The position numbers and the translations under genes are program-made. Of a DNA stretch of 64,000 nucleotides, positions 1-64,000 are shown piece by piece. The DNA comes from Succinivibrio dextrinosolvens. GTDB lineage: Bacteria > Pseudomonadota > Gammaproteobacteria > Enterobacterales > Succinivibrionaceae. The number at the start of each line of letters is the position of its first letter. The first letter of the stretch is position 1. The notes beneath the pieces are model-generated. The model was given only the letters and a program-made list of their open reading frames with translations. It searched no databases and had not been told where the DNA came from. The stretch covers positions 2,688,747 to 2,752,746 of the forward strand of contig NZ_CP047056.1 of assembly GCF_011065405.1 (NCBI RefSeq), given 5' to 3'.

Positions 1-15
1 GTATAGGAGTATTTT

Positions 16-972
16 ATGTCAAAAGGGTTACTGCTTGTAGGAGAGCCAATGGGACTCTTAATTGCAAAGCAGGAAGGCGCTCTGGAAACTGTTAAGGATT
101 ATTCTCTGGCAGTTGCAGGCGCTGAATTTAACGTTGCAACTGGAATTTCAAGACTTAATCACAAGGTTTCCTATTTAACCAAGCTTGGAGATGATCCTTT
201 TGGAAAACTTATTGAATCTACCCTAAGAGGAAATGGAATTGATTCTTCTCTTGTAAGCTATTCAAAAAAAGAGCGTACAGGCTTCATGCTAAAGGGAAAA
301 GTTTCAAAGGGCGATCCCCAGATTTTCTATTTCAGAGCAGGTTCTGCCGCATCAACTCTTTCTGAGAGTGATGTTGAACAGATTGATTTTACAAGATTCT
401 CCCACATCCACCTTACAGGCATTGCACCAGCTCTTTCAGAGACAACCCTAAAAGCTGTCTACAGAATGATTGAACTAGGTCGCAAGGCAGGATTGTTTAT
501 TTCCTTTGATCCTAACTTAAGGCCACAGCTCTGGAAATCACAGGAGCTGATGGTCAAAACCCTGAATAATCTTGCTTCAAAGGCTGATTTGGTAATGCCT
601 GGTGATGGTGAGGGAGACATTTTATGCGGTTCATCTGAACCAGAAAAAATTGCAGCTTTCTACCAGAAACTGGGAGCTTCAAGCGTTATTGTTAAGTGTG
701 GACCTCAGGGCGCTTATTATGCTACACCAGAAAAGACCGGTAAGGTTGCCGGCTTTATCATTGACAAGGTTGTAGATACCGTAGGAGCTGGAGATGGCTT
801 TGCAGCAGGAGTGCTCTCTGCTCTGATGGAAGGGCTTGATTTTGATAAGGCAGTAGAACGTGGCTGTGCCATCGGTGCAATCCAGTGTACCTTCGCAGGA
901 GACAATGAAGGTCTGCCAACCAAAGCTCAGTTAGAGCAGTTCATGGCCTCTCACAAGCGCAGAGATTTCTAG
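16..972 (+). CDS. kdgK: 2-keto-3-deoxygluconate kinase
   Basis: PfkB/ribokinase-family sugar kinase of 318 residues that should phosphorylate 2-keto-3-deoxygluconate (KDG) to KDPG in the cytoplasm. The C-terminal PfkB signature DTVGAGDGFAAG lies near residues 253-264; its GAGD aspartate is the expected catalytic base. The N-terminal GEPMGLL and a FDPNLRP stretch near residue 170 are typical of KDG kinases. An AGGAG ribosome site lies just before the ATG. KDPG aldolase follows 9 bp later and uxaC/uxuA/uxuB lie downstream, which fixes the substrate better than the family alone would. The gene is complete, but its promoter lies outside the window. Confidence 0.92.
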   Translation: MSKGLLLVGEPMGLLIAKQEGALETVKDYSLAVAGAEFNVATGISRLNHKVSYLTKLGDDPFGKLIESTLRGNGIDSSLVSYSKKERTGFMLKGKVSKGDPQIFYFRAGSAASTLSESDVEQIDFTRFSHIHLTGIAPALSETTLKAVYRMIELGRKAGLFISFDPNLRPQLWKSQELMVKTLNNLASKADLVMPGDGEGDILCGSSEPEKIAAFYQKLGASSVIVKCGPQGAYYATPEKTGKVAGFIIDKVVDTVGAGDGFAAGVLSALMEGLDFDKAVERGCAIGAIQCTFAGDNEGLPTKAQLEQFMASHKRRDF

Positions 973-981
973 GAGATAAAG

Positions 982-1623
982 ATGAAATTTAAAGTTTTAA
1001 GCGAGATTGAATCAGTAGGAATTGTGCCTCTGGTTGTTCTTGAGGATGCCAAAAAGGCAGCTCCTTTAGCTCAGGCATTATGTGACGGAGGAATTCCTAT
1101 TGCAGAGGTTACCTTCAGAACAGCAGCAGCTGCTGAGGCAATCAGAATCATGGCCGAGAAATGCCCAAATATGCTGGTTGGCTCAGGTACGGTTCACAAT
1201 GTTGATCAGGCATGGGCAACCCTGGATAACGGCGGCAAGTTTGTAATTACCCCAGGTTTTAATCCAAAGGTTGTGGACTGGTGCTTAAAGCATGAGCTTG
1301 CAATCTGTCCTGGTACCGTAACCCCATCAGATTTGGAGCAGGCTTTAGACTTCGGTTTGGAAGTGGTTAAGTTCTTCCCAGCAGCAGCCTATGGCGGCAC
1401 TAAGACCTTGAAGGCTCTGGCAGGTCCTTATGCTTCAATCAAGTTTGTGCCAACCGGTGGAGTAAATTTAGATAACCTCTCAGAGTATCTGAGCCTCAAG
1501 AACGTCGCCGCAGTAGGCGGAAGCTTTGTACCAGACCCTAAGATGGTCAAGACTGAGGATTATAAAGCTATCACTGCTGCCTGCAGAGATATTCTCAAGA
1601 AGGTTAAGGATATCAGATCCTAA
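982..1623 (+). CDS. eda: KDPG/KHG aldolase
   Basis: Class I aldolase of 213 residues that splits 2-keto-3-deoxy-6-phosphogluconate into pyruvate and glyceraldehyde-3-phosphate, the last step of hexuronate breakdown. The Schiff-base lysine is in VKFFPA near residue 130, the catalytic glutamate is in AEVTFR near residue 41, and the phosphate-binding FVPTGGV stretch is present. Length matches the family. It sits 9 bp behind kdgK, so the two are co-transcribed. Confidence 0.93.
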   Translation: MKFKVLSEIESVGIVPLVVLEDAKKAAPLAQALCDGGIPIAEVTFRTAAAAEAIRIMAEKCPNMLVGSGTVHNVDQAWATLDNGGKFVITPGFNPKVVDWCLKHELAICPGTVTPSDLEQALDFGLEVVKFFPAAAYGGTKTLKALAGPYASIKFVPTGGVNLDNLSEYLSLKNVAAVGGSFVPDPKMVKTEDYKAITAACRDILKKVKDIRS

Positions 1624-1717
1624 GATTTCCGGGTGCAGAATATATTTCGAATCCCTATTCAAGCAACTTTGTTTATTTATATTTAACTAAAAACTACCTA
1701 ATCATAAGGAGATTATT

Positions 1718-2716
1718 ATGAGTATTAAGAAAATTCTTGGAACCGCATTAGCTGTTGCTTCTATTTTAGGCTTTGCAGCATCAGCTGAGGCTAAGACCAC
1801 TGTTCGTATTTCTCACACTCAGATTGAGACTCACCCAGACCATATCGGTTTTGTTGCTTTCAAGAACTTTGTTGAGAGCAAGGCTGGTGACAAGTACGAC
1901 GTTAGAATTTTCCCTAACAGTTCATTAGGTGCTAATGAGAAGGTTCTGGAGCTGGTTAAGATGAATTCTGTTCAGTTCCTGTCAGTATCAACTGCAAACA
2001 TTGAATCATTCAACAAGAAGTATGCAGTATTCTCAGTTCCTTTCCTGTTTACCTCAGAATCAAAATTTGAAAAGTTTATTACTGATCCAGAAGTTCTTGC
2101 TGAGTTAGGCTCAGATGCTGAGAAGGATGGTTTCAGACCATTAGGCGCTTTTACTGCCGGTACCCGTAATTTCTACTCAAAGACCCCAATCAAAACAGTT
2201 GACGATCTGAAGGGCAAGAAGTTCCGTGTTCAGGCTGGTCCTACCAACGTTAAGATGATGGAAGCCTTCGGTGCAGCTGCAACTCCAATGAGCTTCGGTG
2301 AAGTTTATTCAGCTCTTCAGCAGGGTGTTATTGACGGTGCAGAGAACAATGAGCTAGCTCTTACCGATCAGAAGCACGGTGAGGTTTGCAAGTATTTCTC
2401 ATATGATGGTCACCAGATGTGTCCTGATCTGATTGTTGCTTCAGAGAAGTTCCTTTCAAAGTTAAGCGACGAGGATCGTAAGTTATTCGAGGATGCAGCC
2501 AAGGAAGCTCAGAAGGCAGAGTTCGAGGCATGGCACAAGAGAATTGCTGAGGCTAAAGAACAGGCTAAGAAGATGGGCGTAACTTTCATTGATGTTGATG
2601 CTAATGCATTCCGTGAGAAGGTTCTACCTTTACACCAGCAGCTTCTAAATGAAAACCCAGCTATGAAGGCTATGTACGATAAAGCTTCAGCCTTTAACGC
2701 ATCAAACAATAAATAA
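1718..2716 (+). CDS. TRAP transporter substrate-binding protein, DctP family (probable hexuronate)
   Basis: Periplasmic binding protein of 332 residues. Residues 1-25 are a Sec signal peptide ending in SAEA before KTTVRIS. The mature part has the DctP-family features: LGANEKVLELVK, a KGKKFRVQ segment with the conserved arginine that normally binds the substrate carboxylate, and ALQQGVIDGAENN. The start has a strong AAGGAG site. It is followed by small and large TRAP membrane subunits and sits between KDG and glucuronate enzymes, so a hexuronate such as glucuronate is the inferred ligand; the sequence alone does not prove it. Confidence 0.88.
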   Translation: MSIKKILGTALAVASILGFAASAEAKTTVRISHTQIETHPDHIGFVAFKNFVESKAGDKYDVRIFPNSSLGANEKVLELVKMNSVQFLSVSTANIESFNKKYAVFSVPFLFTSESKFEKFITDPEVLAELGSDAEKDGFRPLGAFTAGTRNFYSKTPIKTVDDLKGKKFRVQAGPTNVKMMEAFGAAATPMSFGEVYSALQQGVIDGAENNELALTDQKHGEVCKYFSYDGHQMCPDLIVASEKFLSKLSDEDRKLFEDAAKEAQKAEFEAWHKRIAEAKEQAKKMGVTFIDVDANAFREKVLPLHQQLLNENPAMKAMYDKASAFNASNNK

Positions 2717-2736
2717 TTCATAAAACGGAGCGATAA

Positions 2737-3246
2737 ATGCAAAGCCTAAGACAAATTCTGGACAAGGTACTGATTACCATATGTGTTGTTCTCTTCATTG
2801 AGATGACCATTGTTGGTACTTACCAGATTGTAACCCGTTACTTCTTTAATTCCCCAAGTACAATCTCTGAGGAAATAGTAACCTATAGCTTCACCTGGCT
2901 TTCAATCCTTGGTGCAGCTAGTGTCTTCGGCAAGAGAGGTCATCTTTGCATGACCTTCTTCTCTGCCAAATTTACAGGCAGAAAAAAGGCCTATCTGGAC
3001 ATTTTTTCTGAACTTTGTGTAATGCTTACCGCAGTTTCGCTTCTGATCTATGGTGGTTACATCATGTCTACTGAGAATTTCTCCCAGGAAACCGCTTCTC
3101 TGGGTATCAGTATGGGATTCATGTACGCAGTTCTCCCAATTTCGGGTGTAATTATCTGCCTGTATGGTCTCCTAAATCTATTAGACATATTCAAGGTTTT
3201 ATCCTCTCCTGACGTTGACCGCTACGGTGTCAGTGCAGAGTCATAA
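2737..3246 (+). CDS. TRAP transporter small permease subunit, DctQ family
   Basis: Membrane protein of 169 residues with about four hydrophobic helices (roughly residues 10-30, 48-68, 88-108 and 128-148). It has the TRAP small-subunit pattern, including RYFFNSPSTISEEIVTYSFTW near the first loop. It should form the inner-membrane complex with the large permease that follows and the binding protein 20 bp upstream. Uptake by this family is coupled to a sodium gradient. Confidence 0.88.
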   Translation: MQSLRQILDKVLITICVVLFIEMTIVGTYQIVTRYFFNSPSTISEEIVTYSFTWLSILGAASVFGKRGHLCMTFFSAKFTGRKKAYLDIFSELCVMLTAVSLLIYGGYIMSTENFSQETASLGISMGFMYAVLPISGVIICLYGLLNLLDIFKVLSSPDVDRYGVSAES

Positions 3247-3277
3247 TTTCCTGATTCAACCACGATTCTTATAAACA

Positions 3278-3298
3278 GGGGGGAGAATGTCTCCCCCT
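3278..3298 (+). other. intergenic hairpin between the TRAP small and large subunit genes
   Basis: A GGGGGAGA arm (3279-3286) pairs with TCTCCCCC (3290-3297) over a three-base ATG loop. No U-tract follows, so this is not an ordinary terminator; it may stabilise or process the operon mRNA. The ATG in the loop opens a longer reading frame for the next gene but is a poor start. Confidence 0.6.
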
Positions 3299-3316
3299 CA
3301 TTTAAGGAAGACAGAT

Positions 3317-4663
3317 ATGACTGTTATTGTAAGTATTCTCTTGGCTGTTTGCCTCGTCGGTCTACTGATCCTGGGAACTCCAATCTGTATTGCAATTGCT
3401 ATTTCGTCAGTTGTTGCAGGTGGTGTAGCTCTGGACTTTGACATGATGCTGCAGACAGGCGCACAGCGTACCTTCACCGGTATCTCTGTATTTACTCTGA
3501 TTGCTATTCCATTCTTTATTCTGGCTGGCGATATCATGAATCAGGGCGGTATTGCTCTACGTCTGATGAACTTCGCCCGTCTTCTGGTAGGCAGATTACC
3601 AGGCTGTTATGCTCATACCAATGCTATGGCTAACATGATGTTCGGTGCAATTTCCGGTTCTGGTGTTGCAGCAGCTTCTGCCATGGGTTCAATTGTTGGC
3701 CCTATTGCTGAGAAGGAAGGTTATGAGCGTGATTATATGGCAACCGTAAATATTGCCACAGCTCCTACTGGACTTTTAATTCCACCTAGCAATGTTTTAA
3801 TTACCTACGCACTGGTATCAGGCGGTACCTCTGTTGCAGCTTTATTTATCGCAGGTTATATTCCAGGTATCCTCTGGGGCTTAGTCTGCATGCTTTTAGC
3901 TGGTTTCCTTGCTCACAGCAGAGGTTACAAGAAAGATTCTCAGAAGATTACACTTCCTATAGCAATGAAGATTACTTTTGATGCGCTTCCTTCACTGTTT
4001 CTCATTGTGCTGGTTATCGGCGGTATCGTTGCTGGTGCTTTCACCGCAACTGAAGGCGCTATTGTTGCAGTAGTTTATTCTCTGATTCTGTCTTTTTGCT
4101 ACCGTACCATTGATCTTAAGAAACTGCTTAAAATCTATGCAAATTCAGTACAGATGACAGGAATCATTATTCTCTTGATAGGCGTATCCTCAATCATGTC
4201 ATGGGTTATTTCATTTGTTAATATCCCAGATGCTGTAGGTGAGCTACTAAGAGGAGTTTCAGAAAGCAAGATTGTGATTATGCTCATCATCAATATTGTT
4301 TTACTGTTTGTAGGTACTTTCCTAGACACCACTCCTGCAGTTTTGATCTTTACTCCAATCTTCCTGCCAATTGCAATTTCATGCGGACTTTCACCTGTTG
4401 AATTCGGTATTATCATTACATTCAACCTTTGCATTGGTCTGATAACTCCTCCTGTAGGTAACATTCTGTTCGTTGGTGTTAAGGTTGGAAAGACCACCAT
4501 TGAGAGAGTAATTAAGCCTTTATTACCATATTATGCACTGATTTTCATTGTGCTGATGATGATCACGTACCTTCCATTCCTATCCAGCTATCTTGCATAT
4601 CTGGCTGGTTACCCAGAGGCTTTAGGTCCTGTTTCGAAAGACATGCTCGGACTGGCGCCGTAA
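3317..4663 (+). CDS. TRAP transporter large permease subunit, DctM family
   Basis: Polytopic inner-membrane protein of 448 residues, about 12 helices, the conducting subunit of the TRAP system. Family stretches include GIALRLMNFARLLVGRLPG, SGSGVAAASAMGSIVGP near residues 108-124, and the second-half motif FLDTTPAVLIFTPIFLPIA. I chose the ATG at 3317, preceded by AAGGAAG at good spacing, over an upstream in-frame ATG at 3287 that sits in a hairpin loop with no ribosome site. It completes the binding protein/small/large subunit set in this operon. Confidence 0.9.
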   Translation: MTVIVSILLAVCLVGLLILGTPICIAIAISSVVAGGVALDFDMMLQTGAQRTFTGISVFTLIAIPFFILAGDIMNQGGIALRLMNFARLLVGRLPGCYAHTNAMANMMFGAISGSGVAAASAMGSIVGPIAEKEGYERDYMATVNIATAPTGLLIPPSNVLITYALVSGGTSVAALFIAGYIPGILWGLVCMLLAGFLAHSRGYKKDSQKITLPIAMKITFDALPSLFLIVLVIGGIVAGAFTATEGAIVAVVYSLILSFCYRTIDLKKLLKIYANSVQMTGIIILLIGVSSIMSWVISFVNIPDAVGELLRGVSESKIVIMLIINIVLLFVGTFLDTTPAVLIFTPIFLPIAISCGLSPVEFGIIITFNLCIGLITPPVGNILFVGVKVGKTTIERVIKPLLPYYALIFIVLMMITYLPFLSSYLAYLAGYPEALGPVSKDMLGLAP

Positions 4664-4680
4664 CTTTCTGATTTCTTAAA

Positions 4681-4706
4681 AAGATCCGCATTTAAATGCG
4701 GATCTT
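4681..4706. other. 26-bp perfect palindrome between the TRAP permease and uxaC
   Basis: The arm AAGATCCGCATTT is followed directly by its exact complement. It can form a strong RNA hairpin or bind a dimeric regulator. No run of T follows on either strand, so a terminator role is unlikely; an mRNA-stability element or an operator for uxaC-uxuB are the alternatives. Confidence 0.6.
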
Positions 4707-4745
4707 AAAACTGTTTAATTCATATTTAATTAGTGAGATTTAAAA

Positions 4746-6155
4746 ATGAAAAAGTTTTTAGATAAGGATTTTATGCTCGAAAATGACACTGCCTGCAGAC
4801 TTTATCATGAACATGCTGCAAAAATGCCTATCATTGATTATCACTGCCATATCAACCCACAGCAGATTGCTGAGAACTATAAGTTCAGAAACATTACGGA
4901 TGCATGGCTGTCAGGTGATCACTACAAATGGCGTGTAATGAGATCAAATGGTTATCCTGAGAGTCAGATTACCGGCTCTGAGAGCTCAGACTATGAGAAG
5001 TTTGAGGCTTTCGCAAAATCTCTACCTTTAGCTTTTGCAAATCCTATGTATCACTGGACTCATTTGGAGCTTCAAAGATACTTTGATATTTCTACACCTC
5101 TTAACGAACGTTCTTGCAAGGAAATCTGGGAGAAGTGCAACGAGAAACTTGCTTCTGATGATTTCAGGGTTCGTGATATTATCCGTAAGTCAAATGTAAA
5201 GCTTATTTGTACAACTGACGATCCTGGTGATTCTCTTGAATGGCACAAGAAGATAGCTGCTGACAGTTCTGCTCCTTGCAAGGTTCTGCCAGCATGGCGT
5301 CCTGATAAGGCCATGAAGATTGAAAAGCCTGAGTTTGCAGCATATGTAGAACATATTTCCAAGCTTACTGGAAAGAAGATTGACTCTTGCAAGGATTTCT
5401 TTGAAGCCATCGATGAGAGAATGAAGTTCTTCAATGATATGGGCTGTCGTGCTGCAGATCACGGTATTGATTACGCATACTGCAAAGTTGTATCTGACAG
5501 TGAACTTGAAAGAATCTATGAGAAAGGTCTTGCTAACGAAGCTTTAACTTCAGCGGAGATTGAAGCCTATAAGTCAATGATTCTTTTACATTTGGCTGAA
5601 GGCTATACCAAGTATGGCTGGGTAATGCAGATTCACTATGGCGCAATTCGTGACCCAAATACAAAGATGTTCAAGCTTCTAGGGGCAGACACTGGCTTTG
5701 ACTACATGGGCAATCGTCCATGTGCCGAGGCAATCGGTGTTTTAATGAACGAGCTTACCCAGAGAAACGCTCTTCCAAAGACTATCTGGTACTCATTAAA
5801 TCCAGCTGACAACGGTCCTATTGCAACTGCAATCGGAGCCTTCCAAGGCCCAGAGGCAAAGGGAAAAATTCAGCAGGGTGCTGCATGGTGGTTCAATGAT
5901 TCATACCAGGGAATGGTTGATCAGATGACTTCTTTTGCAAATCTGTCCGTATTCGGTAACTTCATCGGTATGCTGACCGACTCACGTTCATTCCTTTCAT
6001 ACACCAGACATGAGTATTTCCGCCGCATTATGTGCAACTTTATCGGCACTTATGTTGAGAAGGGCATGTATCCAGAGGATATGGCTTTCCTAGGTCAGAT
6101 GGTTGAGGATATTTCTTTCAACAATACCAACCGTTATTTCGGTTTTAACGTCTGA
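4746..6155 (+). CDS. uxaC: glucuronate (uronate) isomerase
   Basis: Cytoplasmic isomerase of 469 residues converting D-glucuronate to D-fructuronate (and galacturonate to tagaturonate). The N-terminal metal motif IDYHCHINPQ near residues 31-40 is the family's hallmark, and the C-terminal stretch GMLTDSRSFLSYTRHEYFRR is characteristic of UxaC. Length equals the usual 465-475. With UxuA and UxuB downstream and no UxaA/UxaB in the window, the glucuronate branch is the supported pathway. Confidence 0.95.
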   Translation: MKKFLDKDFMLENDTACRLYHEHAAKMPIIDYHCHINPQQIAENYKFRNITDAWLSGDHYKWRVMRSNGYPESQITGSESSDYEKFEAFAKSLPLAFANPMYHWTHLELQRYFDISTPLNERSCKEIWEKCNEKLASDDFRVRDIIRKSNVKLICTTDDPGDSLEWHKKIAADSSAPCKVLPAWRPDKAMKIEKPEFAAYVEHISKLTGKKIDSCKDFFEAIDERMKFFNDMGCRAADHGIDYAYCKVVSDSELERIYEKGLANEALTSAEIEAYKSMILLHLAEGYTKYGWVMQIHYGAIRDPNTKMFKLLGADTGFDYMGNRPCAEAIGVLMNELTQRNALPKTIWYSLNPADNGPIATAIGAFQGPEAKGKIQQGAAWWFNDSYQGMVDQMTSFANLSVFGNFIGMLTDSRSFLSYTRHEYFRRIMCNFIGTYVEKGMYPEDMAFLGQMVEDISFNNTNRYFGFNV

Positions 6156-6177
6156 TTCTAAATCAGAGATATAACAA

Positions 6178-6210
6178 GCCATTCCTCCTTGAATAAGTGG
6201 GAGGAATGGC
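6178..6210 (+). other. intergenic hairpin between uxaC and uxuA
   Basis: GCCATTCCTCC (6178-6188) pairs with GGAGGAATGGC (6200-6210). There is no U-tract. The left arm is followed 50 bp later by the uxuA ribosome site, so it looks like a spacer hairpin for mRNA processing or stability within the operon. Confidence 0.55.
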
Positions 6211-6258
6211 AATAGAACAGCATTAGATTTAACGAATAGTTATTGGAGTCTGTCATTT

Positions 6259-7383
6259 ATGATGCATATGTCCTTTCGCTGGTATGGTCCAGAGCAGGAT
6301 CCTATTACTTTAGATAAGATCCGTCAGATTGGTGGTATGGAAGGCGTTATCACCGCACTTCATGAAATTCCTGCAGGTGAGGTTTGGCCTGAGGAAAAGG
6401 TTTTAGAGCGTAAACATTTTGTTGAGAAGGCAGGCTTAAAGCTGATGGGCATTGAGAGTATCAATGTTCATGAGGATATTAAATATGGTGCTAACACCCG
6501 TGACAAATATATTGAGAACTATATCAAATCACTTGAGGCTGTTGGTAAATGCGGTATACATCTTGTCTGTTATAACTTTATGCCTGTTTTTGACTGGACT
6601 AGAACTGATCTGGCTCAGCCTCTGGAAGATGGTTCAACAGCTTTGGGTTATAACGGTAAAATATGTGAAGGATTAAGCGCCGAAGAGATGTTTGATTACA
6701 TCATCAAGAATTCAAATGGCTTTGAGATGCCTGGCTGGGAGCTTAACCGCAGAAGTGAAATTACCGCTGAAATCAAGAAATTCGCTGGTATGACCGCGGA
6801 TGATCTTCGTGCAAACTTCAAGTATTTCTTAGATGCCATTATGCCAACCTGCGAGAAATACAATATTAAGATGGGAGTTCACCCAGACGATCCTGCATAT
6901 GATTTATTCGGTCTGCCTCGTATCTGCAAGTGCGAAGAGGATTTGGTAAAGATTGCAAGAATGAACAGCTCACCATACAATGGATTTACTTTATGTACAG
7001 GTTCATTAGGAAGCAATCCTGCCAACGATATTCCTAAGATTATCCGTAACAAGGAAATCAGCTCAAGAATTCACTTTGCTCATGTTCGTAATGTAAAGCA
7101 TACCGGTGATCACCAGTTCCACGAGAGTTCACATGTTTCACGTGAAGGATCTCTTGATATGTATGAGATTATGAAAGCTCTGGTTGAAGTCGGCTTCAAC
7201 GGTGTTGTCCGTCCTGATCATGGTCGTGAGATTTGGGGCGAGAAAGCACGTCCTGGCTATGGCCTTTATGACAGAGCTTTGGGGGCAACATATCTACAGG
7301 GGCTAGAAGAGGCAATCCGCAAGGATAAGGGCATGAATTACCCTGACAACATCTATTCAACAGAACAGTCTCTAATCTGGTAA
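6259..7383 (+). CDS. uxuA: mannonate dehydratase
   Basis: Cytoplasmic TIM-barrel enzyme of about 374 residues that dehydrates D-mannonate to 2-keto-3-deoxygluconate. The N-terminal FRWYGPEQDPI matches the family start, and MGVHPDDPAYDLFGLPRI, LCTGSLG, HFAHVRNVK and RPDHGRE carry the metal-binding His/Cys/Asp residues of UxuA. GGAG lies 10 bases before the first of three close ATGs (6259, 6262, 6268), so the exact start is slightly uncertain. The product feeds KdgK upstream. Confidence 0.95.
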   Translation: MMHMSFRWYGPEQDPITLDKIRQIGGMEGVITALHEIPAGEVWPEEKVLERKHFVEKAGLKLMGIESINVHEDIKYGANTRDKYIENYIKSLEAVGKCGIHLVCYNFMPVFDWTRTDLAQPLEDGSTALGYNGKICEGLSAEEMFDYIIKNSNGFEMPGWELNRRSEITAEIKKFAGMTADDLRANFKYFLDAIMPTCEKYNIKMGVHPDDPAYDLFGLPRICKCEEDLVKIARMNSSPYNGFTLCTGSLGSNPANDIPKIIRNKEISSRIHFAHVRNVKHTGDHQFHESSHVSREGSLDMYEIMKALVEVGFNGVVRPDHGREIWGEKARPGYGLYDRALGATYLQGLEEAIRKDKGMNYPDNIYSTEQSLIW

Positions 7384-7400
7384 TAACAATATGTATGAGC

Positions 7401-7426
7401 TGCTGCTCTGTCTAAAAAGAGCAGCA
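7401..7426 (+). other. intergenic hairpin between uxuA and uxuB
   Basis: TGCTGCTCT (7401-7409) pairs with AGAGCAGCA (7418-7426), with no U-tract after it. It is another of the stem-loops lying in the gaps of this operon. Confidence 0.55.
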
Positions 7427-7456
7427 TTGTCTTGCTGATAAGGATTACTTTTAAAC

Positions 7457-9070
7457 ATGAAAGTTACAGAAAAAGGTATTGAACAGGATAAGAGTGCGTT
7501 TGAGAAAGCTTCAATTGCACTTCCTTTATATTCTGTGTCAGAGGTTCGTCGTAAAACTTTTGAGCATCCTGTGTGGGTTCACATGGGTGCAGGTAATATT
7601 TACCACGCTTTCATTGCCTCGGTGCAGCAGGAGCTTTTGAACAGAAATTTATCTGACAGAGGTATCGTAACTTTATCTATAAGAAGCGGTGAGACCCGTG
7701 AAAAAATTGAAAAACCTCATGATAATCTTGTTCTTGGGGTAACACTGCTTCCTGATTCATCTACTAAAATGCAGGTTATTGCTTCAACTGTCTGTGATCT
7801 TCTTTTAAACGGTGAAGATAAGGCTGACGAATCCCTTGCTAAAGCGATGTTTTGTGATAAGTCACTGCAGCTGATGTCCTTTACCATTACAGAAAAGGGG
7901 TATTCGCTTAAGGGCATAGACGGCTCATTCAATTCTGTAGTTCTTGAGGATTTTAAAAACGGACCTGAGCACGCCAAGCATGGCATGTCTATCACCTGTG
8001 CTCTTCTGTATGCCCGCTATCTTGCAGGTAAATATCCTATTTCTCTAGTATCTATGGATAACTGCTCTAACAACGGAACAATTCTGCAGCGTTCTGTGGT
8101 AACTGTTGCAGAGAAATGGGTAGAGAATGGCTTCTGTGAGAAAGGCTTTTTAGATTATCTCAGTGATGAAAATACTGTAGCTTTCCCTTGTTCCATGATT
8201 GATAAGATCACTCCAAGACCAGATCCTGATATTGAAAAAATGTTAAAGGATTTAGGAGTTGAGGATATGGAGAGCATTAAAACTTCCAAGGGAACCTATA
8301 TTGCTCCATTTGTAAATGCAGAGAAGCCTCAGTATCTGGTAATTGAAGATCGTTTTCCTAATGGTAGACCTCCTTTAGAGAAAGCAGGAGTTCTCTTTAC
8401 AACCAAAAAAGGTGTTGAACAGTGTGAACGTATGAAGGTTACCACCTGTCTTAATCCTCTGCATACAGCTTTGGCCGTGTATGGCTGTGTACTTGGCTAT
8501 AAAAAGATTGCAGATGAAATGGATGACAAGGAGCTTGTAGCTTTAGTCAAAAAACTAGGCTATGACGAGGGACTTAAGGTTGTTGAAGATCCTAAGATTC
8601 TAAATCCTGAAACTTTCCTCTCTGAGGTAATAGAGCAGCGTCTAGTAAACCGAGCTCTTCCTGATACACCACAGCGTATTGCAACAGATACTTCGCAGAA
8701 AGTTCCTGTTCGTTTTGGTGAAACTTTAAAGAGTTACATTCGTCTTGGCCTTGATACCTCAAAACTGATTGCTCTTCCTTTAGCAATCGCAGGATGGCTG
8801 CGTTATCTTTTAGGTGTTGATGATAACGGTAAAGAGTTTGTGTTATCAGATGATCCACAGCTTGAGACCTTAAGGAAATATCTTGAAGGTGTAACTTTAG
8901 GTTCAGATGCTGACATCAGCGTAAAAGTTCGACCAATTCTTTCTAATAAAGTTATTTTCGGAGTTGATCTGTATGAGGCTGGAGTAGGGGAGAAGATAGA
9001 GAAGCTCTTCCGTGAAGAAATTTCCTCTGTTGGAGCAGTTCGCAATACTTTAAAGAAATACCTTGGCTAA
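7457..9070 (+). CDS. uxuB: fructuronate reductase (mannitol dehydrogenase family)
   Basis: NAD(H)-dependent polyol dehydrogenase of 537 residues that should reduce D-fructuronate to D-mannonate. The N-terminal VHMGAGNIYHAF (residues ~41-52) is the nucleotide-binding segment, and KVTTCLNPLH carries the family's K-x5-N-x2-H catalytic motif. It is about 50 residues longer than E. coli UxuB (486), so a related polyol dehydrogenase cannot be excluded by length, but the position after uxaC-uxuA makes UxuB by far the best call. It ends the operon. Confidence 0.9.
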   Translation: MKVTEKGIEQDKSAFEKASIALPLYSVSEVRRKTFEHPVWVHMGAGNIYHAFIASVQQELLNRNLSDRGIVTLSIRSGETREKIEKPHDNLVLGVTLLPDSSTKMQVIASTVCDLLLNGEDKADESLAKAMFCDKSLQLMSFTITEKGYSLKGIDGSFNSVVLEDFKNGPEHAKHGMSITCALLYARYLAGKYPISLVSMDNCSNNGTILQRSVVTVAEKWVENGFCEKGFLDYLSDENTVAFPCSMIDKITPRPDPDIEKMLKDLGVEDMESIKTSKGTYIAPFVNAEKPQYLVIEDRFPNGRPPLEKAGVLFTTKKGVEQCERMKVTTCLNPLHTALAVYGCVLGYKKIADEMDDKELVALVKKLGYDEGLKVVEDPKILNPETFLSEVIEQRLVNRALPDTPQRIATDTSQKVPVRFGETLKSYIRLGLDTSKLIALPLAIAGWLRYLLGVDDNGKEFVLSDDPQLETLRKYLEGVTLGSDADISVKVRPILSNKVIFGVDLYEAGVGEKIEKLFREEISSVGAVRNTLKKYLG

Positions 9071-9110
9071 TAATTCTTTATAAAGATCCTTATGTTATCC
9101 TAACATGGTT

Positions 9111-9153
9111 ACTCTCTCTTCCTTTAATATAGAGGGGAAGAGAGATTTTTTTT
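9111..9153 (+). terminator. Rho-independent terminator after uxuB
   Basis: CTCTCTTCC pairs with GGAAGAGAG, followed by ATTTTTTTT. This is the first hairpin with a true U-tract in the hexuronate operon and marks its end. The rest of the gap to 9480 is AT-rich and shows nothing else I can name. Confidence 0.85.
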
Positions 9154-9480
9154 CGTGAAGCCTATCTTTTTCTTCTCGGCCATTTCTTAAATAGCATGAT
9201 TAGAGCCCATCTAATTTTAACCAGAGTTAATTCTTCCAAAATCAGAGAATGGCAGTCACAGTTTTGTAAGCGTTTTCATTACGAGCTTGTAGTTTTAGTC
9301 TTTTCCTTTGATTAATCATTATTTTTTTTAGAACTTATTCAAAAAACTAGCTTTTTTATCAGTTTTTTTTATGTTTTTTGAGAAACAGCAGGGTATTTAT
9401 TAGAAAAAATTAGGATCATAATCAAAAAAAAGGACATCAGAAAAAACAACAGTCCCAAAAAATTAAACAAGGAGTGAGTG

Positions 9481-9687
9481 ATGCCAGACTCAGAAAAGAA
9501 TCGAGCCAGCGAAACATCGCAACATGTTTCACTAACCAAAAGAATACCATTAAGAGTTCTGTGGTTATGTGAACTTGCATTCTTAATCGTACTGTGGAAA
9601 TTTGCTACAGATACAGGTTATTTCCTGCCTATCTTCATTATTACTGTAATGGGAATATTTCTATATCAGTACAACAAATTCAAATAA
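9481..9687 (+). CDS. small single-pass or hairpin membrane protein, unknown function
   Basis: A 68-residue protein with a perfect AAGGAG six bases before ATG 9481; an adjacent GTG at 9478 is less well spaced. The first ~25 residues are polar, then two short hydrophobic stretches (about residues 30-42 and 48-62) and a basic tail (YNKFK). I do not recognise the family. The ribosome site and membrane pattern support a real gene, but the function is open. Confidence 0.6.
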   Translation: MPDSEKNRASETSQHVSLTKRIPLRVLWLCELAFLIVLWKFATDTGYFLPIFIITVMGIFLYQYNKFK

Positions 9688-9860
9688 GATTTTTTGTTTC
9701 CTTGCTGTATAAGACTTTGTGTATAGGCTATTATACGTATCAATCTTAAGCGGCCTGGGGTAGCTTAAATCTAGTTGAGTATGTAATATGCTGATTTTTA
9801 AGTGCTTTTCCAAATAAATCTGTGCTTCAAAAAAATTACAAAAAACAAATCAAATTTCAT

Positions 9861-9889
9861 TTGATAATTCTCCCTTTTTTGTTTAAAAT
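9861..9889 (+). promoter_or_regulatory. predicted sigma-70 promoter of rplM-rpsI
   Basis: TTGATA (9861-9866), a 17-base spacer, then TAAAAT (9884-9889). It would start a leader of roughly 140 bases before rplM. The leader holds a CAGATAA/TTATCTG hairpin near 9976-9993; ribosomal-protein leaders often carry feedback structures, but I cannot assign a known one here. Confidence 0.55.
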
Positions 9890-10037
9890 ATGCCATTGCC
9901 CCTCTAACCGAGGAACCGGTTTCCCACCCGTGTTACTTGGTGCAGACTAAGAAATTAGCCTGTTTGGAAAGAGAGCAGATAAGTATTTATCTGTAAGGTT
10001 TTAAAGGAAATTATTCCTTATAAAAAAGGGTTTTTTA

Positions 10038-10466
10038 ATGAAAACTTTCGTTGCAACACCATCAACTATTAAGCGTGATTGGTTAGTTATTGATGCTGAG
10101 GGTCAGACTTTAGGTCGCCTAGCTTCTGAGATTGCTCTTCGCCTACGCGGTAAGCACAAGCCAGAGTACACTCCATTCCTGGATACCGGTGATTATGTTA
10201 TTGTAATCAACGCTTCTAAGGTTAAGGTTACTGGTAATAAGGCTACTGACAAGATGTATTATCACCACACTGGTTTCCCAGGTGGAATCAAGTCAGAGTC
10301 TTTCGAGAAGCTTTTAGCACGTAAGCCAGAAGATATTATCGAGACAGCTGTTCGCGGTATGCTTCCAAAAGGACCATTAGGTCGTGCTATGTTCCGTAAG
10401 CTAAAGGTATATGCTGGTGAGTCACATAATCATGCTGCTCAACAGCCTCAGGTTATCAAGTTATAG
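10038..10466 (+). CDS. rplM: 50S ribosomal protein L13
   Basis: A 142-residue ribosomal protein, the usual length. It starts [22 protein letters not shown]-like, with the family core [18 protein letters not shown] and [12 protein letters not shown], and ends in the HNHAAQQPQ tail typical of gammaproteobacterial L13. It binds 23S rRNA early in 50S assembly. rpsI follows 12 bases later in the classic rplM-rpsI operon. Confidence 0.98.
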
Positions 10467-10478
10467 GAGCACTAGCAA

Positions 10479-10871
10479 ATGGCAGCAAATCAGTATTATG
10501 GTACCGGTCGTCGTAAGGACTCAACCGCACGTGTATTCCTGACTCAGGGTACAGGTAAATTAGAGATCAACGGCAAGACTTTAGATCAGTACTTCGGTCG
10601 TCCAACTTCTCGTATGGTTGTTTCACAGCCTCTAGAGCTATTAGAGTTAACTGACAAGGTTGATTTATACATCACTGTAAGAGGTGGTGGTATCACTGGT
10701 CAGGCTGGTGCAATCCGTCACGGCATTACTCGTGCTTTAATTCAGTACGACGAGTCATTCCGCCCTGCATTACGTAAGGCTGGTTTCGTAACTCGTGATG
10801 CACGTTCTGTTGAGCGTAAGAAGGTTGGTCTTCACAAGGCTCGTAAGCGTCCACAGTACTCAAAGCGTTAA
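10479..10871 (+). CDS. rpsI: 30S ribosomal protein S9
   Basis: A 130-residue protein with the S9 hallmarks: [16 protein letters not shown] at the start, the [19 protein letters not shown] core, and the basic C-terminal tail ending RKRPQYSKR that reaches into the ribosomal P site. Co-transcribed with rplM. Confidence 0.98.
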
Positions 10872-10888
10872 TACGTTTTCGAATTTCA

Positions 10889-10916
10889 AAACCTCTGCCT
10901 ATGCAGAGGTTTTTTG
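10889..10916 (+). terminator. Rho-independent terminator after rpsI
   Basis: AACCTCTGC pairs with GCAGAGGTT over a CTAT loop and runs into TTTTT. Confidence 0.9.
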
Positions 10917-11022
10917 TTCCTGCATATCTTCAAATCCTTTCTTAATACTGCTTTAAACTTTTAAATCATTCCTACAATCTCTTTTCTCTGTTTAGAGCTC
11001 TAATTTGTATAGCCTTATCTTT

Positions 11023-11056
11023 GGATATAAAAAAGGCCCATCCGTAGATGAGCCTT
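11023..11056 (-). terminator. Rho-independent terminator of the chemoreceptor gene
   Basis: Read on the minus strand, AAGGCTCATC pairs with GATGGGCCTT over a short loop (one imperfect pair) and is followed by a T-rich run. It lies just past the stop of the chemotaxis gene. Confidence 0.75.
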
Positions 11057-11074
11057 AGGAGAAGAGAACTCTGT

Positions 11075-12688
11075 TTATACTTTCAGATCGCGAACTTGAA
11101 GAACCAGATTATGCATTTCCTGAACAGACTTTGTGACAGATGCCTGAGCTTCCTGAACCTTTGCTGCAAGATTCTGGGCTGATGCTGTAATATCCTGCAT
11201 ATTGGTAGAAATCTCAGCTGTAGCTGTAGTCTGCTGTTCTGCTGCTGTTGCAATCTGAGTAATCTGACTGTTTACGTCAGATACCTGAGCAGATACATTG
11301 TTGAGCAAATCTGATACCGCACCTGTTCTTGTTGCCAATGTATTCATGTTTTCTAGGGAGGCTATCATTGATTCATTTGCTGTATTAGCATCATTCTGAA
11401 TCTGGCCCACCATTTTAATAATTTCCTGTGTTGAACTACCGGTACGAGAGGCCAGAGAACGAACTTCATCAGCTACTACTGCGAATCCCTTACCAGCCTC
11501 ACCTGCACGAGCAGCTTCAATAGCAGCATTCAGAGCAAGCAGGTTAGTCTGAGATGCAATGTCCTCAATGGTCTGAACGATAGTTCCAATCTTTTGAGAC
11601 TGATCTACCAGAGCTTTAATGTGTTCTGCATCAGTACGGCTTCTTTCAACCTGATCATGAATAGCATTAATAGTTGATTCGACCTCGTTAACACCCTGAT
11701 TTGTGGTCTGATTTGAAGTGTTTGCAGACGCAGCTGCACTTTCACAGTTCTTTGCAATATCACCTGTGGTTGATACCATCTCGTCAGATGCAGCTGCTAC
11801 GGTTAAAGCTCTGTTCTGAGTGCTTTGGGCACTTTCATTGATTTCTGCTGTAATATTGTTGATGGTATTCATGTTGTTTTCAACATCAACTGCAGCTTGT
11901 TTAATAGTTCCGACAAGTCCCTGCCACTTTGAACGCATCGCCTCCAGACGTTTTAATAACACACCGATTTCGTCTGAAGATGTTGTTTTGATTTCGTGAG
12001 TTAAATCGCCGGATGCAATTGTATCTGCTCCCTGCATAGCAATTTTCAGCGCATTGATGATAGAGTTTGATAAGGCCAAAGCAATAATCACAGCGATTGC
12101 AATTGCGATACAGGCTGTTACCAGAATTATTATAATTGGGGTTGTACTTGCAATTGATTCAACAGACTGTTTTGCTAACTCTATTTGTCTTCCTGAGATT
12201 GCATCTGCGGCATGTGTTACTCTGTCAAAATTAGGTGCGAGATATGTATCGTAGATTTTTCTAACCTGATTAAAGTCTTTAGCCTTTAGGTTTGCAATAA
12301 AATCACCTGTAGAATGTTCTGTATATATCTTAGAACCTTCTTTCATATCTGCAGTAGCTTGTGGATTTGTTTGCCCTTTTAATGCTCCAGAATATTCTAT
12401 TAGTTTCTGTGCGGCAGCTTTTATTTGTTCATCATGAACTGCAGGATCATAGGTCTCAGGATTTTTCTGCAAAGCAAAACTTATTGCATCTGCAGCAACC
12501 ATTGCCTGACTTATTCTATGGGTTCTTGCATGACGAGAACCAAGAATATCATCTACCTGAATAATGACGTTATTTGTAGCAAACAACTGTCTTAAAGAGA
12601 TGACGGAAATTAAGATTGTAAATATAATTATTGTCGCAAAACCAAGTAGTAGCTTTGACTTAACACTTAATTTACTGAGCATATTCAT
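11075..12688 (-). CDS. methyl-accepting chemotaxis protein
   Basis: Inner-membrane chemoreceptor of 537 residues. A first membrane helix lies at ~13-35, a ~150-residue helical periplasmic ligand domain follows, then a second helix at ~186-208, a HAMP linker at ~210-262, and the signalling domain to the end. The strongly conserved hairpin tip [16 protein letters not shown], which contacts CheA/CheW, is intact. No chemotaxis kinase genes are nearby, so it is an orphan receptor feeding a pathway encoded elsewhere; the ligand is unknown. Confidence 0.93.
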
Positions 12689-12988
12689 AATGATTATCCT
12701 AATTTTATTTTTTGCTCACGACCTTACGAGTAAGGTTGTAAGAATCAATACCACTTCATAGATAATTATGTGTGAAAATCGGAATAATGCTTTAAATTTA
12801 ATATGATTTTTTGTGTTTTGCTACAAAAGTCATATAAAAAATGAGATTTAATCCAAAATTTAGAATTGAAAAAACAAGTTAAGCCAGTGATTGTGATTTA
12901 TTTCCGAGTTTAAGTCTATACATTAACTGGTTATATACTAAACTTACTGTTTAGAGGCTTTAATTTTTGTTTCTGAGGCAAGACTGCT

Positions 12989-14071
12989 ATGTTGTCTAGA
13001 TTTATAAGGTATCTGGTTGTTTCTGTTTTATTATGCTGTTTTTCTGTTCATGCCGAAGACTCTGTGAGAAAACTTAAGGTTTCACTGCTACTTGAACATG
13101 AGGCTTTCCTTGTATGGTATGGAATTGAAAAAGGCTGGGATAAGGAATTAGGGCTTGATATCAGTCTTAATATAAAGGATGTATCAGGAATTGACCTTTT
13201 AAATGATAAGCACGTTAATAAAGGCTCGTGGGATATTGCTGGTGTAGGGTGTGTTCCTGCAATTATTGGTGGCAAAGGTTTGGATTTCACTTATATAGGG
13301 ATAGGTAATAATGAGTCAACCTCAACTGAAATTATGGTGCGACCTGATAGTAAGTTACTGATGGACAAAGGCGCAAATCCTGATTATCCAGAGGTTTACG
13401 GTTCAAAGGAGACCATAAAAGACTCAACTATTTTTATACGTAAGATGACATCTGCAGCTTATGTACTTTCAAACTGGCTAGAGCTTTTTGGTCTCTCTTA
13501 TGCTGATGTTAAGGTTGTGGATGGAAATATTTCAGATTTTATAAAATATATGAAGGCAGGTAATGGCGATGCAATGATTTTGTGGTCACCTTCCACTTTT
13601 GATGCTCAGGCAAATGGATTTAAGTCAGTTGCCTCAGCGGATCAGGTTGATGCTGTAGTTCCTATATTCTTCATTGCAGATTCAGAGTTTGCTAACAAGA
13701 ATGCCCAGACTATGGCAAGATTCCTGCTAATGTACGATAGAGCTGTTAAAATTCAGAAAACGGATCCAAAATCACTGGTTCCCTATTACAGGAACTTCCT
13801 GAAACTTTATTCTGGTAAGGACTATTCTGATGAGTTCTGTCTTTATGATCTAAAATCTCATCCTGTTTATTCCATTGATGAGCAACTTAAACTTTTCAAC
13901 AGCGAAAATAATAATCTGAGTGCCGTTGAAAAGATGGAAAGACATCTTATTAGCAGAATTGAAATGATCTCTATGCATCCTGATGTAGAGTATGATTCTT
14001 CACAGTATAAGCATAATCCATCAGATCTGTTCTTGAGGATTGCCAAAAGACTTTCTGAAGAGGACAAATAG
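12989..14071 (+). CDS. orphan periplasmic substrate-binding protein (NMT1/SsuA-like), paralogue 1
   Basis: Secreted binding protein of 360 residues with a signal peptide ending FSVHA before EDSVRK. The core KVSLLLEHEAFLVWYGIEKGWDKELGLDI resembles nitrate/taurine/thiamine-precursor type ABC binding proteins. Closely related copies lie at 52697 and 53804: all share the (E/T)HE(A/G)FL(V/M/I)WY motif, a PEVYGS(K/P)E block and a LWSP(S/D) block. No ABC permease or ATPase is adjacent. It converges on the polymerase gene with only 18 bases between the stops and no evident terminator. The ligand cannot be read from sequence. The 300-base gap before it shows nothing beyond AT-rich promoter-like DNA. 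Confidence 0.75.
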   Translation: MLSRFIRYLVVSVLLCCFSVHAEDSVRKLKVSLLLEHEAFLVWYGIEKGWDKELGLDISLNIKDVSGIDLLNDKHVNKGSWDIAGVGCVPAIIGGKGLDFTYIGIGNNESTSTEIMVRPDSKLLMDKGANPDYPEVYGSKETIKDSTIFIRKMTSAAYVLSNWLELFGLSYADVKVVDGNISDFIKYMKAGNGDAMILWSPSTFDAQANGFKSVASADQVDAVVPIFFIADSEFANKNAQTMARFLLMYDRAVKIQKTDPKSLVPYYRNFLKLYSGKDYSDEFCLYDLKSHPVYSIDEQLKLFNSENNNLSAVEKMERHLISRIEMISMHPDVEYDSSQYKHNPSDLFLRIAKRLSEEDK

Positions 14072-14089
14072 TCGGTTAGCGCAGATTGG

Positions 14090-15625
14090 TCAGGCTTTGT
14101 GTCCTCCAATCTGCATGTTTCTTTCAATGGCAGTTGCGCCCTGCTCAAAATTGTTTCCTTTCAGTATTGCATTTTTTCCATATTTCTCTTTAATCTTCAT
14201 CATTGCCTTCTGGGCTTTGATTTCTTTTTCTTCTTTTTCTCTGTTAATCTCCTGTTTTTCTTCCTGTGGTGCAGGATCAATCAGCGCAAAGAGATCGGTC
14301 TGATAAGGCTCAGTAGGTTTTGTGTTAAGTTCTTCAAGCTTGGCTGTGTCTAAGAGTTCAATGGCACAGACTCTGAGTCTTCTGACGTTGTAGAATGGAA
14401 CGGTAATTCTTGAGTAAAGCTCTAAAACCGCATGATTTACAACTGAAAAGGATACAGTGGGGAAGGGCAGAGTTACAGTTCCATGGGCTGGCTTGGGAAT
14501 AAGCCTGCCGTACTGATCTGTGTAGAAGTTGTTGTTCTGCTGAGAATTTGTACGGTTAGGATGGTTGTTCTTATCATAGCCTACATCAATAACTATTTTT
14601 GAGCAGACCAGTCCTTCCTTCATCAGATCAAGACATAGCTGCTCGGTCATTTCCTGAATTACAACCTTTCCTTCCGCATTGGTGTAAGAACGAGGTAATA
14701 CCTGTCCCTGGCTCATGCTTTTTCTTCTGCGGACAATTTTTTTGATGTCTGGAATTGTCGCTGTTTCATATCCCCATGCATGATCAATAAGAAATTCTGC
14801 TCTGACACCAAATACTCTAAAGAGCAGATCTTCATTTTCAAGGGAGCAGCGGGCAAGATCTCCCATAGTATAGATACCTATTGCCTCAAGTCTTTTTTCT
14901 ATTCCAGGGCCAATACTCCAGAAATCTGACAAAGGAGTATGGTTCCACATAGTTCTTCTGTATGTATCCTCATTTAAGGAGGCCATACGAACTCCGAATT
15001 CATTGGGAGTTGCCTTTTTAGCCACGACGTCCATGGCTATCTTTGCTAGAAACATATTGGTGCCGATGCCTGCGGTTGCAGTAAGTCCTGTCTGAGAATA
15101 AACCTCTCTTAAGATCTTGATGCACAGTTCCTCTGGGGAACACTGATAGGCATGAAGATAGGTTGAGACCTCCATGAAGACTTCATCAATTGAATAGACA
15201 TCAATATCATCAGGGGCTATAAAGCTACAGTAGATATCATAAATCCTGGTTGAGTATTCCATGTAGCGCTGCATTCTTGGAGTGGCAATAATGTAGTCCA
15301 CCGCAAGGGCAGGATTTTCTTCAAGCTCATTCTGATAAATAGATTTGCCTTCAAAGTTCTGAAGCTTGTTATCAGTAAGTTTTTTTCTGTTTATCTCATC
15401 TATTTTCTGAATTACTTCAAACAGACGAGGTCTTCCTGGTATTCCCAAAGCCTTAAGAGATGGTGAGACAGCAAGACAGATTGTTCCTTTTGATCTTGAT
15501 GCATCTGCTACTACAAGATTAACTGTTATAGGATCAAGTTTTCTGTCTACGCATTCGACAGATGCATAGAATGACTTGAGGTCTATGGCTATATATACCG
15601 GTGAGCGCTTTTTTTCTGCTGACAT
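14090..15625 (-). CDS. Y-family DNA polymerase, UvrX/ImpB-MucB-SamB type
   Basis: Translesion polymerase of 511 residues. Catalytic acidic residues are present in YIAIDLKSFYASVE (residues ~11-24) and DVYSIDEVFME (~140-150), and a helix-hairpin-helix region follows at ~230-260. Near residue 445, QTDLFAL fits the beta-clamp binding consensus. The tail GATAIERNMQIGGHKA is the ending seen in Firmicutes phage/plasmid-type UvrX proteins rather than in proteobacterial DinB or UmuC. A YolD-like gene precedes it by 5 bases, again a Firmicutes arrangement. Intact; likely acquired by horizontal transfer. Confidence 0.85.
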   Translation of the reverse strand: MSAEKKRSPVYIAIDLKSFYASVECVDRKLDPITVNLVVADASRSKGTICLAVSPSLKALGIPGRPRLFEVIQKIDEINRKKLTDNKLQNFEGKSIYQNELEENPALAVDYIIATPRMQRYMEYSTRIYDIYCSFIAPDDIDVYSIDEVFMEVSTYLHAYQCSPEELCIKILREVYSQTGLTATAGIGTNMFLAKIAMDVVAKKATPNEFGVRMASLNEDTYRRTMWNHTPLSDFWSIGPGIEKRLEAIGIYTMGDLARCSLENEDLLFRVFGVRAEFLIDHAWGYETATIPDIKKIVRRRKSMSQGQVLPRSYTNAEGKVVIQEMTEQLCLDLMKEGLVCSKIVIDVGYDKNNHPNRTNSQQNNNFYTDQYGRLIPKPAHGTVTLPFPTVSFSVVNHAVLELYSRITVPFYNVRRLRVCAIELLDTAKLEELNTKPTEPYQTDLFALIDPAPQEEKQEINREKEEKEIKAQKAMMKIKEKYGKNAILKGNNFEQGATAIERNMQIGGHKA

Positions 15626-15630
15626 CTATC

Positions 15631-16068
15631 TTAACACCTTCCTATGGTTATTTTTACCACACTTTCAAATCGGATGTCTTTGGTGTCAGTAAAGCTGAAA
15701 ATACGATTGGTTTCATCAATTCGTCTTAGATGTCCTGTTACATTCAGATACTCTCCACCTGCTTTTTCTCTGTCTGGTCTGAAGATGCGCAAAGTTACTT
15801 CTGGGGTTTGATCAATGATGTTTTTAAGAATTGCAATCTTTTCGTTGATTTCCTGATATTGTAAGGAGTTCTCATCAAAATCAGGTGCTTCATCTGTAAC
15901 TCTGTCTACTTCATCTATTGCATCAGAGTAGCCTGTCAGAGCATCAAAAGGCATGAACTGGCTGGCCCGCTGTTCAGCAGTTGCTTTAACATATTTTGAG
16001 GCAGGTCTTTGTAGATGGATTATATCTCCATACTTTAAAAGTGTCTGTTCGATGTCAAATCCGGTCAT
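15631..16068 (-). CDS. YolD-like protein
   Basis: A 145-residue protein with the YolD core ASQFMPFDALTGYSDAI near residues 35-51 and a C-terminal beta-rich half. YolD proteins are usually the upstream partner of UvrX-type Y-family polymerases in Firmicutes; their molecular role is poorly defined. Here the stop is 5 bases from the polymerase start, so the two form one operon. I saw no clear LexA box upstream. Confidence 0.75.
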   Translation of the reverse strand: MTGFDIEQTLLKYGDIIHLQRPASKYVKATAEQRASQFMPFDALTGYSDAIDEVDRVTDEAPDFDENSLQYQEINEKIAILKNIIDQTPEVTLRIFRPDREKAGGEYLNVTGHLRRIDETNRIFSFTDTKDIRFESVVKITIGRC

Positions 16069-16508
16069 AGATAATCACGAAGTAAAAGAATTCTTGAAAT
16101 AAATAACACTAATAATAATTATATATGAGTTTTAAAAAAATATATACTTTTTTTAAAAATATTAACAAATTGTGCAGATTGGCACCCGTCTTAAGACATG
16201 TAAATCGATCACCTAATGTTGTGATGCTTAGATCATCTAACTAACTAATTGTATATAGCTAGAAAGCCAGCCCAGATGTTCAATAAAAGCTATGACAGAA
16301 ATGAGATGTTTCTAAAAGTCTAGCTGAAGCTAAAGACAAATTTGAAGATTTAAGAATGATGGCATTCTTAAGGAATCTGTTGAAAATAGCTTTGGAATGC
16401 TATTTAATTTTTTTTGTTGGCTCAGAGTACAGAGTTAGCCAGAAGATTTAAACTTGGCAGAAAATCTCGTTATAATGTAAGAAGTAAGACATCAGAGGAG
16501 TATTTTAT
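16069..16508. other. gene-free gap with a possible small-RNA terminator
   Basis: This 440-base gap separates the divergent yolD-like gene and sspB. The one clear structure is a stem AAATAGC (16384-16390) with GCTATTT (16399-16405) followed by a T-run to about 16416 on the + strand. No open frame lies before it, so it could end a short untranslated RNA; the RNA itself is unproven. Confidence 0.35.
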
Positions 16509-17039
16509 ATGCAAAGATTATCCAGCTTAAAACCATTTTTATTTAATGCTTATTATAGTTGGCTCCTTGATAATGATATAACTCCACATCTTCTGATTGA
16601 TGCCACTATCCCAAAGGTTAAGGTTCCAATGGATTACGTTAAGAATGGAAATATAATCCTTTCTCTTGCTCCAACTGCTATTGGTGATTTCCAGACTCTT
16701 CCACGCGGTATTTCTTTTAAAGCTAGATTTAAAGGAGTAGCAGAGGACATCTTTGTCCCATATATTGCCATGGAACAGCTGATTGCTCTTGAAACAGGCT
16801 CAGCTCTACCAATTGGAAAAGCTTTGGAACAGCTTGATCTGTCTCCTGAACCTGAGGATGATGATATCTATCCTGATGAGGGGCTGGATTCAGAAGGTCC
16901 TGACTTTGAACTTGATGAGAGTGAGGATACACAGCAGTCTTTAGAGAACAATGCTGATGAGCATAAGTCTGAAAGATCTGAGAACAATAACAGTTCAGAT
17001 ACCTCTAAAGAACCTGGTTTCAGTTTTGTGGATGAATAG
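16509..17039 (+). CDS. sspB: stringent starvation protein B (ClpXP adaptor)
   Basis: A 176-residue SspB-type adaptor that delivers ssrA-tagged peptides to the ClpXP protease. The folded N-terminal domain (about residues 1-105) matches the family in FNAYYSWLLDNDITPHLLID, KVPMDYVKNGNIILSLAP and FKARFKGV. The rest is an acidic, disordered tail; its end EPGFSFVDE replaces the usual basic ClpX-docking motif (E. coli ends PALRVVK), so docking may differ. A GAGGAG site precedes the start. sspA, the usual upstream neighbour, is absent. Confidence 0.9.
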   Translation: MQRLSSLKPFLFNAYYSWLLDNDITPHLLIDATIPKVKVPMDYVKNGNIILSLAPTAIGDFQTLPRGISFKARFKGVAEDIFVPYIAMEQLIALETGSALPIGKALEQLDLSPEPEDDDIYPDEGLDSEGPDFELDESEDTQQSLENNADEHKSERSENNNSSDTSKEPGFSFVDE

Positions 17040-17260
17040 TGATTGTTCCATACAGATAGTGGATATGATTTCGTAACTTAATGTTTTTCAATTTTTTTTA
17101 TTGAAATTCTCTAAGTTACAATCCTTATTTTAAGTTTTTTTTATCTGGAATTATTTTTAATATTTTTGTGGGACTACATTATGGATGTAGCGGAAAAATA
17201 CTATGAAAATGTGATGTAAATTACAACTTTTTACAAAACTATCAATATAATCAAAAGTAG

Positions 17261-17291
17261 TTGCATCTTTTGGAAAATTTTGTTTTATACT
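17261..17291 (+). promoter_or_regulatory. predicted promoter of coiled-coil gene copy A, conserved with copy B
   Basis: TTGCAT (17261-17266), 19 bases, then TATACT (17286-17291). The same boxes, spacing and flanks (AAAAGTAGTT before, TTAAGT after) occur upstream of copy B, although the spacer and much of the leader differ. That conservation supports a functional promoter or regulator site. The gap from sspB to here shows nothing else I can name. Confidence 0.55.
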
Positions 17292-17379
17292 TAAGTCAAA
17301 GGTTAAACGAAAACAATCTGATTCACGAATAAGAAGTCAGATTTCTTCAAAAGATTTTTACAACTTAGAGGTAACGATT

Positions 17380-17895
17380 ATGTCAGTAGGTGCAATTTCA
17401 ACTTCAAATGTAAATGCAATCAAGGGTACCGAGTTCGAGGGCATGTCCATCCAGATGATGGCTGCTATGGTTATGTTAGAGGTTGGCGCCACCAAGAAGA
17501 AAGAAGCAGAAATGAAGATTTCAGACATGAAGGCTCAGAATGACAAAGCAAAGGCTCTGAATAATCTTCTTGACAAGATGAATTCTGAGCTTGGTGCTAT
17601 TACCAAGGATGAAGATAAAGATAAGGCTGCAAGAATGGCAATTTTAATTAGGTACAGTGCAGAAGCTAAAGGCTTAGGTATTGATGTATCTGGCTGGAAT
17701 TCTCCTAAGTCTGCTGAGCAGATCCGTGCTATTTCTTCAACCATTCAGCATATGGCAGAGAATTGCAACTCCGACAACCAGACTCAGATGGTTAAGCTTC
17801 AGGACTTCATGGGCCAGTACAACAGCTTCGTAAGCGGTGCAAGTGATCAGATTAAGAACGCAAATCAGATCCTGCAGGGACTGGCAAAGAACTAG
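17380..17895 (+). CDS. small alpha-helical protein, copy A; possible type III secretion filament/translocator relative
   Basis: A 171-residue protein with no signal peptide. After a polar start comes a methionine-rich hydrophobic helix (SIQMMAAMVMLEVGA, ~residues 22-36), a charged coiled-coil (~37-75), a variable middle, and a C-terminal helix (~116-171). The layout, and the C-terminal pattern LQDFMGQYNSFVSGASDQIK, recall EspA/SseB-type T3SS filament or translocator proteins, but this is a weak resemblance and no T3SS genes are in the window. A second copy at 62203-62763 (minus) has an identical C-terminal ~52 residues and the same 12 bases before the ATG (GAGGTAACGATT). Confidence 0.7.
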   Translation: MSVGAISTSNVNAIKGTEFEGMSIQMMAAMVMLEVGATKKKEAEMKISDMKAQNDKAKALNNLLDKMNSELGAITKDEDKDKAARMAILIRYSAEAKGLGIDVSGWNSPKSAEQIRAISSTIQHMAENCNSDNQTQMVKLQDFMGQYNSFVSGASDQIKNANQILQGLAKN

Positions 17896-17918
17896 CAACA
17901 ATAGTTCTGTCAGAATAC

Positions 17919-17948
17919 AAGAAGGGATGCTTGATAGTATCCCTTCTC
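17919..17948 (+). terminator. hairpin after copy A, possible bidirectional terminator
   Basis: AGAAGGGAT (17920-17928) pairs with ATCCCTTCT (17939-17947). The following T content is weak. It lies between the convergent copy A and lpoA stops. Confidence 0.45.
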
Positions 17949-17990
17949 GTTTATAGGGACTAAATAAAGCCCCTAATAATCTTTTCTCAA

Positions 17991-19775
17991 TTATCTTACA
18001 GAACCTAACTCAACCCACATTGGTGTAGATTCAATCAGCCCATTATGTCCTAAAGAGATATCTCCTGATAGACCGTGTAAAACGTCATTCTGATTAGCAG
18101 CAAGCTGGTTGATATTGAAAGCAAAGTTTACAGCATCATAGGATGCAGCAAAGATTCTCTGAACCTGAGAATTTGCCTTTGGCATAGACTTCATGAAGCT
18201 CTCTTTTAGTGAGCTGTCGGTAAGAACCCAAGGCATGTCACCAAGAATTGCTCCCTTTAATGCCAGCTCCTGAGAGGAGTTGTTAACACCCATGTAGCTC
18301 TTGTCGGTCAGATAAACAGCAACATTTGATGGAATAGCAGCCTTGATCTGGACTGCATCAATAACAGAAGCACTTACATAGGCTGAGTCAGCTGAACCAA
18401 ATGGGCATTTTGCGATTTCAGAGGTAACATTTGCTGGATTATTGTAATTACATACAACTGCATTGTTGTTAACTTTACCGAAGGTATTCATAAAGCTGTT
18501 AACTGAACGCTGTGATGCCTTATCTGTGCTTAGTCCGATTGCAATAGGGCTCTTGTAGCCATCTGCATAAATCTTTGAAGCTGCAATTGCACCCTCATAG
18601 TTAGGACCTAAATCAAAGTACCACTGATTTACAGGACGGTTGCCCTCTGGTGAATTCAAGGTGATTGATGGAATCTTAAGTCCGGCTGCATTCATAGCAT
18701 TAACTTCAGGCTTTAGAATTGGGCCTATAACCAGTTTGGTTCCGTTTGATGAAATGGTAGCAACAATCTGAGAAATGTTGGTCTTATTGGTATCGTAGAA
18801 TGTAACCTTAGCCTTTGATCCTCTGTCTTTTAATGCGGTAAGAATACCAAGCTTTGCAGGCTCTCCTACTGATGAAGCGAATCTTCCGGAAAGAGGCAGT
18901 AGTACGGCAATCTGATCTCCATCCTGAATATTGAATAAAGCCTGTGAATCTACGGCCACAGCTTTACCACCCCTAGGGGTAACATCACGAACATCCTGCT
19001 GGGCTACTGGCTCAATCTTCTCAGGAGCAGATAAAAGCAGCAGAGGATGGTTTGGATACTTCTTAGCAAAGGTATCCATCATCTGATCTTTTAACTGGGT
19101 ATTTGATGACTTATCAATGATTGCATACTCATAGAAACCTTTGTCGGTATCATTTTTAACATTGGTATATGCAGAGGATAAGGTCTGATCATCAAGCTGC
19201 TTTAACAAATCAACAGATCTCAAAAGAACCTTTCTCTTATCAGACTCACGGGTTACATATCTCTCTAAAGCAGATTCGCTCTTGAATGCTGTAATCTGAT
19301 ACTTAGGATCGTGGGTCTTGTTGTAAAGATTGGTGTTTACGTTGGTATTTAAAACCAGGAAGTATGAAATATCCTGTTTTGGCAGAGCCTTGTAGTTGAT
19401 GGCAGACAGTTTCTGCTCGGCCTCATCAAACTGATTCTTTTTTGAAAGCAGCATGGCATCTACCATGGCAGCCTCATCTTTCTGAACAGGGGTTGCAGCA
19501 CTTGCATACAGCTGACTTACACTTGCACCTGCCTGATCAAGTCTGTTCTCAACAATCTGTGATCTTGTATAAAGGATAAGAGCCTTGAAGCTTTCATCTG
19601 CAGATGCATCTTCAAATGCCTGTCTGTATTCCTGTGCTGTTAAATTTAGCGGACCAAATGCATTTACTGATTCGATTTTTTTTACAGAAGAACTTGTACA
19701 TGCGCTTAAAGTTAAAGTTGCTGCTGTAAGTAAAGTGCATAAATATACATTTAAAGCTGATCTTTTAGCTTTCAC
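17991..19775 (-). CDS. lpoA: outer-membrane lipoprotein activator of PBP1A
   Basis: Lipoprotein of 594 residues of the LppC/LpoA family, which reaches through the periplasm to activate the peptidoglycan synthase PBP1A. The signal peptide ends in the lipobox LSAC with Cys26. An N-terminal helical TPR-like half is followed from about residue 285 by a periplasmic-binding-protein-like half (IAVLLPLSGRFASSVGEPAKLGI, then FYDTNKTN, then PSITLNSPEGN). It is shorter than E. coli LpoA (678). In relatives it is divergent from rsmI; here a dipeptidase gene and an IS66 element lie between them. Confidence 0.9.
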   Translation of the reverse strand: MKAKRSALNVYLCTLLTAATLTLSACTSSSVKKIESVNAFGPLNLTAQEYRQAFEDASADESFKALILYTRSQIVENRLDQAGASVSQLYASAATPVQKDEAAMVDAMLLSKKNQFDEAEQKLSAINYKALPKQDISYFLVLNTNVNTNLYNKTHDPKYQITAFKSESALERYVTRESDKRKVLLRSVDLLKQLDDQTLSSAYTNVKNDTDKGFYEYAIIDKSSNTQLKDQMMDTFAKKYPNHPLLLLSAPEKIEPVAQQDVRDVTPRGGKAVAVDSQALFNIQDGDQIAVLLPLSGRFASSVGEPAKLGILTALKDRGSKAKVTFYDTNKTNISQIVATISSNGTKLVIGPILKPEVNAMNAAGLKIPSITLNSPEGNRPVNQWYFDLGPNYEGAIAASKIYADGYKSPIAIGLSTDKASQRSVNSFMNTFGKVNNNAVVCNYNNPANVTSEIAKCPFGSADSAYVSASVIDAVQIKAAIPSNVAVYLTDKSYMGVNNSSQELALKGAILGDMPWVLTDSSLKESFMKSMPKANSQVQRIFAASYDAVNFAFNINQLAANQNDVLHGLSGDISLGHNGLIESTPMWVELGSVR

Positions 19776-20073
19776 GATGACTTCCTACTTTATATATGGA
19801 TTCATGGTCACAACCCAAAGAACGTCATGAATCTGATACAACGTCCTTCCTGACCTATTGAGTCTTACAAAAAAGACTCGGTTTTGTAAGCCTTGCACTG
19901 GCCTCAATGTTCACTATTTTAACATACTGAACCTTACAGAAACTTAGATTTTAATTTTGTTTTTGTTTAAATCAGGATCAAAATTTTTCTAACAGGTTAA
20001 CTAATTTCATTCTATGCTAGATATACGGAGTTTCAAAAGTTAAGTATATTTGTCTGCAAGGATGGGTGAAGAT

Positions 20074-20835
20074 ATGTTCAAGCTAAGAGAGATTACCGGT
20101 TTAATTCTCTGTATTCTTGTTTCATGCTGTCTGGTATCAGGTTGTACCTCAACTCCTGCTTCTCAGCATAAGACCATGACCGATCAGGGCATGCTTTTCA
20201 GTGATGATTCCACTGATTTTGTGCTGTTAGCTGAAGCGGTACCTGACGCAATATTAGAGATCAGATACTACTCAACCTATAACTTTGTTGGAGACAGAAT
20301 TAAAGGCTATGAGCAGCCGGTTGCGCTTTTAACCAAAGAGGCAGCTGCTGCGCTAAAAAATGTAAGTGATGAGCTTAAGACCAAGGGATATCGCCTGAAG
20401 ATCTTCGATGCCTACCGTCCTCAGATGGCTGTATCTCACTTTATGGAGTGGGCTCTTGATCCGAATGATGTACGCATGAAGAAGTATTTTTATCCAAAGC
20501 TTGAGAAGAATACTCTGTTCCCTCAAGGCTATATTGCCGAGCATTCCGGACACAGCCGCGGCAGTACCGTTGATCTGACTCTTTTTGATATGAATCTTGA
20601 GAAAGAAGTGGATATGGGCGGAACCTTTGATTACTTTGGAGAGCTCAGTCATCCGGACTACACTAAGATTACCAAGCAGCAGTTCAATAACCGCATGATT
20701 TTAAAAGATGCTATGTTAAAACATGGTTTCAAGCCACTGGTTGAAGAGTGGTGGCACTTTACTCTAAAGGATGAGCCTTATCCAAACACATATTTCACTT
20801 TTCCTGTAAGTTCTGCCTCAATCAAGGTAAAATAG
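20074..20835 (+). CDS. D-alanyl-D-alanine dipeptidase (VanX/DdpX family), lipoprotein
   Basis: Zinc dipeptidase of 253 residues that should cleave D-Ala-D-Ala in the periplasm. From ATG 20074 it has a lipoprotein signal with lipobox VSGC (Cys24); upstream TTG/ATG starts at 20050 and 20062 would put acidic residues in the n-region and are less likely. Active-site motifs are intact: FDAYRP (arginine), SGHSRGSTVDLTL (zinc His and Asp) and EEWWHF (catalytic Glu, zinc His). No vanH/vanA genes are near, so it probably serves wall recycling or D-Ala use rather than vancomycin resistance. Confidence 0.88.
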   Translation: MFKLREITGLILCILVSCCLVSGCTSTPASQHKTMTDQGMLFSDDSTDFVLLAEAVPDAILEIRYYSTYNFVGDRIKGYEQPVALLTKEAAAALKNVSDELKTKGYRLKIFDAYRPQMAVSHFMEWALDPNDVRMKKYFYPKLEKNTLFPQGYIAEHSGHSRGSTVDLTLFDMNLEKEVDMGGTFDYFGELSHPDYTKITKQQFNNRMILKDAMLKHGFKPLVEEWWHFTLKDEPYPNTYFTFPVSSASIKVK

Positions 20836-20864
20836 CTAGCAGATTGGAAAAGATTTAATTTGCA

Positions 20865-20900
20865 GAAAGCTTCTGATCTAAAAAATCCGAAGCTTTTTCT
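20865..20900 (+). terminator. terminator of the dipeptidase gene, interrupted in its U-tract by an IS
   Basis: AAGCTTC pairs with GAAGCTT and runs into TTTTCT, where the IS66-family element begins. The last eight bases (20893-20900, CTTTTTCT) are the left target-site duplication. Confidence 0.7.
20893..20900. repeat. 8-bp target-site duplication, left copy
   Basis: CTTTTTCT, identical to 22818-22825 on the far side of the element. Eight base pairs is the usual duplication size for the IS66 family. Confidence 0.92.
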
Positions 20901-22817
20901 GTAACTGCTCAGACCCCCCCTTAAATTAAAACTTTCTCAGTTTCGCCTTTGAAAGCGAGAGCCAATGCTTCGAATGCATTTATGCCATGCTTCTTGGCGG
21001 TGCTGAGATAGGATGTAATCTTCAGGTAGGTCTGAGCTCCAGCCTTTGTACGAAAACATCCTGAAACCTTTGCTTTAGTCTTTACATTGCGTAAGTCTCT
21101 CTCCGCCTGATTGTTATCAAATGGAACCAGGAAATTATGTATAAACAGACACACCGAATCCTTAAGCTTAATCAGCCTGTCTATTAAGGCTCTTTCCTTG
21201 CCTTTCTTCTTTTTTCCTCGTTTTTTAGGCTCTATCTTATCCGGAGGTGGACATTCCATATTGGCATAAGCCATAATTTCGTCATACTCATGCTCAAGAG
21301 CTTTTATTAGATTCTCTCTTAACTCTGTTTTACCTTCTTCTATAGCCTGTTCTTTTGCGGTTTTCATGGTTATAAGAAGAGTCTTGAGTCTTTCCGCCCA
21401 CACATGTTTTGGATTATTCTCAATATTGGCTATAAGTTCTCTTAACAGATGAGCGCAGCAGACAGCATGGAGAATATCTTTGAATTTCCAGTAGGCGCCC
21501 CAGCAGTCATGGACTGCAGTTCCACCGAAATTCTGAATTACACCATTATCTTCTATGCCTTCCTGTCCTCGTTTCTTATTAACGGTAAGATAGGTGTATT
21601 TAGCATTGGATGAGTTATGTACCCACTGTGTAGAGCCTTCGACTCTGACACCGGTTTCATCGAAGTTAACAACAGAAGAGCCAATCAGCAGTTCTTTGAT
21701 TTTCTCTACTATCGGTGTTACCTTTTGTCCGCATTTTTCTACCATTGAACAGATAGTGCCCTCTGACAGAGTTACACTAAACATTCCATCAATGATAGTC
21801 TGAATTCTTTCAGTACTTACTGCACCAAAGGTGCTGAGAAGACCAGCCATTGCAGTAAAGGTATCTCCATACTGAACATAGGCTTTAACCTCTTCAGGGA
21901 ATTCTCCTTTAAGTTTGCTTTCGCCACATGGACAGGCAACTGCCTTTAAACTCTGATGCTCGATTACCTTTGTGGTTACAACTGCTTCAACAATAAATCT
22001 CTTTTCCCCGCACTCAAATACATTTCCGTTTGCAACGCATGAGGCAAAATGTGGACAGGTCATACATTTATTGGGATGATGTTTCTTTACCTCATCAGGC
22101 TTATGTGGTACCTCCATGTTCGCTCCACTGTGTCCTTTCTGCCCGCCTGGCTTTCTGCCTGTTGGTTTTCTCAGACTTCTTGCCTTATTTGGCTTCTTAT
22201 AACCATCACTTGATGGTGGTTTTGAACTGTTATGGGAATCCATATTTAACTGTCTGCGCAGGTCTTTTATGGTTTCCTGCAGATCGATGATGGTATTAGT
22301 CAAGCGCTCATTCTGCACCATAATACCTGTACTTGTTTCAAGCATAATGCTGAAAAGGAATGAAAGAGAATCAACGAGTACAGCAGTGTCACCTGAAGCT
22401 TTACTTTTAAGCTCCTTTGTTATCTGCTCAACCTGCTTTTTCAGTTCCTTTAAATCCACAGCAAATCCCTGATTGTTACTATTACTGATGTAATTATAAC
22501 ATCCTGAATTTCAGCACTTTTCGTCATAGAAATCAGAGGTACACCATGTGCTTCAAAACGATCGAGAAGGATCTGATCAGATCGCTACAGATCGATTGGC
22601 AGTCAAAATGACAAAACAAAGCACTTCAAAACAACATCGCTGTATTCGCGTTATATGAGCAATATGGGCTATTCCTGGTAAATGCAAAGAAAAAAGCATT
22701 TTGATTAGGAATGTGAGACAATTCACAATGTAAATTCTAAAAGAACAATCTGACTGTAAAAGTCAGTCAAAATACTCAAAACAATTTTTGGCTTATGCTA
22801 CCGTTCTGAGTAGTTAC
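20901..22817 (-). mobile_element. complete IS66-family insertion sequence (single-transposase, ISBst12-like type)
   Basis: A 1,917-bp element. Its ends are imperfect inverted repeats that both begin GTAACT(G/A)CTCAGA: + strand from 20901, minus strand from 22817. IS66 ends typically begin GTAA. It is flanked by the identical octamer CTTTTTCT on both sides. Only the tnpC-type transposase is present, with no tnpA/tnpB accessory genes, as in the ISBst12 subgroup. The 358 bases between the transposase start and the right end hold no convincing gene. Intact ends and duplication suggest a fairly recent insertion. Confidence 0.92.
20921..22459 (-). CDS. tnpC: IS66-family transposase
   Basis: Transposase of 512 residues with a GTG start. 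Domains in order: an N-terminal coiled coil (~1-90), a HNSSKPPSSDGYKKP motif and basic linker (~95-130), a zinc-finger region with paired cysteines (CMTCPHFASC, later ACPCG) at ~133-185, then the DDE core with DETGV, the HDCWGAYW aspartate and NNQAERDLR glutamate, and a short C-terminal tail. All three acidic residues and the full length are retained, so it is probably active. Confidence 0.95.
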   Translation of the reverse strand: MDLKELKKQVEQITKELKSKASGDTAVLVDSLSFLFSIMLETSTGIMVQNERLTNTIIDLQETIKDLRRQLNMDSHNSSKPPSSDGYKKPNKARSLRKPTGRKPGGQKGHSGANMEVPHKPDEVKKHHPNKCMTCPHFASCVANGNVFECGEKRFIVEAVVTTKVIEHQSLKAVACPCGESKLKGEFPEEVKAYVQYGDTFTAMAGLLSTFGAVSTERIQTIIDGMFSVTLSEGTICSMVEKCGQKVTPIVEKIKELLIGSSVVNFDETGVRVEGSTQWVHNSSNAKYTYLTVNKKRGQEGIEDNGVIQNFGGTAVHDCWGAYWKFKDILHAVCCAHLLRELIANIENNPKHVWAERLKTLLITMKTAKEQAIEEGKTELRENLIKALEHEYDEIMAYANMECPPPDKIEPKKRGKKKKGKERALIDRLIKLKDSVCLFIHNFLVPFDNNQAERDLRNVKTKAKVSGCFRTKAGAQTYLKITSYLSTAKKHGINAFEALALAFKGETEKVLI

Positions 22818-22825
22818 CTTTTTCT
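22818..22825. repeat. 8-bp target-site duplication, right copy
   Basis: CTTTTTCT, identical to 20893-20900. It ends 14 bases before the rsmI ATG, so the insertion sits directly against the rsmI translation start region. Confidence 0.92.
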
Positions 22826-22839
22826 TTTGGAAAATAAAG

Positions 22840-23682
22840 ATGGAAAGTGCTTTATATATTGTTCCTACTCCCATAGGAAATCTTGATGATATCACTTTAA
22901 GAGCAATCGAAGTTCTAAAGAGTGCAACCCTAATTGCAGCTGAAGACACAAGACATTCAAAGATTCTTCTTGATAAGCTGGGAATCAGCGGCAAAAAAAT
23001 GATCAGCTGTCATGATCATAATGAAGGAGAGAGGGCAGACCTTATTATTGAAGAGGTAAGAGCAGGAGGCGTTGTTGCTTTAATCTCCGATGCGGGATCT
23101 CCTCTTATCAATGATCCTGGTTACAGAGTAGTGACTATCTGTGCAGAGCAGGGGGTAAAGGTTGTTCCTCTGCCTGGTCCTTGTGCTTTGATTACCGCTC
23201 TTGAGGCATCAGCACTTCCTACTGATAAGTTCATGTTCTGCGGTTTCTTCCCTGTAAAGGAAAAGGAACTAACTGCTGTATTAGAGTCTCTTAAGAGTGC
23301 GGATTATACAGCTGTGTTCTATGAGGCTCCAAGACGTATTGTTGATACCATGGAGCTTATGGCTAAGATACTGCCTGAACACGATGTGACTTTATGTCGT
23401 GAGATGACCAAGACCTTTGAGTCATTCTACAGACTTAAGGCTAAGGATGCTCCTGAATTTTTAAAGGCAGATCCCGACAGAACCAAGGGAGAGTTTGTTG
23501 TTGCTATCGGAGCTGTAAAACAGGAAGCTTCTGAGGTTGACCCTAAGATTACAGCAGCTTTAGAAGAGCTTATAAAGACCTCTCCGGTAAAAACTGTAGC
23601 TAATGTTCTAGCTTCAATAACAGGGCTAAAAAAGAATGACTTGTACAATCTAGCACTAGAACTTAAAGACAAGTCCCATTAA
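22840..23682 (+). CDS. rsmI: 16S rRNA 2'-O-methyltransferase (C1402)
   Basis: SAM-dependent methyltransferase of 280 residues. It starts with the YIVPTPIGNLDDITLRA motif and has AAEDTRHSKILL, the DAGSPLINDPGYR loop and LPGPCALITALEAS, all typical of RsmI. Together with RsmH (at 35030) it dimethylates C1402 in the ribosomal P site. The IS66 right end lies 22 bases before its start, so any native upstream promoter has been moved away and expression now may depend on the IS or on readthrough. Confidence 0.95.
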   Translation: MESALYIVPTPIGNLDDITLRAIEVLKSATLIAAEDTRHSKILLDKLGISGKKMISCHDHNEGERADLIIEEVRAGGVVALISDAGSPLINDPGYRVVTICAEQGVKVVPLPGPCALITALEASALPTDKFMFCGFFPVKEKELTAVLESLKSADYTAVFYEAPRRIVDTMELMAKILPEHDVTLCREMTKTFESFYRLKAKDAPEFLKADPDRTKGEFVVAIGAVKQEASEVDPKITAALEELIKTSPVKTVANVLASITGLKKNDLYNLALELKDKSH

Positions 23683-23700
23683 AAGATATATAATATATCT

Positions 23701-24074
23701 TGAGTCGACCAGACAATCGCTGCCACGCACGCGTGTTTAAGATCTTTATTCATACGGTCGTGGGGGAGGAAAGTCCGAGCTCCGAAGGACGAAGTGCCAG
23801 GTAACGCCTGGAGGGCGTGAGCCCATGACTAGTGCAACAGAGAACAGACCGCCATTTTTAATGGTAAGGGTGAAACGGCGAGGTAAGAGCTCACCGCTTT
23901 CATAGCAATATGAAAGGCATGGTAAACTCCACTTGGAGCAAGATCAAATAGGCTCTCTATAATTTGGTCCGGATTGAGAGCGGGTTGATTGCTTGAGCTA
24001 GAGAGCGATTTCTAGCCTAGAGGAATGATTGTCGCTGCTTTGCAGAACAGAACTCGGCTTACAGGTCGACTCAC
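23701..24074 (+). ncRNA. rnpB: RNase P RNA, bacterial type A
   Basis: The catalytic RNA of RNase P, which trims tRNA 5' ends. The ends pair (GAGTCGACC near 23702 with GGTCGACTC near 24064). Universally conserved segments are present in order: GGGGAGGAAAGTCCGAGCTCC, GTGCCAGGTAACGCCTGG, TAGTGCAACAGAGA, GGTAAACTCCACTTGGAGCA, AAATAGG and TAGAGGAATGATTGTC. Length (~374) fits type A. It follows rsmI closely. Confidence 0.95.
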
Positions 24075-24165
24075 ACATCCTAATCCTGTAATCCTCATTT
24101 TTCTTAATTTGTACCGAACTCATCTTCTGTAATTCGTACTGTGTACTAACTACTGTGACAATTAA

Positions 24166-24198
24166 AAAAAAGACTGTCATTGTTGAGACAGTCTTTTG
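24166..24198. terminator. bidirectional terminator between rnpB and the HIT gene
   Basis: AAAAGACTGTC pairs with GACAGTCTTTT; T-runs exist on both strands, so it can end rnpB (+) and the HIT-family gene (-). Confidence 0.85.
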
Positions 24199-24238
24199 CG
24201 GTTTAACGTTTCCTGAATAAGGAAAATAATCCTTTCTT

Positions 24239-24670
24239 CTATTTCTTTAATTCTTTTTTGAAGATCTCAATGATTTCCTGATATTCATTGTCCTTTAGAT
24301 ATTTTGGATTTGCATCAGAGAATGGTCCGTTCCAGTTTGGACCGTCAATATATTTAGGTACGACGTGAATGTGCAGGTGTTTTACGGTATCAGCGTATGA
24401 ACCGTAGTTGATCTTGTCTGGATTGAAACCACGATGAATAGCGTTTGCTACAGCCATAAGTTCTTTGTTGAAATCATTAAGTTCCTTTTCACTTAAGTCT
24501 GTAAGATCGGTTGCATGGCCGTCATAGGCTAAGATGCAGCGACCACGATTTTTCTGATCACGGAAAAGGTAAAGCTTTGAGTGCTCGAAATCGCAGATCT
24601 TAATCATCAGAGAGTCTCTATGTTCACATACCTCATCGCAGTACATGCATCCCTGTTTCTTTTCTATCAT
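24239..24670 (-). CDS. HIT-family hydrolase/transferase
   Basis: A 143-residue histidine-triad protein acting on nucleotide conjugates. The catalytic triad is in KHLHIHVVPKY near residues 111-121, and an N-terminal CMYCDEVCEH looks like a zinc site. The C-terminal segment is longer than in the HinT subgroup. The exact substrate (for example dinucleoside polyphosphates or AMP conjugates) is not readable. The 590-base gap on its upstream side (24671-25260) is AT-rich with no gene or structure I can support. Confidence 0.85.
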   Translation of the reverse strand: MIEKKQGCMYCDEVCEHRDSLMIKICDFEHSKLYLFRDQKNRGRCILAYDGHATDLTDLSEKELNDFNKELMAVANAIHRGFNPDKINYGSYADTVKHLHIHVVPKYIDGPNWNGPFSDANPKYLKDNEYQEIIEIFKKELKK

Positions 24671-25260
24671 GATATTTTTCCTATAGTTGTTTGAATTTAA
24701 CGTGTGTTATTTTCATGAGAATGTAACTGGAAAAAGGTGAAACTGTTCCAATCTTTTTGATTTCACCTGTCTTCGCTGAAATTACAACGCTAAAGATTTT
24801 CCTACTTTTCTATTGGTTTCTGAAAGTATTTTTTTTATGAAATTTTTTAATTTAACCTTAGGATCACAGAAAACGTTAACGGCCATATACAGAGAACATC
24901 TGTGCTTATAAATGAGTGTTCCAGAAAATAATCTAAAGATGAAACTGTATTTATCTGATCTGACTGTACTTTTGCTGCATTTTCTGAGTCATTTTTCTCT
25001 TTTTTTCATGTTTTGATTTTGTATTCCCTTAAAGTCTTTCTGATGTCACTGAAATGTTTCTTTTTTACTGTTGAAAAAATGTTTTCTCATTATGTTTGTG
25101 GCTGAAACTGTATTATTTTGGAGCATGTCTTAATAGACCCAAAGTCCCTAGTTTTAAGCGTTAATCAGTAAGAAAATCCTCTAATTTTTTCTGTAGTGCT
25201 TTCATTGTCCTGTATTAACTTGTAAGCTTAATAAAATCATTCAGAATAAAGGTTAAGTGT

Positions 25261-27189
25261 ATGGCTAGTGTTTTGATGCAGGAATCATCTGCACAGGATA
25301 ATCAGGTAAAGGAACATTCTTCTAGATATGTAAACTACGAAGGAATAACTTCCAAAGCAGTAGTCGTTCTTCTGATTATCTGGACTGTTTTTCAGGTTTA
25401 TTTCACGACTTTTGGGGCTATCAGCGCCATAAATCTCAGAGCCTTCCACTGCCTGTTTCTGCTGCTGTTTACCTTTCTTCTTTTTCCTGTTACCAGAAAA
25501 TCCCTAAAACAAAGACGATATCCTTCACTTCTGAATCTTTTGCTGATTGCCTTAAGCATATTCTGTATTCTCTATCTTGTAATCTATTTTCCAAGAGTGG
25601 CTCGTAGTGGTGGCCGACTTAATACAACTGATCTATATGTTGCCGGTATCGGTATTCTACTGGTCTTTGAGGCTTCAAGACGAGCCTGTGGAAATCTGGG
25701 AATTCTTGCCGCCATTTTTCTTGCCTATAACTGGTTTGGAGCCTATATCCCGGGAGCTTTGGGTCATAACGGTCTTACTTTAAAAAGAATTCTCTCAACT
25801 CAGTTCTGGGGAACACAGGGCATATTCGGTATAGGTATAGGTGTAAGTGCCACTTATATTTTCCTTTTTGTACTCTTTGGCTCATTCCTGAAATACAGTG
25901 GCTTTTCAAAGTTTATCAATGATTTTTCTCTGGCACTGGTAGGTCAGACTCCTGGCGGTCCTGCCAAGGTTGCGGTTATGGCATCTGCCGCCATGGGAAT
26001 GATTAACGGTTCAGCCATTGCCAATGTTGCAACTACAGGAACTATTACTATCCCTCTGATGAAACAGACTGGCTATTCTAAAAACTTTGCCGGAGCTGTG
26101 GAGGCAGTTGCCTCAACCGGCGGTCAGTTCTGTCCTCCTATTATGGGAGCAGTTGGTTTTGTTATGGCTGAATTTCTGAACATAAGCTATGTCTCAGTCA
26201 TGATTGCAGCGGTTATTCCTGCATTCCTCTATTATCTTGGATTACTCTTTGCTGTCCATTTTGAAGCCAAAAAGAGAGGGCTTTCTGGATTTTCTAAAGA
26301 GAATATTCCTGATGCCATTAAAGTTATAAAAGAACAGGGACATCTGTCTCTACCGTTATTTCTTCTTATTACTCTGATGTGTTGCGGATATACACCGCTT
26401 TATTCTGCTGTGATCTCCATTGTGGCCACCGTTCTTTCAAGCTATCTGCGTGCGGATACCAGAATGAGTATTGATAAGATTATCCTTGCAGTTACGGAAG
26501 GAGCCAGAGGTGCTATCTCAGTTGGTGTATGCTGTGTAATCATCGGTATTATCATTGGTACTGTAACCCTGACAAGTCTTGGTCTTAACATGGGATACGT
26601 GATCCTGTCTGTTGTGGACAACAGTAATATTCTGCTTACAGGCTTTCTAACCATGCTGATGTCTGTGGTTCTGGGAATGGGAGTCCCGGGAGTTGCTGCA
26701 TATGTAATTGTTCAGGCTGTAGCAGTTCCTGTTCTGATTAAGGTTGGTATTGTTCCTATCTGTGCTCATATGTTCTGTCTTGTATATGCCTGTTTATCGA
26801 ACATTACTCCTCCTGTAGCTATGAGCTGTTATGTTGCAGCTGGTATTTCAGGTGGCAATCAGCTTAAGACAGGTTTACTTGCGGTAAGATTGGGACTTGT
26901 CGGATTTTTAATTCCATTCTTCTTTTTAACCAATCCGGAGCTTCTGATTGGTGTTGTCCCAGATGTGAAGATTTATGAGTATCTGTGGATTGCATTTACA
27001 GCATCAGCTGGAACTATAGCTCTTGCAGGTGGACTTCAGAATTTTCTTTTAACGGAATGTAATCTTGTTGAAAGAATTCTTCTGATTCTGGTCTTTCCGA
27101 TGATGTTATATCCCGGAATTACAACCGATATTATCGGAATGGTTTTATTGTCTGCAGTTATTGTTCTTCAGAAAGTTACCCGCCAATAA
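25261..27189 (+). CDS. TRAP transporter fused permease (4TM/12TM, TAXI type)
   Basis: Inner-membrane protein of 642 residues in which the small (DctQ) and large (DctM) TRAP subunits are fused; about 16 hydrophobic helices. Conserved stretches include TPGGPAKVAVMASAAMGMING, AVASTGGQFCPPIMGA and VLGMGVPGVAAYVIVQ. Fusions of this kind normally work with a TAXI-family binding protein. Such a protein is encoded at 33260, about 6 kb away, rather than adjacent. The substrate is unknown; glutamate-like acids are a reasonable guess given the racemase next to the binding protein. Confidence 0.92.
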   Translation: MASVLMQESSAQDNQVKEHSSRYVNYEGITSKAVVVLLIIWTVFQVYFTTFGAISAINLRAFHCLFLLLFTFLLFPVTRKSLKQRRYPSLLNLLLIALSIFCILYLVIYFPRVARSGGRLNTTDLYVAGIGILLVFEASRRACGNLGILAAIFLAYNWFGAYIPGALGHNGLTLKRILSTQFWGTQGIFGIGIGVSATYIFLFVLFGSFLKYSGFSKFINDFSLALVGQTPGGPAKVAVMASAAMGMINGSAIANVATTGTITIPLMKQTGYSKNFAGAVEAVASTGGQFCPPIMGAVGFVMAEFLNISYVSVMIAAVIPAFLYYLGLLFAVHFEAKKRGLSGFSKENIPDAIKVIKEQGHLSLPLFLLITLMCCGYTPLYSAVISIVATVLSSYLRADTRMSIDKIILAVTEGARGAISVGVCCVIIGIIIGTVTLTSLGLNMGYVILSVVDNSNILLTGFLTMLMSVVLGMGVPGVAAYVIVQAVAVPVLIKVGIVPICAHMFCLVYACLSNITPPVAMSCYVAAGISGGNQLKTGLLAVRLGLVGFLIPFFFLTNPELLIGVVPDVKIYEYLWIAFTASAGTIALAGGLQNFLLTECNLVERILLILVFPMMLYPGITTDIIGMVLLSAVIVLQKVTRQ

Positions 27190-27239
27190 AAATACAGGGA
27201 AACACAATGTTTTCCTGTAAATAAACACAAGGTTATTTT

Positions 27240-28475
27240 CTAATTGTTGCTGTGGTTGGCAAGCTCTCTGATTTTCTTTTTGGTCTCAAGGCCTTCATCG
27301 GTGACCACCTTAAGAGCAATTAGCCCCACAATAAGAGAAGATATTCCGATTCCAACAAAGGTTGCTGGAAGAGAGAATGCTTTTGAGGTAAATCCGATAA
27401 CTACTGGTCCAAGAAGAATTCCTGAGTATCCAAGGGCATTGATAAAGGCAATAGTGTCATGAACAGGGAAGTTCCTGATTGTTCCTGCAAAGGATACCAG
27501 CTGAGGAACAATATTAGCCGCACCAAAACCGACTAGCAGGAAACCGATACAGGTTCCATAAATATTAGGAACGATTACGGTAATGATCCATCCTGCTGCA
27601 ACAAGAAGTGTTCCTGAAACGACTGTTATCTTTCTTCCCAAAGACACAACTATCCTATTTCCAACAAGTCTCATAATTGTCATGGCGATGGCAAAGAATG
27701 AGTAGATAAAACCGGCACTGCTGATATCAATGCTTCTCTCCTGATTTGCAAAGACGCCAGACCAGCTTAAAACAGCTCCTTCAAGGGCATACATAATAAA
27801 GCACATACAGCCGATGATAATTACAAGAAGAGGAATCCTTCTGTGTTTCTTTTCTGAAAGTTCTGTATCTGAACTCTTTTCGTCAGCTTCTTTTTTCTTG
27901 TTCTCAAATGCTTTGACGTCATTTATCAGATGACCGCAGAACATAAAGGTTATGAACATCATTAAGGCGAAAATCGCAGAGGCTCCGAAAAACAGTGAGA
28001 TACCAACAGAAAGCATTGCAGACATTAAGGCTGATCCTGCCAGAGTTCCTATTGAGTAGCCTCCATGAAAGCCTGACATTAAAGGCTTCTTTAATTCTGA
28101 TTCAACAATGACAGCATTAATATTTGAGGAAACATCCAAACCAATGGTCAGGGCTCCAAAAATTAGGAGCAATACTGCTGTAAGCGCAAGATATGGAGAA
28201 ACTGAAAGCATAATCAGAGTTAATGCAAAGAATACTGCACATATCTGCATTACTTTTTTACAGCCAAAACGGCTGGTTAAAGATGAAACTATTGGTAGGG
28301 AAATAAAAGATCCTATTCCTGTACATAAAAGCAGCATACCCAGCTGACCTTCATCCAGATCAAATCTTGCTTTGATATACGGAACCATTGGCGCCCATGC
28401 AGCTTCTAGAAATCCAAGAACAATAAAGGAGCTTAGATTGGATATTTTTAATCTTCTGTTTTCTTTGTTAGTCAT
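27240..28475 (-). CDS. MFS transporter
   Basis: Membrane protein of 411 residues with about 12 helices in two halves joined by a charged loop (~residues 190-215, KKEADEKSSDTELSEKKHRR). SRFGCKK in the 2-3 loop is a degenerate MFS motif. Its general look resembles the YbjJ/FucP-like branch. It is divergent from an AraC-type regulator, which probably controls it; the substrate is unknown. Confidence 0.88.
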   Translation of the reverse strand: MTNKENRRLKISNLSSFIVLGFLEAAWAPMVPYIKARFDLDEGQLGMLLLCTGIGSFISLPIVSSLTSRFGCKKVMQICAVFFALTLIMLSVSPYLALTAVLLLIFGALTIGLDVSSNINAVIVESELKKPLMSGFHGGYSIGTLAGSALMSAMLSVGISLFFGASAIFALMMFITFMFCGHLINDVKAFENKKKEADEKSSDTELSEKKHRRIPLLVIIIGCMCFIMYALEGAVLSWSGVFANQERSIDISSAGFIYSFFAIAMTIMRLVGNRIVVSLGRKITVVSGTLLVAAGWIITVIVPNIYGTCIGFLLVGFGAANIVPQLVSFAGTIRNFPVHDTIAFINALGYSGILLGPVVIGFTSKAFSLPATFVGIGISSLIVGLIALKVVTDEGLETKKKIRELANHSNN

Positions 28476-28500
28476 ATATACCTCTTTTGTTATATATGAC
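28471..28500. promoter_or_regulatory. inverted repeat at the MFS start, candidate operator
   Basis: GTCATATATA (28471-28480) and TATATATGAC (28491-28500) form perfect 10-base arms with a 10-base spacer. The left arm contains the MFS start codon. Another TATATGAC occurs near 28544. It lies in the 116-base divergent promoter region shared with the AraC-type gene. Confidence 0.45.
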
Positions 28501-28591
28501 TATATCAGCAGTTATATCCAAAAGATATGCTAAAATAGCCAAAAATATATGACAAAATAACCAAAGTACAAAAATAACGGAAAAGTGACAG

Positions 28592-29494
28592 ATGAAAAAC
28601 AACATATCAAAGATCACTGATTGCAGGTGTACAACAGATGCGTCGGGACTTGAGCTTGTTAAACATGGAACAAGGTCATTTCCTATCGGTTTTTATTCGA
28701 AGACTCTGCATTCCACAGAAGTTCCATGGCACTGGCATGACCATTTAGAACTTGAATATGTTGAGGATGGAGAGGCCAGAATAACAATTGAGTCCGAGAC
28801 TTTTACTGTAAGAAAAGGTGAAGGTTTCTTTGTAAATTCGGCTAGACTTCATGCTGTATTTCCCAATGAGGATTATGTATCGCATACTGTTGTTTTTCAC
28901 CCATCTGTTATTTCTTCCAATCCTGAAAGTGATATCTACAGAAAGTATCTTGAGCCGCTGATAAACAGTGACAGTTTTGCTGGTATTCATTTAACAGAAA
29001 AAATACCTTTTCATAAGCAGCTTCTCGGTTATACAAGGGAGGCTTTTGAAAGTTATATAAAAGATGATTTCGGTTTTGAGCTTGATGTTACCAATTCATT
29101 GTCAAAGGCTGTTAAGTGTCTTGCATATCAGGTTATAAACACTTCAGAGAAGAACTATAGCGTTCCTGATAAATCTATCCTTAGAGTTAAAAAAATGCTT
29201 GCTTATCTGACACAGAATCTATCTGATAAAATAGAAATTGAGGATATAGCAAAGGTTGCCAGAATCAGTACCACAGAATGTCTTCGCTGTTTTAACAAGA
29301 CTGTAGGAATGCCTCCGATTCAGTATCTGAAGAGACTTAGAATCCAAAAGGCAGCTCTGCTTTTAGGTTCGTCTGATGACAAGGTCATTGATATTGCTCT
29401 TTCCTGTGGCTTTACTGATATGAGTTATTTTTCAAGAGCCTTCAAAGAATCTCGAGGAATGACTCCAAAGGAGTATAGAAAATCGGTCAGGTAG
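28592..29494 (+). CDS. AraC-family transcriptional regulator with cupin sensor domain
   Basis: A 300-residue regulator. The N-terminal cupin (~residues 25-110) carries EVPWHWHDHLELEYVEDGE and EGFFVNSARLHAV. The C-terminal double helix-turn-helix (~200-298) includes IEDIAKVARISTTECLRCFN, PIQYLKRLRIQKAALLL and DMSYFSRAFKESRGMTPKEYR. It most likely activates the divergent MFS gene in response to a small ligand. Confidence 0.92.
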   Translation: MKNNISKITDCRCTTDASGLELVKHGTRSFPIGFYSKTLHSTEVPWHWHDHLELEYVEDGEARITIESETFTVRKGEGFFVNSARLHAVFPNEDYVSHTVVFHPSVISSNPESDIYRKYLEPLINSDSFAGIHLTEKIPFHKQLLGYTREAFESYIKDDFGFELDVTNSLSKAVKCLAYQVINTSEKNYSVPDKSILRVKKMLAYLTQNLSDKIEIEDIAKVARISTTECLRCFNKTVGMPPIQYLKRLRIQKAALLLGSSDDKVIDIALSCGFTDMSYFSRAFKESRGMTPKEYRKSVR

Positions 29495-29723
29495 ATCAAA
29501 TATTTTTTTGAACCTGTACTTGCCTTTTCCGAGTCCGGAAACAGTCCCTATATAATCATAAAAAAAGGAATGACGATGATATATCTGATGCAACTATACA
29601 GGAGCTTCAAAAAAGAACCTGATTAAGACTTGTTACTGCTTTTTTCGGGATTTAACCTCTCCTTTCACTAACTGATTCAATTCCTGTGCTAAAATTATAT
29701 TCAGAGACCGTAAAGAGGCGTGT

Positions 29724-31550
29724 ATGAAGAAAGATGTTTTGCTATATACCGGTGGAGAGGACTTTGCTGAAATTATCAATGGAGGAGGTTACTTCGTTGA
29801 TAAAACAGCTTATCTGAAAGAGCTCCTTATTACCGATGCCATAAAAAATTCCCTCTTTATACGTCCTCGCAGATTTGGCAAAACTCTTAATCTTGACATG
29901 ATAAGGCAGTTCTGCAGACTCAATTACCAAAATCCCGGGGATAAATCCTATCAGCAGAAACTCTTTGTAGATAACGGCAGAAATCTTGCGGTTGCAGGTG
30001 ATGACTACAAAGAATTCCGTGAAAAAATAATGGGAGAATTCCCTGTCATCAGTATTTCCTTTAAGACTGTTGAGGGAACCTGTTTCCAGCAGGCAGTATC
30101 CCAGCTTATATACAAGGTTGGTCTGCTTTATGACGAGTTTGTTTTTCTGACTGAAAGCTCAAAGCAAGATTCAAGCGGTATTGAGAATTTTAAGAAAATT
30201 AACGATTTTTGTAAAAATAAGAAAGATGAGCTTTATGAACCTCAGAATTTAACCAAAGCAATATCAATTCTGGGTACAGCAATTCCTCAGATAGCCTCCA
30301 TGCTGTACAAAGAGTATGGACGCAAGGTCATAGTTATCATTGATGAATATGATGTTCCTCTGCAGAAAGCTGTTATCGCAAAAGAACCTTACTATGATGA
30401 CATGCTCAGTATCATCCGAACCTTAAGCGGTAATATCTTTAAAAAAGACAATGAACCCTGGCTTTACAAAGGAATTGTCTCAGGCTGTCTGCGCATAGCC
30501 CATCAGAGTGTGTTTACCGATGCCAATAACTTTATAACCTATGGCATGAACAGAGAACCATATACCGGTTTCTTTGGCTTCACAGAAAAAGAGACAGAAA
30601 AGCTCTTAGCAGACTGTGGACTTTCTGATAAGGAAAGTGAGGTTAAGGAATGGTATGACGGCTACAGATTTGGCGATAAACATATCTACTGTCCATGGAG
30701 TCTAATCAGCTACTGTGATGAGGCTCTTCACGGCTCTACTGATATACCTCAGCCATTCTGGGTAAACACCAGTGGTAATGACATTATCACGATGTTTACT
30801 GACAACAGTATGGAAGCACACAATGCAGAGAATATCGATAAACTGCAGAAACTTCTTGACGGGGAAACTATTGATATCAGTCTAAAGGAATTTACCACCT
30901 ATCCAGACCTTAGAAACAGAGTAAGCTTTGATGTCTTTATGACCATGATGCTGCATACAGGCTATGTAACCTTTGCAGAAGGTTCAGATATTACTGGCAA
31001 GGTAACTGTAAGAATTCCAAATCAGGAAGTGCTGGCATGTTTTAATGAGAAAAGAGAATATCTTTACGGAGAAGATAACCCATACTGGTACAATCAGGCC
31101 CTAAAGCTGGTGGATTTGCTCATGGTAAATAATACTGATGATGCACAGATGCTTATCAGCACCATGCTAAAGGAGTTTTTAAGTATCAGAAACACCGGAA
31201 ATGAACTCTACTATCATGGCTTTATGACCGGTATTCTGGGACTGGCTTCCGCAACAAAGAATTTTAGATATCTCGAGGAAATCGAATCCGGAACCGGTTT
31301 CTCTGATATTATCATTGATAGCTTTGATAACAAAACAGCCTGTATCTTAGAGCTGAAAAAGACTGAAAATCTTGAAGACTGTTATGATGCAGCTCAGGCT
31401 GCAACTAAGCAGATAATCCAAAAGGATTATGCTTCAAAGTTTATTTCCAGAAGATATAAGAAGGTCTACGGAATAGGTATTGGATTTGCCCAAAAGAGCT
31501 GTGAAATTGTTTCCCTTGGAAATCAGGTAGAAGATTCTGCTATTAAGTAG
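29724..31550 (+). CDS. AAA-ATPase-like / PD-(D/E)XK nuclease domain protein
   Basis: A 608-residue protein of the AAA-ATPase-like plus DUF1703 type. The N-terminus has YFVDKTAYLKELL and a RPRRFGKTLNLDM P-loop-like motif (~residues 49-61). A Walker B-like VIVIIDEYDVPLQ follows near residue 205. The C-terminal PD-(D/E)XK core reads GFSDIIIDS ... ACILELKKT near ~530-550. Such genes are abundant in gut bacteria, often in many copies; their biological role is not established and a mobile or defence link is only suspected. Confidence 0.85.
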   Translation: MKKDVLLYTGGEDFAEIINGGGYFVDKTAYLKELLITDAIKNSLFIRPRRFGKTLNLDMIRQFCRLNYQNPGDKSYQQKLFVDNGRNLAVAGDDYKEFREKIMGEFPVISISFKTVEGTCFQQAVSQLIYKVGLLYDEFVFLTESSKQDSSGIENFKKINDFCKNKKDELYEPQNLTKAISILGTAIPQIASMLYKEYGRKVIVIIDEYDVPLQKAVIAKEPYYDDMLSIIRTLSGNIFKKDNEPWLYKGIVSGCLRIAHQSVFTDANNFITYGMNREPYTGFFGFTEKETEKLLADCGLSDKESEVKEWYDGYRFGDKHIYCPWSLISYCDEALHGSTDIPQPFWVNTSGNDIITMFTDNSMEAHNAENIDKLQKLLDGETIDISLKEFTTYPDLRNRVSFDVFMTMMLHTGYVTFAEGSDITGKVTVRIPNQEVLACFNEKREYLYGEDNPYWYNQALKLVDLLMVNNTDDAQMLISTMLKEFLSIRNTGNELYYHGFMTGILGLASATKNFRYLEEIESGTGFSDIIIDSFDNKTACILELKKTENLEDCYDAAQAATKQIIQKDYASKFISRRYKKVYGIGIGFAQKSCEIVSLGNQVEDSAIK

Positions 31551-31569
31551 AGATAAATGTGTTAGTAAA

Positions 31570-32244
31570 ATGAGCAAAAAAGAAGCTTCCAGACGTTATT
31601 TTCTATTCCTTCTTTCTGTAGTGCTTCAAGGCTGTGCCATTGCCTGTATCACTTTTGCAGATATAGGAACCACTCCGGTATCTTCTGCCAATTATGTTTT
31701 CTCTCTACATTCAGACTATACCTTTGGTGAAACTTCGCTTATCTTTAATATTCTTCTGATTGTTCTACAGATCATGTTCATTGCAATTGGTCCAGATTCG
31801 TTCAAAGATCACTGGATAAACATTCTTGTACAGATTCCTTTTGTTGTAGTGTTCTCTTATATGATTGACGCTGCTACGTTCTTTTTACGTATGATGCTGC
31901 CGGATACTCTGACATACCTTATTTCATGGGGACTGGTTATAGGCGGAACCTTACTGCTATCATTTTCTATTTCTCTTTCGGTTATAGCTAATGTTGCCAT
32001 GCTTTCCGGCGAATATTTTGTTAAGGTATTTCATCCTTTAATTCACCGCTCTTTCAGTTTTGTAAAAACATTCTTTGATATTTTTCTTGTTGCAACTGCC
32101 TGCATCACGTCTTTTATTTTCACCGACTTCAGCTGTGTAGAGGGTGTTCGTGAAGGAACTCTCTATGGCGCGCTTCTGACAGGTCCTACAGTTCACCTGA
32201 TTGTTCCTCGTCTGCAGAAGCTAAAGGACTTTCTTACACGCTGA
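31570..32244 (+). CDS. YczE/YitT-like membrane protein
   Basis: A 224-residue protein with about five hydrophobic helices. GCAIACITFADIGTTPVSSANYVFS near the N-terminus (residues ~18-42) is like the YczE/DUF6198 family of uncharacterised membrane proteins. It starts 20 bases after the AAA-ATPase-like gene. No function can be given. Confidence 0.7.
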   Translation: MSKKEASRRYFLFLLSVVLQGCAIACITFADIGTTPVSSANYVFSLHSDYTFGETSLIFNILLIVLQIMFIAIGPDSFKDHWINILVQIPFVVVFSYMIDAATFFLRMMLPDTLTYLISWGLVIGGTLLLSFSISLSVIANVAMLSGEYFVKVFHPLIHRSFSFVKTFFDIFLVATACITSFIFTDFSCVEGVREGTLYGALLTGPTVHLIVPRLQKLKDFLTR

Positions 32245-32372
32245 GTTTATAAAGTCCTCTTCTTTGTAAAATCCTCTTTTTGTTCTATAAACAAGATAGA
32301 GGTGCGTTTTTCTGCAACCTTTAAAAAAGCAAAGCGTATGTCTGAACGCATGTAAAGCAAAGAGGTGTCTGT

Positions 32373-33083
32373 ATGAAAACTCTTGGCATTATTGGTGGTA
32401 TGGGCCCTATGGCTACGGTCGATCTCATGCGAAAAATAATCCTGTCAACAGACGCTAAAACTGATCAGGAGCATATCCATATTCTTGTGGACAACAATCC
32501 TCAGATCCCTGACAGAACTGCTGCTATCGAGGGAAGAGGGGAATCCCCGGTAGAGAAAATGCTGCAGTCAGCAAAACTTCTTGAAGCTCAGGGGGCTGAT
32601 GTCCTGGTGATAGCTTGCAATACCGCACATTATTTTCTTGATGAATTTAAAGATAAGGTTAATGTGCCAATTATCAATATGATCGATGAGGCTGTGAAAC
32701 ACTGTGTGGAATTAGGTTATTCTGAGGTTGGTTTACTATGTACAACTGGTACGAGAAATACCGGTATTTATCAGAAAGCCTGTGACAAGTTCAATCTTAA
32801 ACTGGTAGTTCCTGATGATGAAGAGATTAAAGCTCTTCAGGATATGATTTATTTGGGTGTTAAGGCGAATAACTTTAATTATGATTCTTCTAATGTAAAG
32901 CAGGTCATCTCCACTATGAGGAATAGAGGGGCCCAGGCATTTATTCTTGGCTGTACTGAAACTCCAATCGCAGTACAAATGTATCATCTTGAGGGGAATT
33001 TTATTGATTCCTCTCTGGTTTTGGCTCATAAGGCTATAGAAGCTGTGGAAGCTCCCTTGATTAAGTCTCATGCTGTAACTTAA
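32373..33083 (+). CDS. aspartate/glutamate racemase family protein
   Basis: PLP-independent racemase of 236 residues. It starts MKTLGIIGGMGPMATVDL and has both catalytic cysteines, in VIACNTAHYF (~residues 83-92) and LGCTETPI (~190-197). It may interconvert L- and D-aspartate or glutamate. The next gene is a TAXI binding protein, which fits an acidic amino-acid substrate, but that link is inference. Confidence 0.88.
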   Translation: MKTLGIIGGMGPMATVDLMRKIILSTDAKTDQEHIHILVDNNPQIPDRTAAIEGRGESPVEKMLQSAKLLEAQGADVLVIACNTAHYFLDEFKDKVNVPIINMIDEAVKHCVELGYSEVGLLCTTGTRNTGIYQKACDKFNLKLVVPDDEEIKALQDMIYLGVKANNFNYDSSNVKQVISTMRNRGAQAFILGCTETPIAVQMYHLEGNFIDSSLVLAHKAIEAVEAPLIKSHAVT

Positions 33084-33259
33084 CTTTTCAAAATGTTTTG
33101 AAAAAGCTCTTTCTTTCCTGCTTCTTTCTTGGGCATGGTTTCCAAAAAAAATGCGATTTTTGGAATTTCCTCAGAATTTTGAAGTAATTCCAATAATTAT
33201 GCTTGCTCTTGTCTAAATATCTCATCAATAATACTTCTATAGACATAGGAGTTCTGGTC

Positions 33260-34222
33260 ATGAAAAAAATGTTAAAGCTTGTTTATGCAGTTGCAGGTTT
33301 AATAATTGCATCAAATGCATTAGCAGATGCAAATCATGCAAAGGTTTCCATTAACTTCCCAACAGCATCAGCTTCTGGTGCCTTGTATGCGGTTGGTGCT
33401 GCTATTACACATCTGTGGAATGAGAAAATTGATTATGTAAGTGCCTCAAGTCAGGCTTCTGCAGGTGGTATAGATAACCTAAATCAGGTCGCAGAAGGAG
33501 AGGCTCAGGTCTCAATCGCTATTTCAAGCAACTGCTATCAGGCATTAAATGGTACTGACAGTTTTGAAGGTTTCGCATACCCTGATCTGAAGATTATCGC
33601 TGGTCTGTATTTCAATCCTAATCAGGTTGTGGTTACGGGTAAATCAGGAATTAAATCCTTAGAGGATGTTACAGGCAAGCATTTTGCTGTAGCTTCTGCC
33701 GGTTCCAGTGTCTACGGCGAATGCCAGAATCACTTTGAGGCTGCCGGTTTAAAATTTCCTGATGACATAAATGCTGAGTACATAACTTTTACCGACGCTG
33801 CTGATATGCTTCAGAACAATACCATTGATGGCGCCTGGCTTATGTCGGGGGTTCCTACCTCTGCTGTTACTCAGGCTTTAAGTTCTGGCAGCAGACTTAT
33901 TCAAATTGAAGATGAGATTCTGGAGACCCTGAAAGGAAAATTCCCTTGGTATGCAGCCTATACGATTCCAGCAGGAACCTATCCTGGACAGAATAATGAT
34001 GTAAAGACAACAGCTATAAAGATGGTGATGTTCTGTCGCGGTGATCTTGATGAGCAGACTGTTTATGATCTGACCAAAACTTTCTGGAATAACATAAAAG
34101 AGTTAGGTCAGGCACAGTCTAATCTTCGTGGACTTGATCCAAAGAATGCTGTAAAGGATATAGCTAATCTACCACTTCACAGCGGAGCTGAGAAATTCTA
34201 TAAGGAAATCGGAGTTCTATAG
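33260..34222 (+). CDS. TAXI-family TRAP substrate-binding protein
   Basis: Periplasmic binding protein of 320 residues. From ATG 33260, with AGGAG 8 bases upstream, it has a signal peptide ending SNALA before DANHAK; an upstream TTG at 33203 would bury that signal. Family features are YAVGAAITHLWN, GEAQVSIAISS and LEDVTGKHFAVASAGSSVYG. It is the probable partner of the fused permease at 25261. Confidence 0.88.
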   Translation: MKKMLKLVYAVAGLIIASNALADANHAKVSINFPTASASGALYAVGAAITHLWNEKIDYVSASSQASAGGIDNLNQVAEGEAQVSIAISSNCYQALNGTDSFEGFAYPDLKIIAGLYFNPNQVVVTGKSGIKSLEDVTGKHFAVASAGSSVYGECQNHFEAAGLKFPDDINAEYITFTDAADMLQNNTIDGAWLMSGVPTSAVTQALSSGSRLIQIEDEILETLKGKFPWYAAYTIPAGTYPGQNNDVKTTAIKMVMFCRGDLDEQTVYDLTKTFWNNIKELGQAQSNLRGLDPKNAVKDIANLPLHSGAEKFYKEIGVL

Positions 34223-34234
34223 TTTTTTTATAAG

Positions 34235-34256
34235 GCATCTGAATCATCAGATGCCT
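34235..34256 (+). terminator. hairpin after the TAXI gene
   Basis: GGCATCTGA pairs with TCAGATGCC. The following sequence is only moderately T-rich (GAATTTCTC), so termination may be weak. The rest of the 303-base gap leads to the mraZ promoter. Confidence 0.45.
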
Positions 34257-34440
34257 GAATTTCTCCCACCTTTTCTTCACTCTTTTTCTCTTTTCCTTTG
34301 CTTTGTCAGATCGCTTAAATAAGCCAATCTTGTGACTTGCTCTGCATTTACATAAAGATCTTGGAATATTTATAGCTGTCAAATAAATTTAACTTACTGT
34401 TTTTTATCTTAAATCTAATTCTTTACAAATTTATTTTTCC

Positions 34441-34468
34441 TTGAAAAACTGCTATCTTTTGATAAACT
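34441..34468 (+). promoter_or_regulatory. predicted promoter of the dcw cluster
   Basis: TTGAAA (34441-34446), 16 bases, TAAACT (34463-34468). A start a few bases downstream would fall inside the MraZ boxes, the expected arrangement for autorepression. Confidence 0.55.
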
Positions 34469-34471
34469 TAA

Positions 34472-34496
34472 TGGGTGAAAGTGGGAATTTGTGGGG
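34472..34496 (+). promoter_or_regulatory. MraZ operator: three TGGGN boxes
   Basis: TGGGT (34472), TGGGA (34482) and TGGGG (34492) repeat with exact 5-base spacers. This is the known MraZ recognition pattern. They lie 30-54 bases before mraZ and just after its predicted promoter, so MraZ should repress its own cluster. Confidence 0.88.
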
Positions 34497-34525
34497 ATAT
34501 TGTTTCAACCCCATAAGGAAAGTGG

Positions 34526-35008
34526 ATGTTTGCAGGCCTTCTCTTAAGTGGCACCAATGATGTCAGCCTTGATCTTAAAGGTAGAATGGCTATTCCTGCC
34601 CGTTACAAGGATTTAATTAAAGATGAATCTGATGGTCAGCTGATAGTCACCAGATCTCTTTTTGACAAATGCCTTTGGATTTATCCAACTTCCGAGTGGG
34701 AGAATGTGGTGGAATCTCTGGGCGCTCTCCCTACAATTACCGATCCACTTTGCCGCACAATTCAGCGTATTGTACTTGGAAGTGCCGTTTTCTGTAGCCT
34801 AGACGCTCAGGGAAGAATTCTTATTCCACAGGAATTAAGAACTGAAGCTTCACTAGAGAAAAAAGCATTTCTGATTGGCTTTAACAATAAATTTGAGCTT
34901 TGGTCCGAAGAGAACTTTAAAGCTCAGCGTGAGATTGATAATAACCTGCTTATGGATGCCTGCAAATCAATGGAATCCCATAGTCTGCTGGCAAATCTCA
35001 AGCTGTAA
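34526..35008 (+). CDS. mraZ: transcriptional regulator MraZ
   Basis: A 160-residue AbrB-like DNA-binding protein, first gene of the division and cell-wall cluster. It has two related halves: LDLKGRMAIPARYKD (~15-29) and LDAQGRILIPQELR (~92-105). It forms ring oligomers that bind TGGGN repeats, which are present upstream. An AAGGAAA site precedes the start. Confidence 0.97.
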   Translation: MFAGLLLSGTNDVSLDLKGRMAIPARYKDLIKDESDGQLIVTRSLFDKCLWIYPTSEWENVVESLGALPTITDPLCRTIQRIVLGSAVFCSLDAQGRILIPQELRTEASLEKKAFLIGFNNKFELWSEENFKAQREIDNNLLMDACKSMESHSLLANLKL

Positions 35009-35029
35009 CTTAACTAATGAAGGTTGTAG

Positions 35030-35980
35030 ATGGCTTTTTCTCATATTCCTGTTTTATTAAATGAAGTTTTAGATGGTCTTGATATCAAGCCAGACGGGAT
35101 ATATGTGGATGCTACTTTCGGCAGGGGAGGGCATTCAAGAAAGATCTTAGAAAGACTTGGACCTTCAGGAAGATTATACGGACTAGACAGAGATTTAACT
35201 GCCGTAGAAGCAGCTAAAGAGATTAAAGACGAACGTTTCTGCATCACTCACAGTGCCTTCTCAAATATTCTTGAGGTCTGTGAAAGACTTAGAATAGCAG
35301 GTAAGGTTGACGGTATTCTGATGGACATAGGTGTTTCCTCTCCTCAGATAGATGATCCCTCACGAGGATTCTCCTTTGAAAAGGACGGTCCATTGGATAT
35401 GAGAATGGATCAGAGTGCAAAACTGGATGCAAAGACCATCGTCAATACCTATTCAAAACAGGATCTGGCATATATTTTCAAGGTATACGGTGAGGAGAAC
35501 TTTGCATCAAAGGTTGCTGCCGCAATTGTAAGAGACCGAGAGAAGAAACCTTTTGAAACCACATTGGAACTTTCGGAGTTCATTAAAAGAGTAATCGGTG
35601 GTAAGCCTACTCCTAAACACAAGGCTACCCGCTGTTTCCAGGCATTGAGAATTGCCGTAAACGGGGAGCTTGATGAACTTAAAAAAGCTCTGGACAGCAG
35701 TCTGGAGGTGTTAGCTGACAATGGAAGATTATGTGTAATCAGCTTCCATTCACTAGAAGACAGAATTGTAAAAACATTTATAAAAGATAAGTCTCAGGGG
35801 CAGAAGGTCCCTAACGGACTACCTCTGACTTTTGAAGAAACAGAAAAAATGAGACTAGCTACAGCAAAGGTGGAGCCCGTTGGAGGTGCCATAAAGGCAA
35901 CCGCAGAAGAAATAGAGTCAAATGTAAGATCTCGAAGTGCAACTTTGAGAGTATGCAGGCGACTTAAGAGGCAACCTTAA
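35030..35980 (+). CDS. rsmH: 16S rRNA N4-methyltransferase (C1402)
   Basis: SAM-dependent methyltransferase of 316 residues. It has HIPVLLNEVLDGL at the start, the SAM site DATFGRGGHSRKIL (~residues 27-40), GVSSPQIDDPSRGFSF and PLDMRMD, plus the C-terminal ISFHSLEDRIVK. It works on the same nucleotide as RsmI. The next gene begins immediately after its stop. Confidence 0.97.
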   Translation: MAFSHIPVLLNEVLDGLDIKPDGIYVDATFGRGGHSRKILERLGPSGRLYGLDRDLTAVEAAKEIKDERFCITHSAFSNILEVCERLRIAGKVDGILMDIGVSSPQIDDPSRGFSFEKDGPLDMRMDQSAKLDAKTIVNTYSKQDLAYIFKVYGEENFASKVAAAIVRDREKKPFETTLELSEFIKRVIGGKPTPKHKATRCFQALRIAVNGELDELKKALDSSLEVLADNGRLCVISFHSLEDRIVKTFIKDKSQGQKVPNGLPLTFEETEKMRLATAKVEPVGGAIKATAEEIESNVRSRSATLRVCRRLKRQP

Positions 35981-36589
35981 ATGCAAGAGTCATCAGCATT
36001 ACGAAAATTAGAAGAAGACAATCTGCCAGTTGAGGAAGAAAGAGAGCCCCAATTTGGTGATAGATCGACTCACAAACATAAAGCTAACAGTAAATTACAG
36101 ACTCCTGATGTTGCAAAGATTCAGCTCTCTGCTCCTAAGGAAGAAAAGAAAGAAAAACAAACTGTTGTAACTGAAGTTACAGAGCAGAGGATTCTTCGTA
36201 TCGCCAATGCAGACAGCCAGAATGACGGTCTGTCCCCAGAAATTCTAGCAATACCTTTATACACAGGTCAGCTTGATTCCGCTAAGAAATCGGCATTGGT
36301 GCCAACAATACTGAAAGACGTTTTCGCACATTCTTTATCTTTTGTGTTAATCTTAGTAGCGACATGTTTATCGGTTTATAAGGTTCATATCGTTCAGCAG
36401 ACCCGTGATATTACAATTCAGCTGAATGAAGTGATCTCAAAGAATGAACTGATGCATAGGGAATGGCTTTCACTGCTTTCTGAGAGAGAAGTCCTGACAG
36501 AGTATTCTGTAGTCAGAAAGTCTGCTATAAATAAACTAGCCATGGTTCAGCCAAAAACAGAAGACGAAGTTGTAATTGATTTAAGATAA
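35981..36589 (+). CDS. ftsL: cell division protein FtsL with a long N-terminal extension
   Basis: Bitopic division protein of 202 residues. A single membrane helix (SLSFVLILVATCLSVYKV, ~residues 115-132) is followed by a short periplasmic leucine-zipper-like coil ending DEVVIDLR. FtsL is usually near 120 residues, so here about 80 extra, charged, low-complexity residues precede the helix in the cytoplasm. The ATG directly follows the rsmH stop; internal starts are possible but no strong ribosome site was seen. Position between rsmH and ftsI supports the call more than sequence does. Confidence 0.85.
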   Translation: MQESSALRKLEEDNLPVEEEREPQFGDRSTHKHKANSKLQTPDVAKIQLSAPKEEKKEKQTVVTEVTEQRILRIANADSQNDGLSPEILAIPLYTGQLDSAKKSALVPTILKDVFAHSLSFVLILVATCLSVYKVHIVQQTRDITIQLNEVISKNELMHREWLSLLSEREVLTEYSVVRKSAINKLAMVQPKTEDEVVIDLR

Positions 36590-36590
36590 A

Positions 36591-38309
36591 ATGGCCCTAA
36601 TCCACGAACAAGGGAGCAGTCGCCTACAAATAAGCAAATTCCGCATTTTCACCGTGTGGAGTATTGCTTTTTTAATTATGGCAGCCTTAATTGGAAGGCT
36701 ACTGTGGATCCAGATCCTATACCCTGAAAAACTAATCGCTGAAGGAAATGCTCGTGTTGTAAGAAACTATCACTATGAGCCTCCTCGCGGTCTAATCACA
36801 GACAGAAACGGCAAAATTCTAGCTATTTCTGTTCCTGTCAAAACAGTAGATGCTGATCCTAAATTCCTTCATGAGGAAGGTGTTTATGCTGATAAAAAGA
36901 AAATGGCTGAGATTGCCAGGATTCTTGAGATCGATGTTAACGCTTTATATAAGAAGACAGCAGATCAGACAAGACGTTTTGTTCACCTAAAACGCTATCT
37001 AGATGTTGATAAGGCTAAAAAACTCAAGGCGTTAGGTAAAAACGGAATTATTCTTGGTGACAGCTACCGTCGTCACTATCCCACAGGAGCTATGAATGCC
37101 ACTCTCATCGGTATTTTAAATGGTGAAGGTGCCGGTGTTTATGGTGTGGAGCAGAGCTTTAACTCATTTCTGACTTCAACCGCTTCCACCAGACTGGCAA
37201 AAAAAGACAAATTCAATCATATCGTTGAAAATCTCGGTACGGTTAAAAAGGGAACTCAGGGGGGTAGTCTGGTTCTGAGTATTGATAACAGACTTCAGGA
37301 AGTTGCTTTTGCAGCTTTGGAGAATACCGTAAAAGAGAATGATGCGGACAGTGGTACTGCTGTTCTGATGGATGTTAAGACAGGCGAGGTTCTGGCGATT
37401 GCAAACTCTCCATCCTTTGATCCTAACGACAGAAAGACGTTCGACAGTACTAATGCCAAAAACAGAGCTGTTACAGATATTTTTGAGCCAGGTTCAACCA
37501 TGAAACCACTAGTGGCTCTGGCTGCTTTAGAGGCTAAAACAACCAGTTGGAATGAAGTTTTTGATACCCGACCATTTATAGTTGATGGTAAAATGGTAAG
37601 GGATTCTCATGCCATGAGTCAGGGAACACTTGCTGATATTATCAAGTATTCATCAAATACCGGTATGGCCCGTATTTCTATGAGACTTGGTCCTCATAAG
37701 ATCATGTCTGTACTGGATAGATTCGGTTTTGGAAGTAAAACTGCATCAGGTCTTGCAGGAGAAAGTCCTGGCAGACTTAATGAAAACAGACCATTCTGGT
37801 CCGAAATTGACAAGGCGACACTTGGTTTTGGATACGGTGTTGCGGTTACAAATATTCAGCTGACTTCAGCATATGCCACACTGGCTAATGGCGGAAACAG
37901 ATTACCTGTATCAATTCTAAGAGTTTCAAAGGTTCCGGAGAGTACAAATGTAATGTCTCCAAAGCTGGTAGTAAATATGCAGCGAGCCCTTGAATCTGTA
38001 GTTAACAACGGTACCGGTGGAAAAGCGGCAATTGATCGCTATCGTGTAGCGGGTAAGACTGGTACTGCAAAAATTGCATCAGGTGGAACATACGGTAAGT
38101 TCTACATGGCAACTTTCGCCGGATTTGCTCCGATTTCAAATCCTCGATTTGCTCTTGTTGTAGTTATCAATGCGCCTAAGGCAGGTAAGTTCTATGGTGG
38201 TACCGTATCAGGTCCTGCCTTCAGTGAGATTATGTCCAGAGCACTGCAGCTATATAACATTAAGCCGGATGTACCTCTGGAAAAAGAAAATAATAAGAAA
38301 GACAAGTAA
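36591..38309 (+). CDS. ftsI: septal peptidoglycan transpeptidase (PBP3)
   Basis: Class B penicillin-binding protein of 572 residues. It has an N-terminal membrane helix (~21-42), a pedestal domain with GLITDRNGKILA, and the transpeptidase domain with the active-site EPGSTMKPL (SxxK), YSSNTG (SxN) and VAGKTGTAK (KTG). It cross-links septal wall with FtsW. One base separates it from ftsL. Confidence 0.97.
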   Translation: MALIHEQGSSRLQISKFRIFTVWSIAFLIMAALIGRLLWIQILYPEKLIAEGNARVVRNYHYEPPRGLITDRNGKILAISVPVKTVDADPKFLHEEGVYADKKKMAEIARILEIDVNALYKKTADQTRRFVHLKRYLDVDKAKKLKALGKNGIILGDSYRRHYPTGAMNATLIGILNGEGAGVYGVEQSFNSFLTSTASTRLAKKDKFNHIVENLGTVKKGTQGGSLVLSIDNRLQEVAFAALENTVKENDADSGTAVLMDVKTGEVLAIANSPSFDPNDRKTFDSTNAKNRAVTDIFEPGSTMKPLVALAALEAKTTSWNEVFDTRPFIVDGKMVRDSHAMSQGTLADIIKYSSNTGMARISMRLGPHKIMSVLDRFGFGSKTASGLAGESPGRLNENRPFWSEIDKATLGFGYGVAVTNIQLTSAYATLANGGNRLPVSILRVSKVPESTNVMSPKLVVNMQRALESVVNNGTGGKAAIDRYRVAGKTGTAKIASGGTYGKFYMATFAGFAPISNPRFALVVVINAPKAGKFYGGTVSGPAFSEIMSRALQLYNIKPDVPLEKENNKKDK

Positions 38310-38312
38310 AAA

Positions 38313-39818
38313 ATGAAAAAATTAAAACAGATTGTAAGCTTCCTTGGTTTAAAGAAAAAGGTCGAGGATGTAGAGGTTCTCGATCTTGAAATTGATTCAA
38401 GAAAGATAAAGGAAGGTTCAGCTTTTTTAGCTTTAAAGGGAACCAGAACCAACGGACTAAAATATATGCGTTCTGCCCAGGAGGCAGGTGCTGCAGCCAT
38501 TTTATATCAGGATAAGAATCCTCCATCAGATGAGGATTTAGAAGGAGTAACCATTCCTGTCATCAAGATCCCTAAGGATAAGAAAATAGGTCTTCTGGCA
38601 AGCTGGTTCTACGATAATCCTTCAAATAAAATCGGACTTATCGGAATTACCGGTACCAACGGTAAGAGCACCATTACTCAGCTTATTGCCCAGTGGCTTT
38701 CTTTTGGAATGGATACCAAGTGTGCTGTTTTAGGTACCTTAGGTTTCGGTTTCCTGCCAGATCTTCAGAAAAGTTCAAATACCACTCTGGATGCAGTAAC
38801 TCTACAGAAAACCTTAAATCAGATGGTTCATCAGGGCGCTCACTACGCAGCTTTGGAGGTTTCTTCAATAGGTGCTGTTGAAGGACGAATTGATGGCTGC
38901 AGTTTCAGTGCCGCAGGCTATACAAATCTGACACGTGATCATCTTGATTATCACAAGACCATGGAAAAATATGCCGAGGCTAAGCTGAACTTCCTAAAGA
39001 GAGTTTCTCCTAAGCGTATAGTTCTGAATGTTGATAATGAGCAGGGCATAAAATACAGTGAAGAGCTTCATGGCTGTGTAGCATACAGCTGCAAGAGTGA
39101 TTTCTTCAGCTCAACCAATTCCCTTTTATTCAATCGCTACGTATGGATTAAGTCCGCTACCTATAAGGCTCATTCCATTGTTATCGAGGTTGAATCAAGC
39201 TATGGCTCAGGCAAGTGCGAAATCGGTCTTTTAGGCGGATTCAATGTTGAAAATTTTGCATGTGCCTTAACTGTTCTTCTGAATCTTGGTTTCCCTCTGG
39301 ACAAGCTTTTAGCCACTGCTTCAAAGCTTAAGCCAATCAAGGGTAGAATGGAGTGCTTTACCGCAGAACACAAGCCTCATATTGTTGTGGACTATGCTCA
39401 TACTCCTGATGGTGTTGAGCAGGTTCTTCGTGGCGTAAGAGAACATCATCCTGACGGTGAGATCTGGTGTGTATTAGGCTGTGGCGGTGACAGAGATAAA
39501 GGCAAGCGTCCGATTATGGCAATCAAGGCTTCTGTGTTTGCAGATCATGCCGTTTTCACCTCAGATAACCCTAGAACCGAAGATCCAAAGGCTATTTTAG
39601 ACGACATGCAGAACGGTGTAATTTGCGAAGCTCATAATTATGTCTGCATAGAGGATCGAGAGAAGGCTATCAAATATGCCTTTGAGCACGCAACTGAAAA
39701 AGACTGCATCGTGATTGCCGGAAAAGGACACGAGGATTATCAGATTTTTAAGGACAAGACCATTCATTTCTCAGATAGAGAAGTTGCCTGCAAGCTTTTA
39801 GGAGTTAAATGTGATTAG
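38313..39818 (+). CDS. murE: UDP-MurNAc-tripeptide synthetase
   Basis: Mur ligase of 501 residues adding the third stem-peptide residue. The ATP site is GITGTNGKSTITQL (~residues 110-123), and the substrate motif DNPRTEDP near 407 is the DNPR form that marks meso-diaminopimelate-adding MurE. It overlaps murF by 8 bases. Confidence 0.97.
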   Translation: MKKLKQIVSFLGLKKKVEDVEVLDLEIDSRKIKEGSAFLALKGTRTNGLKYMRSAQEAGAAAILYQDKNPPSDEDLEGVTIPVIKIPKDKKIGLLASWFYDNPSNKIGLIGITGTNGKSTITQLIAQWLSFGMDTKCAVLGTLGFGFLPDLQKSSNTTLDAVTLQKTLNQMVHQGAHYAALEVSSIGAVEGRIDGCSFSAAGYTNLTRDHLDYHKTMEKYAEAKLNFLKRVSPKRIVLNVDNEQGIKYSEELHGCVAYSCKSDFFSSTNSLLFNRYVWIKSATYKAHSIVIEVESSYGSGKCEIGLLGGFNVENFACALTVLLNLGFPLDKLLATASKLKPIKGRMECFTAEHKPHIVVDYAHTPDGVEQVLRGVREHHPDGEIWCVLGCGGDRDKGKRPIMAIKASVFADHAVFTSDNPRTEDPKAILDDMQNGVICEAHNYVCIEDREKAIKYAFEHATEKDCIVIAGKGHEDYQIFKDKTIHFSDREVACKLLGVKCD

Positions 39819-41187
39819 TTTTAAATTAAGTGAGCTTGCAGTATACGCAAACTATAAGCTTCTTGGCGCTGACAGAGAAATCTGCGCAGTAAGCACAGAT
39901 TCCCGTAACTGCAAGGATGCTCTATTTGTTGCTCTTATCGGAGAGCGTTTTGACGGCCATGACTTTATTGAAAAGGCAATTGACAATGGTGCTGTTGCAG
40001 TGGTTTCATCAAAGGTTCTTCCAGAGAATATCGTCAATAAGGTTCCTGTAGTACTGTGTAATGATACCCAGAAGGCATTAGGCTACTGCGGCTATCTGGT
40101 AAGACGTCAGTCAAAGGCTAAAATTGCAAGTCTTACCGGTTCATGTGGAAAGACCACAGTTAAAGAATTTACTCACTCAATTCTTTCTCTCTGCGGCAAG
40201 AGTATGTGCACCAACGGCAATTTCAATAATGACATCGGTGTTCCTCTAACTCTTTTACGTCTGGAAAAGGATACCGAGTTTGCTGTTATTGAACAGGGAG
40301 CAAGTCATCTTTTTGATATTGCCCATACCTGTGAGTTCGTTAAGGCTGACACTGCTATCATCAATAATGTTGGCGGAGCTCATATTGAAGGGTTCGGCTC
40401 CTATGACGGTGTCTACAAGGGAAAGTCTGAAATTCTTGAGGATGTACTGTCCCGTGGCGGTATGGCTGCTGTTCCATCTGACAACAAGTATTTTGAACGC
40501 TGGAAGTCTGACTATAAGTCAGCTTTTGCAAGCGGAAAACTTCTGTCATTCGGTTCCCATGAATTTGACTTTGTCCGTTTCTCTAATGTTAAGAATTCTG
40601 CAGATGGTCTGAGTTTCACCTTAACCTGTCCTAACCAGAGTTTTGATATCAGTATGAATGTAATGGGCGCACACAATGCATCAAATGCAGCCGCCGCCTG
40701 TACTCTGGCGCTAATCAGCGGAGCTGATGAGTCAAAGCTGAAGGAAGGCCTGCTTTCTTCAGGTGCTATCAAGGGCCGTCTATTTGCCAACACCTTCCGT
40801 AACATGAGTGTTATTGATGATGCCTATAATGCAAGCTATAACGCTGTGATTGCTGCTCTTGATACCTTAAATCTTCAGACAGGTCATAAAGTTATGATTT
40901 TTGGTGACATGGGTGAGCTTGGAGATGCTGCGATTGAGCTTCACGAAAGTGTAGGTGAGCATGCAGCCTCTAAAGTTGATGAGCTTTTATGTGTTGGCCC
41001 TCTAACTGAACACACCTGCAAAAAGGCAGGAAATAAAGCAAAGCATTTTAATTGTCACGCAGATCTCGTAAAATATGCACGCACTGTAATTAACAATCAC
41101 CCATATACAAGCTTTTTAGTAAAAGGCTCACATTCTATGCATATGGAAGAGATTACCAAGGAACTTATCGCTCTAGGGGCAAAATAA
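39811..41187 (+). CDS. murF: UDP-MurNAc-tripeptide D-Ala-D-Ala ligase
   Basis: Mur ligase of 458 residues that adds D-Ala-D-Ala to the stem peptide. It has the P-loop SLTGSCGKTTVKEF, the NFNNDIGVPLTLL motif and IDDAYNASYNAV typical of MurF. It begins with GTG inside the end of murE, behind a GGAG site. mraY begins directly at its stop. Confidence 0.97.
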   Translation: MISFKLSELAVYANYKLLGADREICAVSTDSRNCKDALFVALIGERFDGHDFIEKAIDNGAVAVVSSKVLPENIVNKVPVVLCNDTQKALGYCGYLVRRQSKAKIASLTGSCGKTTVKEFTHSILSLCGKSMCTNGNFNNDIGVPLTLLRLEKDTEFAVIEQGASHLFDIAHTCEFVKADTAIINNVGGAHIEGFGSYDGVYKGKSEILEDVLSRGGMAAVPSDNKYFERWKSDYKSAFASGKLLSFGSHEFDFVRFSNVKNSADGLSFTLTCPNQSFDISMNVMGAHNASNAAAACTLALISGADESKLKEGLLSSGAIKGRLFANTFRNMSVIDDAYNASYNAVIAALDTLNLQTGHKVMIFGDMGELGDAAIELHESVGEHAASKVDELLCVGPLTEHTCKKAGNKAKHFNCHADLVKYARTVINNHPYTSFLVKGSHSMHMEEITKELIALGAK

Positions 41188-42270
41188 ATGATAGTTTTTT
41201 TATCAGATTACTTAAGTCAGTACATTTCATCATTTCGTGTTTTTGAGTACCTGACATTCAGAGCTGTACTGTCACTGTTTACAGCTTTATTCCTTTCTCT
41301 GTTTTTCGGTTCATATGTAATCAGAAAACTGCAGCTTTTACATTTTGGTCAGGTTGTTAGAAATGATGGTCCTGAGTCTCATCTGAAAAAGAACGGTACT
41401 CCAACCATGGGCGGTATTCTGATTATAGGCTCAATTGCCTTATCAATGCTTCTATGGTGTAAGCTTGATAATGTCTATGTATGGTATACTCTGGCAACCC
41501 TTATCTGCTATTCCTGCATTGGTTTTGCTGATGACTATCTTAAGGTAGTTCGTCACGATCCTCATGGACTTAGAGCCAAATATAAGTATTTCTGGCAGTC
41601 TGCCTGTGCAATCACTTTAGCCTGCTGTATTTACGGAACAGCATCCTCTCCAGCAGAAACAACCCTAGTGGTTCCTTTCTTTAAGGATTTCATGCCTGAT
41701 TTAGGATTCCTGATTATCCCTCTTGCTTATTTCGTGCTTACCGGTTCATCAAATGCGGTTAACCTTACTGACGGACTGGATGGACTTGCAATCATCACCA
41801 CCATTACAGTGGCCTCTGGTCTGGCTTTTGTTGCCTGGGTAACCTCAAATTCAAACTTTGCAAGCTACCTATATATTCCTTATGTTCCAAAGGCTTCTGA
41901 AATCACTATTGCCTGTACTGCAATTATCGGTGCAGGTTTAGGGTTCCTATGGTTTAACTCTTATCCTGCTCAGGTTTTCATGGGGGATGTCGGTTCCTTA
42001 TCTCTCGGTGCGGTTTTAGGTATTATTGCAATTCTGATCAGACAGGAATTCCTACTGTTTATTATGGGGGGAATCTTTGTTCTTGAGACTGTAAGTGTGA
42101 TCCTGCAGGTAGGCTCCTACAAGTGGAGAGGTCGCAGAATCTTCAGAATGGCACCAATTCATCATCATTTTGAGAAGGGCGGCTGGCCTGAACCACGAGT
42201 TATGGCTCGTTTCTGGATTATTACCATAGTGCTGGTACTGATCGGTATTATCACCTTGAAATTAAGATAA
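41188..42270 (+). CDS. mraY: phospho-MurNAc-pentapeptide transferase (lipid I synthesis)
   Basis: Polytopic inner-membrane enzyme of 360 residues with about ten helices. It carries [10 protein letters not shown], the catalytic [18 protein letters not shown] and the [13 protein letters not shown] loop, all diagnostic of MraY. It moves phospho-MurNAc-pentapeptide onto undecaprenyl phosphate. Confidence 0.98.
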
Positions 42271-42285
42271 TTATAAGAAATAAAA

Positions 42286-43626
42286 ATGAATAAGAATTTA
42301 GACGGAAAGAAAATAGCTGTAATAGGTTTAGGTATTTCAAATATTTCAGCTATTAAATATCTAATTAAACATGACCTTAAGGATTTGACTGTTTTTGATA
42401 CCAGACATAATCCACCTCACGTAGGGGATCTCCCAACCGGAATAGACTTAAGATTAGGTCCAATCAGTGCGGATGTCCTGGTTGAGTATGACATGGCTGT
42501 CATCAGTCCTGGTATCAGTATCTATGATGAGGAAATTTCTAAGGTTATTAACGCCGGAGTTGAAGTCGTCGGTGATATTGAGCTTTTTGCAAGAGAAGCT
42601 AAGGCTCCTGTTATAGGTATTACCGGTTCAAACGGTAAATCAACCGTTACTGCATTAACTGGTTTCATGGCCGATACTGCGGGAATTAAGGTTGCAATCG
42701 GAGCAAATATCGGTGTTCCTGTATTTGATATTCTTTCAGATGATGTTGAACTGTATGTGCTTGAGCTTTCAAGTTTCGAGTTGGAAACCACAAAGTCTCT
42801 GAAGCTTGCTGCATGTACAATTCTTAATGTATCTGAGGATCACCTCGATAGATATCACGGAGATATTGAAGAATACGCTCTAGCTAAAAAGGCTATCTTC
42901 AAGAACTGCAAAAATGTAATTGTTAACCGTGAAGATCCTCGTACCTATCCTCTTGAATCTGAGCATGGCAAATACAACATCATTTCCTTTGGCCTTGATA
43001 ACAAAGGCACTTACGGTATTGAAAGAGCCCGCGATGGAGTCTTTCTGACCAAGAACAAGCAGCGTGTCATCAACGTAAATGAGCTTCGTATCTATGGAGT
43101 TCACAACTACCTGAACGTACTTGCCTGTCTGGCTTTAACAGACTGTGTAAATATTTCAAAGGCTTCTCAGATTAGGGCTCTGCGTCGATTTACTGGTCTT
43201 CCTCACCGCTGTCAGTTGGTTAAGACCATTAAAAAAGTCTGTTTCTACAACGATTCTAAGGCAACTAATGTAGCCTCATCCGAGGCTGCAATCGTTGGTC
43301 TTCGTGATATCCACAGCAAGGGCATTCTTCTTTTGGCTGGTGGACTTGGCAAAGGTCAGGACTTTACTCCTCTTAAGAAATACATTGGTAATGAAGTAAA
43401 GGCAGTTTTCTGCTTTGGCAAAGATAAGCAGAAGCTTTTAGATCTTAATCCTGAGCTGTGCATTAATGTTGAAACCATGGAAGAAGGCCTGAACAGAGCC
43501 TATGAGATGGCAACAGAAGGTCAGGCAATTCTGTTATCTCCTGCATGTGCATCTTTTGACCAGTTCAAAGGCTTTGAGGATCGCGGACAGGTATTTGTTG
43601 AGCTGGTAGGTAAACTTCAAGAGTAG
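42286..43626 (+). CDS. murD: UDP-MurNAc-L-Ala D-glutamate ligase
   Basis: Mur ligase of 446 residues. It starts with a Rossmann-like VIGLGISNISAIKYL, has the P-loop GITGSNGKSTVTAL (~residues 109-122), NVSEDHLDRY, and YNDSKATN in the C-terminal half. It adds D-glutamate to UDP-MurNAc-L-Ala. Confidence 0.97.
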   Translation: MNKNLDGKKIAVIGLGISNISAIKYLIKHDLKDLTVFDTRHNPPHVGDLPTGIDLRLGPISADVLVEYDMAVISPGISIYDEEISKVINAGVEVVGDIELFAREAKAPVIGITGSNGKSTVTALTGFMADTAGIKVAIGANIGVPVFDILSDDVELYVLELSSFELETTKSLKLAACTILNVSEDHLDRYHGDIEEYALAKKAIFKNCKNVIVNREDPRTYPLESEHGKYNIISFGLDNKGTYGIERARDGVFLTKNKQRVINVNELRIYGVHNYLNVLACLALTDCVNISKASQIRALRRFTGLPHRCQLVKTIKKVCFYNDSKATNVASSEAAIVGLRDIHSKGILLLAGGLGKGQDFTPLKKYIGNEVKAVFCFGKDKQKLLDLNPELCINVETMEEGLNRAYEMATEGQAILLSPACASFDQFKGFEDRGQVFVELVGKLQE

Positions 43627-43629
43627 TAA

Positions 43630-44763
43630 ATGCAGTTATTCAAAAGGGGCAATCCCGGATACGACAGAGTTTTGCTGCTTACAACAGTAATTCTTCTGGC
43701 TTTGGGCGTTGTGATTATCAGTTCTGCTTCAATTATGGAGTCAACCATGAAATATGGAGACTCCATGTATCAGACTAAACGACACCTTTTCGGTATCGCC
43801 ATTGCTCTTTTCTGTGCTCTTGTTGCGACCATGACTCCAACAGCATTCTGGAAGAAACGCTCTCTGGTCTGTCTGTCATTTGTTCTGTGTCTGATGATTC
43901 TTGTTCTGATAGTCGGACGAGAGATTAACGGTGCAAAACGCTGGCTGAATCTTGGTCTGATGAATCTTCAGCCTGCAGAACTTTTAAAGCTCATCTGGAT
44001 CCTTTACTTTTCAGATTATGTAAGCAGAAAGATTGAGGCTATTTCCAAAACAATTCAGGGATTTCTAAGGCCGATTGTCTTTCTGGCAATAATGACCGTT
44101 CTGCTGTTATTGCAGCCAGATATGGGCTCATTCTTTGTGCTGGCAGTAATAACATTTGCCATTATGTTTGTGGCGGGAGTCGGACTTTTAAAGTACATCG
44201 TGGTCGGTGTTATTATGGGAGTTATCTGTGTTCTGTTAATTAAATTCTCCCCATACAGAGCAAGACGAGTGACCTCTTTTTTAGATCCTTGGTCTGATGA
44301 GTTTGGCTCAGGCTATCAGTTGACTCAGTCTCTTATGGCATATGGCAGAGGAGGCGTCTACGGTGAGGGACTTGGTAACTCCTATCAGAAATTAGGTTAT
44401 CTTCCTGAAGCTCACACTGACTTTGTGACAGCGATTTTCGGAGAGGAATTCGGCTTCGTGGGAATGTGTATTCTCATTCTGCTTGAATTTGTGATTGTTT
44501 ACAAAGCTATATCTCTGGGAATTAAGATCCTTAAAGAGGATGCTATTTATCAGGGATATGTTGCAATAGGAATCGGAACCTGGCTGGCCCTGCAGACATT
44601 CATCAATATCGGTGCTGCCTCTGGTGGTCTGCCAACAAAAGGTCTGACTCTGCCATTCATTAGTTACGGTGGTTCATCTCTGTTGGTGTTTTGTACCGCT
44701 ATTGGAATTCTTTTAAGAATAGACTATGAATGGCGTAATAAGGTTATATCGAATAAAAGATAA
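43630..44763 (+). CDS. ftsW: septal peptidoglycan polymerase FtsW
   Basis: SEDS-family membrane protein of 377 residues, about ten helices. Family motifs include RWLNLGLMNLQPAEL, QPDMGSFFVL, and GYLPEAHTDFVTAIFGEEFGF with the conserved loop residues, and a C-terminal GLTLPFISYGGSSL. It polymerises lipid II with FtsI as partner. Confidence 0.96.
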   Translation: MQLFKRGNPGYDRVLLLTTVILLALGVVIISSASIMESTMKYGDSMYQTKRHLFGIAIALFCALVATMTPTAFWKKRSLVCLSFVLCLMILVLIVGREINGAKRWLNLGLMNLQPAELLKLIWILYFSDYVSRKIEAISKTIQGFLRPIVFLAIMTVLLLLQPDMGSFFVLAVITFAIMFVAGVGLLKYIVVGVIMGVICVLLIKFSPYRARRVTSFLDPWSDEFGSGYQLTQSLMAYGRGGVYGEGLGNSYQKLGYLPEAHTDFVTAIFGEEFGFVGMCILILLEFVIVYKAISLGIKILKEDAIYQGYVAIGIGTWLALQTFINIGAASGGLPTKGLTLPFISYGGSSLLVFCTAIGILLRIDYEWRNKVISNKR

Positions 44764-44781
44764 GATTTAAGCGCATATATT

Positions 44782-45852
44782 ATGAAAGCTAAGAAAGTAT
44801 TGGTTATGGCCGGCGGTACTGGCGGTCATGTTTTCCCTGCAATTGCAATTGCTAAGAAAATGCAGGATGAAGGAGCTCAGATTCTATGGCTTGGAACCCG
44901 TGGCAGAATGGAAGAGCAGCTTGTTCCAAAGCATGGATTTGATATTAGATACATTGATGTAAAGGGTATCAGACGTAACGGTATTAAGCGTTTAATCGGT
45001 GCTCCTTTCATGATTTTGAAGGCAGTTCTACAGGCTCGTGCTGTGATTAAGGATTTTAAGCCGGATGTAGTTTTAGGCATGGGCGGATATGCTTCAGGAC
45101 CAGGTGGTCTTGCTGCCTATCTGCAGAAGATTCCTGTTGTTCTTCATGAGCAGAATGCTGCAGCTGGAATGACCAACAAGCTTTTATACAAGGTCGCTTC
45201 CTCTGTTATGCTTGGATTTCCAGGAGCATTCAGTGGAGATAAGGTTCAGGTGGTAGGTAATCCTGTACGTAAAGAGATTATCGAACTTCATGATTTTCCT
45301 CGTGACTACACTTCTGGCAAAATCAGAATCTCTATTGTGGGTGGTTCGTTAGGAGCCAGAGCTTTAAATGAGCTGGTTCCTGCTGCATTAAAGAAATTTA
45401 CTGAAAATTCAATCAAGGTTGTTCATCAGTGCGGTAAAGGCAACAGTGAATCTGTAAGAAAACTGTATGAAGGCGCTGTCTTTGAGTATGAGGCAACTGA
45501 TTTTATTGATGACATGAATTCTTTATATAAGAATACTGATCTGATTATCTGCAGAGCAGGAGCCCTGACTGTTGCCGAGACCTGCACAGCCTGTCTTCCT
45601 GCAATCTTTGTCCCACTGCCAACTGCAGTGGATGATCATCAGACCAAGAACGCCCAGTTCCTGAAAGATGCCGGTGCTGCTTTTGTATTTGCTCAAAAGG
45701 ATTTATCTGCTGACAAGTTATATGAGACAATAAAGGATTTAATCGATCATCGTGCAAAATTGAAGGCAATGTCTGATGCTGCAAGAAATGCTGCAAGCAT
45801 TGATTCCACAGAGAAGGCTGTTGCCATAATTGACAGCGTTGTAAAGAATTAA
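44782..45852 (+). CDS. murG: UDP-GlcNAc transferase MurG (lipid II synthesis)
   Basis: Membrane-associated GT28 glycosyltransferase of 356 residues. It has the N-terminal glycine loop MAGGTGGHVFPAIAIA, GMGGYASGPGGLAA, HEQNAAAGMTNK, and the C-terminal donor site GGSLGARALNELV and CRAGALTVAE. It adds GlcNAc to lipid I. Confidence 0.97.
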   Translation: MKAKKVLVMAGGTGGHVFPAIAIAKKMQDEGAQILWLGTRGRMEEQLVPKHGFDIRYIDVKGIRRNGIKRLIGAPFMILKAVLQARAVIKDFKPDVVLGMGGYASGPGGLAAYLQKIPVVLHEQNAAAGMTNKLLYKVASSVMLGFPGAFSGDKVQVVGNPVRKEIIELHDFPRDYTSGKIRISIVGGSLGARALNELVPAALKKFTENSIKVVHQCGKGNSESVRKLYEGAVFEYEATDFIDDMNSLYKNTDLIICRAGALTVAETCTACLPAIFVPLPTAVDDHQTKNAQFLKDAGAAFVFAQKDLSADKLYETIKDLIDHRAKLKAMSDAARNAASIDSTEKAVAIIDSVVKN

Positions 45853-45889
45853 AACATATTAAAAACAAAAATAAGTAAACAAAGATAAA

Positions 45890-47317
45890 ATGACCACAAC
45901 AAATAATATTCACACTGTTCCTCTGATGCATAAGGTCAAGAGGATTCATTTCATCGGTATCGGTGGTGCCGGTATGTGCGGCATTGCAGAAGTGCTTTTA
46001 AACCGCGGTTATACCATCTCCGGTTCTGATATAGCAAAGTCTAAGGTTACTGAGAGATTAGAAAAGCTAGGTATTACCGTGTTTATCGGTCATGCCGCAG
46101 AAAACGTCAACGGCTCTTCTGTAGTTGTTGTATCTTCAGCTATTCATGAGGACAATCCAGAGATACAGAAAGCCAGAGAGCTGCATATCCCTGTAGTTCG
46201 TCGTGCGGAGATGCTGGGTGAGCTGATGCGCTACAGAAACGGCATTGCTGTTTCTGGAACCCACGGCAAAACCACCACCACTTCTCTTATTGCTTCAATC
46301 TTTGCTCAGGCAAAGCTTGATCCAACCTTTGTTATCGGTGGACTGTTAAACAGTGCTGGTACAAATGCAAGACTGGGTACCGGCAACTATCTGATTGCCG
46401 AGGCTGACGAATCAGATGCATCATTCCTGCATCTTCTGCCAATGATGACAGTGGTCACCAACATTGAGCCAGATCATCTTGATACCTATGGCGGTGATTT
46501 CAACTGCCTCAAGAAGACCTTTGTGGAGTTTCTTCACAATCTTCCTTTCTATGGTGTAGCTGTTGTCTGCCTAGATGATCCAAATGTTAAGGATATTATT
46601 CCTAAGATTGGACGTACCGTGCTTACCTACGGCGAATCTGAAAAGGCCGATTTCAGAGTTGTTGACTTTAAGGAAGTCGGTCCAAGATGTGAGTTCAAGG
46701 TTGTAAGACGCGACCATGCTCCTATCAGCATTGAGTTGCCTGTTCCTGGAATTCATATGGCGAAGAACGCCGCTGCGGCTGTGGCTGTTGCCATTGAAGC
46801 TGGTATTGATGAGTCTGTAATTGTTGAGGCTCTGAAGAACTTCAAGGGGGTAGGTCGTAGATTCCAGAATTACGGTAACTTTAAGACCAAGTCTGGCAAG
46901 ATTATTACTCTGGTTGATGATTATGGACATCACCCAACTGAGGTTGAGGCTACCATTAAAGCCGCAAGACTTGCATATCCTGATAAGGAACTGGTTATGG
47001 TATTCCAGCCTCATCGCTATACCAGAACCCGTGATTGCTATGAGGATTTCGTAAGAGTTCTTCAGCTTGTGGATAAGCTGGTGCTGGTAGATGTATATCC
47101 AGCAGGTGAAGAACCTATTACGGGGGCTGACGGTAGACATCTTTGCATGTCCATAAGACTTAAGGGGAAGCTTGAACCTCACTTTGTAGAAACAGTAAAT
47201 GAGGTTCCGGAGATCCTTGAAAATCTTCTGGATGACGGTGCTCTGTTGTTAACTCAGGGTGCCGGTAACGTAGTTCAGGTTGCAAGAAATCTTTCTACAA
47301 TATTTGAAAAAGTTTAA
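45890..47317 (+). CDS. murC: UDP-MurNAc L-alanine ligase
   Basis: Mur ligase of 475 residues adding the first stem residue. It has [17 protein letters not shown] at the start, the P-loop [13 protein letters not shown] (~residues 119-131), the [10 protein letters not shown] motif and [11 protein letters not shown]. In many gammaproteobacteria ddlB follows; here ftsQ follows 8 bases later. Confidence 0.97.
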
Positions 47318-47325
47318 GGTTCACT

Positions 47326-48081
47326 ATGTCGAAGACAAGACACAGCCGCGGTTATTTTATCGCAGGCATCATTTTTGTGATGCTGCTGGTGGCTCTTGTT
47401 GTCAAAGGTGATCTTTTAATCAAGCATTTTTTGTCTCAGTCAAATGCTCTGCCTGTTAAGGCAGTTCAGATTGATGGAGTTTTCAAGAATCTAACCAAGA
47501 AGAAGATTGCAGATATTACCGGCAAGGTGTGTGCTGGTCAGAATATTGCCACTTTAGATGTTAAGGTTCTAAAGCAGGAATTGCTGAAGGAGCCCTGGAT
47601 TGCTCAGGTGGCCATTCAGAAGAAAATGCCGGATACCCTTGTGCTTTCAGTGATTGAGCATATTCCTGCTGCATACTGGAATGATAACGGATTATATGAT
47701 GCAAAAACTAGAAGCATATTTTATCCGGATCTGACTAGTTTTGCTCTTCCTCTGGTCAAACTTGGAGCATACCGAGACAATCTGTGTACGGATGTTTATG
47801 ACAGCGCTGTTTCTTTTATTAGAGTTATGACGGACTCCCCATATCAGATGATTGAGTTATATCTTGATAATGTCCGTTGTTATACAATAACACTTGATAA
47901 TGGAACCAAGCTAATTTTAGGGCGCGGTCAGAAAGAAGGAATTGAAAGACTAAAAAGATTCATACGTTCATTTAAGCACTCTGGTCTTGATATAAATGAC
48001 GTAGAGTATGTGGATTTAAGATATGATGTTGGATTTGCAGTAGGAAAGAAATCCTCATCGGAACAGAATAAGAATAATTAA
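47326..48081 (+). CDS. ftsQ: cell division protein FtsQ
   Basis: Bitopic division protein of 251 residues. A membrane helix at ~11-28 is followed by a POTRA domain (VKAVQIDGVFKNLTKKKIADI, ~45-65) with ALP-type WIAQVAIQKKMPDTLVLSV and then the FtsQ beta domain. It links FtsB/FtsL to the division ring. The call rests on the POTRA layout and position before ftsA. Confidence 0.93.
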   Translation: MSKTRHSRGYFIAGIIFVMLLVALVVKGDLLIKHFLSQSNALPVKAVQIDGVFKNLTKKKIADITGKVCAGQNIATLDVKVLKQELLKEPWIAQVAIQKKMPDTLVLSVIEHIPAAYWNDNGLYDAKTRSIFYPDLTSFALPLVKLGAYRDNLCTDVYDSAVSFIRVMTDSPYQMIELYLDNVRCYTITLDNGTKLILGRGQKEGIERLKRFIRSFKHSGLDINDVEYVDLRYDVGFAVGKKSSSEQNKNN

Positions 48082-48093
48082 GGGGACTTTTTT

Positions 48094-49476
48094 ATGGCAA
48101 TCATGAAAAAGAAGGGGAGCAGTCCTGTAACTATCAGTGATTCAGAACAGCAGATCTATGCGCTGGACATTGGCAGTTCTTTTATTCGATTGGTATCAGG
48201 CATAGTTGAACCAAACAAGCAGATTAAGATTCAGGGAATGAGAGAATGTGTCAGTCACGGTATGGTTCAAGGACACATTTCCGATATCAACAGTCTAGCA
48301 AGTCAGATTGCCTATTTAATTCAGGATTATCAGAAAACTTACGGTGTCACCATTGAAAAGATTGTAACTGGTGTTCCTGGTTGTTTCATTGTCGCAGAAA
48401 ATCAGCAAGGGCATTCCACCATTCAGTCCGGTACCATTGAGAAATCGGATCGAAATAAGGCTGTAAGAATGGCTATGGCAGGTGTTCAGTTCAATGCCGC
48501 AGATTACTCAATTATTCATGCTATACCTCAGCAGTATGTAACTGAGAGTTCAGAGCAGGTAACCAATCCTATCGGTATGTATGCAAAGCGTCTTTCTGCC
48601 AGCGTCCATGTAATTGGATGCAGCTTTATGTACAAGAACAATATTGAAAAAGCCATTCGCATGACCAATCCTGATCTGGATGTTTGTTCAATTATCTATG
48701 CCGGCAATGCTGCTTCAAGCGCGGTTTTAACCGATGCAGAGAAGGAAATCGGTGTAATTCATGTTGATATTGGTGGTGGTACGGTTAACGTAACTGTTTA
48801 TGAAGGCAAACGACAGCTTTTATCCTTTGGTATAGATGACGGCGGTAATTATATCACCAAGATGATCGCCAAGGAATTCTCCATTTCCATGAAGAATGCA
48901 GAGTTCATCAAGTGCAATTACGGATGTGCCGATTCAAGATTCCTTTCTGAGGATAATGCCAACATTTCCATCAGAATTCCTGATACCGAGTCAAATACCA
49001 CTCAGGTAAGCTCCAATGAGGTTGCTGTTCGCAACGGTACTCTTGCAGATGTTATCAATCGCGGTATCAGAAGTATGTGTGAGCTGATTTTTCAACGTAT
49101 CAACTTCTATGGAAGTTCTACTTTAAAGAGCCTTGAAATAGGTGGAGGTATTGTTCTGACTGGCGGTACCTCAAAACTCCCAGGTATTGAGCAGGTATTC
49201 TCAGAGTGGGTTCGTGATTACAATTTCCAGGATAATACCTTCTTAAAGTGCAATACCAAAGTAAGAGTAGGTCATCCTATCGGTATCAGCCTCTTTGAAA
49301 ATGCGGGGGCTCCAGAGGTAATCTCGGATTCAGATAAGGCTGTTGCAATAGGATTATTAAGATCCGCAAGATTTGATGATCTCAAGCAGTACACTGATGA
49401 TGAACGTAATGATAAGGGAAAAAAGGGCAAAGGCATACTGGGAGCAGCTCTTGAATGGATATCCAGAGAGCTGTAA
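48094..49476 (+). CDS. ftsA: cell division protein FtsA
   Basis: Actin-like ATPase of 460 residues that tethers FtsZ to the membrane. It has the phosphate motifs YALDIGSSFIRLVSG and HVDIGGGTVNVTVY, the adenosine motif LTGGTSKLPGIE, and the C-terminal amphipathic helix ILGAALEWISREL that serves as membrane anchor. It is somewhat longer than E. coli FtsA (420). A GGGG-containing ribosome site precedes the start. Confidence 0.96.
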   Translation: MAIMKKKGSSPVTISDSEQQIYALDIGSSFIRLVSGIVEPNKQIKIQGMRECVSHGMVQGHISDINSLASQIAYLIQDYQKTYGVTIEKIVTGVPGCFIVAENQQGHSTIQSGTIEKSDRNKAVRMAMAGVQFNAADYSIIHAIPQQYVTESSEQVTNPIGMYAKRLSASVHVIGCSFMYKNNIEKAIRMTNPDLDVCSIIYAGNAASSAVLTDAEKEIGVIHVDIGGGTVNVTVYEGKRQLLSFGIDDGGNYITKMIAKEFSISMKNAEFIKCNYGCADSRFLSEDNANISIRIPDTESNTTQVSSNEVAVRNGTLADVINRGIRSMCELIFQRINFYGSSTLKSLEIGGGIVLTGGTSKLPGIEQVFSEWVRDYNFQDNTFLKCNTKVRVGHPIGISLFENAGAPEVISDSDKAVAIGLLRSARFDDLKQYTDDERNDKGKKGKGILGAALEWISREL

Positions 49477-49594
49477 GTCTTTTCCGAATGTATTAAGTAG
49501 TGCGTGAGCTACTACAAAAAATTAGGGTTTAATTTATACACTAAGTCATATTTATTGGTATGATTTAGAAAAGATTTTTGCAGAGAGAATAAAA

Positions 49595-50956
49595 ATGAGC
49601 GATTTTCGTGTTGAGTCAGTAGCAAATGCAGGTGCAGGAACCACAATTACACCATCAGGTTCTTGTGTTATTCGTGTATTAGGTATCGGTGGTGGCGGTG
49701 GAAACTCACTGCAGCATATGATCAATGAAAGTCTTTCTGGAGTTGAATTTATAGCTGTTAATACCGATTCGCAGGCTTTAGTTAACTCAACCTCACCGTT
49801 AAAGGTTCAGATTGGCGTTAAATTAACCAACGGTTTAGGTGCAGGCTGTGATCCTAATAAAGGACGCAAGGCTGCAGAAGAGTCCAAGGAGGATATCAAA
49901 AAACTGATCCAGGGCTCTGACATGGTATTCATAACCGCAGGTATGGGCGGTGGCACTGGTACAGGAGCAGCTCCTATTATTGCAGAGATTGCAAAGGAGA
50001 CTGGTGCTTTAACTGTTGCTGTTGTAACCAAGCCTTTCAAGTTTGAAGGCAAACGCCACATGGTAAATGCGGAGTCTGGTATTACCGAGCTTTCAAAACA
50101 CGTAGATTCTCTGATTGTTATTGACAATGACAAGCTGTTAAAGAATCTTGGAGCAAATATTTCTATCGTTAATGCTTTTAATGCTGCAAACGACATTCTG
50201 TTGAATGCTGTTAAGGGTATTACCGATGCAATCACCAACCCAGGCTTTATTAACCTTGACTTCGCCGATGTCGTAACCGTAATGCGTGGACGTGGTCATG
50301 CAATGATCGGTAACGGTATTGGTCAGGGTGCAAACTTCGTTGAGGATGCAGTTGATAGAGCAATTCACTCTCCTCTGATTGAACAGGTTGATATCAAGTC
50401 AGCTGCAGGTTTGTTAGCTAATGTTCGTGTAAATCCAAACTTCCCTATCACCAAGTGGGAGGAAATCTGTAACGCAATTCAGTCATACGCTGATGAGGAA
50501 GCAGATTGTAAGTTTGGTATGAGTTTTGACGATTCAATTGCTGAGGATCAGGTTTCAATAACTATTCTGATCACTGGAATAAGTGCAACTGATACCAATA
50601 ATCCAGCGAACAGAGCCATTTCTCAGATTGCCAAGGGGGCAACTGAAGCTGCCAAGCCAAACTTCTTTGGTAACGTAAATAATAACAACTTCGGGTTCCA
50701 GCGTCAGAACCAGCAATCAATGCAGAGTCAGTCTTCTCAGCCACAGATGAATCAGCAGAAGGATAGTTCAGGATTCTCACGTCAGCACCAGCAGGGTGGT
50801 TTCTCTGGCTTTGGTTCTGCAAATCAGGAACCTTCCTTTGGTAATATTAATGAAATTGCAGAAGTTCCTGTGGATTCATTTGGTAAGAGTCCTGTAGAGG
50901 ATTCAAAGGATGATTTATGGAATCTTCCTCCAATTCTGCGTTCAAAATCTGAATAA
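49595..50956 (+). CDS. ftsZ: cell division protein FtsZ, copy 1
   Basis: Tubulin-like GTPase of 453 residues forming the division ring. The GTP-binding AGMGGGTGTGAAP (~residues 111-123) and the catalytic T7 loop NLDFADV (~222-228) are intact. After ~residue 335 comes a linker rich in Asn and Gln, then the C-terminal binding peptide WNLPPILRSKSE. It follows ftsA after 118 bases, which may hold its own promoter. A second intact ftsZ lies 4.2 kb downstream; the shared GVKLT(N/S)GLG(A/S)GCDPNKGRKAAEES block indicates duplication within the lineage. Confidence 0.97.
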   Translation: MSDFRVESVANAGAGTTITPSGSCVIRVLGIGGGGGNSLQHMINESLSGVEFIAVNTDSQALVNSTSPLKVQIGVKLTNGLGAGCDPNKGRKAAEESKEDIKKLIQGSDMVFITAGMGGGTGTGAAPIIAEIAKETGALTVAVVTKPFKFEGKRHMVNAESGITELSKHVDSLIVIDNDKLLKNLGANISIVNAFNAANDILLNAVKGITDAITNPGFINLDFADVVTVMRGRGHAMIGNGIGQGANFVEDAVDRAIHSPLIEQVDIKSAAGLLANVRVNPNFPITKWEEICNAIQSYADEEADCKFGMSFDDSIAEDQVSITILITGISATDTNNPANRAISQIAKGATEAAKPNFFGNVNNNNFGFQRQNQQSMQSQSSQPQMNQQKDSSGFSRQHQQGGFSGFGSANQEPSFGNINEIAEVPVDSFGKSPVEDSKDDLWNLPPILRSKSE

Positions 50957-50980
50957 AAAAATAAGAGTAAATTGTTATAC

Positions 50981-51016
50981 AGTTCCCATTCCTTAATTGG
51001 AGTGGGAATTTTTTCT
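50981..51016 (+). terminator. Rho-independent terminator after ftsZ copy 1
   Basis: TTCCCATTCC pairs imperfectly with GGAGTGGGAA and runs into TTTTTT. It ends the dcw transcript just before the tnpB element. Confidence 0.85.
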
Positions 51017-51041
51017 CCCTATTCCCTTCATCAAAAAAATA

Positions 51042-51084
51042 GCAGAGCGGAAACCTCAGACTTAAGTCTGAGGCGGAGCTCTGC
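51042..51084 (+). repeat. left-end hairpin of the tnpB element
   Basis: An inner 20-base perfect palindrome (51054-51073) lies inside an outer GCAGAGC/GCTCTGC stem, with short purine-rich internal loops. This is the kind of structure TnpA recognises at IS200/IS605 ends. Confidence 0.75.
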
Positions 51085-51150
51085 CAACTCAGGCTATATA
51101 TCTTAAAGAATTTCTTTACAATAACTGTTAGAATATAGGGATTATAAGGC

Positions 51151-52380
51151 TTGGAGAAAACTGTTTTGATATTTACAAAAACATTAAAAATAAGAATTAA
51201 TGTACCTTCAGAACAGGAAACACTGTTACGTCAGATGACGGAGCAGTATCGACAGGCATGTAATTTTATTTCAGAATACGTTTTTACCCATTCCTTTGAC
51301 CTGAACTTCTTCAGTCTCAATAAAGTACTGTACAGGGATATAAGAGGAAAGTTTAGACTTAAATCTCAGCTTGCACAGTCATCCATCAAAACAGTTATTG
51401 CAAGATATAAAACTGTAAAAGAACAGCTTTTAGAGCATCCATACCGCTATAAAGACGAGAAAGGCGAATGGCAGAGCATACCAAAGACACTGGAATGGCT
51501 TTTTAAGCCTGTGTATTTCAGCAGACCTCAGACAGATTTGGTTCGCAACAGAGATTACAGTTTTGTTGAAAATGGAAGTCTGTTATCAATCAATACTCTT
51601 GATGAAAGAATCAAATGTACTTATGAGAGAAAACATTTCAAAGAATATTTTGATGGCAGCTGGAGATTTGGAACAGCGAAGCTTGTGGAACTTAACGGCC
51701 TATGGTATCTGCATATTCCTGTAACCAGAGAAAAAGAAGATTTCAAAAAAGAGAAAGTAAAACATATAGTGGGAATAGACAGAGGCTTACGCTTTCTGTC
51801 TGTAAGCTATGATGAAGAAGGAAAGACCGAATTTATAAGCGGAAAGAAGATTGCAACAAAGCGAAACAAATTCCTTGAGCTGAGACGAGAGCTTCAGGCT
51901 AAAGGAACAAAATCAGCAAGACGAAGACTAAAAGCTATATCCGGACGAGAAAACCGCTGGATGTCAGATGTAAACCATCAGATATCAAAGACACTCGTGA
52001 GGAAGTATGGCAAAGATACACTCTTTGTTCTTGAGGATTTAACCGGTGTAAGTTTTGATGAGCGCAATCTTTCAAGAACAGAAAAACAGAGATATGACCT
52101 AAGAAGCTGGAGCTTCTACCAGCTGGAGCAGTTTCTAAAATACAAAGCTCAAGAGACGGGCTCTGAAGTACTTAGGGTAAGTGCAAAATACACATCTCAG
52201 AGATGTCCCGTATGTGGAAAGATCCACAAACAGAGCAGAGACCATAACAGACATCTGTATAGCTGCCCATGCGGCTATAAATCCAATGATGACAGAGTTG
52301 GAGCCATGAATATTCAGAATCTTGGAAAGAGATGGCTGTCAGGAGAAAAGAATCCTAGATACAAAAAGGATAATAACTGA
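51151..52380 (+). CDS. tnpB: TnpB RNA-guided endonuclease (IS200/IS605 family)
   Basis: A 409-residue TnpB. The RuvC-like active site is complete: HIVGIDRGLRFLSVSYDEEG (Asp, ~residues 207-226), FVLEDLTGVSF (Glu, ~292-302) and SNDDRVGAMNIQNLG (Asp, ~380-394). A zinc finger with CPVCG and SCPCGY lies between. No AUG fits; TTG at 51151 (or a second TTG at 51166) gives the usual N-terminus TKTLKIRI. Homologues are guided by an RNA made from the element's 3' end, and the 130 bases after the stop look structured enough for that. Confidence 0.93.
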   Translation: MEKTVLIFTKTLKIRINVPSEQETLLRQMTEQYRQACNFISEYVFTHSFDLNFFSLNKVLYRDIRGKFRLKSQLAQSSIKTVIARYKTVKEQLLEHPYRYKDEKGEWQSIPKTLEWLFKPVYFSRPQTDLVRNRDYSFVENGSLLSINTLDERIKCTYERKHFKEYFDGSWRFGTAKLVELNGLWYLHIPVTREKEDFKKEKVKHIVGIDRGLRFLSVSYDEEGKTEFISGKKIATKRNKFLELRRELQAKGTKSARRRLKAISGRENRWMSDVNHQISKTLVRKYGKDTLFVLEDLTGVSFDERNLSRTEKQRYDLRSWSFYQLEQFLKYKAQETGSEVLRVSAKYTSQRCPVCGKIHKQSRDHNRHLYSCPCGYKSNDDRVGAMNIQNLGKRWLSGEKNPRYKKDNN

Positions 52381-52520
52381 TTAAGAGTAAACTCTTTTTC
52401 AAAGCGGGCATTGTCAATTGTCCGATGATGCTGGCAGTGTAGGGAGATTACCAATTGGTATCGCTTGTACCTATATTATGCTGACTAGCAAGCCCTCGGA
52501 TTTATCCGAGGGTATTTGAC
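52381..52520 (+). ncRNA. candidate omega/reRNA region at the tnpB right end
   Basis: This non-coding stretch between the tnpB stop and the right-end hairpin can form GATTACC/GGTATC and CCCTCGGA/TCCGAGGG stems. In TnpB elements the guide RNA scaffold comes from here and the guide is the DNA just past the right end (here from about 52521). The exact ends are inferred, not seen. Confidence 0.5.
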
Positions 52521-52696
52521 GTATTTTCTGTCCATTTTCAGAATTTCCTTTTTAGATTTTTGATCGTATCCTCAAAAGTCGAAACAAATAAACTTTTAAG
52601 CTATTCTTTATTTCTATACTTAAAAAGCGAAATCTTTTTAAGGAGATTTTAATTATATTTCGATACTATTTAATCTAAAGGTGTAGTTATTCATCT

Positions 52697-53788
52697 ATGT
52701 TAAGGATTGTGTTTTGTGTAGTCCTTTTGATTTTCGGACTGCCTCAGGTTATGGCATTTGATCTGCCAAGAATTAAAGTTACCATGCTGATGGAGCATGA
52801 GGGCTTTCTGATGTGGTACGCAAAAAAACAAGGGTTCGATAGAAAGGTTGGTGTTGATATTGATCTTACTATTCTTGATACTAATGGTATTGATATCATG
52901 AACCGCCATCGCGAGAACCCTTCAAGCTGGGATGTAACATGCGTAACCAGTATTCCTCTGATTGTCGGTTCAAATCAAATGCCTTTAGAAATCGTAGGTA
53001 TAGCAAATGACGAGGCAAACACAACAGGCGTTTATGTTCGTCCTGACAGTGATATTTTAAAAGTTAAAGGCTGGAATGAGGATTATCCGGATGTCTATGG
53101 TTCTCCAGAAACCATAAAGGGTAAGACTTTTGCTATTAAGACTTTAACGTCTGGAGCTTTCATGCTTGTTAAATATCTTGAAATCTTCAATCTTGATTTT
53201 ACAGATATTAAAATTGTTGATCTCGCCGGCAAGGATTCAATTTTAGCTTTGGAAAAGGGAGAGGTTGACGGCATCGGTATATGGTCACCTGATACCTATC
53301 TTGCTGAAAAAAAGGACATGAAACAGGTAACATCAGCAGATGATGTTGGAGTGGAGATCCCTTTGATGTTCATGGTTGACAAAAATTATATTGAAGATCA
53401 CGGGGATGTTGTGGCAAAGATGCTTGCCGCATATATGATGGCGGTTGAAGCTCAGATTGAAAATCCTCGTTCTTTGGCAAAGGATTATCAGAAATTCTTA
53501 AGAAAGTACTCAACTTATCAATTTTCTAAGGAATTCTGTGAGTACGATATTCTTCGTCATTCTGTAATTCCTTTGGAATCACAGCTGAAACTGTTTGAAA
53601 AGAAAGCCATGGGAAAAAGTAAGGTTCAGAAACTTGAAGCTACTATAGCTAGCAGTCTGATGCTGATTCTTTATGACAGTCAAAACAATGATTTTGTCAT
53701 GACCTCAAAACAGGTTAAGAATCCGCGATATATAACAGACAAATATCTTAAGCAGGCAAAACGAATCCTGCAGGATGCAAAAAAATAG
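52697..53788 (+). CDS. orphan periplasmic substrate-binding protein (NMT1/SsuA-like), paralogue 2
   Basis: Secreted binding protein of 363 residues with a signal peptide ending QVMA before FDLPRI. The core IKVTMLMEHEGFLMWYAKKQ, the PDVYGSPETIKGKTFAIK block and GIWSPDTY match the tandem copy 15 bases downstream and the distant copy at 12989. No transporter membrane or ATPase subunit is present. The ligand is unknown. Confidence 0.75.
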   Translation: MLRIVFCVVLLIFGLPQVMAFDLPRIKVTMLMEHEGFLMWYAKKQGFDRKVGVDIDLTILDTNGIDIMNRHRENPSSWDVTCVTSIPLIVGSNQMPLEIVGIANDEANTTGVYVRPDSDILKVKGWNEDYPDVYGSPETIKGKTFAIKTLTSGAFMLVKYLEIFNLDFTDIKIVDLAGKDSILALEKGEVDGIGIWSPDTYLAEKKDMKQVTSADDVGVEIPLMFMVDKNYIEDHGDVVAKMLAAYMMAVEAQIENPRSLAKDYQKFLRKYSTYQFSKEFCEYDILRHSVIPLESQLKLFEKKAMGKSKVQKLEATIASSLMLILYDSQNNDFVMTSKQVKNPRYITDKYLKQAKRILQDAKK

Positions 53789-53803
53789 TTTGGAGTACTA
53801 GGC

Positions 53804-54892
53804 ATGAATAGGTTTATTACTAAATTTATAGGAATTTGTGCTTTGTTTGCAAGTTTTGTCTGTAGTTCGGCAGAACTTCCAAAGGTTAAAGCAAGTTTTC
53901 TTTTAACACATGAAGGCTTTCTGATCTGGTATGCAGAAAAACAAGGGTGGGATAAGAAACTTGGTTTTGATCTTGATTTAACCATAAATAGTTATAACGG
54001 ACTTGCACTTATGAAACAGTATCGTAATGATCCAAACACTTGGAATATTACTTGTACTGCTCATGTTCCCTTCATCATGGGAGGCAAGGACGTATTAGTT
54101 GAGGTTATAGCCTTAGCCAGTGATGAGGCCGCAGCAACTTCTGTTGTTGCCTTAGATAACAGTGATATTTTCAAGACACAAGGCTATGACGAGTATTTCC
54201 CAAAGGTATACGGTTCTCCAGAGTCGATCAGGGGCAAAACCTTTGCTGTTAAGGGAGTTTCGTCTGGGATATACACCCTTGGAAGATGGCTTGAAATCTT
54301 CGGACTTGGTCTTAATGATGTGAAACTTGTTAAATTTCCTGACTCAAATATTTCAGATGAGCTTAAGAAAAATAAATATCACGGAAGTGCTTTATGGTCA
54401 CCTGATTTGTATGATGCACTTAAACTAGGATATAAAGAGGCGGTTACGGCAAAACAGTTGGGAGAAACAATTCCACGAACTATAAAGGTTGATGAGAATT
54501 TCGGACATGCAAATCCAGAACTTGTGGCAAAGTTTCTTGCCGTTTTCTTCAAGGCTCTTCAGCTTCAGATTGATGATGTTGATTCTATGGTAGATGATTA
54601 TCAGCAATTCTATAAAGAGTTAGCGGGAAAGGAATATTCTAAAGAAGTCTGTCTTGAGGATTTGAATAACCATCAAGTTACGGCATTGGATACGCAAATT
54701 GAACTTTTTGAGAACAAAGGTCATCGCAGAAGTTGGATACAGAATCTAGAAAAGGATTTGACTAGTAATACTCTGATTGTGTTGAAGTCTATGGATACAA
54801 ATGATATCCAGATAAGTAACCGCATTAAATCCCAAAAATATATCAATGGGAAATATTTAAAACTTGCGAAGAAATATTTTGATATGCTTTAA
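53804..54892 (+). CDS. orphan periplasmic substrate-binding protein (NMT1/SsuA-like), paralogue 3
   Basis: Secreted binding protein of 362 residues; the signal peptide runs to about CSSA before ELPKVK. It aligns end to end with paralogue 2 (THEGFLIWYAEKQGWDKKLG, PKVYGSPESIRGKTFAVKG, ALWSPDLY), including a C-terminal extension ending YINGKYLKLAKKYF. The gene pair is one transcription unit closed by a terminator. Whether these serve a transporter encoded elsewhere or act as sensors is open. Confidence 0.75.
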   Translation: MNRFITKFIGICALFASFVCSSAELPKVKASFLLTHEGFLIWYAEKQGWDKKLGFDLDLTINSYNGLALMKQYRNDPNTWNITCTAHVPFIMGGKDVLVEVIALASDEAAATSVVALDNSDIFKTQGYDEYFPKVYGSPESIRGKTFAVKGVSSGIYTLGRWLEIFGLGLNDVKLVKFPDSNISDELKKNKYHGSALWSPDLYDALKLGYKEAVTAKQLGETIPRTIKVDENFGHANPELVAKFLAVFFKALQLQIDDVDSMVDDYQQFYKELAGKEYSKEVCLEDLNNHQVTALDTQIELFENKGHRRSWIQNLEKDLTSNTLIVLKSMDTNDIQISNRIKSQKYINGKYLKLAKKYFDML

Positions 54893-54898
54893 CAAATT

Positions 54899-54926
54899 TC
54901 CACCACTTGAAAAAGTGGTGGTTTCG
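54899..54926 (+). terminator. Rho-independent terminator after the binding-protein pair
   Basis: CCACCACTT pairs with AAGTGGTGG over GAAA and runs into TTTCGTTTT. Confidence 0.88.
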
Positions 54927-55199
54927 TTTTGATAGCTTCATTTTTGTGCATATGTCGTTGGAGCAATCGAACAGGAATCGCTACTTCTGTAAGACATCCG
55001 AGTTGTCACCTATAGTGAGGGAGATGTTACTAGTAATTTGACCGGCACAGTGTCTAAAAAAAATGTTTCTACGAAAATATTATTATTTTTTTTACAAAAT
55101 TATGATATTACTCAATTTTCTTGTAAGAGTTCTATGTCTGTTTTAAGTCTTGGGTGCTACTATTAAGATAAGTGTGTATAGATTTTTTTGGAGATAGAC

Positions 55200-56408
55200 A
55201 TGAGCGACGATTATTCAGTACTTGATTCTACTGAAACTAATAAAATATATAACGCAAAAATTATCGTTGTTGGTGTAGGTGGCGGTGGCTGCAATACCAT
55301 TCAGCACATGATTGACAATAATCTGAAGAATGTGGAGTTTATTGCGGTTAACACTGATGCCAATTCTCTGACCAGATCAACATCTGACATCAAGGTTCAG
55401 ATCGGCGTTAAGCTGACCTCCGGACTTGGTTCAGGCTGTGATCCAAACAAGGGTAGAAAGGCAGCAGAAGAGTCCGCAGAGGATATTAAAAAGCTTCTGC
55501 AGGGCGCTGATATGATCTTTATTACCGCAGGCATGGGGGGCGGTACAGGAACTGGTGCAGCTCCAATCATTGCTCAGATTGCAAAGGAAGTTGGAGCTCT
55601 GACTGTAGCAGTAGTAACCAAGCCTTTTACCTTTGAGGGTAAGCGTCATGCGGTAAATGCCGAGTCAGGTATTACTGAGCTGTCAAAGCATGTGGATTCT
55701 CTGATTGTTATAGATAATGACAAGCTTCTGCGTAATCTTGGAGCAAATATTGCCATCATCAAGGCTTTTGAATGCGCAAACGATGTGTTGCTAAATGCGG
55801 TAAGAGGCATTACTGATGCTATAACCGTACCAGCATTTATCAACCTTGATTTCGCTGACGTTGTTACTATTATGCGCGGTAGAGGTCATGCTGTTATCTG
55901 CAATGGTTTCGGAAAAGGTCCTAATATGGTTGAAGATGCAGTGGATAAGGCAATCAATTCTCCTTTGGTTGATCAGGTTGATATCAGATCAGCATCAGGT
56001 GTGATGGCTTATGTGAAGATTAATCCAAACTTTCCGATTATTCAGCTTGATAACGTCTGTTCTGCTATTCAAGCATATGCTGATGAGGATGCAGACTGCA
56101 AGACAGGTATTTTCTTTGATGAGAATTTGGCTGAGGACGAGGTTTCTCTGACACTTCTGATTGCTGGTATTAGTGCTGTTGATCCAAGGAATCCTGCCAA
56201 TATGGCTAGACGTGAGCTTAGAAATATAAATGAGCGAGAGGCTAACAAAGCGGCTATGTTTTCTGATAATTCCAAATCAGGTAACACTATTGCTCAGACA
56301 GCTAATACCAAGATATTTGACGGGGGTATCAATCCAATGAATAATCAGGGACAGAACTCTGATTCATGGAATCTTCCTCCTATTTTAAACTCCAAAAATG
56401 ATTTTTAA
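55200..56408 (+). CDS. ftsZ: cell division protein FtsZ, copy 2
   Basis: A second tubulin-like GTPase, 402 residues from ATG 55200 (GGAG six bases upstream; an earlier TTG at 55188 is part of that ribosome site). The GTP motif AGMGGGTGTGAAP and T7 loop NLDFADV are intact, so it should still polymerise. The linker is shorter and lacks the Asn/Gln-rich tract of copy 1, and the C-terminal peptide reads WNLPPILNSKNDF. It occupies the classic place directly before lpxC and has its own terminator. Confidence 0.95.
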   Translation: MSDDYSVLDSTETNKIYNAKIIVVGVGGGGCNTIQHMIDNNLKNVEFIAVNTDANSLTRSTSDIKVQIGVKLTSGLGSGCDPNKGRKAAEESAEDIKKLLQGADMIFITAGMGGGTGTGAAPIIAQIAKEVGALTVAVVTKPFTFEGKRHAVNAESGITELSKHVDSLIVIDNDKLLRNLGANIAIIKAFECANDVLLNAVRGITDAITVPAFINLDFADVVTIMRGRGHAVICNGFGKGPNMVEDAVDKAINSPLVDQVDIRSASGVMAYVKINPNFPIIQLDNVCSAIQAYADEDADCKTGIFFDENLAEDEVSLTLLIAGISAVDPRNPANMARRELRNINEREANKAAMFSDNSKSGNTIAQTANTKIFDGGINPMNNQGQNSDSWNLPPILNSKNDF

Positions 56409-56418
56409 GATCTAAGGG

Positions 56419-56447
56419 TTAAGGTCAGCAAAGCTGACCTTAATTTT
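56419..56447 (+). terminator. Rho-independent terminator after ftsZ copy 2
   Basis: TTAAGGTCAGC pairs with GCTGACCTTAA over AAA, followed by TTTT. Confidence 0.85.
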
Positions 56448-56605
56448 ACGAAATTGATTCGTGTAGACATAATATAGAACGTATAGAATTGTAAAAGATG
56501 AATGTTAATTGAAGATTATAAAATTAGCTAAGGTATCGCTAAGAAAGTAGTCTTAAGATGACGGTTAGTTTTTGGGTACCTTGATGAAATTATTCTTTGA
56601 CGAGT

Positions 56606-56633
56606 TTCACATATCTGAAAGATGTACTATAAT
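56606..56633 (+). promoter_or_regulatory. predicted sigma-70 promoter of lpxC
   Basis: TTCACA (56606-56611), 16 bases, then the consensus TATAAT (56628-56633), about 28 bases before the lpxC start. An ftsZ2 terminator lies upstream, so lpxC-ampD have their own start. Confidence 0.65.
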
Positions 56634-56661
56634 TACACACAGAAAATTGTGAGGTATTTTG

Positions 56662-57597
56662 ATGATCAATCAGCGTACAATTCTAAAGCCAGTATCCATG
56701 ACTGGTATCGGTTTACATTCAGGTGCAAAAGTAGAGGTGGCTTTTAGACCAGCTCCTGCAGATACAGGTATTGTGTATACAAGAACCGATCTGAATCCTA
56801 ATGTTACAATGAAATGTACTGCGGACAATGTAAAGGATACTCAGCTGTGTACCGCTCTGGTTAATGAATCAGGTGTCCGTATTTCAACCGTTGAACATCT
56901 TACTGCCGCACTTTCTGCCTTAGGTATTGATAATCTGTTTATTGATGTTAATGCCCCAGAGATTCCCGTAATGGATGGTTCTGCTCAGCCATTCATTTAT
57001 CTGTTTGCTTCAGTTGGCATTCAGGAACTTTCTTCTCCTAAGAAATTTCTGCGTGTAGTCCGTAAGGTTCGCGTTGAGAATGAAGGTAAGTGGGCCGAGC
57101 TCACTCCTTCAGAGAGCGGTTTCAATCTTGATCTTCAGATTGATTTTAACCACCCAGCAATGGACAAGGATAAGCAGCACTATGCCATGAGCTTTACCGG
57201 TGAGGCTTTCGCCCGTGACGTCTCAAGAGCAAGAACCTTCTGTTTTATGAGAGATGTTGAGTATATGCATGCTCACAATCTTGCACTAGGCGGTTCACTT
57301 GAGAATGCCGTTGTTCTGGATGATCACAGAGTAATCAATCCAGAAGGTCTGCGTTACGAGGACGAGTTTGTTAAGCATAAGCTTTTAGATGCTATCGGTG
57401 ATCTGTACATGGACGGTCACAGTATTCTAGCTAACTTCAAGGCTTATAAGACCGGTCATGATCTGAACAATCGTTTGCTCAGAGCTTTACTGTCTGATTC
57501 ATCAAACTACGAAGTAATTCAGTTTGCTGATACTCAGAAGTCCAAGTCAAATGTTATTAATTTTCTTGACACCAAAAAGACCTTAACTGCCTTCTAA
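56662..57597 (+). CDS. lpxC: UDP-3-O-acyl-GlcNAc deacetylase (lipid A synthesis)
   Basis: Zinc deacetylase of 311 residues, the committed step of lipid A formation. It begins MINQRT like E. coli MIKQRT, from ATG 56662 with GAGGT upstream. Signature stretches are [10 protein letters not shown] (zinc His), [22 protein letters not shown] and [16 protein letters not shown] (zinc His/Asp, catalytic His). This marks a Gram-negative outer membrane. Confidence 0.97.
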
Positions 57598-57609
57598 AAG
57601 GAGGTATCC

Positions 57610-58152
57610 GTGTTTCAAATCAAGTCAGGATGGCTATATTCTGACGATATAAACATCCGTAAAGTCCCTGTTGACAGGTTTGGTAAAAGACCTGAGGGGA
57701 CTAAAATCTCTCTTATTGTAATTCACTGTATTTCTCTTCCTCCTCGCCAGTTCGGCGGACCTTACGTTGATGATATATTCAAGGGGACTCTGGATCCAAA
57801 CGCTCATCCTTACTTTAAGGAAGTGGCTCATCTTGAGGTTTCTACCCACCTGTTCATCAATCGTCAGGGCGTAATCACCCAGTATGTATCCTTCCTAGAT
57901 AGAGCCTGGCACGCGGGCAGATCATCATATAATGGGCACAAAGAGTGCAATGATTACTCAATTGGTATCGAACTTGAGGGCTGTGATGATCTTGAATACA
58001 CTATAGAGCAGTATTCAACTCTTAAGGAAGTTATCCATGTCCTTAAGGAAACCTATCCGGATATTGGTAACAATATAGCCGGACATAACGAAGTAGCACC
58101 AGGCAGAAAAACCGATCCGGGTAAGTTCTTTGACTGGAGCCAGATACGATAA
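57610..58152 (+). CDS. ampD: 1,6-anhydro-MurNAc-L-alanine amidase
   Basis: Cytoplasmic zinc amidase of 180 residues that recycles peptidoglycan fragments. It has the family motifs IVIHCISLPPRQFGGPYVDD, RAWHAGRSSYNG, SIGIELEG and the zinc His/Asp in AGHNEVAPGRKTDPG. It begins with GTG behind a perfect AAGGAGG and follows lpxC by 12 bases. Confidence 0.95.
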   Translation: MFQIKSGWLYSDDINIRKVPVDRFGKRPEGTKISLIVIHCISLPPRQFGGPYVDDIFKGTLDPNAHPYFKEVAHLEVSTHLFINRQGVITQYVSFLDRAWHAGRSSYNGHKECNDYSIGIELEGCDDLEYTIEQYSTLKEVIHVLKETYPDIGNNIAGHNEVAPGRKTDPGKFFDWSQIR

Positions 58153-58174
58153 TTACTACAGGTGTACCGCTTAT

Positions 58175-60733
58175 ATGGAAAAGTATTTAACTGAGTATTT
58201 TGAGCAGGCCAAGGAGCGTGCTCGTCTTGGTGTTGAGCCTCTGCCTTTGAATGCAGATTTTACCAGAGAACTCTGTGAACTTTTAAAGAATCCTCCAGTA
58301 GGCTCTGAAGAAGAGCTGCTGCATCTTCTCAAGGACAGAATCAATCCTGGTGTAGATGAGTCATCTGCAGTCAAGGCGGAGTTCCTCTATAACATAGCTT
58401 CAGGAAAGGCTGTAAGTCCTGTTGTCGACAAGACTCTTGCCGTGAAGCTGTTAGGCACCATGAAGGGCGGCTTTAACGTAGGATATCTGATTAGTCTGCT
58501 TGAAGATTCTGCTATGGCCTCTGAGGCAGAGACTGCACTTGAACATACTCTGCTTATCTACAATGCATTTGACGAGATTTCCAAGCTGGCAGACAAGGGC
58601 AATAGCAATGCCTTAAGCCTGATTAAAAAATGGGCAGATGCCACCTGGTTTACTTCAAAGGAAAGTTTCCCTTCAAAGGTAACCCTGACTGTTTTCAAGG
58701 TAGCAGGTGAAACCAATACTGATGATTTCTCTCCAGCTCCTGATGCCTGGTCTCGTCCTGATATTCCTCTGCATGCTCTTGCCATGTACAAGATGTCCCG
58801 TGATGATCTGAAGGCAGATGTTGAAGGTGTTAAAGGCCCTATCTCTACTATTGAAGCTTTAAAAAACAAAGGCTATCCTCTGATTTTTGTAGGAGATGTG
58901 GTTGGTACCGGCTCCTCAAGAAAATCAGCTGCCAACTCTCTTTTATGGCACATTGGTCATGATATCGAAGGTGTTCCTAACAAAAGATCTGGCGGTGTAG
59001 TTGTCGGTGGCAAGATTGCTCCTATTTTCTACAATACCCTCGAGGATTCAGGTGCACTTCCTCTGGAGGCTGATGTCTCAAAACTTAACCGCGGAGATGT
59101 GGTCGATCTTAACGTTTACGACGGTACCATCACCAGCCATGAGAGTGGTGAGGTATTATGCCGTTTCTCTCTTAAGACCCCAACTCTGCTTGATGAGGTT
59201 CGTGCCGGCGGTAGAATTCCTCTGATTATCGGCAAGGATCTGACTGACAGAGCCAGAGCTTATCTGAAACTTGGTCCAACAGATGTGTTTGCCAAGGCAT
59301 CAGAGGTTAAAGTTACTGGAGGCTTTACCCGTGCCCAGAAGATTGTCGGTCGTGCCTGTGGCGTTGAAGGTATCCGTCCAGGTCAGTACTGTCAGCCTGT
59401 AATTACCACTGTCGGATCTCAGGATACCACCGGTCCTATGACCCGTGATGAGCTGGTGGATTTAGCCTGTCTGAAGTTTACTGCTCCAATGGTTATGCAG
59501 TCATTCTGTCATACTGCAGCCTATCCAAAGAGTGTTGATGTTAAAACTCACTCAACTCTGCCTAAGTTTATTCACTCACGCGGTGGTGTTGCCTTAAATC
59601 CTGGTGATGGTGTAATTCATACCTGGCTTAACAGAATGTGTCTGCCAGATACAGTTGGTACCGGTGGTGATTCTCACACCCGTATGCCTTTGGGTATTTC
59701 CTTTGCAGCAGGTTCTGGTCTTGTGGCCTTTGCAGCTGCCACCGGAATTATGCCTCTGGATATGCCTGAGTCTGTACTGGTTAAATTTACAGGTAAGCGC
59801 AAGGCCGGAATCACCCTTAGAGATCTGGTACATGCTATTCCTTACTTCGCAATCAAAAAAGGTCTTCTAACTGTTGAGAAGAAGGGCAAAAAGAACGTCT
59901 TCTCCGGTAAGATTATTGAGATTGAAGGTCTTGAGAATTTAAGCGTAGAACACGCCTTTGAGCTTGCTGATGCTTCTGCTGAACGTTCAGCTGCTGCCTG
60001 TGCCATCAAGCTGTCACAGTCTTCAGTTGAGAAGTATCTGAAGTCAAACATAGCACTGTTAAGACAGATGGCCAAGGATGGCTACGAGTCAAAGGATGCT
60101 CTTCTAAAACGTGCCGATGCAATGCAGCAGTGGCTTGATAACCCATCTCTTATTGAGGCAGACAAGGACTGCACCTATGCTGAGGTCATGGAGATTAATT
60201 TAGATGAGATCAGTGAGCCAATTCTATGTGCTCCTAACGATCCTGATGATGCAAGACTGCTTTCAGATGTTGCAAACACAAAAATTGATGAAGTATTCAT
60301 AGGTTCCTGCATGACCAATATCGGCCATTATCGTGCTGCAGCTGAAATCTTCAGAGACTTAAAGAGTGAAGCTAAGGTTAGACTGTGGATGGCTCCTCCA
60401 ACCCGCATGGACAGACAACAGCTTTCTAATGAAGGACTTTTATCAATTCTTGGAAAGGCTGGTGCTCGTATTGAAATCCCAGGATGCTCTCTGTGCATGG
60501 GTAATCAGGCTCGTGTAGCAGATAACGCTACCGTGATTTCCACATCAACCAGAAATTTCCCTAACAGACTTGGTAATGGAGCAAATGTGTTCCTAGGAAG
60601 TGCAGAGCTTGCTTCTGTAACGGCAAAACTTGGAAGACTGCCTTCTGTTGAAGAGTATTTTGAGAACACCAGATGCCTTGAAGGAAAGGAAGCTTCCATT
60701 TATTCACTGCTTGATTTCTCCAAAGGCGAATAA
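58175..60733 (+). CDS. acnB: aconitate hydratase B
   Basis: Iron-sulphur enzyme of 852 residues interconverting citrate and isocitrate. I chose ATG 58175, giving MEKYLTEYFEQAKERARLGV, which aligns with E. coli AcnB; a TTG at 58130 inside ampD is unlikely. The cluster cysteines are present in FIGSCMTNIGHYRAA and IPGCSLCMGNQAR. The N-terminal HEAT-like domain shows LCELLKNPPVGSEEELLHLL. A terminator follows. Confidence 0.96.
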   Translation: MEKYLTEYFEQAKERARLGVEPLPLNADFTRELCELLKNPPVGSEEELLHLLKDRINPGVDESSAVKAEFLYNIASGKAVSPVVDKTLAVKLLGTMKGGFNVGYLISLLEDSAMASEAETALEHTLLIYNAFDEISKLADKGNSNALSLIKKWADATWFTSKESFPSKVTLTVFKVAGETNTDDFSPAPDAWSRPDIPLHALAMYKMSRDDLKADVEGVKGPISTIEALKNKGYPLIFVGDVVGTGSSRKSAANSLLWHIGHDIEGVPNKRSGGVVVGGKIAPIFYNTLEDSGALPLEADVSKLNRGDVVDLNVYDGTITSHESGEVLCRFSLKTPTLLDEVRAGGRIPLIIGKDLTDRARAYLKLGPTDVFAKASEVKVTGGFTRAQKIVGRACGVEGIRPGQYCQPVITTVGSQDTTGPMTRDELVDLACLKFTAPMVMQSFCHTAAYPKSVDVKTHSTLPKFIHSRGGVALNPGDGVIHTWLNRMCLPDTVGTGGDSHTRMPLGISFAAGSGLVAFAAATGIMPLDMPESVLVKFTGKRKAGITLRDLVHAIPYFAIKKGLLTVEKKGKKNVFSGKIIEIEGLENLSVEHAFELADASAERSAAACAIKLSQSSVEKYLKSNIALLRQMAKDGYESKDALLKRADAMQQWLDNPSLIEADKDCTYAEVMEINLDEISEPILCAPNDPDDARLLSDVANTKIDEVFIGSCMTNIGHYRAAAEIFRDLKSEAKVRLWMAPPTRMDRQQLSNEGLLSILGKAGARIEIPGCSLCMGNQARVADNATVISTSTRNFPNRLGNGANVFLGSAELASVTAKLGRLPSVEEYFENTRCLEGKEASIYSLLDFSKGE

Positions 60734-60763
60734 TCTGTAGTTTTTGGTGAAACATATTATACA

Positions 60764-60799
60764 AAATGCAGAGGTATGCTCTATATCTCTGCATTTTTC
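60764..60799 (+). terminator. Rho-independent terminator after acnB
   Basis: AATGCAGAG pairs with CTCTGCATT and runs into TTTTC. Confidence 0.82.
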
Positions 60800-60848
60800 T
60801 ATTAATATCACATAATCACGTTGTATACTGTGTAGATTAAACAAAGAC

Positions 60849-60877
60849 TATTCCGTGTTTGCTATAATTACGGAATA
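60849..60877. promoter_or_regulatory. inverted repeat around the mdh -10 box, candidate operator
   Basis: TATTCCGT (60849-60856) and ACGGAATA (60870-60877) are perfect 8-base arms. They enclose a TATAAT (60863-60868) that is a likely -10 box for mdh. A dimeric regulator bound here would block RNA polymerase. The factor is not identified. Confidence 0.5.
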
Positions 60878-60942
60878 CAAAAAAATTTTTATTTATGGTG
60901 TAGACATTGGTTCTACCTTTTTCATTTTGTTAGGAGTAACAC

Positions 60943-61902
60943 ATGAAAGTTGCAGTTTTAGGTGCAGCAGGCGGTATTGGCCAGCCTTTATCAATGATTT
61001 TAAAGAATTCATTACCAGCAGGTTCAAAGCTGGGGTTATTTGACGTTGCACCATTTACCCCTGGTGTTGCGGTTGATCTAAGCCACATCCCAACAGACGT
61101 TGAGGTTCAGGGTTACACTGGCGACGACCTTCCAAAGGCTTTAGAAGGTGCTGACGTTGTTGTAATTCCAGCTGGTGTTGCTCGTAAGCCAGGTATGACC
61201 CGTGATGACCTGTTTAACATCAATGCTGGTATCATTGCTAACTTAGTTCGCAACTGTGCCCGTGTATGTCCAAAGGCATGCATCTGCATCATTACCAACC
61301 CAGTTAACTCAACTGTACCTCTAGCAGCTGAAGTTCTAAAGGCCGAGGGGGTATATGATAAGCACCGTCTGTTTGGTATTTCTGCTCTTGACGTTCTACG
61401 TTCAGAGACTTTCTTAGCTGCTGAGCTTGGTATCTCTAACCAGAGAATCCTTGTTCCAGTAATCGGAGGACACTCAGGTACCACTATTATTCCTCTATTA
61501 TCAAAGGTTATCGGTCACGAGAAGATTGCTGATGATCGTATCCAGGCTTTAACCGCTCGTATCCAGAACGCTGGTACTGAAGTTGTTGAGGCTAAGGCCG
61601 GTGCAGGTTCTGCAACCCTATCAATGGCTACAGCTGGTGCACGTTTTGCTCTTAAGGTTGTTAAGGGCTTAATGGGTGAGCCAGGCGTTAATGAGTATGC
61701 TTATGTAGAAGGCGGTTCAAAGGTTGCTCCATTCTTTGCTCAGGCAGTTCGTTTCGGTAAGAATGGCTGGGATGAAGTTATCGACTACGGTACCGTTTCA
61801 GCTTACGAGCAGAGGTTAATTGATGAGGCTGCTCCTCAGTTAGCAACCAACATCAAGAAGGGTGTTGATTTTGCTCAGAAGTGGTTATCAGAGAACAAGT
61901 AA
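60943..61902 (+). CDS. mdh: NAD-dependent malate dehydrogenase
   Basis: Cytoplasmic dehydrogenase of 319 residues interconverting malate and oxaloacetate. It starts [20 protein letters not shown] (Rossmann fold), with [19 protein letters not shown], the substrate loop arginines, and the catalytic histidine in [16 protein letters not shown]. In succinate-forming anaerobes it runs toward malate. AcnB precedes it as a separate transcription unit. Confidence 0.97.
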
Positions 61903-61940
61903 TCTGATAAATCTGATATTGTGATTCTGTAATGGATCAT

Positions 61941-61983
61941 AAAAAGGCTCTGATTGATACAAATATCATCAGAGCTTTTTATT
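61941..61983 (+). terminator. Rho-independent terminator after mdh
   Basis: GGCTCTGAT pairs with ATCAGAGC and runs into TTTTTATTT. Confidence 0.85.
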
Positions 61984-62063
61984 TGTTTTTGTAAATTTCT
62001 CTCGCTATTCTGATAAAAGCTTCCATTGCAGATGTTTTATATTTATTTTTTTTGTATGAAATC

Positions 62064-62185
62064 ATACCTAGGGGGTTAAGCATTTTTAACCACCCTAATG
62101 TTATTCATACTGACGATCTTCCCAATTAAAGTCGGGAGATCTTTCAGTAACCGTAAATCTCTCTTGCTAGGAGAGGTTCAACAAC
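62064..62185 (-). repeat. 122-bp inverted repeat, left copy
   Basis: This stretch is the reverse complement of 63069-63190 with only two mismatches in 122 bases. It lies 17 bases past the stop of copy B. The unit has three potential stems: CTCTC/GAGAG, GATCTCCC/GGGAAGATC, and a terminal AGGG(T/G)GG-type stem around TTAA. Such multiple imperfect hairpins resemble IS200/IS605-derived non-autonomous ends, but no related transposase end in this window matches it. Confidence 0.93.
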
Positions 62186-62202
62186 ATGCATTAGTCCACT
62201 TA

Positions 62203-62763
62203 CTAATTCTTTGCCAGGCCCTGCAGGATCTGATTTGCGTTCTTGATCTGATCACTTGCACCACTTACGAAGCTGTTATACTGGCCCATGAAGTCCTGCA
62301 GCTTAACCATTTGGGTCTGATTATCGGAGTTGCAGTTCTCCGCCATGTGCTGAATCTGGGAGGTTATGGCTCTTATCTGTTCAGCTGTTTTGCCTTTGAA
62401 CGTATATTTCTCTACACCATTGTTTAATTCATACTTTGAGAATTCCCAATTGGAGGTATCTACACCAAGAGCTCTGGCTTCAAGATAAAACTGACCAAGA
62501 ATCTCACCTCTCTTTTTTTTATCATCATCCTCATCTTTTGTATAAGCACCAAGCTGAGCATTCATTCTGTCAAGCAGATTATTCAGCTGCTTGGCTCTGT
62601 CATTCTGAGCCTTCATTTCAGCAATCTTAAATTCAGCTTCTTTCTTCTTGGTTGCACCAACCTCAAGCATAACCATGGCAGCCATCATCTGGATGGACAT
62701 CCCCTCGAACTCAGTTCCCTTGATTGCATTGATACTTGAAGTTGAAATACCTGTTACTGACAT
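62203..62763 (-). CDS. small alpha-helical protein, copy B; possible type III secretion filament/translocator relative
   Basis: A 186-residue protein, paralogue of the gene at 17380. Residues ~14-43 (GTEFEGMSIQMMAAMVMLEV... ) and the last ~52 residues are identical to copy A, while the middle differs and carries a ~12-15-residue insertion (YELNNGVEKYTFKG). It has no signal peptide and long helices with coiled-coil character. The ribosome region GAGGTAACGATT and promoter boxes match copy A. It is the only gene between the two 122-bp inverted repeats. The function is unknown; a T3SS-like surface filament is the best guess. Confidence 0.7.
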   Translation of the reverse strand: MSVTGISTSSINAIKGTEFEGMSIQMMAAMVMLEVGATKKKEAEFKIAEMKAQNDRAKQLNNLLDRMNAQLGAYTKDEDDDKKKRGEILGQFYLEARALGVDTSNWEFSKYELNNGVEKYTFKGKTAEQIRAITSQIQHMAENCNSDNQTQMVKLQDFMGQYNSFVSGASDQIKNANQILQGLAKN

Positions 62764-62853
62764 AATCGTTACCTCATAGTTTACTGACTCGTTTAATAAA
62801 AGCTGTGAATTAAATCTTTCTAACCAGATACCTTTCGTTTTCTCTTTTACTTA

Positions 62854-62884
62854 AGTATAAGACAGAAATTCTAGAAAGATGTAA
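62854..62884 (-). promoter_or_regulatory. predicted promoter of copy B, conserved with copy A
   Basis: On the minus strand TTACAT (62884-62879), 19 bases, TATACT (62859-62854). Flanks AAAAGTAGTT and TTAAGT are shared with copy A. The whole promoter lies inside the inverted-repeat unit. Confidence 0.55.
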
Positions 62885-63068
62885 CTACTTTTAAATATAA
62901 AAGCATAATTTTTTAAAGTTGATTTGCATATCACACAATTCTATTTATTTATTACTACTTTATAAAAATATAGTTACATGAATTTCATTATTGTTAAATC
63001 ATGCCTAAGATCTAAAGACATTAGGCTAACACCTTATAAAAATGCAGTTTGTTCGCCATCGCATTTTT

Positions 63069-63190
63069 GTTGTAGAACCTCTCCTAGCAAGAGAGATTTA
63101 CGGTTACTGAAAGATCTCCCGACTTTAATTGGGAAGATCGTCAGTATGAATAACATTAGGGTGGTTAAAAATGCTTAACACCCTAGGTAT
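63069..63190 (+). repeat. 122-bp inverted repeat, right copy
   Basis: Partner of 62064-62185. The three stems are at 63079-63095, 63113-63139 and 63158-63184. Just beyond it, 63212-63227 repeats GGGGGTTAAGCATTTT, which matches 62071-62086 in the left copy in the same orientation. The space from here to motX holds a TATAAT at 63336-63341 and no other feature I can name. Confidence 0.93.
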
Positions 63191-63373
63191 GCTATATAAG
63201 CATATGTGTATGGGGGTTAAGCATTTTATTTGTGTGCTTTATTAAATATTTTTGAAATTCTGCCGTAAATAAATATGGGACATGAGTTTTTTGGTTTTCA
63301 GAGAGATCTGAAGATTTGTTTTTGTTTATATGTTCTATAATTAGTAAATAAAGTTAAGCTTGGGAGGAAACTG

Positions 63374-64000
63374 ATGGTTAAATACACTAAGTTTAGTGCA
63401 ATGGCACTGGCCCTTGGCTTAACTATCTATTCTTATTCAGGAGATACTTTTGCAGCCAAGTATGAGGTAGTTACCTCCACAAGAGCAATGGTTGCTAGAG
63501 ATACTTTGTCTAGTATCGATTTTAGTGGGCTTTCCAATTCAGCTCCCAATGCCAATACTGAAATGTATTCTCCTGATAAAATGAACTCTATCATTGAAAA
63601 CAGTCGACTTGTTGCTGTTGTAAGAGATCAGGATAGATGCCAGTTTACAGCCGATATTGAAGATCGCGCTCGTATTGTTAAAAGTCCTGTGTTCATGTAT
63701 GCCTGGGGGCAGATGCTTATGTCTGGAATCTGCGTTCGTGAGGATAAGGAATTAGGCTTAGGCTATATTCGACACTCCGCTGATGATGGCTATGCTCCAG
63801 CAATGATGCAGATGTCCGTATTCTATGAACGTGGTTCAGGTATGGGAAAAAGTCTTAATATGTCCGAGCGGTATATGCATACAGCCGCTGCATTAGGATC
63901 AAAGACGGCTAGATTGAATTGGGCGGATATGCTTATCCGTGGTTTTGGATCTCCTTCTCTATATGAAGAAGCTTATGGCTGGCTTTATCACTGTGACTTC
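63374..64000 (+). CDS. motX: sodium-driven flagellar motor protein MotX (partial, cut by window end)
   Basis: The first 209 residues of a secreted protein; the frame is open to the last base. A signal peptide ends near DTFA before AKYEV. The mature part has Sel1-type repeats and aligns with Vibrio/Aeromonas MotX in CQFTADIEDRARI, SPVFMYAWGQMLMSGICVREDKELGLGYI and ADMLIRGFGSP ... EEAYGWLYHC. MotX joins MotY in the T-ring that lets PomA/PomB stators assemble. GGGAGGAAA precedes the ATG. It implies a polar, sodium-driven flagellum. Confidence 0.88.
   Translation, partial: MVKYTKFSAMALALGLTIYSYSGDTFAAKYEVVTSTRAMVARDTLSSIDFSGLSNSAPNANTEMYSPDKMNSIIENSRLVAVVRDQDRCQFTADIEDRARIVKSPVFMYAWGQMLMSGICVREDKELGLGYIRHSADDGYAPAMMQMSVFYERGSGMGKSLNMSERYMHTAAALGSKTARLNWADMLIRGFGSPSLYEEAYGWLYHCDF

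Follow-up and report, generated by a model that had tools for sequence, protein, structure and literature searches.

A T3SS filament-like gene between putative outward-facing IS4-family right ends in Succinivibrio dextrinosolvens

In the stretch of Succinivibrio dextrinosolvens DNA analysed here (the window; 64,000 nucleotides), a single gene in the spacer next to mdh is enclosed by two sequences that are near-perfect reverse complements of each other. This arrangement raises the question of what the repeated sequence is, and of how the gene came to lie between its two copies. The first-pass annotation of the window had offered three answers, namely a non-autonomous mobile unit, a pair of palindromic elements that had captured a gene, or a DNA segment that inverts by recombination.

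Geometry of the inverted repeat and identity of its arms

A repeat search placed the arms at positions 62063-62186 and 63068-63191, each 124 nt long, 98% complementary and spaced 881 nt apart, and a script comparison located the two mismatches between them at 62074 and 62180. The longest exact inverted match was 105 nt; when the 61500-64000 region was dinucleotide-shuffled 100 times, none exceeded 20 nt. The near-perfect 122-bp inverted repeat reported in the first-pass annotation is therefore real and far beyond chance, but its limits, given there as 62064-62185 and 63069-63190, are corrected to those above, and the right-hand element is longer, extending over 63000-63191. As had also been reported, one gene is enclosed (ORF 62203-62763, minus strand, 186 aa); what stands of the enclosed promoter is that the conserved region upstream of the gene lies inside the arms.

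A search of the genome and its relatives for further copies of the 122-bp unit, which had been suggested as a check, placed it at five sites in the same genome (G000, one contig of 3,468,545 bp), comprising the two arms, L003 (96% identity), L004 (88%) and L005 (69%, a weak partial match). The unit was present in 4 of the 40 genomes searched, this one included. At L004, a transposase frame that is open over 470 codons, counted from ATG, has this unit as its 3' end. The predicted protein scored 49.4 bits against PF01609 (DDE_Tnp_1; Pfam cut-off 23) and 85 bits against the NCBIfam IS4 model NF033592, which is below the cut-off of 115 bits, and it includes a complete YREK motif, Y-(2)-R-(3)-E-(6)-K, at residue 329. 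YREK is given as a hallmark of the IS4 family (PMC2266710), and L004 encodes a DDE transposase in one frame with this motif, as is expected for that family. An uninterrupted transposase gene of the arms' insertion sequence (IS) is thus present elsewhere in the genome; there is only one full-length close transposase gene, and the right-end tip of its IS differs in the last bases. Right ends that continue into more of the transposase gene were found in two related genomes, G011 (two of them) and G012, and a third, G004, has a diverged right end.

The left boundary of the IS, CATGCCTAAG, was obtained by aligning the full IS at L018 with a second, truncated copy at L019, the two being identical in 774 of 813 alignment columns. 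No copy of the parent IS with both ends intact was found, the contigs of the draft genomes ending inside the IS. When the window was scanned for the tip pattern CATRCCTARG, three occurrences were detected, at exactly 62063, 63000 and 63191, a number reached in 2 of 100 shuffles. The outer edges of the arms, 62063 and 63191, coincide exactly with IS tips. In both the left end (LE) and the right end (RE), the tip has CAT and, at positions 15-17, TAA, and lacks AA at positions 11-12. The fit to the IS231 pattern (CAT-------AA--TAA---) is hence partial, and the looser ISH8 pattern (CAT-----------T-----), both as listed in Table 1 of PMC2266710, is matched. These comparisons identify the inverted repeat as a pair of outward-facing right ends, putatively of one IS4-family (IS231/ISH8-like) insertion sequence.

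The two arms differ in what is attached to them. On the right, an LE of the same IS (63000-63068, plus strand; 86-90% identical to the LE of L018 and L019), with its tip at 63000, runs directly into the RE of copy B (63069-63191, plus strand), the tip of which faces outward, to the right, at 63191. Copy B thus amounts to an internally deleted IS of 192 bp that retains the tips of both ends. The ORF 62978-63178 ends in a transposase-like peptide; the end of the transposase frame has survived in copy B. Among the 19 genomes of the genus, the LE-RE fusion was found in the window only, and the other matches listed cover one end.

On the left, copy A (62063-62186, minus strand) is an RE alone, with no attached LE. 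It is 98% identical to copy B, has the sequence with which the full IS (L004/L018) terminates on its 3' side, and bears the tip pattern facing outward, to the left, at 62063. Its inner edge meets the 3' flank of the enclosed gene at a short common sequence, which reads GCATGTTGTTGAACCT on the minus strand (62174-62189). In a comparison of the 3' flanks of 16 distinct paralogs of this gene (18 rows, two pairs of which are the same DNA), a related stretch followed the stop codon in five, as GCATGTTGT[A/T]GA[A/G]CCT in L009, L086, L087 and L088 and in a diverged version in L091; at the matching spot, the RE of the IS reads GTTGTAGAACCT. Copy A would most likely once have been a second miniature element, the LE of which was lost by deletion between short near-repeats. 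Such a deletion would explain why the internal position of the IS at which the arm begins is identical in the two copies, and this common start, together with their 98% identity, suggests that both derive from one source.

The enclosed gene and its family

The passenger gene (62203-62763, minus strand) is predicted to encode a T3SS filament/needle-like protein, and it keeps native sequence on both inner sides, between the IS ends. Its own upstream region (62764-62980, minus strand) is common to its paralogs, BLAST alignments with several paralog loci reaching ~62973-62996. The protein is similar to T3SS needle and EspA-type filament proteins in that it appears to form long helices with a beta hairpin, gives weak model matches, and has a relative beside the T3SS cluster of the genome, a 263-aa member of the filament family (L181:4078-4869). 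However, the matches lie below the curated cut-offs of all three needle and filament profiles (PF09392, 22.1 bits against 29.4; EspA, 12.9 against 23.4; TIGR02105, 15.9 bits against 41.7), and the gene is one of several paralogs in this Succinivibrio, with several near-identical copies scattered over the chromosome. A PDB sequence search with a 17-member profile gave four matches (best E 0.81), none of them relevant, and nothing evidently related was found in the literature on Succinivibrio with needle and EspA. The same genome encodes a T3SS, with SctV, SctU, SctC, SctD and SctX over their cut-offs.

As judged by a dN/dS ratio of 0.10 against the copies in strain DSM 3072, the passenger is under purifying selection. 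Its dS against the same copies, 0.31-0.32, is near the value of 0.35 for mdh compared with G010. The passenger, a paralog within a T3SS filament-type family, looks functional and retains its own upstream region.

Further members of the family and sequences near them were recorded. A second filament paralog of 171 aa is present in the window (17380-17895, plus strand), at a locus shared with S. dextrinosolvens ACV-10 and DSM 3072 (L082, L090); it is one example of copies whose loci are the same in different genomes. In the upstream block of the filament genes (window positions 62820-62980 and the paralogs), TGTAGTTACA-like boxes were seen by eye and may represent a common regulator site. Just 3' of filament genes is a stretch of ~80 bp that begins with CTGCATGTTGT and, in some copies, ends with ACAACATGCAG. 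It adjoins a filament gene at all six places where it occurs, in 4 of the 19 genus genomes (examples are L087:5517-5620 and G000:C1:1101586-1101671), and may be a small gene, a terminator or a miniature element. Short palindromes resembling the left tip of the IS, CATGCCTAA...TTAGGCATG, were observed at L139:1500-1530 (G000:C1:583016) and in L013 (1400-1900); a decayed filament paralog neighbours one of these palindromes.

The family is not evenly retained between close relatives. At the CheW locus, an intact close relative (L080) is present in DSM 3072, and a decayed fragment is all that is present in the genome studied here. At the symporter locus, DSM 3072 has the other close relative (L081), and the genome studied here is without ~5.2 kb, with ~10 bp shared at the joint. 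Neither RE nor LE was detected at E 1e-4 at the 13 paralog loci L080-L092, with flanks of up to 5 kb. Filament paralogs have been gained and lost, mostly without the arms' IS, and their locations differ between close relatives. Two of the four RE sites in the genome (L003, L004, L005, and copies A and B counted as one) adjoin a filament-family gene, and this association is read as clustering in accessory regions. At L003, the RE remnant (L003:1501-1629; G000:C1:2166556 region) is followed, ~300 bp downstream, by a filament-family gene of 259 aa (1932-2711), and a broken ORF pair between the two, which by eye resembles another transposase, gave no Pfam match.

The insertion site and the origin of the block

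A comparison of orthologous mdh-motX intergenic regions for an empty site had been proposed, and such a site was found: in the three closest relatives that were aligned (G004, G010 and G011), the spacer from mdh to the Sel1-like gene does not contain the block. A match to mdh was present in 17 of the 19 genus genomes, the genome studied here included, and the site was compared in G004, G010, G011, G012, G002 and G013. The mdh-Sel1 spacers of G012 and G002 are also short, and the downstream region of G013 has different DNA. Alignment of the G010 spacer with the window ends at 61988 and resumes at 63239, and G010 has six bases in the interval, which indicates that the stretches left of copy A (61990-62062) and right of copy B (63192-63238) are also extra DNA. 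The DNA absent in relatives thus exceeds the tips by about 73 bp on the left and 47 bp on the right. On the right, positions 63212-63227 match the RE tip at 15 of 16 nt, in the orientation of copy A. No relative of 61990-62062 was found among the DNA compared. Window positions 61982-62038 (minus strand), absent from the G010 spacer, read as the end of a peptide, KTSAMEAFIRIAREIYKNK, followed by a stop; a source gene was not found among the DNA compared, and the peptide may be similar to the C-terminal end of LysR-type regulators.

The IS231/ISH8 group generates target duplications of about 10-12 bp. At this site, no duplication of 4-14 nt was found around the whole unit, around copy B, or between the LE of copy B and the flank of copy A.

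The block is probably a decayed, non-autonomous structure like a mobile insertion cassette (MIC), in which outward IS ends enclose the filament gene and whose arrival in the mdh-Sel1 spacer was mediated by these ends. We infer the following order of events. Two copies of the internally deleted IS, with LE joined to RE, would have flanked the gene, one on each side. Copy A would then have been trimmed: recombination across two 12-nt sequences that are almost identical would have deleted its LE, together with most of a short element that follows the gene. The block would have entered the spacer in this lineage via rearrangement or transposition mediated by the IS ends, and the full-length transposase of the genome might still act on it in trans. 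Against this explanation count the lack of a target duplication, the DNA beyond the tips that the relatives lack, and the finding of the LE-RE and RE-gene-RE arrangements each once in the 19 genus genomes. Both outer ends of the block are REs rather than an LE plus an RE, and the transposase falls under the cut-off of the IS4 model and belongs to an IS with a differing RE tip.

Some of these same observations would be expected if the gene and the IS copies had arrived separately, the gene reaching the spacer by homologous or illegitimate recombination and the IS copies inserting later on both sides and decaying, with their inverted arrangement due to chance. The missing target duplication, and the extra DNA outside both tips with its third scrap of an RE tip, resemble a spacer that has been collecting IS copies, and paralogs elsewhere have been gained and lost without the arms' IS. 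However, the single source suggested by the likeness of copies A and B and by their common internal start, and the way in which the passenger and its native flanks fill the space between the ends, make separate arrival somewhat unlikely.

That the 1129-bp unit (62063-63191) is a still mobile cassette, transposing on its two REs with a transposase supplied in trans, is quite improbable. Both outer tips match IS tips exactly and the genome has an open transposase frame, but the unit is present in a single copy, lacks a target duplication, and is smaller than the inserted DNA. Of the non-autonomous mobile unit first proposed, the kind of element is upheld by the IS4-family right ends with intact-looking tips, the passenger and the absence in three relatives; its transposition as a unit is not, given the missing duplication, the extra DNA outside and the single copy.

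The invertible segment, in which recombination between the arms would flip the gene, has very little probability. Arms of 124 nt at 98% identity could support homologous recombination, and rare inversion by this route may occur. Yet the conserved upstream region lies inside the arms and would turn with the gene, so that inversion would not directly switch the gene off, and the arms are already accounted for as IS ends. By eye, no site-specific recombinase was recognised among the 51 window ORFs of at least 100 aa, and Pfam was run on five window ORFs. The inversion option is accordingly left unsupported. The earlier statement that the window has no recombinase may hold for site-specific recombinases but not for transposases, as an IS66-family transposase (20921-22459, minus strand) and a TnpB-like ORF (OrfB_IS605 / Cas12f1-like TNB; 51151-52380, plus strand) are present in it. 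The families of both differ from that of the arms' transposase.

The idea that the arms are structured hairpins, of RNA or of DNA, with a function of their own can practically be dismissed: three stems per arm are predicted (37 pairs, -26.74 kcal/mol), as the first-pass annotation had stated, but compensatory change affects 1 of the 37 pairs, covariation contributes an unfavourable term of +1.58, and the arm sequence encodes the C-terminus of a transposase. An Rfam search of 61500-64000 up to E 1 gave one match (E 0.33), which lies at 61929-61989 and so does not fall in either arm. Conserved RNA hairpins were rejected on the weak covariation. For the palindromic elements proposed to have captured the gene, the hairpins are indeed predicted, but the DNA that would form them is an IS end in which the C-terminus of the transposase is also encoded.

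Significance and relation to known systems

The striking inverted repeat is explained if outward IS right ends, one of them in a miniature element, surround a single passenger. The locus also points to a multi-copy T3SS filament-like gene family in Succinivibrio, the locations of which differ between close relatives. Other bacteria diversify flagellins or pilins. By analogy, and as a speculation to which we assign a low probability, Succinivibrio, a gut commensal, may have a shifting repertoire of T3SS filament subunits whose helices are nearly constant and whose central region varies, in which miniature, tail-outward IS ends move single genes with their promoters to new chromosomal sites and so diversify the filament surface of the injectisome. 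Movement of filament genes by IS ends, should it occur, would provide a route to diversify the side of the machine that is exposed to other cells. The abundance of the T3SS of these rumen bacteria has been linked to methane yield in sheep, with infection called unlikely in that account (PMC5549432).

Copy B has features of IS-derived MITEs, being short (192 bp), with both IS tips and with the coding region deleted so that no transposase gene is left. It differs from them in that it is single in its own genome, with no other in the 19 genus genomes (one LE-RE match), and has no target duplication. No literature linking Succinivibrio with miniature inverted-repeat elements was found. Copy B is best described as a MITE-like element. 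The word "like" is used for both comparisons, MITE and MIC, since each fails in one of the features assessed: for the MITE, the multiple copies, and for the MIC, the usual target-site duplication, for which no match of 4-14 nt was found.

The closest likeness for the whole block is with the MIC231 mobile insertion cassettes of the Bacillus cereus group, in which IS231 ends surround a passenger gene (PMC3913671, PMC2266710). In both, a passenger is bracketed by IS-type inverted ends with IS231-like tips and without a transposase inside, a full-length matching transposase being encoded elsewhere. The present block differs from MIC231 in that both outer ends are REs, one of them within a complete miniature element, and in that it has no target duplication, is present in one copy and is at most a candidate for mobilisation. 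MICs of the TnXax1 type in Xanthomonas, as presented in PMC8453159, similarly have T3SS-related passenger genes between the inverted repeats of a transposon; in those, the ends are of the Tn3 family and the passengers are effectors, whereas here, the ends are of the IS4 family and the passenger is a filament-type gene.
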